A stretch of 28,712 bases of DNA, taken from the NCBI RefSeq assembly GCF_000720115.1, contig NZ_JOIR01000058.1:1-28712 (forward strand), given 5' to 3'. Position 1 is the first letter of the stretch; every line of letters starts with the position of its first letter. Shown one piece after another: positions 1 through 28,712 of the stretch. This DNA comes from Streptomyces sp. NRRL F-2580. GTDB taxonomy: Bacteria > Actinomycetota > Actinomycetes > Streptomycetales > Streptomycetaceae. Below the pieces are notes generated by a model. That model had not been told where the DNA came from and did no database searches. It saw only the letters and a list, made by a program, of their open reading frames with translations. Made by a program: the position numbers and the translations under genes.

Positions 1-1
1 G

Positions 2-79
2 GGCCTGGACTACATGAACGAGCGCTACGGCAGCCCCGTCGGCGCCTGGAACTTCTGGTCCGCCAACCACTGGTACTAA
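2..79 (+). CDS. C-terminal end of a transglycosylase-like secreted protein (partial)
   Basis: The window opens inside a gene whose last 25 codons are readable; the 5' part lies outside. The tail contains Y-G-S-P-V-G-A-W followed by N-F-W-S-A-N-H-W-Y and a stop. That aromatic ending resembles the C-terminus of actinobacterial transglycosylase/aggregation-promoting-factor-like domains, in which a G-S-P-x-x-A-W motif and a terminal W-Y are common. Those enzymes cut or bind peptidoglycan outside the cell. A strong hairpin follows 23 bases later, so this is the end of its transcription unit. The product call rests on a very short stretch and is tentative. Confidence 0.55.
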   Translation, partial: GLDYMNERYGSPVGAWNFWSANHWY

Positions 80-102
80 ACCAGCAGCACCCAGCAGACA
101 TA

Positions 103-143
103 CGAAGACGCCCAGCCGGAATCTTTCCGGCCGGGCGTCTTCG
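103..143 (+). terminator. Long-stem hairpin terminator
   Basis: An inverted repeat with arms CGAAGACGCCC and GGGCGTCTTCG, plus an inner CCGG/CCGG pairing, surrounds a loop containing ATCTTT. It sits 23 bases after the stop of the partial transglycosylase gene and 15 bases before the stop of the convergent DUF6188 gene. It could therefore end transcription from both sides. There is no long T-tract, which is usual for Streptomyces terminators. Confidence 0.85.
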
Positions 144-157
144 TGTCTCCAGAAACG

Positions 158-580
158 TCAACGAGACGCGGAGGGGGACCAGACGGCGAGGTCCCCGCCG
201 GGCAGCGAGACGAAGCGCCATCCTCCCGGTCCGCTGATCTGCCAGGCTTCGAAGGACGGGCCGGCCGGGCACGTCAGATGCGTGCCGCAGTCGAACACCA
301 TCCGCAGGGCGCCGGACTTGAACGCGACAGCGGAAAGCACCTTCGCCCCGAACAGTGGGAGAGCCGCAGCCACGTCGTGCGACTCCGGCGTCAGAGGCAG
401 GCCGGGGTTGGTGCGGAGCGATCCGGCCGAGAGCCGGGCTGGTGCTTCGAGCACGACCTCCCAACCTGCGCCGAGGGTGAGCGTCAGCCGGAAGTCGACA
501 CAGATCCTGGAGACACCCATGCCTCGGAGGTTCAGGATCCACCGGTCGTCGTGCTCGGACGGTTCTCTGCCAGTGCTCAT
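158..580 (-). CDS. Conserved actinobacterial protein, DUF6188-like
   Basis: A 140-aa protein, taking the ATG at 580 as start; longer in-frame starts exist up to 721 but the added residues look non-coding. The readable core I-C-V-D-F-R-L-T-L-T-L followed by an acidic stretch (W-E-V-V-L-E) and a C-terminal W-Q-I-S-G-P-G-G-W-R pattern matches small single-domain Streptomyces proteins I associate with DUF6188. There is no signal peptide, membrane segment or catalytic motif. Function is unknown. It is convergent with the upstream partial gene and divergent from the S37 peptidase at 701. Confidence 0.65.
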   Translation of the reverse strand: MSTGREPSEHDDRWILNLRGMGVSRICVDFRLTLTLGAGWEVVLEAPARLSAGSLRTNPGLPLTPESHDVAAALPLFGAKVLSAVAFKSGALRMVFDCGTHLTCPAGPSFEAWQISGPGGWRFVSLPGGDLAVWSPSASR

Positions 581-700
581 CACCGCACCATGATCCACTG
601 AACGACGGCCCGACCACACGGGTTGTCTCCCCCCACACGGGGGAGACGCCTTCCACGCTTGGGGGATCCGCTCTCCCAACGCGTCCGGTTGTCTTGGGGT

Positions 701-2035
701 ATGGAGAACACGACAAGACATCTGCTCGCTCTGCTACTGATGACCGTGCTGACGACCACCGGGCTGTCCGTGCCGGCGGTGGCGCAGCCCGTGGACGGCG
801 ACATCCGGGCCAGGATCGAGGCCGTCCCCGGAATGCGCGTGCTCGGCGAACGGCCCGCCGCCCCGGGCCAGGTCGTCCTCGACCTCAGCTACCGCCAGCC
901 CACGGACCATCGGCACGCCGACCAAGGTTCCTTCAACCAGCGGCTGACGCTGGTGCACAAGTCGACCCGGCGCCCCATGGTGCTCTACTCCAGCGGCTAC
1001 GACCTCGGACCGTCGCCGAACCGCCTGACCGAACCGACCGAGTTGCTGGACGCCAACCAGATCACCACCGAGCAGCGGTATTTCGGGACGTCCGGGCCTG
1101 AACACCCGGACTGGTCCAAGCTCACCATCTGGCAGGCGGCCAGTGACCACCATCGCCTCATCACCGCCCTCAAGAAGATCTATCGCGGCGCATGGATCTC
1201 CACCGGCGGCAGCAAAGGCGGGATGACCGCCGTCTATCACCGCCGCTTCTATCCAGAAGACGTGGCCGGTACGGTCGCCTACTCCGCCCCCAACAACACG
1301 GACGACCGGGACGACACCGCGTACGACGCGCGCCTCGAACAGGTCGGCACCACCGAGTGCCGCGCCGCGATCAAGTCCGCTCAGCGTGAGGCGCTGATAC
1401 GGCGCGCAGCGATGACAGAACGGTGCGCCCGGTGGGCCGAGAGCGAGAAGAAGACCTTCCAGACCATCGGCAGCGTGGACCGCGCGTTCGAACTCGCCGC
1501 GTTGCGCCTGCCGATGATGTTCTGGATGCATCAACCCACGGGCGGCTGCACATCGGTACCCCCCGAGACAACCACCGACGATGCCCTCTACGCCTGGGTC
1601 GCCCGGGTGACCCAACTGCCCGTATACACCGACCAGAACCTCGCGGCCTTCACGCCGTACTTCTACCAACTGGGCACCCAACTCGGGTACGCACAGTTCG
1701 TTGCTCCCCATCTGGACGGACTGCTGCGCTACCCGGGCATCCAGGAGGTGCGCACCTATGTGCCGCGGGACATCCCCCTGCGGTTCCAGCCCTCGGCCAT
1801 GGCGGACATCGACCGCTGGGTACGCCGCCACGGCAGCTCACTCATGTTCGTCAACGGCGAGAATGACATCGCAGTAGCCGAACCCTTCCGCCCGGGCAAC
1901 GGCACCTCCGACTCTTACTTCTTCGACGTGCCCGACGCCAACCACCACATCTCCATAGCCGGCCTGCGTCCGAACGAAGCCGACCAGGCGACCGCCGCGC
2001 TGCGCCGCTGGGCCGGCCGGCCGGCCGGGGGCTGA
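701..2035 (+). CDS. Secreted S37-family tripeptidyl aminopeptidase
   Basis: A 444-aa secreted serine peptidase that would release N-terminal tripeptides outside the cell. The ATG at 701 is chosen because it begins a clear signal peptide: charged start, hydrophobic run at residues 8-24, and A-V-A cleavage site near residue 28. The nucleophile elbow G-G-S-K-G-G-M-T places the catalytic serine at residue 171, inside the extended W-I-S-T-G-G-S-K-G-G context typical of peptidase family S37 (Streptomyces mycelial PS-10-type aminopeptidase). The upstream E-Q-R-Y-F and W-x-x-L-T-I-W-Q-A-A segments are also family hallmarks. The N-G-E-N-D-I and D-A-N-H-H-I-S segments supply the likely Asp and His. Length fits the family. 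It appears to be a single-gene unit. Confidence 0.88.
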   Translation: MENTTRHLLALLLMTVLTTTGLSVPAVAQPVDGDIRARIEAVPGMRVLGERPAAPGQVVLDLSYRQPTDHRHADQGSFNQRLTLVHKSTRRPMVLYSSGYDLGPSPNRLTEPTELLDANQITTEQRYFGTSGPEHPDWSKLTIWQAASDHHRLITALKKIYRGAWISTGGSKGGMTAVYHRRFYPEDVAGTVAYSAPNNTDDRDDTAYDARLEQVGTTECRAAIKSAQREALIRRAAMTERCARWAESEKKTFQTIGSVDRAFELAALRLPMMFWMHQPTGGCTSVPPETTTDDALYAWVARVTQLPVYTDQNLAAFTPYFYQLGTQLGYAQFVAPHLDGLLRYPGIQEVRTYVPRDIPLRFQPSAMADIDRWVRRHGSSLMFVNGENDIAVAEPFRPGNGTSDSYFFDVPDANHHISIAGLRPNEADQATAALRRWAGRPAGG

Positions 2036-2148
2036 GGTCCGCTAGCGTCACTGGTTCTGGCTTGGCTGACCAACCGAGATCGGCGAATTCATCGTTCCCG
2101 GCCGCGTGGGCTGGGGGCACAAGTGCCCAGCTGCCGGAACGCGGTCGG

Positions 2149-2889
2149 TCAACGGCCGAGTGTGACCGGGCTGAGTTCGGGAGGCAGTTGGCGTACGGCT
2201 GCCGCCACTGCCTCCGCCGCCGTGGCGAACTGGGCGCCGTCCTCGTCCGCGATGGACGCGGCGAGCACGTACTTGCCGACCCCCTGGGTCTCCAGAAGGG
2301 GACCCCCGACCGAGAGGCGCGGGCGCGTGGTGGTCGAGAAGCGCAGTGCCCAGTGGCTCGTGAACGGATACAGCCGCCGGAGCGCCGGTTCGGCGTACGC
2401 CCTCTCGATGAGGGCCTGGTACGCGGGCTGCCACGGGTACTCCAGCTCGTTCGCCTCGGTTCGCAGATGCCGCCACTCGCTTTCCGTCAGGAGTGCGGGG
2501 TCGAGGTCGGGCACGTCGAAGCGGCCGGTCTGCCGCACGAAGGGAGCTGCCTGGCAGATGTCGCTCAGGGCCACCCCGTCGTGCCATGCCCGCGCCGCCC
2601 GGGCGACCTGCGCCAGATCGTCCGTCGTGCCCTCGATGAGAACCATTTCGTCGAACGACGCGACGCCCCGGATCGACCACAGCCGCTTGTGGTGGTACGC
2701 ACTGACGCGCAGGGGCTCTCGGTACGGGAGCGTGCAGTCGACCGACGCGGCGAGCAGCGGATTGGCCTCCGGGCTCGTGAGGGGAACGGAGGCCAGACGG
2801 CCTTGAGCCACGGCTCGGAGCGCCGCGCCGAGGCTGCCGTGGGCCTCAACGTCGGGATACAGGGCGGCTGGATCGGGGTGTATGACCAC
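2149..2889 (-). CDS. DUF6193-family protein
   Basis: About 246 aa from the GTG at 2889. The frame stays open to 3033, but the first 48 residues of that version are arginine-rich and overlap the repeat-filled divergent promoter region, so I prefer the internal GTG; its ribosome binding site is poor and the start is uncertain. The body begins H-P-D-P-A-A-L-Y-P-D-V and continues with the alternating Trp/acidic pattern of the actinobacterial DUF6193 family, often labelled a natural product biosynthesis protein without a proven reaction. No signal peptide or catalytic motif is evident. It is transcribed away from the DUF4241 gene at 3027; such gene pairs often lie in accessory loci. Confidence 0.7.
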   Translation of the reverse strand: MVIHPDPAALYPDVEAHGSLGAALRAVAQGRLASVPLTSPEANPLLAASVDCTLPYREPLRVSAYHHKRLWSIRGVASFDEMVLIEGTTDDLAQVARAARAWHDGVALSDICQAAPFVRQTGRFDVPDLDPALLTESEWRHLRTEANELEYPWQPAYQALIERAYAEPALRRLYPFTSHWALRFSTTTRPRLSVGGPLLETQGVGKYVLAASIADEDGAQFATAAEAVAAAVRQLPPELSPVTLGR

Positions 2890-2910
2890 AACCCCTGATT
2901 GTGCCCGGTC

Positions 2911-2940
2911 TGCCGCGACGTGCCGCGACCTGCCGCGACG
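2911..2940. repeat. Three direct repeats of 10 bp in a divergent promoter region
   Basis: TGCCGCGACG, TGCCGCGACC and TGCCGCGACG stand end to end, followed after TGACG by a further partial copy TGCCGCG (2946-2952). The 10-bp period is close to one DNA turn. The block lies between the divergent DUF6193 (start near 2889) and DUF4241 (start 3027) genes, where a promoter or operator is expected. Confidence 0.75.
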
Positions 2941-3026
2941 TGACGTGCCGCGCGCGGGGGCACTGTCACCGGCCCCGCCTATCGTCTGGCTGGGCAGTTC
3001 GTTTACGGGAACGTGGGGTGCGTGGG

Positions 3027-3743
3027 ATGACAAGTGTGGGCGATCCGCAGCCGGCGGCCGGGCGGGAGGTCAGCGCCTACCTGGAGGCGCTCTTCGTGCC
3101 GGGGGCATGCCTCGGGGTACGTGCCGACGACCCGCTGACCTCCGTCACGGTGGCCGAGGTGGACGAGGTGACCACCATCCGAGTTCCCAGCGGTCGCCTG
3201 ATCGTGGACTCTCCGTGGTCCGAGGAGGCGGGGCGTGAGATCGCGGCCCGGATTCCCCCTGGCACGTACCGGGTGGAGGCGGCCTGGACGGAAGCCCCGT
3301 ACGAGCACGGCGGCGAGCAGTTCGACGGACGGGAGTGCGCCGCGACCCGGCTGCGCGTCAGCGACGACCCCGTGGTCGTCTGGGAGGCGGGCATCGGGGT
3401 GAACGACGACATCGGGGACGCGGAGGTCGCAGCCGCCGGGTTCCAATCCGACGGCGAGGCCACGGGGGCCATCGCCGACGTGGAGGCCTGGGAGGTACTG
3501 ACGGCGCCGTTCCACCGCTTCCGGCAGGCCGCGGCCTCATGGGGAGGATCCGGCGGGGACCGGGACACCGAGGACCTGTGCGACGGCTGGTTCGAGAAGA
3601 GCACCGACGACGACCTCAAGGCGGACCTCATCGCCTTCGACGTTGCTGAAGGATGGTCCCCGGTCTGGATCGGGCGAAGCCGGGTCGGCGCCGTGGCTTC
3701 AATCGTCGTGCCCGGCCAGATGGCCACGAGCCCCCTGGCCTGA
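3027..3743 (+). CDS. DUF4241-domain protein
   Basis: A 238-aa protein from the ATG at 3027; the frame is open upstream to 2901 but those codons run through the promoter repeats. The sequence has the acidic/aromatic layout of DUF4241 proteins: an early segment with I-R-V-P-S-G-R-L-I-V-D-S-P-W, then P-P-G-T-Y-R-V-E, a middle A-T-R-L-R-V-S-D-D-P-V-V-V-W-E, and a C-terminal segment ending V-A-S-I-V-V-P-G. Family function is unknown; some members lie beside immunity or SMI1/KNR4-type genes. It is divergent from the DUF6193 gene and followed 3 bases later by a strong hairpin. Confidence 0.7.
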   Translation: MTSVGDPQPAAGREVSAYLEALFVPGACLGVRADDPLTSVTVAEVDEVTTIRVPSGRLIVDSPWSEEAGREIAARIPPGTYRVEAAWTEAPYEHGGEQFDGRECAATRLRVSDDPVVVWEAGIGVNDDIGDAEVAAAGFQSDGEATGAIADVEAWEVLTAPFHRFRQAAASWGGSGGDRDTEDLCDGWFEKSTDDDLKADLIAFDVAEGWSPVWIGRSRVGAVASIVVPGQMATSPLA

Positions 3744-3745
3744 AC

Positions 3746-3776
3746 GCTGCGGCCGGCCCGCCCGGCCGGCCGCAGC
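3746..3776. terminator. Bidirectional hairpin terminator
   Basis: Perfect 13-bp arms GCTGCGGCCGGCC and GGCCGGCCGCAGC around a 5-base loop. The hairpin starts 3 bases after the DUF4241 stop and lies 60 bases beyond the end of the convergent regulator gene (minus strand, ends 3836). It could stop transcription from both directions. Confidence 0.85.
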
Positions 3777-3835
3777 GCCCGGTGCGGGCGGTCGAGCCGG
3801 TCCCGGCCGCAGAGGTTCCGGCAGACCGGGCGCAC

Positions 3836-4759
3836 TCAGCGCAGTACGGCCGCCAGCAGGTCCGTTCCCAGCGCCGTCAGATCGGGCAGGTTGAGGGTGT
3901 AGCGGACGTAGCGACCGTGCCGTCGGGCCGTGAGCAGGCCGGCCCGGCGCAGGACGGCGAGGTGGCGGGAAACCTCCGGGGGCGAGAGTTCCCAGGTGTG
4001 GGCCAGCTCGCCGGTGGTGTGCGGGCCGCGGGCCAGGGTGCGCAGCAGCCGCAGCCGTACGGGATGTGCGAGTGCCTCCAGCCGGAGTGTGACCGTCTCC
4101 AGCGGTACCGGCTCGGACGGACTCGGTTCGGCCACGGGGTACTGGACCACCGGCTGCCACCCGGGCGCGTGCACCGCCACCAGGTGCGGGCGGCCGAAGA
4201 CACTGGGGATGAAGGTGACCCCGGTGCCGTGGGCGGCGGTCGACTTGTCCTGCAACTTGTCCACGACGATGCAGTCGCCGTCCGGTGCCAGAGTGACCGC
4301 GCCGGAGACCGACGCGAGCGCCGCTTCGATGCCCTGGTGCCTCAACAGGTCGTTCTTCAGGCGCAGGTCGGTGGCGAGCTGCACGGCGACGCCGGCCCAG
4401 GCGGCGTCGAAGAAGGCCTCGGCACACTGTTCGAGGGTCTGGCGTACCCGAGCCCGCACGGCGGCCGGATCCGCGAGCAGCCGTTCCGCGAAGGCCTCCT
4501 GCCGCCCGCCGCGGGCTTGGGCCAGGTCGAGGGCCCGCTCCCGCGCCCTCGCGTCGGTGAGCGGCGATGGCGCTGACGACGGCGTCGACGGTGACGGGCC
4601 GGCGGAATGGAAGCGGCTGCTGCCGCACGTGGTGACGAGCGCGGCCGGAGCGGGTGAGGCTTTCGTCGACCGCGGGGAGTCGAGCCAGGACTGCAGGACG
4701 GAGGACGAGGAGGAGAACGGCGTACTGCGGCTGCTGACGACAACGACCTCGACCAGCAC
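3836..4759 (-). pseudogene. 5'-truncated ArsR-type winged-helix regulator (DUF5937-like)
   Basis: The C-terminal half is a clear ArsR-like winged helix: L-E-A-L-A-H-P-V-R-L-R-L-L-R-T-L, then T-G-E-L-A-H-T-W-E-L-S-P-P-E-V-S-R-H-L and the wing R-R-H-G-R-Y-V-R-Y. Before it lies a segment resembling the second half of DUF5937 (D-P-A-A-V-R-A-R-V, then T-F-I-P-S-V-F-G-R-P). The expected first ~100 residues of that family are missing. The open frame instead continues through a serine/proline-rich stretch (about 4560-4759) that looks like translation of unrelated DNA and runs up to a truncated ligase. I infer a gene that has lost its 5' end; whether it is translated from the ATG at 4759 is unknown. 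It would be a DNA-binding repressor if intact. Confidence 0.65.
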
Positions 4760-4794
4760 CCCGACCCGGCGCCTCGCGGACTGTCCAACAACGC

Positions 4795-5373
4795 ATGGTG
4801 CAGACCCGCCGCGGGGCGCTGGTTCAGGACCGGTGGCCGGACCTGGTGGCGGCCGCCGAGGCGCGGTTGCCGCACGGCCTGGTCCTCGATGGCGAACTGG
4901 TCGTCTGGGACACCGAGGCCGGCCGGTTGTCCTTCGAGGCGTTGCAGCGCCGGGTCGCCGCCCGCGCCCGCGGCGCCCGGGCCCTGGCCGCCCGGTGGCC
5001 TGCCTACTTCGTCGCCTTCGACCTCTTGCAGCAGGACGGCCAGGAGCTCCTCACCCCCCCGTACGCCGAGCGGCGCGCCCTGCTGGAAGGACTGTTCTCC
5101 GAGAATGCCCTGACCGCGCCGTGGACTCTCTGCCCGATGACGACGGACCTGGCCAAGGCGCGGGAGTGGCTGGAGTCCTGGCCGGACGTGTCCGGGGTGG
5201 AGGGGATCCTGGTCAAGCCCCTGAACGGCCGCTATCTGCCCGGGTACCGAGGGTGGACCAAGATCAGAAGGCGGGACACCACAGAGACGATCGTCGGCGC
5301 GATCACCGGCACCCTGACCCGCCCGCAGCTCCTCGTCCTCGGCCGCCACGACCAGAACGGCCGGCTGCGCGCC
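4795..5373 (+). pseudogene. Internal fragment of an ATP-dependent DNA ligase
   Basis: About 193 codons of a small actinobacterial ATP-dependent ligase. Visible nucleotidyltransferase motifs are L-D-G-E-L-V-V-W-D (residues 31-39 of the fragment, motif III), F-V-A-F-D-L-L, V-E-G-I-L-V-K-P (motif IV) and W-T-K-I-R-R-R-D (motif V). The fragment starts at Q-T-R-R-G, just after where the adenylated lysine motif K-x-D-G should be, so the catalytic lysine is lost. It stops in the D-x-x-G-R-L-R region, where an IS5-type transposase fragment begins on the other strand. The gene is therefore dead, cut at the 5' side by the regulator-ligase junction and at the 3' side by an insertion sequence. Confidence 0.85.
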
Positions 5374-5518
5374 GCCACTTCGTTCCGTTGTCGACCAGGT
5401 AGCGGACCGCGTCCAGCATCGCGCGGTGGCAGTACGCCTCCGGCTGCCCGCCCCGCCCCCGCAGCCAGCCCGGCACCGGCAACAGCGGCCGCACCATCGC
5501 CCACTCTGCATCGGACAT
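5374..5518 (-). mobile_element. IS5-family transposase fragment, N-terminal (copy 1)
   Basis: Reads M-S-D-A-E-W-A-M-V-R-P-L-L-P-V-P, then G-R-G-G-Q-P-E-A-Y-C-H-R and V-R-Y-L-V-D-N-G-T-K-W-R, the start of a Streptomyces IS5-type DDE transposase. It is cut immediately after T-K-W-R, where the ligase fragment starts, so the catalytic DDE domain is absent. The same frame is open upstream to about 5630 (including R-A-R-R-Y-P-T-D before the ATG), so the original start may be further right. A second, differently truncated copy lies at 15880-16136. Confidence 0.82.
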
Positions 5519-5885
5519 GTCCGTCGGGTAGCGGCGCGCACGGGCCCTGTGGTCGGCGGCGTTCCCGAACCGGTGAGCCAGGTAGTCACACGCGAGAGTG
5601 GCATAAGTGGACTCCGCCCACGCGATGCCCTAGAACTGCGTCAACAGGGCCTGCTGGAATGCTCGTTGGCGTAGACACCCTTCGAGCTACCAAGAGGCCC
5701 TGCTTTCATGCGCGGCGGCCACCGCACTCACCCGATCGAGACTTCCCCGCTGGGAGAACGACCAGCCTCGCTGAGCACTCAGGTCAGCCAGGCTCGGCAG
5801 ACAGCAACACGGCGGTCCCCATCCCCGTCCTCAGTGTCGGCAGTAGGGCCGCGGCTCGCGCCGCAGCTTCGTCCAGCATCGGGCC
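5519..5885. other. Non-coding or degraded stretch beside the IS remnant
   Basis: No convincing gene. The left part continues the transposase frame (see the IS5 entry). A segment near 5663-5683, CGTAGACACCCTTCGAG, resembles CGTAGGCACCCTCGACG near 16195 beside the second IS5 remnant, so both may be old flanks or ends of related elements. The remainder has lower GC than the neighbouring genes and no codon-like pattern. Confidence 0.4.
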
Positions 5886-6128
5886 TCAGTGCAGGGCGCC
5901 TTCGAAGAAGGACCCATCCGGGTCCTTCGCCTTGATCACGATGTGGTCGACGGCAGAGGACCCGGCACTGCAGACCGGCGTGAGTCGACCGCCCGACGCC
6001 GCGGCTGTCCGAGGACGGGGAGGCAATCCCCGCCGGAGCTCGTCGGCACCCGTCAACGGGTCAGTGGTCTCCGTGACGTAGCCGAGCTGCGCCCCGTCAC
6101 CCAGCGGGTTGAACGTCATGTTCGCCAT
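5886..6128 (-). CDS. Possible small protein, 80 aa, unrecognised
   Basis: An open frame from the ATG at 6128. It begins M-A-N-M-T-F-N-P-L-G-D-G and ends D-H-I-V-I-K-A-K-D-P-D-G-S-F-F-E-G-A-L-H. There is one cysteine (near residue 53), no signal peptide and no recognised domain. No clear ribosome binding site precedes the ATG. It lies downstream of the hairpin that closes the catalase-LodA unit, so it would need its own promoter. It could be a real small protein, a fragment of a larger gene or a chance frame; a precursor peptide role is conceivable but unsupported. Confidence 0.3.
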   Translation of the reverse strand: MANMTFNPLGDGAQLGYVTETTDPLTGADELRRGLPPRPRTAAASGGRLTPVCSAGSSAVDHIVIKAKDPDGSFFEGALH

Positions 6129-6210
6129 GTATGAGCTTGCGGTGTCTTTGAGCGGGCCGCGCCGACACCGACAGGGCCGCCGACGACGGCTGACCCCGGA
6201 TGGCCGGCGT

Positions 6211-6253
6211 CCCGTTCAGGCCGCCTCCGCAGCGTGGTGGCGGCCTGAACGGG
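6211..6253 (-). terminator. Hairpin terminator at the end of the catalase-LodA unit
   Basis: Perfect 15-bp arms CCCGTTCAGGCCGCC and GGCGGCCTGAACGGG with a 13-base loop. It lies 63 bases beyond the stop of the cysteine-rich gene, on the downstream side of the minus-strand unit. No T-tract follows. It marks the likely end of the transcript that begins near 15.6 kb. Confidence 0.8.
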
Positions 6254-6315
6254 CGTCACGTCGAGCGGTGCGGACCGGCCGGGGGTGCCCGCACGCCGTC
6301 CGGGGCCGAGGCGGC

Positions 6316-6801
6316 TCACTGTGACGGACCGCGATCGCCGCCGGCACTTGGGCCCGGCGGCGGATCGGTCTCGTTCACGATCCGTAGCATCTCCGACGAT
6401 GGCCGGTGCTGCTCCGTGACGATCTGCGGGCAACGCCGGCAGAGCGAGGGCCCTTCCTGGTGGAACCAGCGGCACTGGGCACGGATCGGACACCTCGGCA
6501 GCTCGTCGACCACCTCGTCCAGCAGCACGGCGCTGCGGGAGGCGATCTGACATGCCGATTTCTTGAAGTGGGCGCAGCCCGACGTCCGGCAGGGTGCCGC
6601 GACGCGGAAGACCTCGCCGGATGACGCGGGCCGGGCGAGTTCGGTGATCTCAAGGGTGACGGGCATCGCGTGCGCGGTCGGGGTGACCCGCGGTGCGCCG
6701 GGCGTGCCCGCCACGACTCCGATCAGGACCGCCCCGGCCGCATCGGCCGGCGCGCTGGGGCAGAGCAGCTCCGCGCCGTCGTCGGCCTGGTCCTGCGGCA
6801 T
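6316..6801 (-). CDS. Cysteine-rich small protein, possible metal or Fe-S binder
   Basis: A 161-aa protein starting at ATG 6801, 7 bases after the stop of the 72-aa gene, so translation is probably coupled; no separate ribosome binding site is obvious. It has eight cysteines. The last seven form two groups: C71-x4-C76-x7-C84 and C104-x5-C110-x10-C121-x2-C124, the second in the context C-P-I-R-x-x-C-R-W-F-H then C-x-x-C-P-Q-I-V-T. This layout suggests zinc or iron-sulfur sites, but it is not a classical ferredoxin pattern. The first 70 residues are Ala/Val/Pro-rich and the last 30 look disordered. It is the last gene of the catalase-LodA unit, so an electron-transfer or maturation role is possible. 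I do not recognise a named family. Confidence 0.75.
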   Translation of the reverse strand: MPQDQADDGAELLCPSAPADAAGAVLIGVVAGTPGAPRVTPTAHAMPVTLEITELARPASSGEVFRVAAPCRTSGCAHFKKSACQIASRSAVLLDEVVDELPRCPIRAQCRWFHQEGPSLCRRCPQIVTEQHRPSSEMLRIVNETDPPPGPSAGGDRGPSQ

Positions 6802-6808
6802 CGCGGGT

Positions 6809-7027
6809 CTACCGCGGAGTCTTGAGCGGCTGGACGTTCTCCACCGCGAGCTGTCCGTCGAAGCTCTGGGCCAGCGTCACCTCGAAGAGCTCCTCGGGGA
6901 AGAAGCCGGCGACGACGGGCCTGGAGATGTCGAACTCGCCCGAGGCCTGGCGGGCCGCGATCGCGATCGCGACACCCTGGGCCGCGGCCGCGGCTAGCTG
7001 CTTCGGTGAGATCTGCTTGGCGTTCAT
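6809..7027 (-). CDS. 72-aa small protein of the CTQ-oxidase unit
   Basis: Starts at ATG 7027 behind a perfect AGGAGA ribosome binding site (CACAGGAGAACCTC then ATG); an in-frame ATG at 7081 is less likely because it precedes that site. The N-terminal half is an Ala-rich helix (K-Q-L-A-A-A-A-A-Q-G-V-A-I-A-I-A-A-R-Q). The C-terminal half carries F-D-I-S-R-P-V-V-A-G-F-F-P-E-E-L-F and ends in K-T-P-R. There are no cysteines and no transmembrane or signal segment. It lies between the metalloprotease at 7148 and the cysteine-rich gene, with an inverted repeat in its leader. It could be a small subunit, a peptide substrate of the neighbouring protease, or a regulator. No family recognised. Confidence 0.72.
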   Translation of the reverse strand: MNAKQISPKQLAAAAAQGVAIAIAARQASGEFDISRPVVAGFFPEELFEVTLAQSFDGQLAVENVQPLKTPR

Positions 7028-7046
7028 GAGGTTCTCCTGTGTTGCC

Positions 7047-7070
7047 GTTACCACGGTTTGGTGGCGTAAC
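7047..7070 (-). promoter_or_regulatory. Imperfect inverted repeat in the leader of the 72-aa gene
   Basis: GTTACCAC and GTGGCGTAAC are complementary apart from a two-base bulge and enclose GGTTTG. The element lies just upstream of the AGGAGA ribosome binding site at about 7036-7041, within the 120-bp gap after the metalloprotease gene. It could be an RNA stem-loop that tunes expression or processing of the distal part of the transcript, or an operator. Confidence 0.4.
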
Positions 7071-7147
7071 AACGGTTGCACAGGGTGGCCGATGCTGCAT
7101 GATCTGTCACCTGTTGGAGTGGGAACGCCATGCCTCCGGCGGGTGGG

Positions 7148-9073
7148 TCAGACCTGGATCTGCTGGATGTCGGCCACCGTGCTGGTGAACCCGTTGGTCG
7201 AGATGATCCTCAGCTGGACCTGCTGGCCCGGGCGGAACTGGCTGTGGTCGACCTGGATGACCGGGTCCTTGAGACCGACGCCAATCGTCTGCCAGGTGAC
7301 GCCGTCGTCGGTGCTGACCTGTGCGGCGAAGGTCTGGCCGGGCTCCGGCGCCTTGTCGAAGTCCAGTGCCAGCCCGAACGCCCCGTTGTCGGCCCCGGCG
7401 TGCCGGGCGGTGCGCAGGGCCGGGGGTGCGCCGGCGGCGCGGAAGGCGTCCACGACCTGCCCACCGACGACCAGCTCGATCGCCGCCGGGCTGGGTCCGA
7501 CCGGCACCACGGCGTCGACCAGGCCGGTACGGTCGGCTCCCGGGGCCAGCTCGGACGCCAGCTTGACCGGGACCGGGACCTCGCGGGGCGCCCCGCCGTC
7601 CGCCTGCTTGATCCGCAGGACCACTGGGGTCTCCCCGTTCGGGCCGGGTTCGCCGGAGACGGCGGGCTGGGCGGCCAGCGGTGACACTGGGTTGACGAAG
7701 CGGATGCCGCCCTCACGCCGGGTGAGGTTCACCGTGCCGACGACGCTGACGAGCTGCTCGGCCTCCGCGAGCGCGCCGCCCGCCCGGGCGATCACCCCCG
7801 CCTCCGGAGCAGCCGCGCGGGTGACCGACAGTTGCGGGAACCGTTCGTCGGGGCGGCCGCCGGTCGACGCGGCGGGCCCCGCGGACCCGGCGACAGGGAG
7901 CGGTGCCGGGGCACCCTGGGGCAGCGGGGCCGGGGTGGCTGTCGGGCCCTCGGGTACCGGGGCACCAGCCGTGAGCGCGTTCTCGGCTACCAGGCGCTGA
8001 CGGATGGCCTCGTAGGTGTAGCTGCTGATCCACTGCTGGTTGCAGTAGGTCATCACGTCGTGCCACTGCACCCCGGGTCTCACCCTCATCGGCAGGTTCA
8101 GTGCGAGGTCGCCGACGTCGAATCCGACGAAGGTGTCCGGTGAGTCGGCGAGCTGCCCGTTCTGGAAGGGGTAGTTCTGCAGGTCGTCCGGGGACTCCCC
8201 GCAGAACCCGGGGTGCCGACGCCCGAAGGTGTGGCCGAGTTCGTGCCCCCCGTACCAGTCGCTGTAGGCGCCGTCGAAGTCCCAGCCCCAGTGGGCCGCT
8301 CCGCACGGTGACGACGCGACGGTCGCCGGGTCCGGCGCTGCGGGGATGCCGGAGGAGCAGCCACGCATGAAGAACCCGCCGTCGGCCGCCTGGCCGAGGT
8401 AGTGAGTGCGCGGGTCCCCGCCGGCGCTGATGTCCAGGGCGCGGATGGCGGCGAGCTGCGCGTTGGTGTCCTCGCACGTGAACGGGGGCGGGGCGACCAC
8501 ATCGATGACGGTACGTGAGCTGATGACGTCGGGCACCGGGTAGGCGCGCCTGAGCCAGCTGACCAGGGCGGCGTGGTCGAGCTCCCGGGGGGTGTAGGTG
8601 GTCGGCGGGTTCCCCTGCTGGTAGCGCAGTCCGAAAACGCGGATCCGCAGCGGCGGGGCGGGATGGAACCACACGGTCGGGCCGACAGCCGCCCCGCTGA
8701 TCGGGATGGCGGCCCCGGTAAGGACTTCGCTGAGGGTCAGCCCGCTCACCTGGAGCGGCCCCTCCGCTGTGAGGGTGGACGGCAGGAGGAAGTTGAGGCT
8801 GAGGCGCTCATCGGCGCGGCGGGTGGCGAGGTCCTGGTTTTCGGTTGGGTCGAGGGAGACGACGTTGAGAGAGGTGAGGGTGAGAGGGGGAACCGTGGGT
8901 GACCGGCGCAGCTTCACGGCGCCGCGAGCGGAGAGGATCTCACCTGTGCTGCCGCTCACGTATACGCGGATGACGGTGACCTTGTCGGCGATCAGGGTGA
9001 CGCTGTGCTTGAGGTCCTGGACCGACTGGGTGACCTCGGTGGCCTCCCATACGGCTTGCGTCTGTGCTGGCAT
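7148..9073 (-). CDS. Metzincin-type zinc metalloprotease (paralogue 1)
   Basis: A 641-aa protein from ATG 9073 with AAGGGGG upstream. The catalytic site is H277-E-L-G-H281-T-F-G-R-R-H287, the HExxHxxGxxH zinc motif of metzincins, followed by P-G-F-C. The Met-turn is D-V-M341-T-Y-C. The N-terminal ~180 residues form a beta-rich domain beginning A-T-E-V-T-Q-S-V-Q-D. After a proline/alanine-rich linker (about 385-440), the C-terminal region is again beta-rich and ends with two immunoglobulin-like stretches (Q-T-F-A-A-Q-V-S-T-D-D-G-V-T-W-Q). No signal peptide or lipobox is visible, so it is probably cytoplasmic unless exported by an unusual route. It is a tandem paralogue of the gene at 9417. Lying in the same unit as LodA and LodB, it may process a component of the oxidase system, as the unrelated protease QhpE does for quinohemoprotein amine dehydrogenase; this is inference. 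Confidence 0.85.
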   Translation of the reverse strand: MPAQTQAVWEATEVTQSVQDLKHSVTLIADKVTVIRVYVSGSTGEILSARGAVKLRRSPTVPPLTLTSLNVVSLDPTENQDLATRRADERLSLNFLLPSTLTAEGPLQVSGLTLSEVLTGAAIPISGAAVGPTVWFHPAPPLRIRVFGLRYQQGNPPTTYTPRELDHAALVSWLRRAYPVPDVISSRTVIDVVAPPPFTCEDTNAQLAAIRALDISAGGDPRTHYLGQAADGGFFMRGCSSGIPAAPDPATVASSPCGAAHWGWDFDGAYSDWYGGHELGHTFGRRHPGFCGESPDDLQNYPFQNGQLADSPDTFVGFDVGDLALNLPMRVRPGVQWHDVMTYCNQQWISSYTYEAIRQRLVAENALTAGAPVPEGPTATPAPLPQGAPAPLPVAGSAGPAASTGGRPDERFPQLSVTRAAAPEAGVIARAGGALAEAEQLVSVVGTVNLTRREGGIRFVNPVSPLAAQPAVSGEPGPNGETPVVLRIKQADGGAPREVPVPVKLASELAPGADRTGLVDAVVPVGPSPAAIELVVGGQVVDAFRAAGAPPALRTARHAGADNGAFGLALDFDKAPEPGQTFAAQVSTDDGVTWQTIGVGLKDPVIQVDHSQFRPGQQVQLRIISTNGFTSTVADIQQIQV

Positions 9074-9101
9074 GACTGACCCCCTTGGACGAGTGGTCGG
9101 G

Positions 9102-9207
9102 CTCTTTCAGGCTATGCCGGGCAGAGGCTCCCTGCCCGTTCGGCGGAGTCATCAGAACGGGCTCAATGGCCAGTGCCACCCCTGGTCATGCGTGTACGCA
9201 TGGTTGC
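9102..9207 (-). pseudogene. Remnant of a duplicated lodB 3' end
   Basis: On the minus strand this gap reads N-H-A-Y-T-H-D-Q-G-W-H-W-P-L-S-P-F then stop. The end of the lodB gene reads N-H-A-Y-A-Y-G-Q-E-Q-R-W-P-L-S-P-F-W-Q. Further on, the bases CATAGCCTGAAAGA and CTCGTCCAAGGGG are shared with the lodB-metalloprotease 2 junction. The duplication that created the second metalloprotease therefore carried the tail of lodB with it; the tail now has an in-frame stop where lodB has tryptophan. Confidence 0.8.
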
Positions 9208-9330
9208 TCCGGCAAGCATGCGCGATCTGGCGCGGGCGGTGGCCGACGCCGCGGCCCTCGGGTACGACGTACTCGGGGTGTCGGGCGGTGAACCGACGCT
9301 CTACCGACCGCTGGACGGCCTGCTGCGGGG
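9208..9330 (+). pseudogene. Fragment of a radical SAM protein
   Basis: About 40 codons on the plus strand read A-P-A-S-M-R-D-L-A-R-A-V-A-D-A-A, then L-G-Y-D-V-L-G-V-S-G-G-E-P-T-L-Y-R-P-L. The V-S-G-G-E-P motif, preceded by a helix, is the second conserved element of radical SAM enzymes (S-adenosylmethionine contact). The C-x3-C-x2-C cluster motif that should precede it is absent, and the frame degenerates after L-L-R-G. It begins where the lodB scar ends. It is not a copy of the radical SAM gene at 25270, whose equivalent motif is F-M-G-G-E-P. It is non-functional. Confidence 0.7.
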
Positions 9331-9416
9331 GCGGCGCCCTGGAGATCCGCACCCCGGGCGGCGACCGGTACCGGGTCCCTGAGGGCCCCTGTGACCCGGG
9401 CCGCGGGGATGTCGGG

Positions 9417-11366
9417 TCACACCTGGAAGCTCTCGACGTCGGACGTCGAGCTGGTGAAGCCGTTGGTCGTGATGATCCGCAGCTGGACGCGCTGGCCCGG
9501 CTGGAACTGGCCGCGGTCGATCTTGATCGCCGGGTCCTTGAGACCGACGCCGATCGTCTGCCAGGTGATGCCGTCGTCGGTGCTGACCTGTGCGGCGAAG
9601 GTCTGGCCCGGTTCCGGCACCTGGCTGCCGAAGTCCAGGGTCAGTGCGAACGCCCCGTCTGCCGCACCCGCGTGACGGGCGGAGAGCAGGGGCGTGGGCG
9701 TGCCGCCGGGCCGGAAGGTGTCCACTACCTGCCCGCCGATGAGCAGTTCGATCGACGCCGGGCTGGGCCCCACCGGGACGACCGCGTCGACCAGGCCGGT
9801 GCGCTCCTCCCCCGGGTTCGGGTCGGATCCCAGCTTGACGGTGACCGGGAAGTCCCGCGCCGGGGCGCCGTCGGTCTGCTGGACCCGCAGCACCACCGGG
9901 GCCTCGCCGTTCGGCCCGGCGCCGGCGGCCCCGGCACCCGGTGTGGCCTGGGCTGGCTGGGTGACCGCGGCGGAGACCGGGTTGACGAAGCGGATGCCGC
10001 CCGCACGCCGGGTGAGGTTCACCGTGCCGACGACGCTGACGAGCCGCTCGGTGTCCGGCTCCGGCCCGCCCTCCTCGCGCCTCATCGCCCTGATGGCCTG
10101 CGCCGGGGCCACCGCGGTGACGGACAGTTTCGGGAACCGCTCGTCGGGGCGGCCGCCGGACGACCTGGTGGTGACGCTGAGTGCCTCACCAGCTGGGTGG
10201 CCGCCTGCCGCAGCCGGGGCCTGCGGGGCCGGGGCCGGCTCGGCGACCTCGGCACCGTCCGTCACCATGGCCTCCTCGGCCAGCAGGCGCTGGCGGATGC
10301 CCTCGTAGGTGTAGCTGCTCAGCCACTGGCGGTTGCAGTACGTCATGACGTCGTGCCATACCACGCCCGCCATGGCGGTCATCGGCACGCCCAGGCTCGG
10401 GTCGCCCACGTCGAGCCCGGCGAAGGTGCCCGCCCCGTCCGCAAGCTGCCCGTTCGGGAACGGGTACCCCAGCAGGTCGTCCGGGGACTCCCCGCAGAAC
10501 CCGGGGTGCCGACGGCCGAAGGTGTGGCCGAGTTCGTGCCCCCCGTACCAGTCGCTGTAGGCGCCGTCGAAGTCCCAGCCCCAGTCGGCCGCTCCGCACG
10601 GTGACGACGCGACGGTCGCCGGGTCCGGCGCCGCGGGGACGCCGGAGGAGCACCCGCGCATGAAGAACCCGCCGTCGGCCGCCTGGCCGAGGTAGTGAGT
10701 GCGCGGGTCCCCGCCGGCGCTGATGTCCAGGGCGCGGATGGCGGCGAGCTGGGCGTTGGTGTCGTTGCACGTGAAGGGCACGTCGGCCGTCACGTCGATG
10801 ACGGTGTGTGAACTGATGACCTCGGCCACCGGGTAGGCGCGCTTGAGCCAGCTGATCAGCGCGGTGTAGTCGAGGTCCCTGGGGGTGTGGGTGCCCGGCA
10901 CGTCCCCGCCCTCGTACCGCAGCCCGAAGACCTTCACCCGTAGTGGCGGTGAGTTGTGGAACCAGACGGTCGGGCCGTTGGCGGGCGCGCTGACCCGGAC
11001 GGGGTTCCCGCTCACCGTGTCGGTGAGGGTGAGCGACCTCACGCTGAGCGCCCCCTCGGTCGTCAGCGCGGGCGGCAGCAGGAAGTTGAGGCTCAGCGTG
11101 ATGTCGCCACGGCGGGTGGCCAGGTCCTGGGGCACGCTGGGATTGACCGAGACGGTGTTCGCCGACAGGACGGTGAAACCGGGATCCGTGGGGGACCTGA
11201 CCAGCTTGAGGGCGCCGCTCACCGCGGCGGCGGGGCCGAACGTGCCGCTCACGTAGGCGCGGATCACGGTGGCCTTTCCGGCGATCAGGGTGACGCTGTG
11301 CTGGAGGTCCTGCACCGCCTGGGTGATCTCGGTCGCGTCCAGTACAGCGGTTGTCGGAGTAGTCAT
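9417..11366 (-). CDS. Metzincin-type zinc metalloprotease (paralogue 2)
   Basis: A 649-aa protein from ATG 11366 with CCAAGGGG upstream, 32 bases after the lodB stop. It is colinear with the downstream paralogue without gaps through the catalytic core, with H277-E-L-G-H281 and H287 at the same residue numbers and the Met-turn D-V-M-T-Y-C. Its N-terminus has the matching A-T-E-I-T-Q-A-V-Q-D-L-Q-H-S-V-T-L-I-A-G start. A Pro/Ala/Gly-rich linker leads to the C-terminal beta domains. No signal peptide is visible. The coding DNA around the catalytic site is almost identical between the two genes while other parts differ much more. It is the first metalloprotease after lodB, so it may be the ancestral copy. 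Substrate unknown; a maturation protease is the favoured guess. Confidence 0.86.
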   Translation of the reverse strand: MTTPTTAVLDATEITQAVQDLQHSVTLIAGKATVIRAYVSGTFGPAAAVSGALKLVRSPTDPGFTVLSANTVSVNPSVPQDLATRRGDITLSLNFLLPPALTTEGALSVRSLTLTDTVSGNPVRVSAPANGPTVWFHNSPPLRVKVFGLRYEGGDVPGTHTPRDLDYTALISWLKRAYPVAEVISSHTVIDVTADVPFTCNDTNAQLAAIRALDISAGGDPRTHYLGQAADGGFFMRGCSSGVPAAPDPATVASSPCGAADWGWDFDGAYSDWYGGHELGHTFGRRHPGFCGESPDDLLGYPFPNGQLADGAGTFAGLDVGDPSLGVPMTAMAGVVWHDVMTYCNRQWLSSYTYEGIRQRLLAEEAMVTDGAEVAEPAPAPQAPAAAGGHPAGEALSVTTRSSGGRPDERFPKLSVTAVAPAQAIRAMRREEGGPEPDTERLVSVVGTVNLTRRAGGIRFVNPVSAAVTQPAQATPGAGAAGAGPNGEAPVVLRVQQTDGAPARDFPVTVKLGSDPNPGEERTGLVDAVVPVGPSPASIELLIGGQVVDTFRPGGTPTPLLSARHAGAADGAFALTLDFGSQVPEPGQTFAAQVSTDDGITWQTIGVGLKDPAIKIDRGQFQPGQRVQLRIITTNGFTSSTSDVESFQV

Positions 11367-11398
11367 GGTTGACCCCTTGGACGAGCGTTCCGGTTCTT

Positions 11399-12568
11399 TC
11401 AGGCTATGACCGGCGAGGGCTGCCCGCCCGTCCTGCGGCGCTGCCAGAAAGGGCTCAGGGGCCAACGCTGCTCCTGTCCGTACGCGTACGCATGATTGTC
11501 GCGGTAGGCCGTCGCGACCCTCTCCAGGAACGCTGTGTAGACGGCGAGGGCGGTGGTCGTCCCGCCCTCGTCGGCCAGGCAGTCGGCGACGGCGCGTCCG
11601 GCGCGGGCGCCGGTGTGCAGCGCGGTGAGGATGCCCTGTGAGGAGAGCGGGTCGAAGGCGATCGCGGCGTCCCCGGCCGCCATCCAGCCGGCCGCGGCCG
11701 CCGGGGTGAGCCGCAGGCCGTGGGCGGGTGCCCAGCGCGGTACGGGAGTGGCAGCGGGGTCGTGGTCGGCCAGGCGCCGCCGTAGGTGGCTGGTGCGGGT
11801 GAGCGCGTGCCAGAATCCGTGCGGGGTCTTCAGGGACGGCTCGGCGAGGTCGACGTCGGTCAGGTGGGCGACCAGACGTCCGGCCGGGATCCGGGTGGTG
11901 TACCACCAGCCGTACGGCGCCGCCTCGACCAGGGTACGGGCCTCGGCGGCCGCCGGGTGGTCCCGACCCGCGGCATCCCGGTCGGGGAACACTGCGTACG
12001 CGGCAACCAGCCGGTCCTGCCGCCGGCGCCGGCCGTGGCGGCGGCCGATGACGCAGCGTCGGCCGGTGGCGTCGATCACCCAGCGGGCCGGCAGTGCTGT
12101 CAGGGTGCCGGCGGCGTGCTCACGGACGATCAGACGCCCAGCTTCCCGGCGCAGCGCCGTCGCCCGCAGCGGCTCGGCACCGGCCGCGACGGCGGCCTCG
12201 CGCAAGAAGGCGTCGAAGCGGAGCCGGTCGAGGTGCCAGCCGTGCCCGTACGGGTCGAACAGGTGGCTGCGGCCGTGCAGCGAGGCCGAGCCCCAGGCGG
12301 CGTAGGTGCCGGTGGACACGGGGTGACCGGCGGCCAGGAAGCCGTCCAGCAGCCCGAGGTCGCGTAGCAGCGGGCGGGCGACGGGCGGCAGGAACTCGCC
12401 GATCTTGAAAGCCGGCCCGGCCGTCTCCCCCCGCCCGGCCCCGCCGTCCTCAAGCAGCAGCACGCGGTGGCCGCTGCGCGCCAGGACGAGCGCCGCGACG
12501 GCACCCGCCGGGCCTCCGCCTGCGACGACGGCGGCGGGCGGCCCGGGCGGGCGCAGGCGGGTGTTCAC
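11399..12568 (-). CDS. lodB: LodB-like FAD-dependent flavoprotein, CTQ maturation
   Basis: A 389-aa flavoprotein of the LodB/halogenase-like monooxygenase type. LodB is required to convert the tryptophan of LodA into the quinone cofactor. The start is the GTG at 12568, overlapping the upstream LodA stop by four bases (GTGA), so translation is coupled. Residues 13-40 contain the dinucleotide-binding fold V-V-A-G-G-G-P-A-G with E40 at the strand end. A W-V-I-D-A-T-G-R segment is at 163-170. The second FAD motif G-D-A-A-I-A-F-D-P-L-S-S-Q-G is at 299-312. The K-I-G-E-F-L-P-P segment near residue 55 is typical of LodB-like proteins. The C-terminus W-P-L-S-P-F-W-Q-R-R is partly copied at 9102-9207. 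Assignment rests on fold motifs plus the LodA neighbour. Confidence 0.85.
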   Translation of the reverse strand: MNTRLRPPGPPAAVVAGGGPAGAVAALVLARSGHRVLLLEDGGAGRGETAGPAFKIGEFLPPVARPLLRDLGLLDGFLAAGHPVSTGTYAAWGSASLHGRSHLFDPYGHGWHLDRLRFDAFLREAAVAAGAEPLRATALRREAGRLIVREHAAGTLTALPARWVIDATGRRCVIGRRHGRRRRQDRLVAAYAVFPDRDAAGRDHPAAAEARTLVEAAPYGWWYTTRIPAGRLVAHLTDVDLAEPSLKTPHGFWHALTRTSHLRRRLADHDPAATPVPRWAPAHGLRLTPAAAAGWMAAGDAAIAFDPLSSQGILTALHTGARAGRAVADCLADEGGTTTALAVYTAFLERVATAYRDNHAYAYGQEQRWPLSPFWQRRRTGGQPSPVIA

Positions 12569-15500
12569 CGGTGCGTCCGGAAGCGCTTGACCTTGTCGAT
12601 GAAGCCCACCGAGACCTCCTCGTCCGGGACGTCCGCCATGGTGACCGCGGTGGCCATGGCGGACGCGCCGAGGACCGGGTCGGCTGCGCGGTCCACGTGC
12701 ACGGTGACCAGGTTTCGCCCCGCCGGCGGGGCGGGCTCGCGCGGGAAGCTCACCTCGGACTCCACCAGGAGCTCCGCCGGGAACCGGGGGTCGTCCGTCG
12801 GCCCCGGTCGGCGCTCGACCACGCCGAGCTTGCCGAAGTCCTGCACCATCGCGTTGATGGCGTCGAGGTAGGGGGCGGGCAGCCAGCGCAGCCAGGTCTT
12901 CCTTGTCCCGAAGGCGGCCAGCCGCTCGCTCATCGGGCGGGAGGTGTCCAGGACGACCTCGTAGTCCTCCTCGGCGAGCACGTGGTTGGGCACCCGGGCC
13001 GGCCAGAAGGTCGGCAGGTACGGGTCGTAGGGACCCAGTCCGAGGGTGGCGCTGTACTCGTAGCCCGAGCGGCAGCTCGCGGTGTCGGTCTGCCACGGCA
13101 CGGCCATCCAGCGGGTCAGGTCGCCCGGGCCCTGGGCGTGGAGCGGGCCGTCGAGGGAGAGCGCGATGTCCGGGGTGAGCGCCTGGCCGTAGAAGGGCGG
13201 CAGGGGTGCGGCCGGGTCGCGGTGGCGCACCCGGAAGGGGCTGCTGTACAGCGTGGTGTGACGCATCGGCCAGGTCAGCTCGCAGCCGGGGTGGAAGGCG
13301 TCGGCGAGGCAGAACGACAGGGCCGCCCGGTCGAGGGTCTCGGGCCGCTGGGCGAACGGGACGTCGTCGATCGTGGCGGGCGGCTTCTGCGCCGGGTCGT
13401 AGTCGTTGACGAAGTCCCCGCGGGCCCAGCGCTGCAGGAGGCGGTACTGCAGCGGTGAAAGCGTCATGTGCTGGCGCACCGACTGAGGAGGCAGGTTCAT
13501 CGCGTCGCCGTAGACCGCCGGCCACGGCACGGGGGACACGCCGTCGCGGTTGTAGTCGCGCACGGAGAGCCAGACCTGGCGGCGCAGCTCCCTCTGGACG
13601 GGCGAGGGGTCGGCGAGGACGGCGAGCCGGGCCGGGCCGAGGAGGTCCTCACGCCCGCCGTGGCCGAACTGGACGGCCAGGCCCTTGTTGACCCACTGCA
13701 GGCCGGACAGCCGGCGCAGCACGGGCAGCACGTCGCGGGTGAACGACACCTGCTGCGGTTCGGGGAGGAGGCCCGCCTCGAAGAAGGAGCCGCGCACCAG
13801 GTCGTACATGGTGCGCACCGAGATCAGTTCGGGCGCGTAGTTGGGCGGCGCGGTGACCACCCAGCCCGGGTCGACGGGGATCTTCCGCCCGTCGATGCTG
13901 ACCTCGGCGGTGACCGGGCCGTCGGATACGTCGTCGTACCAGCCGTCGTTGTTGGCGAAGGTGTCGGCGGGGGCATCGGCGGCCGAGGCCGAGGCGCCGT
14001 GGCCGCCGAGGAAGATCAGCCGGCCGCTGTCGTCGGTGCGCACCTCGCCGAGGTAGACCTGTCTGTCCATGAAGGTGCCGGTGTCGAAGCGGTACTCGGG
14101 CTTGCCGGAGCGGTTGCGCCCCCGCACCGAGCGGGGTCCGGGGTTGATGGTCAGCAGGCCTCGCTGGTCGGCCGGGATCTTGGCGTTGCGCAGGTTGCTG
14201 GTGTCGGCCCGGCCCGCCTCGGGGATGTCCAGGGCGATCTGGAACTGGTACCAGGCGGCCTTGGAGTTGGCGACGTGCACCGTCCAGCGCAGGTCGGCGT
14301 TGTCGGCGGTCAGTTCAGCGACCGGCTCACCGGCGGCGTTGTAGCCGTAGACCCGGAAGCGGACGGCTTGGCGTTTGAGGGCGCCGGTGACGTCCTTGTA
14401 GCTCCCGGTGGGCGGCAGGTCCGGGTGGTCGACCTCGGGGGCGAGGATGAAGTCGTCCATCATGCTGTCGCCGACCCGGGCCACGCCGATCGCGGGGTGG
14501 ATGGCGGCTCGAACGATCCGGGTGTCGCGGCCGGACGGCGGGGTGATCTGTGGGCGGGCCGGGCCGGGTTCGGCGGCCGGGATGCCGTTGACGTCGCGGC
14601 GCTGCTCGGCCGAGGCCTGGTAGACGGTCCTGCGCACCTCGGCGATGCTGCCGACGGGGCGGTGCTCGGCGAGGCTGTGCCACGGGTTGTAGGCGAGGTT
14701 CTCGCCGTAGGCCGCCTGGCCGCGGGAGGTGACGTCCTGCTGCTGGAGGGTCAGCCGGGCGACCTTGACGGGGGTGCTCGCGGTCTCCTCCCAGCGCACG
14801 GTGGCCTTGTCCAGGGGCATGGCCTCCGGGTCGGTGCGGAACTGGAGCAGCAGGTCGAAGGCGGCCGGTCCGGCGGCGAGCCGGCGGGCGAGGTCGGTGC
14901 CCAGGTAGGTCGGGTCCTCGTCGGGCGGCGTCGCCGCCGGGTCGCCGGATGCGCAACCGGCGGGCACCAGCTTGTACTTGACGAAGCGCTCGGGCCCGAA
15001 CGCGTACGGCAGCACGCCCCAGTAGGTGGTGGTCAGGACGCTCTCCTCGAACACGGCCATCGCGTCGAGGATCTCCTTGGTCACCGGGTGGTCGGCCAGG
15101 TACCGGTCGTAATTCCCTTCGACGACACCGGCCTTGGTGAACTCACACATGTCCTGGGCGGTGTCCACGAAGAAGACGTCGTGGTTCTGCATCAGCAGGT
15201 CCTGGGTGCCGGCTTCGGTGTCGCCCTCCAACAGCTTCGGCCCGGGCACCCCGAACAGCTTGATGCCGATGCCGAGGGTGGTCATCAGGTCGGGGCTGCC
15301 GGGCACGGTGTCGCTGGAGAAGCGCACCCAGGCGGTCAGGCCGCCGGGCTGCTCCTGGGCGCTGCGCAGGAAGCCGACGCGTAGCTCGGCCGGCAGGTCG
15401 TCGGCGACGGTGAGCACGCCGCGGGCGACGCCGTGCGGCTTGAGGAAGACCGGCCGCTTGACCGGGTCCTGGCCCCGGGCCATCCGGACGCCCTGGGTCA

Positions 15501-15603
15501 TGTCCACGAACATCTGCTTCAGCGCGACGGCGGCGTCCTCGGCGCAGTGCGGCAGCGGAGGAGCACCTTCGGCGTCGTCGAAGGGTTCGAGCTTCCCGAT
15601 CAT
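12565..15603 (-). CDS. lodA: Catalase-like domain fused to LodA/GoxA-type CTQ oxidase
   Basis: A 1012-aa fusion from ATG 15603 (GGGAG seven bases upstream). Residues 1 to ~350 are a catalase-related heme domain of the small y4iL/SrpA-like type: K-P-H57-G-V-A-R-G supplies the distal histidine, W-V-R-F-S follows, and R-R-T-V-Y328 is a candidate proximal heme tyrosine. Residues ~362-1012 are a complete LodA/GoxA-like oxidase, beginning I-H-P-A-I-G-V-A-R-V-G-D-S. Candidate cofactor residues are D840 and C844 in P-W-Q-T-D-T-A-S-C, and W904 or W907 in T-W-L-R-W-L. C774 in H-P-G-C-E-L-T-W sits 70 before C844, matching LodA Cys448 relative to Cys516. Such enzymes oxidise an amino acid amine, releasing ammonia and H2O2, which the fused catalase could remove. 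The histidine found two residues after the quinone Trp in LodA is absent, so substrate or chemistry may differ. Confidence 0.85.
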   Translation of the reverse strand: MIGKLEPFDDAEGAPPLPHCAEDAAVALKQMFVDMTQGVRMARGQDPVKRPVFLKPHGVARGVLTVADDLPAELRVGFLRSAQEQPGGLTAWVRFSSDTVPGSPDLMTTLGIGIKLFGVPGPKLLEGDTEAGTQDLLMQNHDVFFVDTAQDMCEFTKAGVVEGNYDRYLADHPVTKEILDAMAVFEESVLTTTYWGVLPYAFGPERFVKYKLVPAGCASGDPAATPPDEDPTYLGTDLARRLAAGPAAFDLLLQFRTDPEAMPLDKATVRWEETASTPVKVARLTLQQQDVTSRGQAAYGENLAYNPWHSLAEHRPVGSIAEVRRTVYQASAEQRRDVNGIPAAEPGPARPQITPPSGRDTRIVRAAIHPAIGVARVGDSMMDDFILAPEVDHPDLPPTGSYKDVTGALKRQAVRFRVYGYNAAGEPVAELTADNADLRWTVHVANSKAAWYQFQIALDIPEAGRADTSNLRNAKIPADQRGLLTINPGPRSVRGRNRSGKPEYRFDTGTFMDRQVYLGEVRTDDSGRLIFLGGHGASASAADAPADTFANNDGWYDDVSDGPVTAEVSIDGRKIPVDPGWVVTAPPNYAPELISVRTMYDLVRGSFFEAGLLPEPQQVSFTRDVLPVLRRLSGLQWVNKGLAVQFGHGGREDLLGPARLAVLADPSPVQRELRRQVWLSVRDYNRDGVSPVPWPAVYGDAMNLPPQSVRQHMTLSPLQYRLLQRWARGDFVNDYDPAQKPPATIDDVPFAQRPETLDRAALSFCLADAFHPGCELTWPMRHTTLYSSPFRVRHRDPAAPLPPFYGQALTPDIALSLDGPLHAQGPGDLTRWMAVPWQTDTASCRSGYEYSATLGLGPYDPYLPTFWPARVPNHVLAEEDYEVVLDTSRPMSERLAAFGTRKTWLRWLPAPYLDAINAMVQDFGKLGVVERRPGPTDDPRFPAELLVESEVSFPREPAPPAGRNLVTVHVDRAADPVLGASAMATAVTMADVPDEEVSVGFIDKVKRFRTHR

Positions 15604-15879
15604 GCTGTGCTCCCGTCAGTGCGGCGATTGGTCCGGGGGCCCGGTGAACGCCGCTTCCCGGCTGCTCGGCCCCAGTCAAGCGTGCACAGAACGTCCGGGA
15701 TCCGCGCGCCGACGTACGCCCGAATCGAGCACTCCCGCAGCCCGGCGCAGGCCGAGTCACTCCGATCGCCCAGCACCGCTTGCGGCCGACGCGGTCGACA
15801 GGGGCAGCGTCGGAGGAGTTCCAGCGAAGGGAAGGGGGATGAGCGAGGAAGGGCTGCGCGTCACGGGGGCAGGGTGGCG
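15604..15879. promoter_or_regulatory. Upstream region of the catalase-LodA unit
   Basis: No gene is visible in these 276 bases. The promoter of the minus-strand unit should lie here. A TTGACT hexamer (minus strand, complement of 15674-15679) is the only -35-like element I see and no good -10 follows at 16-18 bases, so it is only a weak candidate. No convincing inverted repeat was found. The far side abuts the IS5 remnant, so the native upstream sequence may have been replaced. Confidence 0.3.
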
Positions 15880-16136
15880 TGGACTGGGAGTCGATCACAC
15901 CCGCGGTCGGCTCCGGCTCCCGCCCCGCCTGCTCGCGGAACTTGCGGCGGAGCCGGTCGTGGAACTCCTTGACCATGCCGTGGTCTCGCCAACGGCGGAA
16001 GAACGCGTAAACCCGGTCCCACGGCGGGAAATCGGCCGGCATCACCCGCCACTTCGTTCCGTTGTCGACCAGGTAGCGGACCATCGCGCGGTGGCAGTAC
16101 GCCTCCGGCTGCCCGCCCCGCCCCCGCAGCCAGCCT
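15880..16136 (-). mobile_element. IS5-family transposase fragment (copy 2)
   Basis: Reads W-L-R-G-R-G-G-Q-P-E-A-Y-C-H-R-A-M, then Y-L-V-D-N-G-T-K-W-R-V-M-P-A-D-F-P-P-W and A-F-F-R-R-W-R-D-H-G-M-V, ending A-G-V-I-D-S-Q-S, which holds the first catalytic Asp. It is truncated at both ends and has lost three codons (L-D-A) present in copy 1 between H-R-A-M and V-R-Y. The overlap with copy 1 is nearly identical. It lies just upstream of the catalase-LodA gene. Confidence 0.82.
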
Positions 16137-16328
16137 CTCACACAGAGAGGTCGGCGAGGCGACGCCAGATTCCGGCGTGCCCTCGGCATGACCCCGTAGG
16201 CACCCTCGACGCTTGACGACGGTCATTGGGAATCAGTCACACGTACTGCCAAAACCCTGCACCGCACTGACATCTACTGGCTCTGGCCCACATTCGATGA
16301 AGCGGTGACGATGAGTGGTCGCGTGTAG

Positions 16329-17030
16329 TCACCGGTGGTGGAGTACCCGGATGCGGAGTAGGTCAAGGTTGGCTCAGCCGAACATCTGCCTCTTGAGGAA
16401 TTTGATCTTGTTGACGGTGCCTTCGACGGGGCCGCTGCTGGGGGGCAACGTGAGTCCGGCGGTGACCGCGGCGAGATCGCGGCGTAGGCCGTTCGCGAAG
16501 TTGGCCAGGTGCGGCAGGGAATCCGTGGCGGTCACGGTGGTGATCCACTCGTCGAGCAGGTGTCCCTCGCGGTTGGTCATCATGGTGGCGAAGCCACGGA
16601 CGAAGCTGGCTTCGATGTCGAGTTCGGGGCAGCGGGCAAGGACCTCCTTCAACCGGATGTGGGCATTGGCATCCAAGCGGTCGGGGTTCGACATCATCCA
16701 GCCGGTGACACGCCGAGGTGATGGCGGCAGGGACGGTGGAACGGCTGCTGTGCAGTGCCCTCGAAGCGGCCGTAGATAGCCCTGAACAGCGCGTATGCTG
16801 CCGGTCCAACCCTGGGCCGCGAGTTCCTGATGAAGTTGAACAGCGTTGGTGCAGCCCTCGTTCCCCCGGTTGATCAGGTAGGGCTTGAACCTGTCGAGCT
16901 TGCCGGCTCGGTGGAGGACAGGGGCAAGTAATTCGTCCGCGCTCGAGGCGTTGGCGAACCTTTGAACGGTGCGGAAGGCCAGGCCGAGGTCGCGGGAGAT
17001 CGCGTTCAATGACGCACCGCGAGCCCTTAC
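16329..17030 (-). pseudogene. ISL3-family transposase remnant (copy 1, minus strand)
   Basis: The C-terminal two thirds of an ISL3-type transposase: N-A-V-Q-L-H-Q-E-L, P-S-P-R-R-V-T-G-W-M-M, C-P-E-L-D, V-R-G-F-A-T-M-M, F-A-N-G-L-R-R-D-L-A-A-V and S-S-G-P-V-E-G-T-V-N-K-I-K-F-L-K-R-Q-M-F-G. A stop codon replaces the arginine after M-F-G; the same frame then continues A-N-L-D-L-L-R-I-R-V-L to a second stop at 16329, so the tail is broken by a nonsense mutation. The N-terminal zinc-finger part is missing; a plus-strand gene fragment begins at about 17031. Confidence 0.85.
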
Positions 17031-17228
17031 AGTAACCGTAAGAAGAAGCTGGCCATCCGGGCCGAGGCCGACGGGACCGGCCACGCCCGCGCCGCACGCC
17101 TCCACGCATCAGCCCCCCAAGAGATCCTGACAGCCGACATCCAGGACCGCCTGATCAATGCCTTCGAGGTCGAGGGCTGGCCGGTGGAGAACGACGGATT
17201 CCCCGAGGGCGGCACCTGGACCGGATGA
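17031..17228 (+). pseudogene. 3' end of an unrecognised gene, 5' end lost
   Basis: About 65 codons with good actinobacterial codon usage: S-N-R-K-K-K-L-A-I-R-A-E-A-D-G-T-G-H, then P-Q-E-I-L-T-A-D-I-Q-D-R-L and E-V-E-G-W-P-V-E-N-D-G-F-P-E-G-G-T-W-T-G, stop. There is no start codon in the readable part; it begins where the ISL3 remnant ends, so the insertion removed the 5' end. The basic N-terminal stretch resembles short conserved Streptomyces hypothetical proteins. No function can be given. Confidence 0.5.
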
Positions 17229-17246
17229 CTCGGGCCGGTCTGGTCG

Positions 17247-17537
17247 ATGCTCTCCCGGCCGGGCGGAGGAGCGGACCTTGAGGCAGATCCCGATGATCCG
17301 GACCACTACGACCTCACGACGGTCCCCGAACTGACTTTCATCACCGCCAAGATCCCCATCAACACCGGGGAGGCGATGGCGCTCACCCTCCCGGCCACCA
17401 CACCGCTCGCCGACATCGTGCACACCGTCGGCCAGGAACTCGGGCGCGCCCGCGCAGCCAAGGTCGGCGCCTTGGCCAACGACGCGGCATGCTCCCCTCC
17501 AGCGCCTGGAACGGTTCCAACAGGCCTGCACACCTGA
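17247..17537 (+). CDS. Hypothetical protein, possibly C-terminally altered
   Basis: An open frame of 96 codons from ATG 17247. The central part (D-P-D-D-P-D-H-Y-D-L-T-T-V-P-E-L, then F-I-T-A-K-I-P-I-N-T-G-E-A-M and T-P-L-A-D-I-V-H-T-V-G-Q-E-L-G) looks genuinely coding and acidic. The last ~20 residues are Pro/Ala-rich and may be out of register with the original protein. The first ~10 residues are also doubtful: no clear ribosome binding site precedes the ATG. It follows the upstream fragment by 18 bases on the same strand. No family recognised. Confidence 0.45.
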   Translation: MLSRPGGGADLEADPDDPDHYDLTTVPELTFITAKIPINTGEAMALTLPATTPLADIVHTVGQELGRARAAKVGALANDAACSPPAPGTVPTGLHT

Positions 17538-17633
17538 TCCCGGCACTGCCTCTTTCGGCTCAGGTGAAGTGCGAGGCGATCGCGGTGCGCGCACGATGGC
17601 CCTGACATCACTGTCCCGGTGAGAGGTTCCGTC

Positions 17634-17965
17634 ATGCCCCGAGGAAGCAGCTCCAAGCGCGAGCGTCAGTACGAGCACATGAAGGAGTCCGGCGAGAAGC
17701 GCGACATGTCTGAAGGACGTGCCAAGGAGATGGCCTCCCGCACGGTCAACAAGGAGCGTGCGCAGTCGGGGGAGAGCAAGACCGCCAGCCGCAGTTCCAC
17801 TCAGGGCAAGTCGGCTTCGAAGCCCGGAGGCCACAAGTCCCAGGACGGCGGTGGGTCGTCGTCCGAGCGGCCCAAGGACGAGCTACCAAGGAAGCCAAGA
17901 AGCGCAACATCGATGGCCGCTCGACCATGACCAAGCAGCAGCTCAAGAACGCTCTCGGGCACTGA
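17634..17965 (+). pseudogene. Plasmid stabilization protein (Rho-N-like tail), frameshifted
   Basis: Begins M-P-R-G-S-S-S-K-R-E-R-Q-Y-E-H behind GAGAGG and continues through A-S-R-T-V-N-K-E-R-A-Q-S-G-E-S-K-T-A-S. These are hallmarks of the ~100-aa basic Streptomyces proteins annotated as plasmid stabilization proteins. After R-P-K-D-E-L at about 17885 the frame shifts; the expected tail (T-K-E-A-K-K-R-N-I-D-G-R-S, then M-T-K-Q-Q-L-K-N-A-L-G-H) is present in another frame and stops at 17965. Comparison with the usual D-E-L-Y-x-x-A-K-K-R-N context suggests a few bases were lost. The tail resembles the helix-extended-loop-helix of Rho N-domains. Read unshifted, the protein would end at 17930 with an unrelated tail. 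Confidence 0.75.
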
Positions 17966-18008
17966 CCCTGACGACACGGCTCGACTTGCGCCTCAGAGGA
18001 GATGTCCC

Positions 18009-18212
18009 ATGTCCGATGACCTGACCGTCGACACCATCCGGAAACTGCAAGACGCCATCGAGTCGAACGCTCTGCCGAAGCACACCGTCCAACTGCTCCG
18101 CGTCTCCCTCAGCCAGGCTGAAACGGCAAAGGCGGCCGGTCACGACCAAGAGGCCCTCACCATCGCCAGTCAGGCCCTCCAAACGGCAGAAAACGCTTCC
18201 GGAGGCCAGTAG
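18009..18212 (+). CDS. Small hypothetical protein, 67 aa, helical
   Basis: Starts at ATG 18009 with a good AGAGGAGA site upstream, 43 bases after the plasmid stabilization gene. It begins M-S-D-D-L-T-V-D-T-I-R-K-L-Q-D-A-I and is almost entirely predicted helical, with Q-L-L-R-V-S-L-S-Q-A-E-T-A-K-A-A and Q-A-L-Q-T-A-E-N-A. There is no cysteine, signal peptide or membrane segment. It may form a two-helix bundle or pair with a partner. Its good start signals suggest that it is expressed. Function unknown. Confidence 0.65.
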   Translation: MSDDLTVDTIRKLQDAIESNALPKHTVQLLRVSLSQAETAKAAGHDQEALTIASQALQTAENASGGQ

Positions 18213-18432
18213 CACGGTCTGGTCCCAGGGCCCGACCGCCCGGTGTGGCCGGCAGGCTCGTTGCTTCCGAATCGCGGTACTCGAACTGCAGCTCAGATCC
18301 CCGCGCCCCCGGCGAAGTTGACGGCGGCCTCGAAGCTGCTGGTGGACCGGCCAGTTCACCGAAGCGGCAACGCCATCCGACCGTTCATTTCGCCCCGCGC
18401 ATGAGGCAAGTCCGGTAGAAGGGCGCGTCAGT

Positions 18433-19245
18433 ATGGGGACACCGCGAAGGCGGGCGCCCGTGGAGGGCCGGTTCCGCCATCGTGGGGCCGAGCTGGCGTA
18501 CGACGACGCCGGCACGGGTTCCCTGGCGGTGTACGCGCACGGCGGGCTCGTCAGTCAGGCAGTCGAGCAGCGGATGGACCTGTTCGACTGGGCGCCGCTC
18601 CTCCAGACGGGCCGGCGCCTGGTCCGCTACGACGCACGCGCCCACGGTCGCTCCACCGGCCGGCCCGCCGCTGAGGACTACACCTACCCGTCACTCGCCG
18701 ACGACCTGCTGGCTCTGCTAGACCATCTGGGCGCCGCGGAGCCCGTCGACGCGATCGGTGCATCGATGGGGTGCGGGACCTGCCTGCACGCCGCCGTCCG
18801 GGCGCCGAACCGCTTCTCCCGGCTGGTCCTGCTCATCCCGCCGACCGCCTGGGCGAGCCGGGAGGCGTACGCACAGGCCAACCGAAACGCCGCCGACACG
18901 ATCGAGAGGGAAGGCGCGGCGGCATGGCTTGCCGCTGGAAGAGCCCCGCGCCCTGCCGTGGTCGCCGATGTCCCCGAGTTTTCTCCCACGCCGCCGGAGG
19001 CGATCCTGCCGTCGGTCCTGCGCGGCCTGGCCGACTCCGACCTGCCGTCACCCGCCACGCTCGCGACGCTGCGGTGCCCAGCGCTCATCCTGGGTTGGTT
19101 GGACGACCCAGGCCACCCCGTATCGACGGCGGCTACGCTGGCTGGCTTCCTCCCACGGGCCGAACTTCACCTCTCCCAGACCCGCGCCGACGTGCGGACC
19201 TGGGGAGCGCGCATCGCGGACTTCCTCACGCGTCCCAGGCCCTGA
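18433..19245 (+). CDS. Alpha/beta-fold hydrolase
   Basis: A 270-aa cytoplasmic alpha/beta hydrolase. The oxyanion-hole H-G-G is at residues 36-38, the nucleophile elbow G-A-S111-M-G at 109-113, and a Y-D-A-R-A-H-G-R-S-T-G-R strand-loop at 66-77 is typical of the fold. The probable catalytic acid is in G-W-L-D-D-P-G-H-P-V near residue 225. The usual C-terminal G-H histidine is not evident: the end reads H-L-S-Q-T-R-A-D-V-R-T-W, so catalysis may use another histidine or be impaired. ATG 18433 is used; no strong ribosome binding site is visible. It is not obviously linked to neighbouring genes and lies inside the debris island. Substrate cannot be predicted. Confidence 0.8.
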   Translation: MGTPRRRAPVEGRFRHRGAELAYDDAGTGSLAVYAHGGLVSQAVEQRMDLFDWAPLLQTGRRLVRYDARAHGRSTGRPAAEDYTYPSLADDLLALLDHLGAAEPVDAIGASMGCGTCLHAAVRAPNRFSRLVLLIPPTAWASREAYAQANRNAADTIEREGAAAWLAAGRAPRPAVVADVPEFSPTPPEAILPSVLRGLADSDLPSPATLATLRCPALILGWLDDPGHPVSTAATLAGFLPRAELHLSQTRADVRTWGARIADFLTRPRP

Positions 19246-19420
19246 CGCGGTCAGTGGCGTTGGACAGCCGCTTACCGACTTCCAGTCAGGCGGCCCTTCT
19301 GGCACCCCGCTGCCGGCCGGGATCGACCGGGCCCTGCGCCAGACGGTGGAAGCGGCGCGAGAGCCCGAGGCGGCCGGCGCCGAGGCTCCGCTGCTGTGGC
19401 CGCGGTTGCTGCCGAGCCGT

Positions 19421-19621
19421 ATGGAGGTGGAGCGGGCGCTGGGCCGGTTCACCGAAGCCCACGTCCAGCTGACCGCGTGCCTGGGCGACGGCCAGGCACG
19501 GCAGGCGGTGGAGGACGCGGTGTTCACCTTGTGTGTGCTGATGGGTCGGCCGTCCGCGTACGCGGCGGTCCGGGACGCCACCCAGTTCCAGCAGTACGCA
19601 TTCCCCCGCATAAGTAGTTGA
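19421..19621 (+). CDS. DUF5133-like small protein
   Basis: A 66-aa reading from ATG 19421: M-E-V-E-R-A-L-G-R-F-T-E-A-H, then R-Q-A-V-E-D-A-V-F-T-L-C-V-L-M-G-R. The D-x-x-F/Y-T-L-C-V-x-x-G-R signature matches the short Streptomyces family DUF5133, in which it lies near the C-terminus. The same frame is open and coding-like upstream (P-A-G-I-D-R-A-L-R-Q-T-V-E-A-A), so the true start may be a non-ATG codon nearer 19320, or the 5' end may be lost. The last residues (Q-Q-Y-A-F-P-R-I-S-S) look unlike the family. Function of DUF5133 is unknown. Confidence 0.55.
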   Translation: MEVERALGRFTEAHVQLTACLGDGQARQAVEDAVFTLCVLMGRPSAYAAVRDATQFQQYAFPRISS

Positions 19622-20029
19622 TCACGAGGGATGAACGGAGGAACGAGCGCCATCAGGATCGCCCGGACGGCGTTCGAGTCCGGGTACCGCAGGACATCGT
19701 TTGTGAGGTGGTCTCCGGCCAAGCAACCGCGATCCCCGCGCCTCGGGCAGCAGTCGGGCCAGGCACGCGGACCCAGAAGGCCGGCGTAGTTCCAGGGCCG
19801 GTAGATGGTGTAGTCAGATCTCTTTGGTCAAGGTGGTCGGGTGCTGGTTGGGGCGTCTGGAACGATGTGCCTGTGCATGCTGATGATCAGGTTGGCGAGG
19901 GTGTCTCTGCGGACCTCGCGGCGTTTCTCCGGAACGCTGATGACGGCCGTCCGGTGAAGGTCGTTCCTTCCGTCTGCGGCGGGTGTGGACTACGCCCGGT
20001 GGCCTCTTCGGAGCAGCGGTCCGGGTCCT
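19622..20029. other. Degraded stretch between DUF5133 gene and ISL3 remnant
   Basis: No intact gene. On the minus strand a coding-like tail is readable from about 19980 to 19828: D-G-R-N-D-L-H-R-T-A-V-I-S-V-P-E-K-R-R-E, then L-A-N-L-I-I-S-M-H-R-H-I-V-P-D-A-P, stop. I cannot assign it, and no start is visible. The segment 19622-19820 shows no signal that I can support. Confidence 0.35.
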
Positions 20030-20476
20030 CCGTGGTCGCCTACCTCCAGCCGTTCCGCGTAGCCCCAAGCGCACCCGCAGCCCGTTCGCCGTCTCCACGC
20101 ACGGTCACCGGCTGATCCTGGCTCACCCCGACGCCCTGCCGGAGAGCGAACTCCTGAAGCTGAAGGTCGCTCTCGCCGACTGCCCCGAACTGGATGCCCT
20201 CACCGGCCACGTCCGAGTGTTCGGGAAGATGCTCACCCAGCTCCAGGGTGCCCAGCTCCGGTATGGATCAAGGCGGTCCGCGCCGACGACCTGCCCAGCC
20301 TTCACGCCTTCGTCAACGGTCTCGAACGCGATCTCGCCGCCGTTACCGCCAGCTTCACGCTGCCGTGGAGCTTCGGCGTCGTCGAAGGCCACGTCAACCG
20401 GATCAACATGATCGAGCGCCAGATGTATGGCCGGGCCGGTTTCAACCTGCTGTGGAAGCGAGTACTCCTTGCGTGA
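20030..20476 (+). pseudogene. ISL3-family transposase remnant (copy 2, plus strand), frameshifted
   Basis: Three successive frames give one ISL3 C-terminal region. The first ends P-S-P-R-T-V-T-G at about 20115, where a tryptophan codon has lost a base. The next reads I-L-A-H-P-D-A-L-P-E-S-E-L-L-K-L-K and C-P-E-L-D-A-L-T-G-H-V-R to about 20270. The third reads W-I-K-A-V-R-A-D-D-L-P-S-L-H-A-F-V-N-G-L, then V-V-E-G-H-V-N-R-I-N-M-I-E-R-Q-M-Y-G and ends L-L-W-K-R-V-L-L-A, stop at 20476. Two frameshifts and a missing N-terminus make it inactive. It differs clearly from the minus-strand copy at 16329, so it is a different ISL3 element. Confidence 0.85.
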
Positions 20477-20508
20477 CCGCAGCTCTGTCGCTCGATGAGC
20501 AGGCCCGT

Positions 20509-21150
20509 TCAGCTGATCGCGAGCGGCACGGGATCCAGGCCCAGCTTGCTCCGGCATGAGTCGACGGCCCGCGTGACCCAGGCGGTCATGGCGTCACGAT
20601 CTGCCGCGATCGCATGAAGCTCACGCGCCTTCTTCTGGGCTTCGACCATCCACGGGGCCAGCGCGTCCTCTCGGAGGACTCGTTCGAAGTGATCGCGGGC
20701 CGTGTCCGGGTCCCCAACCAGGGCGGCTGAGATCCCAGAGTCAAAGCCGTCCCAGAAGAATCCCCGCCGCACCGGTCTGGACGTCAGGTATCGGGCGACG
20801 TCCGGCAGAGCCGGAAACTTTTCCCTCAGGGCGGCCACGTTCGCAGCCGCCTGCCGACTGAATTCGAGTGCCAGCGGCGTGAACTGGTCCTCGGTGCGAA
20901 ACAGCTCGGAGCCGATCCGGACTGCCTCCACGTGGAAAGCCAGGTGTTCCACGTCGTGCCACAGCCACATCGCACCGACGTGCAGACCGCTGCCAGCAAT
21001 CCGCGGCGGGGTGAACTCCACAACCCCGAGCCACCAGCCGTGATCGTCAATCCACAGCCGCGACCGCCCGCGCTGGGCCAGGCCAAGTGGCTTCAGGGAC
21101 TCCCGCGCCGCCGAAGTAATGATCCGGAGCACCGGACTGCGATCTGCCAT
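20509..21150 (-). CDS. Conserved hypothetical protein
   Basis: About 213 aa from the ATG at 21150 (M-A-D-R-S-P-V-L-R-I-I-T); an ATG at 21159 and a GTG at 21180 are alternatives, and none has a strong ribosome binding site. Visible features: G-R-S-R-L-W-I-D-D-H-G-W-W-L-G-V-V-E-F near residue 28, a W-L-W-H motif, then a helical C-terminal half with A-R-D-H-F-E-R-V-L-R-E-D and A-Q-K-K-A-R-E-L-H. The N-terminal half resembles DUF4304-like actinobacterial proteins of unknown role. No signal peptide or membrane segment. It is intact although surrounded by debris, and runs toward the ISL3 remnant. Confidence 0.7.
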   Translation of the reverse strand: MADRSPVLRIITSAARESLKPLGLAQRGRSRLWIDDHGWWLGVVEFTPPRIAGSGLHVGAMWLWHDVEHLAFHVEAVRIGSELFRTEDQFTPLALEFSRQAAANVAALREKFPALPDVARYLTSRPVRRGFFWDGFDSGISAALVGDPDTARDHFERVLREDALAPWMVEAQKKARELHAIAADRDAMTAWVTRAVDSCRSKLGLDPVPLAIS

Positions 21151-21267
21151 GATCGGCATTATTGACGGTCCCACCGACACGCCGTCGGTCGTGGTGGCAC
21201 ATCACCGGCGCAGAGCCGTGCACCAGCACTGAGCGTCACCGCTCCACAAAACCTGGACCAGAACCCG

Positions 21268-21700
21268 AAAAGGCTCTGGTCCCTACAGGCCCGGCACCAC
21301 CGGCCTGCGCCTCCACACTCTGGCCGCGACCCTCGCCCAGACCGTCGCCTGGCACCGCTTCGACCACGGCCACCACACCGCCGCCAGCAAACTCTGGATC
21401 GCCGGCCTCCACAGTGCCCACGCCACCGACGACCCCGACCTCGGTGCCGCCATGCTCGGCGACCTCGCCTACCAGGCCGCATGGCGCAAGGACCACACCA
21501 CCGCCGCCGGAATCCTCCAGCACGCACTCAAACGCACCCAGCACCCCGCCGCCCGCTCCCTCCTCCATCTCCGCCTCGCCCGCACCCTCGCTGCCAAGCA
21601 GGAGAAGCAGCCCGCCCTGCGAGCCCTCGCGGCAGCTGAGTACTATCTCGGCGCATCGTCCGGCCGGCCCCTGCCAGCATGGTGCGCGTGGATGTCCGCC
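21268..21700 (+). pseudogene. Fragment of an XRE/TPR-type regulator
   Basis: An open frame without its own start reads L-R-L-H-T-L-A-A-T-L-A-Q-T-V-A-W-H-R-F-D-H-G, then D-P-D-L-G-A-A-M-L-G-D-L-A-Y-Q-A-A-W-R, H-P-A-A-R-S-L-L-H-L-R-L-A-R-T-L-A and R-A-L-A-A-A-E-Y-Y-L-G-A. This is the TPR-like middle section of the long Streptomyces helix-turn-helix transcription factors. The N-terminal DNA-binding domain and the C-terminal TPR repeats are both missing; coding character fades after P-A-W-C-A-W-M-S. It is non-functional. Confidence 0.7.
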
Positions 21701-21879
21701 GCCGTTATGCGGTCTGTCAATCTGTTCCAACCCGGAAGTGTCTCAAGACGCCACTACTGCCTGGCCGCGTGACGGAGCCCTCAGTCAGGCAGCAGCACGT
21801 GAGTTTTCAGGGCCCGGTGGCGATGATGGCTTCGGTGCGTACGACTTCGTCGAAGGTGCCGACGGGGCTGAAAGCGACT

Positions 21880-22352
21880 GGTAGTCGAGCGTCGTGCGTG
21901 CCCAGTAGGCGCTGCGCTGAGTCCGCAGGAGGAAGCCATTCTGGTCCGCGCCGACGTCGTGTGCGTAGCTGAGGAGGGACTCCCGGACAGTGGCCGGTGT
22001 GGGGACCTTGCGGAAGTCGCCGGCCCTGCGGTGCTTGAGCGGGGAACGCTGGCGGGTCATCCCCTCGATCTGCTCGGTGATGCGGTACACGTCGTCCGCG
22101 ACCATCCCTTCGAGGTTGGCTGCGAACACCTCTCCGTTTCGGTGCCCACACCCGGACATCAGGTCGATGATGACGACGAGCGCCTTGGACCCGACCTCTT
22201 TGAGCGCGTGGATCTCCTCCAGCGTGGGGATGGTGATCCGGTTGGGGATGTACTCCGGTGGGATGACGCCCTGGAAGGAGTCGTCGGCATCCCCGAACAG
22301 CAGTGGCGGGGCCTCCTGCCACACCTGACCTGGCGCCCCTCGTGCGACCCGT
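21880..22352 (-). pseudogene. Tyrosine recombinase (integrase) fragment
   Basis: The minus strand reads V-I-P-P-E-Y-I-P-N-R-I-T-I-P-T-L-E-E-I-H-A-L, then V-I-I-D-L-M-S-G-C-G-H-R-N-G-E-V-F-A-A-N, and S-P-L-K-H-R-R-A-G-D-F-R-K-V-P. G-C-G-H-R-N-G-E holds the first catalytic arginine of phage-type integrases, and the K-H-R region follows as expected. The later H-x-x-R and tyrosine motifs are missing: after R-S-A-Y-W the frame continues into unrelated sequence to 21785. The N-terminal core-binding domain is also absent. It starts 16 bases after the flavoprotein stop, so integrative-element debris abuts the split-CTQ operon. Confidence 0.75.
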
Positions 22353-22367
22353 AGGCGGTCGAGGGAG

Positions 22368-23366
22368 TCAGCCGACCGCGACGGCGTTCCGGGCGCCGTC
22401 GAGTTCGTCGGACCAGGCGGGTCCGGCGAAGGCGCTCCCGTACAACCGGGCGCAGCTGCGCTGGTGTTCGACGTAGGCCGCGCGCAGCCGGGCGGCGTAG
22501 TGGGCGCACAGCGCACGGGGCGCCGCGGTCCCCCGCACAGCCGCGTCGATGACGGCGGCGGCGAGGATGCCCGTACGCAGGGCCTGCGCCGTTCCGGTGC
22601 CGCTGAGGGGGTCGTAGCGGATGGCTCCGGCCCCCACCAGCAGCCGGCCCGGGGCGTCCCCGGCGGGTGCCGTCGCGGGGGCCGGGTGCAGCAGCGGGGC
22701 GGCCGGGACGGCGGCGGCGGACCGGGGCGGGTGGCGCAGGAGCGCCCCGAGACCGGTCTCGGCGGCCAGCCGGGCGAGCAGGGCGACGGGGTCCCCGGCC
22801 GGACCGGGCACCATGGCCTGTACGAGGGCGGCGCCGCGCCCCAGCGGGGTGAGCAGCGCCCAGCCCGCTTCGGCGGTGCCGAGGACGGCGGTGCGCTCGT
22901 CGGCACCGGGGCGCAGCGGGGCCGTCCCGGCCAGCAACCGCCGCCGCCCGGCGGCCCGTTCGGGCACCGCACGGGCGGTCACCACCCAGCCGGCCGGTCC
23001 CTCCGGCGGATCCGTGCTCCCCTCGTCCATGCCGTGCTCCGCCAGCCGCTCCCGCATGCGGACGGCCACCTCGGCTCCGTCCACCACCCGGCTGGCCTGC
23101 GCGAACCGGGTCGGCGGCCCGTCGCCCCAGCGTACCTGACGGTGCGTCACCTCCCAGGTCCCGTCGAGGAGTCCCGGACCCCACAGGGAGTCCAGCAGCT
23201 CCAGGGCCGGCCCGGCGAGCAGCAGCGGCCGAGCCCCCGTGGCGCCCGCCCCCGCCGCGCCCGGCCCGGGCGGCGGCAGCCGGACCCGGTGCCCGCGCCC
23301 GGCCAGTAGCCGGGCGCAGGTCAGCTCCGCCAGTCCGGCCCCGCCGATCTCGACGGGGCGGCTCAT
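22368..23366 (-). CDS. LodB/QhpG-like flavoprotein of the split-CTQ operon
   Basis: A 332-aa FAD-dependent monooxygenase-like protein, presumed to hydroxylate the cofactor tryptophan as LodB and QhpG do for their partners. ATG 23366 overlaps the preceding stop by four bases (ATGA). The N-terminal nucleotide-binding loop is I-G-G-A-G-L-A-E, a variant of G-x-G-x-x-G in which the last glycine is not in the usual place. The C-terminal FAD segment reads V-G-A-G-A-I-R-Y-D-P-L-S-G-T-G-T-A-Q-A-L, equivalent to G-D-A-A-I-A-F-D-P-L-S-S-Q-G in the LodB at 11399, but with alanine in place of the ribityl-binding aspartate. FAD binding may be altered. It is the last gene of the operon; no terminator is visible before the integrase debris. 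Confidence 0.78.
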   Translation of the reverse strand: MSRPVEIGGAGLAELTCARLLAGRGHRVRLPPPGPGAAGAGATGARPLLLAGPALELLDSLWGPGLLDGTWEVTHRQVRWGDGPPTRFAQASRVVDGAEVAVRMRERLAEHGMDEGSTDPPEGPAGWVVTARAVPERAAGRRRLLAGTAPLRPGADERTAVLGTAEAGWALLTPLGRGAALVQAMVPGPAGDPVALLARLAAETGLGALLRHPPRSAAAVPAAPLLHPAPATAPAGDAPGRLLVGAGAIRYDPLSGTGTAQALRTGILAAAVIDAAVRGTAAPRALCAHYAARLRAAYVEHQRSCARLYGSAFAGPAWSDELDGARNAVAVG

Positions 23367-25249
23367 CCCTGAAGGTCCAGCACGTCCAGCAGAGCCGCGG
23401 TTTCGAACTGCTGACTAATCGTCATGTCCCTCAGGTCCCCGTCGAGTTCCCGAATGGCGGCCAGGGTCTCGATCGCCGCGATGGCCGCTTCCCTGGTGGC
23501 CTGACCGTCGGCGAGCTCGGGCGGCAGCTCGCCCGCGCCCGGCGCGAAGGCCGAGGGCAGGGTGAAGCGGGGCGCGATGCCGCGGGTGGCGAGGAGGTGG
23601 TTGATCTCGTGGAGGTTCTCCATCGTGACCCGGGCCTGGCCGATCAGCAGACCACCGGCCTGGTCGCCGAGTGCGAACGTGGCTTGCAGGGTGCCGAGCA
23701 GTGCCGCGTAGTACCGGTCGCTGAGGTCGAGCAGCGTCCGGCCCAGCTCGTCCTGCGCGCCCGGCCGCCGCAGGGGTCGCAGGTACACGAGGGGATCGAG
23801 GCCCACCAAGTGCTCCTTCACCGCGGTGAACCGACGGAAGTGCTCCTCGCCCTCGTCGATGACGAGCTTGATCAGGTGGGCCAGCCTGTCGGCCTCGGGG
23901 AACACGTCCGGCTGCTTGATGATGCTCCGGTGCAGCTGGACGTACATGCCGTCGAGGCCGGTGCCCACCTGTTGGCTGGGGGCCTCCACGTCGATGAACC
24001 ACTGCAGTTGCGCGGGTGTCAGCGGGCGGAGCTCGAAGGGGTGGACCGTGTCGCGCACGATCTCCGCCGCCCGCCCGACGACGGGCTTCTCGCCCAGGGT
24101 GCCGAGGGCCTCGTTCACCCAGCGCAGGTGCCGCATCTCGTCGACCGCGACCTCGAACACCTCGAAGGCCGCGGCGTGGATCCGCCGCATCAGCCGACTC
24201 GCCGAATCCGGCAGCTCCCTGGGCGCGTTGAGCGAGTAGTGCGCGTACAGGTACTCCACGCTCAGTGCGTGCTCGACGGTGGCCAGTGACTTGAGCCTGC
24301 TGATCACGGTCGCCCGGTCGAGGAGCGGGATGTCGGGCGGCACCGGGTTGCCGATGCTGTCGTCCTCGCGGTCGTTGAGCACCACGGGCAGCACCTGCCA
24401 GTCGGAGATTAGCCGGGGGTAGCCGAGCTCCAGCCGCCTGCGCGGGCTGCCGAGGTCCAGTGCGTCCGTGTCGAGGTCCGGGACCGGTGTGCGGTCCGCA
24501 CGCAGGAAGTTCATCTGCGGGATGCTCTCGTCGGCGTTGCCGGCGACGTCGGGTTTCGAGGCGGCCCAGTAGAAGCAGCCGCAGTCACGAAAGTCGTACT
24601 GCCAGGGGGCGCACAGGCTGCGGGTGAGGTCTCCCGGCCGGTACACCTCCGGGTCGATAACCCCGTTCTCGTCCAGGTACCGGGCCCGGTCCGAGACCAG
24701 CACGGCCAGCTGGAACCGGCCGTCGGGGGCACGGCGGACGAAGCTCTCACCGCTCATGCGCAGGGCGTTGAGGTTGCCGACCGCGGCGGCTCCGAGCGTG
24801 GCGACGGTTGTCTGGCGCCCCAGCAGGAGTACGGCGATCCGGCCCGGCAGCAGATCGTGCACCTGCCGCCAGACATCCAGGCCGTCGCGTTCACGGCAGT
24901 CGACCGGCTCGACCTGGGCGTCGGTCTGGTCCACCCGGGTCCGGCCGCACACGGCCCCGATGAAGACCTGGTTGTCGCCCGTCAGGTCCGCCGTGGTCAG
25001 CCTGTGGGCGGCGGCCACCCCGCCGGTCACCTCCAGCGCCCGGGAGCCGTTGTAGCGGTGGAAGTCGAAGAGCATCCCGGGGAAGAAGGCCTTGTCGAGG
25101 TTGCGCTGGTCGAACTCGAGCCCCGGGAAGCAGTTGTCGACCCCGCTCTCCGGGCGGGTGTTGGAGGGGTTGCCGCGTACGACGTGGTCGGCCCGCGCGG
25201 TGAGGTTGCGCGGGAGGATCTTCCCAGTGGGAGTCGGCAGGTCGGGCAT
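23363..25249 (-). CDS. CTQ-core protein fused to a ferritin-like domain
   Basis: A 628-aa protein; ATG 25249 has AAGGAG seven bases upstream and lies 20 bases after the radical SAM stop. Residues ~35-300 resemble the catalytic half of LodA: N-C40-F-P-G-L-E-F-D matches H-P-G-C-E-L-T-W, then G-D-L-T-R and P-W-Q-Y-D219-F-R-D-C223 match G-D-L-T-R and P-W-Q-T-D-T-A-S-C of the fusion at 12565. W284 (I-S-D-W-Q-V-L-P) is 61 residues after C223, the expected spacing for a cysteine tryptophylquinone. Residues ~315-560 form a ferritin-like bundle: T-V-E-H, D-E-M-R-H, D-E-G-E-E-H supply possible di-iron ligands, resembling the VioB-type ferritin-like domain. The LodA N-terminal region is absent and is supplied by the gene at 26682. 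I infer the quinone-bearing subunit of a two-part oxidase. Confidence 0.78.
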   Translation of the reverse strand: MPDLPTPTGKILPRNLTARADHVVRGNPSNTRPESGVDNCFPGLEFDQRNLDKAFFPGMLFDFHRYNGSRALEVTGGVAAAHRLTTADLTGDNQVFIGAVCGRTRVDQTDAQVEPVDCRERDGLDVWRQVHDLLPGRIAVLLLGRQTTVATLGAAAVGNLNALRMSGESFVRRAPDGRFQLAVLVSDRARYLDENGVIDPEVYRPGDLTRSLCAPWQYDFRDCGCFYWAASKPDVAGNADESIPQMNFLRADRTPVPDLDTDALDLGSPRRRLELGYPRLISDWQVLPVVLNDREDDSIGNPVPPDIPLLDRATVISRLKSLATVEHALSVEYLYAHYSLNAPRELPDSASRLMRRIHAAAFEVFEVAVDEMRHLRWVNEALGTLGEKPVVGRAAEIVRDTVHPFELRPLTPAQLQWFIDVEAPSQQVGTGLDGMYVQLHRSIIKQPDVFPEADRLAHLIKLVIDEGEEHFRRFTAVKEHLVGLDPLVYLRPLRRPGAQDELGRTLLDLSDRYYAALLGTLQATFALGDQAGGLLIGQARVTMENLHEINHLLATRGIAPRFTLPSAFAPGAGELPPELADGQATREAAIAAIETLAAIRELDGDLRDMTISQQFETAALLDVLDLQG

Positions 25250-25269
25250 GGACGGGCTCCTTCGGGCCT

Positions 25270-26685
25270 TCAGACGGTGCTGGCACTGCTCGTGAGCGGG
25301 GCCGCCGCGGACCGCTGCTCGAAGAACTCGGGCGCGGCCTGGCCGAGTTCGACGTAGGCGCGCAGGCAGAAGGACAGCCAGCCGCGGATGTAGTCGCAGC
25401 CGGGCCGGCCCCGTCGGCTGACCTCGTGGTAGCAGCCGCCGCCGCACAGGTAGCGGGCCCAGCAGGACCGGCAGGGCTCCTGCCGGTCCACGTGGCGTTC
25501 GGCCAGGTGCCGTTGCCGGGCGGCGGTGTCGGGTCCGGCGGCCAGTGAGCCCATGGCGAAGGCGGGGTCGTCGACCAGCCGGTGGCAGGCGTAGAGGCCC
25601 CCTTCCGCGGAGGCGCTGAGGTAGCCCGCGCCGGCCCCGCAGGGGTAGGGGCGGTGGGCGCCCCGGTGCAGCTGCTCCATGGCGGTCTGGAAGTTGCCGA
25701 ACGGGTAGGCGCGGCCGGCCGACAGCTCCGCAAGGGCCCGTTCGCCGCAGGCGGTCATCTGCTCGAGGAAGCCCGCGAAGGCCTCGGTGGTGATCTCGTA
25801 CGCGGGGTCCGGGGCGCTGACCACCGCACCGAACCCGACCTCGTCGAAGCCGAGCGCGATGCCGTGCTCCAGGACGTCCAGGAGACGGCCGGTGTACGGG
25901 GTGACGCTGACGCGCGCGGAGAGGTGGCGGGGGCGGCCGTGGCGGGCGAGCGTGTCGAGCCCGGCCCGTAGCCGGTCGTATGCGCTGGCTCCGCCGGGCG
26001 CCCTGCGCAGGGCGTCGTGGCCGGTCCGGTCGCCGTCCAGGCTGACCGTGACGGTGAACGGGTGCTCCGCGAACAGTGCCGCGTCGTCGGGCCGTACGGT
26101 CGTCAGGTTGGTGGTGAGCGCGAAGCGGACCCGGTGCCCGGTGGTGGCCCCCGCCCGGACGGCGTACCGGACCACCTCGTGCACCAGGTCGCGGGCGAGT
26201 AGCGGTTCGCCGCCCATGAAGCCCACGACGACGTCTGAGCCGGGCGCCGCCTCGGCCAGCAGCCGGTCCACCGCCGCGTACGCGGTGGCCCGAGGCATCG
26301 CCCGGGCGCTTCCCCCGAACCGGCCCTCGTCGGCGTAGCAGTGACCACAGCTCAGATTGCAGGCCTGCATCACGTTGAGGGAGATCGAGGACAGCGGAGG
26401 CGGTGCGAGGGGAGTGCCGTCGATCCGCGGTGCCCCCCAGAGCGGGAGGTCCAGCGTGCGCCCCAGCTCGTCGAGGGAGCCCTCCGAGGCGGAGAGCCAC
26501 TCCTCCAGCCGGACCGCCGTCGCCTCGGGCAGGTCGTACAGACGGCTGCCGTCGGCGACGAAGAGATGGGCCCCGTGCGCACTCCGGAAGGCCCGCACCT
26601 GCGCTCCGGGCCCGGCCGGCAGCGGGCTCGTGGCTTGTGCCGGGACGTCCGGGGGCCGCCGCCCGATCTGCAGGAGTACGGTCAC
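25270..26685 (-). CDS. Radical SAM/SPASM protein, QhpD-like maturase
   Basis: A 471-aa protein from GTG 26685, overlapping the upstream stop by four bases (GTGA). The radical SAM cluster is C109-N-L-S-C113-G-H-C116, followed by G-F-M-G-G-E-P and the later S-L-D-G motif. The C-terminal SPASM/twitch region has C349, C367 (Y-A-C-H-R-L-V-D-D), C405-x2-C408, C414-G-G-G-C418, C430 and C440, enough for two auxiliary Fe-S clusters. The first ~90 residues form a small domain that may bind a partner peptide. SPASM enzymes of this shape install thioether or C-C crosslinks in polypeptides; QhpD makes Cys-to-Asp/Glu thioethers in the CTQ subunit of quinohemoprotein amine dehydrogenase. Lying between the two halves of a LodA-like oxidase, it probably modifies one of them. 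Confidence 0.85.
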   Translation of the reverse strand: MTVLLQIGRRPPDVPAQATSPLPAGPGAQVRAFRSAHGAHLFVADGSRLYDLPEATAVRLEEWLSASEGSLDELGRTLDLPLWGAPRIDGTPLAPPPLSSISLNVMQACNLSCGHCYADEGRFGGSARAMPRATAYAAVDRLLAEAAPGSDVVVGFMGGEPLLARDLVHEVVRYAVRAGATTGHRVRFALTTNLTTVRPDDAALFAEHPFTVTVSLDGDRTGHDALRRAPGGASAYDRLRAGLDTLARHGRPRHLSARVSVTPYTGRLLDVLEHGIALGFDEVGFGAVVSAPDPAYEITTEAFAGFLEQMTACGERALAELSAGRAYPFGNFQTAMEQLHRGAHRPYPCGAGAGYLSASAEGGLYACHRLVDDPAFAMGSLAAGPDTAARQRHLAERHVDRQEPCRSCWARYLCGGGCYHEVSRRGRPGCDYIRGWLSFCLRAYVELGQAAPEFFEQRSAAAPLTSSASTV

Positions 26686-28064
26686 GTGCCCGGCTCCGTC
26701 CTGTCACGCAGGCCCTGGGCCCAGGCGGTCAGCAGGTCGTACTGCCGTCGGGTCAGGTGCAGCGGTCCAGCGTCGGCACCGCGCATCCCGATCGGCATGC
26801 GGCGGTCGGTGTAGCTGGGCGGCAGGTCCTCGGCCGGTGGCCGTACCACGCGGTCGAGCAGATCGGGCTGCTCACGCACCATGTCTTCCAGAGCCTCGAG
26901 GGCGACGAAGCGGCGGTGGCGCCGACGACCGCGGTCGGTGAGCGCGAGGAGAACGCCGGTCAGCGGTTCGGGAACCGTCCACGCGACCCCTTCGTAGGTG
27001 TCGAGGACGCGCTGGTTCTGCACGTCCACGTTCATGTTGCCCATCGTTTCGAGGACCCGTTCGAAGAGATCACGGATCTCCAGCGCGGTCTGTCCCTCGT
27101 CGGCGATGTAGGAGGGGTCGCTCACTTCGGCGCGCTTGACCCGGTCGGCGAGTCCGTCCGCGAGGGAGACGAAGGGCCTGCGGTCCGGTGCGAAGTCGGG
27201 CGGGCTGACCACGATGCGGGCGGTGACGGTGAGACCTCCCGGCAGGGTCACGGCGACCGTGCCGTCGCAGACGTCGTCGACCATGCCCAGGCTGGCCTGG
27301 ATCTGCCGCTCCGCGCCCGCGAACAGGCCGGGGGGCGAGGTCCGTTCATCGTCGCTGATGTCACTGAGCCTCAACCGGCACCACGGCGCGGCCGGATTGA
27401 GGATGAGCCGCTCCTGCGGGAGCTGGTACCCGGTGTTCGCGGCGAGCTCGGCCAGGTTCGTCGGCCCGTACACGAACCCTTTCCCCGGGGTGAACCGCAG
27501 CCGGAGTTCGGGGAGTTCGGCGTTCGGCGCGGGCACCTGGACCGAGCCGAGCGGGAGGGACTTGCCGGCCGGGACGAGCGGGTTGGCGGTGTCCTGCGGA
27601 GAGTGCCCGGCGAGCGGGTGCCGCTGGTGGTCGTCGCCACGGACCTCGGCCCGGGCCTCGACGCGGTCGTCCTGCTGCTGGGTGATGTGGTGGGACTTGA
27701 GGTTGGCGACGGAGACCTGCCAGCGCACGTCGCCGAGGCCCAGCCCGAAGTCGGCGAGCACGTCGGCGGTGAGGACCCCCGTGCGCTGCTCGCCGTCGGC
27801 GGTGGTCCAGCTGCCGTGCACCTCGAAGAACGGGCACACCGGCCGCCAGCCGTCCGCGTCCTTGAACCGGACCTTCTGCGGCATCCGCGTGGTCAGGGTG
27901 CCGTCGGCGGCGAGGTCGAGGCTCTCCACCGGCTCCACGGTGGTCTTGCCCGTACCGCGCGGGGTCAGGTCGCTGGGTCCGTAGCGGTAGTTGTCGCACG
28001 GCATCGGCGAGGAACCCAACCGGGCGATGGCGAGGGGTGGTTGAAGCCAGATACGGTCGATCAC
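26682..28064 (-). CDS. Stand-alone LodA-like N-terminal domain protein
   Basis: A 460-aa protein; GTG 28064 is chosen because AGGAGG stands five bases upstream. It resembles the N-terminal two thirds of LodA without the quinone core: I-W-L-Q-P-P-L-A-I-A-R-L-G-S-S matches I-H-P-A-I-G-V-A-R-V-G-D-S of the fusion at 12565, D-V-R-W-Q-V-S-V-A-N matches D-L-R-W-T-V-H-V-A-N, and I-V-V-S-P-P-D-F-A-P matches V-V-T-A-P-P-N-Y-A-P. It ends L-T-R-R-Q-Y-D-L-L-T-A-W-A-Q-G, corresponding to L-S-P-L-Q-Y-R-L-L-Q-R-W-A-R-G, which in the fusion lies shortly before the CTQ residues. It contains no P-W-Q-x-D-x3-C motif. I infer the structural subunit that partners the quinone-core protein at 23363. It is first in the operon. 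Confidence 0.75.
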   Translation of the reverse strand: MIDRIWLQPPLAIARLGSSPMPCDNYRYGPSDLTPRGTGKTTVEPVESLDLAADGTLTTRMPQKVRFKDADGWRPVCPFFEVHGSWTTADGEQRTGVLTADVLADFGLGLGDVRWQVSVANLKSHHITQQQDDRVEARAEVRGDDHQRHPLAGHSPQDTANPLVPAGKSLPLGSVQVPAPNAELPELRLRFTPGKGFVYGPTNLAELAANTGYQLPQERLILNPAAPWCRLRLSDISDDERTSPPGLFAGAERQIQASLGMVDDVCDGTVAVTLPGGLTVTARIVVSPPDFAPDRRPFVSLADGLADRVKRAEVSDPSYIADEGQTALEIRDLFERVLETMGNMNVDVQNQRVLDTYEGVAWTVPEPLTGVLLALTDRGRRRHRRFVALEALEDMVREQPDLLDRVVRPPAEDLPPSYTDRRMPIGMRGADAGPLHLTRRQYDLLTAWAQGLRDRTEPGT

Positions 28065-28147
28065 CGGCACCTCCTGGCGGGCGTGCCGCCGGCGGGGCGG
28101 CGGCGTACGGGCCGACCCCGGAGCGCGGTCCACCCCGTGCGGTAGAG

Positions 28148-28179
28148 TTACGGGACGTAATCAAACATACGAGTCTCGT
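28148..28179 (-). promoter_or_regulatory. Two palindromes two helical turns apart upstream of the split-CTQ operon
   Basis: TTACG-GGA-CGTAA (28148-28160) and ACGAG-T-CTCGT (28169-28179) are perfect short palindromes with centres 20 bp apart, so they would face the same side of the helix. A further GTGTC/GACAC pair lies at 28186-28201. They are 84-137 bases upstream of the GTG at 28064, in the only gap where the operon promoter can lie, and the AT content is locally raised. No convincing -35/-10 pair is seen. Operator function is inferred. Confidence 0.45.
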
Positions 28180-28252
28180 GACCCTGTGTCACGCACGACA
28201 CGGCGGGCCGCGGCCGGTCTCCGTCACCGGCGGGACGCGACCGCTCGTGCCG

Positions 28253-28410
28253 TCAGTCCGCCTCCGTGACGGTGCCGGACCAGGGGCCGGACGGGTGGCC
28301 GTCCGGCTCCATGCCCCAGGGCTCGCACCGCTCCCACGGGTACGCGCCGCTGGCGGCGTACTGCCGCGCCAGTTCGAGGAAGACGTCGCCGCGGCCCGCG
28401 TCGGCCGCCT
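28253..28410 (-). pseudogene. 3' end of an unrecognised gene
   Basis: The minus strand reads T-R-E-A-A-D-A-G-R-G-D-V-F-L-E-L-A-R-Q-Y-A-A-S-G-A-Y-P and then W-E-R-C-E-P-W-G-M-E-P-D-G-H-P-S-G-P-W-S-G-T-V-T-E-A-D, stop at 28253. The composition is clearly coding, but the frame has no plausible start and loses coding character beyond about 28410, so it is a truncated remnant. It is reminiscent of short Streptomyces proteins with a P-W-E-R-C-x-P-W-G-M-E-P-D-G-H-P-S-G-P-W motif. Function unknown. Confidence 0.5.
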
Positions 28411-28434
28411 CGCGAGTCGGCCGGGTCGCCGCCC

Positions 28435-28617
28435 GTGGTCCCTGGCGGCGTGCCGGAGCCGTACGGCCGCGCCGAGGGATTCCAGCTCCCCGGCCTCGCC
28501 GTCCGCGCGGCCGGGGTACGCCAGCACATGGCGGACGCCCTGCAGCGCCACCACGCGTGGATCCGCGAGCACGGCGTGGACATGCCCGAGGTCACGGACT
28601 GGACGTGGGACGGCTAG
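28435..28617 (+). pseudogene. C-terminal remnant of a phosphoketolase-like gene
   Basis: About 60 codons ending R-Q-H-M-A-D-A-L-Q-R-H-H-A-W-I-R-E-H-G-V-D-M-P-E-V-T-D-W-T-W-D-G, stop at 28617. The ending x-R-E-H-G-x-D-x-P-E-V-x-x-W-T-W is the characteristic C-terminus of xylulose-5-phosphate/fructose-6-phosphate phosphoketolases, enzymes of about 800 residues. The rest of the gene is absent here: upstream sequence in this frame is not phosphoketolase-like. Confidence 0.55.
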
Positions 28618-28712
28618 GGCGTGTATCGAAAGTGCCTGGTGAGGATGACGGAGAGCCCTTTTGTGATCAAGAATGATTGGATGGTCATGCTTGAGACTCC
28701 CCGTTTGATCCT
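28618..28712. mobile_element. Possible end of an insertion sequence
   Basis: Directly after the phosphoketolase-like stop, the GC content drops sharply and the sequence begins GGGCGTGTATCGAAAGTGC, which looks like an insertion-sequence terminus. Near the window edge, ATG-GTC-ATG-CTT-GAG-ACT could begin a coding frame. The partner repeat and any transposase lie outside the window, so this is a weak call based on composition and position. Confidence 0.3.

Follow-up and report, generated by a model that had tools for sequence, protein, structure and literature searches.

The window, that is, the whole 28,712-nucleotide stretch of Streptomyces sp. NRRL F-2580 DNA that was analysed, carries four coupled genes, A, B, C, and D, on the minus strand between positions 28064 and 22368 (Table 1). 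A check of the open reading frames found all four genes at the positions given by an earlier note on this DNA, together with both 4-base overlaps that it described, A/B at 26682–26685 and C/D at 23363–23366. Genes B and C are separated by 20 bases.

Table 1. Genes and conserved features of the locus, in window coordinates
Feature	Position	Strand	Description
Gene A	26682..28064	-	460 aa; GTG start, AGGAGG upstream; corresponds to the LodA/GoxA N-terminus up to the ...QYxLLxxWAxG... helix
Gene B	25270..26685	-	471 aa; radical SAM/SPASM maturase; nearest curated family QhpD
Gene C	23363..25249	-	628 aa; quinone-core subunit (~1–300) fused to ferritin-like domain (~310–563)
Gene D	22368..23366	-	332 aa; flavoprotein, QhpG-like, probable Trp-oxygenating maturase
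B residues 109–116, CNLSCGHC	26338..26361	-	CxxxCxxC radical SAM cluster motif
C residues 10–47, KILPRNLTARAD...GNP...SGVDNCFPGLEFD	25109..25222	-	Conserved N-terminal stretch including C40 and E45
Predicted quinone/staple motif of C, C213-x5-D219-x3-C223-x-C225-x2-W228-x5-D234	24548..24613	-	Invariant in 30/30 (alignment)
Ferritin-like domain, C residues 310–563	23561..24322	-	Invariant E326, E371, H374, E422, E466, H470

Comparison with LodA and GoxA suggests that A and C are parts of one LodA-type chain. In profile–profile comparison, A and C aligned colinearly on LodA (E-values of 6.4e-18 and 2.2e-6). Profiles were needed for this link because direct sequence searches of the PDB gave little, with no match for A and a 33-residue LodA match for C (E 0.64). 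Matches to curated models were weak for A alone (Pfam LodA_N, E 0.052, 14.0 bits against a cut-off of 26.3; NCBIfam GoxA, E 0.003), and residues 201–235 of C matched Pfam LodA_C at E 4.8e-5, with 23.5 bits of a cut-off of 25 (25.6 bits, above the cut-off, in the genome search). The predicted model of A matches the GoxA/LodA fold, with low Foldseek TM-scores (at most 0.33) that we count against our main reading, as we do the low model confidence of the quinone core of C (pLDDT below 50 at residues 208–236). Ferritins filled the list from the fold search with C, and the absence of LodA from it says nothing because of this low confidence in the core. The proposal of the earlier note, a LodA-type chain in two pieces, is upheld by the colinear profile alignments and by the fold match of A, for which the structural match to LodA was tested. 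We infer that the two halves assemble into a single LodA-type unit, with the break in the chain immediately ahead of the quinone region. The split itself is not essential, as the same cysteine signature and type of radical SAM gene occur with an unsplit, compact LodA at two loci (L040 and L041).

The four-gene arrangement is conserved well beyond the window. The order A-B-C-D, whose absence from related genomes would by the earlier note have spoken against its proposal, recurs in other genomes: of 39 loci retrieved through the C family, 29 have it, from six phyla. Some of these 29 are near-copies, such as three from Nostoc (L024–L026). The other ten comprise the two compact loci, a copy without B and the C core (L037), a locus truncated by a contig end (L039), and six weak matches through the ferritin-like part (L042–L047). 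Hosts of the family include streptomycetes, cyanobacteria, rhizobia, and planctomycetes. Antisense frames aside, no family beyond A–D was present in at least 6 of 31 loci, and D was clustered in 30 of these 31. Since no other family recurs beside A–D, the set appears to lack a heme-bearing alpha or beta subunit, a protease, and a transporter; the lack of recurring relatives of the QhpE protease or the QhpF exporter among the 31 loci counts against our main reading. Members of the family are now mostly annotated just as "ferritin-like," "radical SAM," or "hypothetical." A literature search, which covered subscription journals in small part, found no description of this system.

The poor scores of A and C against curated LodA models could also be read as a sign that a broken LodA gene merely neighbours an unrelated radical SAM RiPP cluster. 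The order and coupling of the genes in 29 loci and six phyla argue against this, as does the plasmid record, in which the 19 records with a match to C were exactly the 19 best for the L040 relative of B, with the B-type gene adjacent in every case (within ~320 bases). Fifteen of the 19 records were viewed, and the other four (H12, H16, H18, and H19) are further plasmids of species represented among the fifteen. Ranks 20–30 for the same query were records of quinohemoprotein amine dehydrogenase maturation proteins, one of them unannotated. Conversely, none of 18 regions from other genomes with single-chain LodA only contained a B-type gene. An accidental neighbourhood, which already fails for the set as a whole, is thus very improbable.

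The residues expected to form the quinone were located by alignment with LodA. The LodA cofactor residues are C516 and W581 (PMC4417212). In the 3weu sequence, these residues lie at NFFNC and YYSYWWP and align with C223 and W228 of C, and by position D219 of C corresponds to LodA D512 and GoxA D678; all three residues of C are invariant. The W581 stretch alone scores below 0 bits, and the mapping of W228 rests on the motif and on numbering. The invariant W284 (30/30), whose spacing to C223 had first suggested a quinone role, was rejected, since the WWP motif containing LodA W581 lines up with W228 instead. The central observation of the earlier note, an apparently split LodA-type oxidase with a radical SAM maturase between its parts, is confirmed, with the correction that the predicted quinone tryptophan is W228, near the quinone cysteine. 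We predict a cysteine tryptophylquinone (CTQ) at C223–W228 and thioethers at C213–D219 and C225–D234.

The cysteines on either side of C223 distinguish the family from ordinary LodA proteins. The motif C-x5-D-x3-C-x-C-x2-W-x5-D was present at all 48 loci with an adjacent radical SAM gene and, among 626 homologues of C, was kept by each of the 120 best. Cysteines at −10 and at +2 of the CTQ cysteine were found in none of 21 single-chain LodA-like cores, and six further cores also lacked both; these 27 rows belong to Streptomycetales and to the order that includes Methylobacterium, the 21 being viewed with their surroundings (one is the window's own) and the six by core only. The −10 cysteine is also absent from the LodA and GoxA crystal sequences. 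We note that the locus scan is biased towards the −10 cysteine, because one of the two search patterns includes that residue, the other being a ferritin pattern. Seven loci outside the −10 cysteine pattern (L022, L024, L025, L026, L028, L030, and L038) still bear the signature; since they do not fit the other pattern, the ferritin pattern must have retrieved them. The motif expression fits 33 of 40 loci, and the other seven carry PWT or PWV and were judged by eye. D234 alone is not diagnostic, because an Asp within WWPAxRPD also occurs in some single-chain LodA proteins (L104, L106, L115, and L096).

A very similar arrangement of residues is found in QhpC, the quinone subunit of quinohemoprotein amine dehydrogenase (QHNDH), where these residues make up the thioethers and the CTQ. 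For this protein, PMC7876137 gives a C41–D49 bond, the Cys37/Trp43 pair, and Asp33. Checked in the QhpC sequence, residues C27, D33, C37, C41, W43, and D49 read C-x5-D-x3-C-x3-C-x-W-x5-D, the same Cys/Asp/Trp pattern as in C but with a shift in spacing of one to two residues around the second cysteine. The remaining QhpC pairings are C7–E16 and C27–D33. The N-terminal stretch of C may hold a counterpart to the first of these, as C40–E45 doubtfully matches this third QhpC pair; N15, L16, T17, A18, D21, G26, N27, G43, E45, and D47 are conserved in 30/30, and C40 in 29/30 of the alignment, its loss in some members counting against our main reading. Residues 10–47 could serve as a recognition region for B.

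Both maturases of the locus are also closest to those of QHNDH. B is a radical SAM protein (PF04055, E 1.6e-15) whose closest curated family is QhpD (TIGR03906, 271.3 bits; PapB next at 219 bits), and with its conserved place in the gene order this upholds the claim of a QhpD-like gene between the LodA halves. Three relatives of B scored 301, 313.5, and 270.1 bits with the QhpD model. In a tree of 44 radical SAM sequences, the LodA-associated enzymes and QhpD were split by a 100/100 branch, and sisterhood is not established because the tree had no outgroup. The chemistry of SPASM maturases is varied, B has further matches to the PapB, SCIFF, and nif11 maturase models, and the short C-x4-W spacing is within the reach of a peptide-type maturase, so B might instead make the Cys223–Trp228 link or a carbon–carbon link on C, leaving D just to add oxygen. 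We consider this unlikely, given that QhpD is the nearest curated family, that the cysteines linked to the radical SAM gene are placed as in QhpC, and that we know of no radical SAM enzyme that makes the Cys–Trp link in LodA/GoxA or QHNDH.

The flavoprotein gene, described in the earlier note as LodB/QhpG-like, is present and conserved, and it resembles QhpG better than LodB or GoxB. D scored 39 bits of a cut-off of 240 with the QhpG model (NF049967), compared with 22 for GoxB and 12 for LodB. QhpG was likewise the best model in all six radical-SAM-type loci tested, which include the window's D and two close Nostoc relatives (L018 and L092), and in none of six ordinary LodA loci, where LodB or GoxB was best each time. 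Relatives of D at the same place scored higher with QhpG than D itself, and one of five passed the cut-off (Mycetohabitans, L088, 274 bits). By tblastn, D was not detected in 4 of 15 plasmid loci, including L119, where the gene after C nevertheless scores as QhpG. We count these missed detections against our main reading, as we do the fact that B and D both fall under the QhpD and QhpG cut-offs (271/453 and 39/240).

Two known systems come closest to the locus. It shares with Marinomonas LodA and Pseudoalteromonas GoxA the profile matches of A and the C core, the fold of A, and the placement of the CTQ Cys, Trp, and Asp. LodA and GoxA are single chains, whereas here a radical SAM gene separates two genes (29 loci); LodA has 64 residues between C516 and W581, whereas C has C-x4-W; and compared with LodA/GoxA and their LodB/GoxB partners, the window adds a pair of cysteines, the radical SAM gene, and a fused ferritin-like domain, and its flavoprotein is nearer QhpG. 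With QHNDH (QhpABC with QhpD and QhpG) it shares QhpD-like and QhpG-like maturases and the placement of the radical SAM gene, which immediately precedes the gene for the quinone subunit in the Leisingera operon (L094) too, but the QHNDH quinone subunit is a small gamma subunit, whereas the quinone chain here is LodA-like and several hundred residues long. The earlier note had seen both biogenesis routes combined in one operon, which does not hold, since both maturases are nearest to those of QHNDH. At the level of sequence, this is instead best read as QHNDH-type maturation acting on a LodA-type oxidase, because the QhpC-like motif tracks the radical SAM gene and the flavoprotein scores best as QhpG.

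The fusion of a ferritin-like domain to the quinone core, also claimed in the earlier note, was borne out by a Pfam match (residues 323–435, PF12902, E 1.5e-11; 45.1 bits, above the gathering cut-off of 22.3) and by the fold match. Only this domain of C gave a confident match in the fold search, and named homologues of C are usually called "ferritin-like domain-containing protein," which would fit a C in which the ferritin-like domain is the enzyme and the LodA core a scaffold or peroxide sensor rather than a working quinone enzyme. That is quite unlikely, as the CTQ positions do not vary among the 120 best of 626 homologues and forms without the fused domain (L087–L091) retain the core together with A, B, and D; in L087–L089, the domain is a separate gene. 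The PF12902 family is common to C and VioB/RebD-type proteins. In the violacein and rebeccamycin pathways, a PF12902-type protein acts on the imine from an amino-acid oxidase. C has only the PF12902 domain in common with VioB, scoring 14.8 bits against an equivalog cut-off of 1250. PF12902 genes also lie near LodA-type genes in the lodA/lodB cluster of the fungus Gymnopus luxurians (PMC4417212, Figure 1 legend); there, they are separate and accompanied by a lodB-like flavoprotein, and the passages available do not mention a radical SAM gene, whereas the window has a fused domain and a radical SAM gene.

We therefore favour, with a probability of about 70%, a LodA-fold oxidase formed by A and C, with a CTQ in C, thioethers made by B, tryptophan oxygenation by D, and a ferritin-like domain acting on the product. 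A and C together would be one amine or amino-acid oxidase, in which C223 and W228 become the cysteine tryptophylquinone. By analogy with QhpC, B would first make Cys-to-Asp thioethers in C, most likely C213–D219 and C225–D234 and perhaps also C40–E45, and these would fix the conformation of the short quinone loop. D would then oxygenate Trp228, leading to quinone formation, and the mature A–C oxidase would oxidise some amine, with an imine and hydrogen peroxide as products. In the least certain step, the ferritin-like domain, with its conserved carboxylate/histidine set, probably acts on the imine, by coupling or oxidation, or disposes of the peroxide. Such a system connects two cofactor-building systems so far treated apart, suggests that QhpD/QhpG-type maturation extends beyond one dehydrogenase, and offers naturally occurring LodA cores with and without staples for comparison. 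The three predicted residue pairs, C213–D219, C225–D234, and C223–W228, are testable by a single mass-spectrometry experiment.

QhpC, which the earlier note called unrelated, is not obviously so. Beyond the near-identical Cys/Asp pattern, the QhpC profile aligned to that of the compact, radical-SAM-associated LodA family (E 2.2e-6, against 0.012 for the best of 30 column shuffles). It matched the single-chain LodA profile poorly and with a shift (E 2.8e-4), and the C-family profile gave no match (E 0.59). With a clear match to the compact family only, these comparisons suggest that QhpC and LodA are kin but do not show it. As a tentative proposal that we hold somewhat less probable than its opposite, LodA/GoxA and quinohemoprotein amine dehydrogenase may share one ancestral quinone module. 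The radical-SAM-stapled LodA-type oxidases (split, split with a separate ferritin-like gene, and compact beside a two-heme gene) would then be surviving intermediates, and QhpC a LodA core reduced to ~80 residues with staples replacing the lost fold; the form in the window would be bifunctional, a single protein that oxidises an amine and, through its fused ferritin-like domain, acts on the imine.

Within the compact family, the second cysteine and its Asp occur together. All 47 sequences with a Cys at +2 have an Asp at +11, a count that uses fixed offsets, compared with a matching Asp in 1 of 58 sequences without a Cys between the CTQ Cys and Trp; the set comprised the 120 proteins listed of 334, with 17 and 15 outside the two motif expressions. 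One compact subgroup has the Cys at −10 and no second Cys, which we count against our main reading (15 of 16 sequences inspected; P0290 is incomplete). In neighbourhood searches for this subgroup, 6 genomes yielded a single weak partial match, plasmids yielded two partial matches, and two overlapping sets of 292 and 388 sampled cyanobacteria yielded none, an empty answer that is uninformative.

The four genes lie consecutively on the minus strand of a Streptomyces-like genome of 8.4 Mb, with 4-base overlaps at A/B and at C/D and a gap of 20 bases between B and C. The best NCBIfam model for B, the radical SAM/SPASM protein, was QhpD (271 bits, cut-off 453), followed by PapB (219). The closest named locus for C, from Streptomyces nymphaeiformis, was 98% identical.

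Location and content of the genes, layouts and neighboring features discussed in the text
Feature	Location	Strand	Length	Content
Gene set A-B-C-D	window 28064-22368	-		consecutive
A	window	-	460 aa	LodA_N and GoxA both below threshold (Pfam, NCBIfam)
B	window	-	471 aa	Radical_SAM (Pfam)
C	window	-	628 aa	Ferritin-like at 323-435; LodA_C end at 201-235
D	window	-	332 aa	QhpG model best
Layout I				A-B-C-D, quinone core fused to ferritin-like domain; the window's form
Layout II			core ~260-300 aa	A-core-B-D
Layout III	L040:6996-11992, L041:2543-8031		LodA ~390 aa	compact unsplit LodA, then B, then flavoprotein
A-position gene, Nostoc sp. UHCC 0302 plasmid	L092:4019-5653			annotated ferritin-like
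Incomplete copy, Streptomyces swartbergensis	L037:1153-3905			lacks A's end, all of B and ~first 270 C residues (quinone core)
Second LodA/GoxA-like gene	window 12565-15603	-	1012 aa	ordinary single-chain; N-terminal extension matches 3e4w
Long ORF	window 9420-12083	-	888 aa
Long ORF	window 7151-9073	-	641 aa

The central picture of the earlier note, a split LodA-type oxidase accompanied by a radical SAM gene, was borne out, and the module is a real, conserved variant of the CTQ oxidases. A scan of genome contigs for the C family returned 39 loci, 29 of which keep the same-strand order A-B-C-D, in Actinomycetota, Cyanobacteriota, Planctomycetota, Pseudomonadota, one Nitrospira MAG and one Anaerolineae MAG; two further loci, from Bradyrhizobium NAS96.2 (L040) and Methylobacterium frigidaeris (L041), are arranged differently. 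When neighbor families were clustered across 31 A-B-C-D loci (these 29 and two plasmids), A, B and C were each present in 31/31 and D in 30/31, and, antisense frames aside, no further family occurred in at least six of the 31. Within the window's order, the C family was found in three of 197 sampled genomes, including the window's own. Among 72,556 plasmids scanned, 19 records matched C, and precisely these took the first 19 ranks for the relative of B from L040, at a distance of ~320 bases at most; ranks 20 to 30 of that list were quinohemoprotein amine dehydrogenase (QHNDH) maturation proteins, one unannotated. The plasmid location in 19 records (L087, L089, L092, L120 and others), together with the intermingling of phyla in the radical SAM tree of the module, suggests spread through gene transfer. 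Some of these plasmids were typed as conjugative. The S. swartbergensis copy keeps D and the ferritin-like part, and reflects either a real deletion or a scaffolding gap.

The three layouts have the chemistry genes in common. Layout II was found in Bradyrhizobium, Mycetohabitans, Rhizobium, Mesorhizobium, Novosphingobium and Embleya. Six of nine layout II loci examined had an upstream gene or piece resembling the separate ferritin-like gene of Mycetohabitans (L088), and two more (L087, L118) had a ferritin-like-annotated gene on the opposite strand. The A-position gene of the Nostoc plasmid has a ferritin-like N-terminus matching the Mycetohabitans gene, seemingly joined to a truncated A. In layout III, the compact LodA carries the cysteine signature described below beside a radical SAM gene in both loci. 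Since this LodA is unsplit, the split is not the reason for needing the radical SAM enzyme. The flavoprotein is QhpG-like by model score in L040 and an FAD-type ORF in L041. Upstream of LodA, both loci encode a protein that looks secreted and has two CxxCH motifs (identified by eye); its BLASTP match to QhpA reached only E 0.029, around one heme motif. Layout III is possibly a second kind of quinohemoprotein.

The CTQ residues of LodA are C516 and W581, according to PMC4417212. In the 3weu sequence, C516 closes CPWQADFFNC, and YYSYWWPPQSPW contains W581 as its second W. Their aligned counterparts in C are C223 and W228, which makes W228 the quinone tryptophan and corrects the earlier picture on this point. 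The motif in C is C213-x5-D219-x3-C223-x-C225-x2-W228-x5-D234, compared with C27-x5-D33-x3-C37-x3-C41-x-W43-x5-D49 in QhpC (sequence identical to 1jju chain C). We take two thioether pairings of QhpC to be C7-E16 and C27-D33. According to PMC7876137, QhpC has three Cys-to-Asp/Glu thioethers, one of them C41-D49; its CTQ derives from Cys37/Trp43, and Asp33 is the conserved Asp.

Of 626 C homologues, the best 120 all kept the six signature positions, as did 48/48 loci (40 + 8) with an adjacent B-type gene. Counting from C223, the cysteine at -10 (C213) was present in 0/21 single-chain LodA-like cores (16 Ala, 5 Gly), as was that at +2 (C225), and six additional cores lacked both. A tblastn search found a B-type gene in 0/18 regions of other genomes with single-chain LodA only. 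The Asp within WWPAxRPD is already present in some single-chain cores, and the thioether acceptors therefore look older; it is the cysteines that accompany the radical SAM gene. Among the 120 compact LodA proteins listed of 334, a +2 Cys went with an Asp at +11 (D234) in 47/47, compared with 1/58 of those with no Cys between the CTQ Cys and Trp; these 58 kept the -10 cysteine. Such co-occurrence is what a C225-D234 bond would give. One compact subgroup (within proteins P0284-P0360) has CS(P/T/S)WQxD(F/Y)xxCxGYW-like cores, with the -10 Cys present and the second Cys and Asp gone. In one genome (G449, L109), split and single-chain forms lie 5 kb apart.

The flavoprotein had been read as LodB/QhpG-like, and the operon as seeming to combine two biogenesis routes; both readings are corrected here, with D scoring best against the QhpG model. 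QhpG was the best model in 6/6 radical-SAM-associated loci tested, two of which (L018, L092) are close Nostoc relatives: 39 bits in the window (cut-off 240; GoxB 22, LodB 12), 225 in L040, 274 in L088 (above cut-off), 97 in L018, 98 in L092 and 56 in L119. In 6/6 ordinary LodA loci the best model was LodB or GoxB, separated in one case by 2 bits. As described in PMC7876137, QhpG functions in complex with QhpC and QhpD and puts both oxygens on the unmodified Trp of the crosslinked substrate, whereas the LodB/GoxB substrate is mono-hydroxylated Trp. The natural reading is that the split oxidase borrows the QHNDH maturation pair, or shares it by descent.

A QhpC profile built from six sequences matched the compact LodA family at E 2.2e-6, with a score of 34 against 13.5 for the best of 30 column shuffles. 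Both the LCQPMEADLYGC...WWPAQ stretch and CTTSFDPGWE were paired, the latter with the PGIE stretch of LodA. The Pfam QhpC family faintly matched the L041 compact LodA at the same place (E 0.046). Because the profile gave no match to the C family (E 0.59) and a weak, partly shifted one to single-chain LodA (E 2.8e-4), common descent of QhpC and LodA is suggested rather than shown.

At the level of sequence, we find a two-chain LodA with the CTQ residues and the cysteine pattern, associated with B and a QhpG-like D. We propose that A would pair with C, and that B would make the C213-D219 and C225-D234 thioethers, perhaps guided by a highly conserved N-terminal stretch of C. D would then oxygenate W228, and the enzyme would oxidize an amine with formation of H2O2. 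Least certain is the role of the ferritin-like domain, which may serve in imine coupling or in peroxide removal. VioB and RebD, members of the same PF12902-type family, act on imines from amino-acid oxidases. The carboxylates and histidines E326, E371, H374, E422, E466 and H470 of the domain were invariant across 30 sequences, which makes a metal site likely. A search of full-text literature with few subscription papers turned up no paper describing a LodA-type oxidase paired with such a radical SAM maturase, which does not show that the variant is absent from print.

Within the window, tblastn found no flavoprotein partner for the single-chain LodA gene except gene D, and the 888-aa and 641-aa ORFs matched nothing in Pfam or NCBIfam at the limits applied. 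Another contig of the same genome (C78, L096) carries a third LodA-like gene; a radical SAM gene of only distant similarity (62 bits) is placed divergently nearby.
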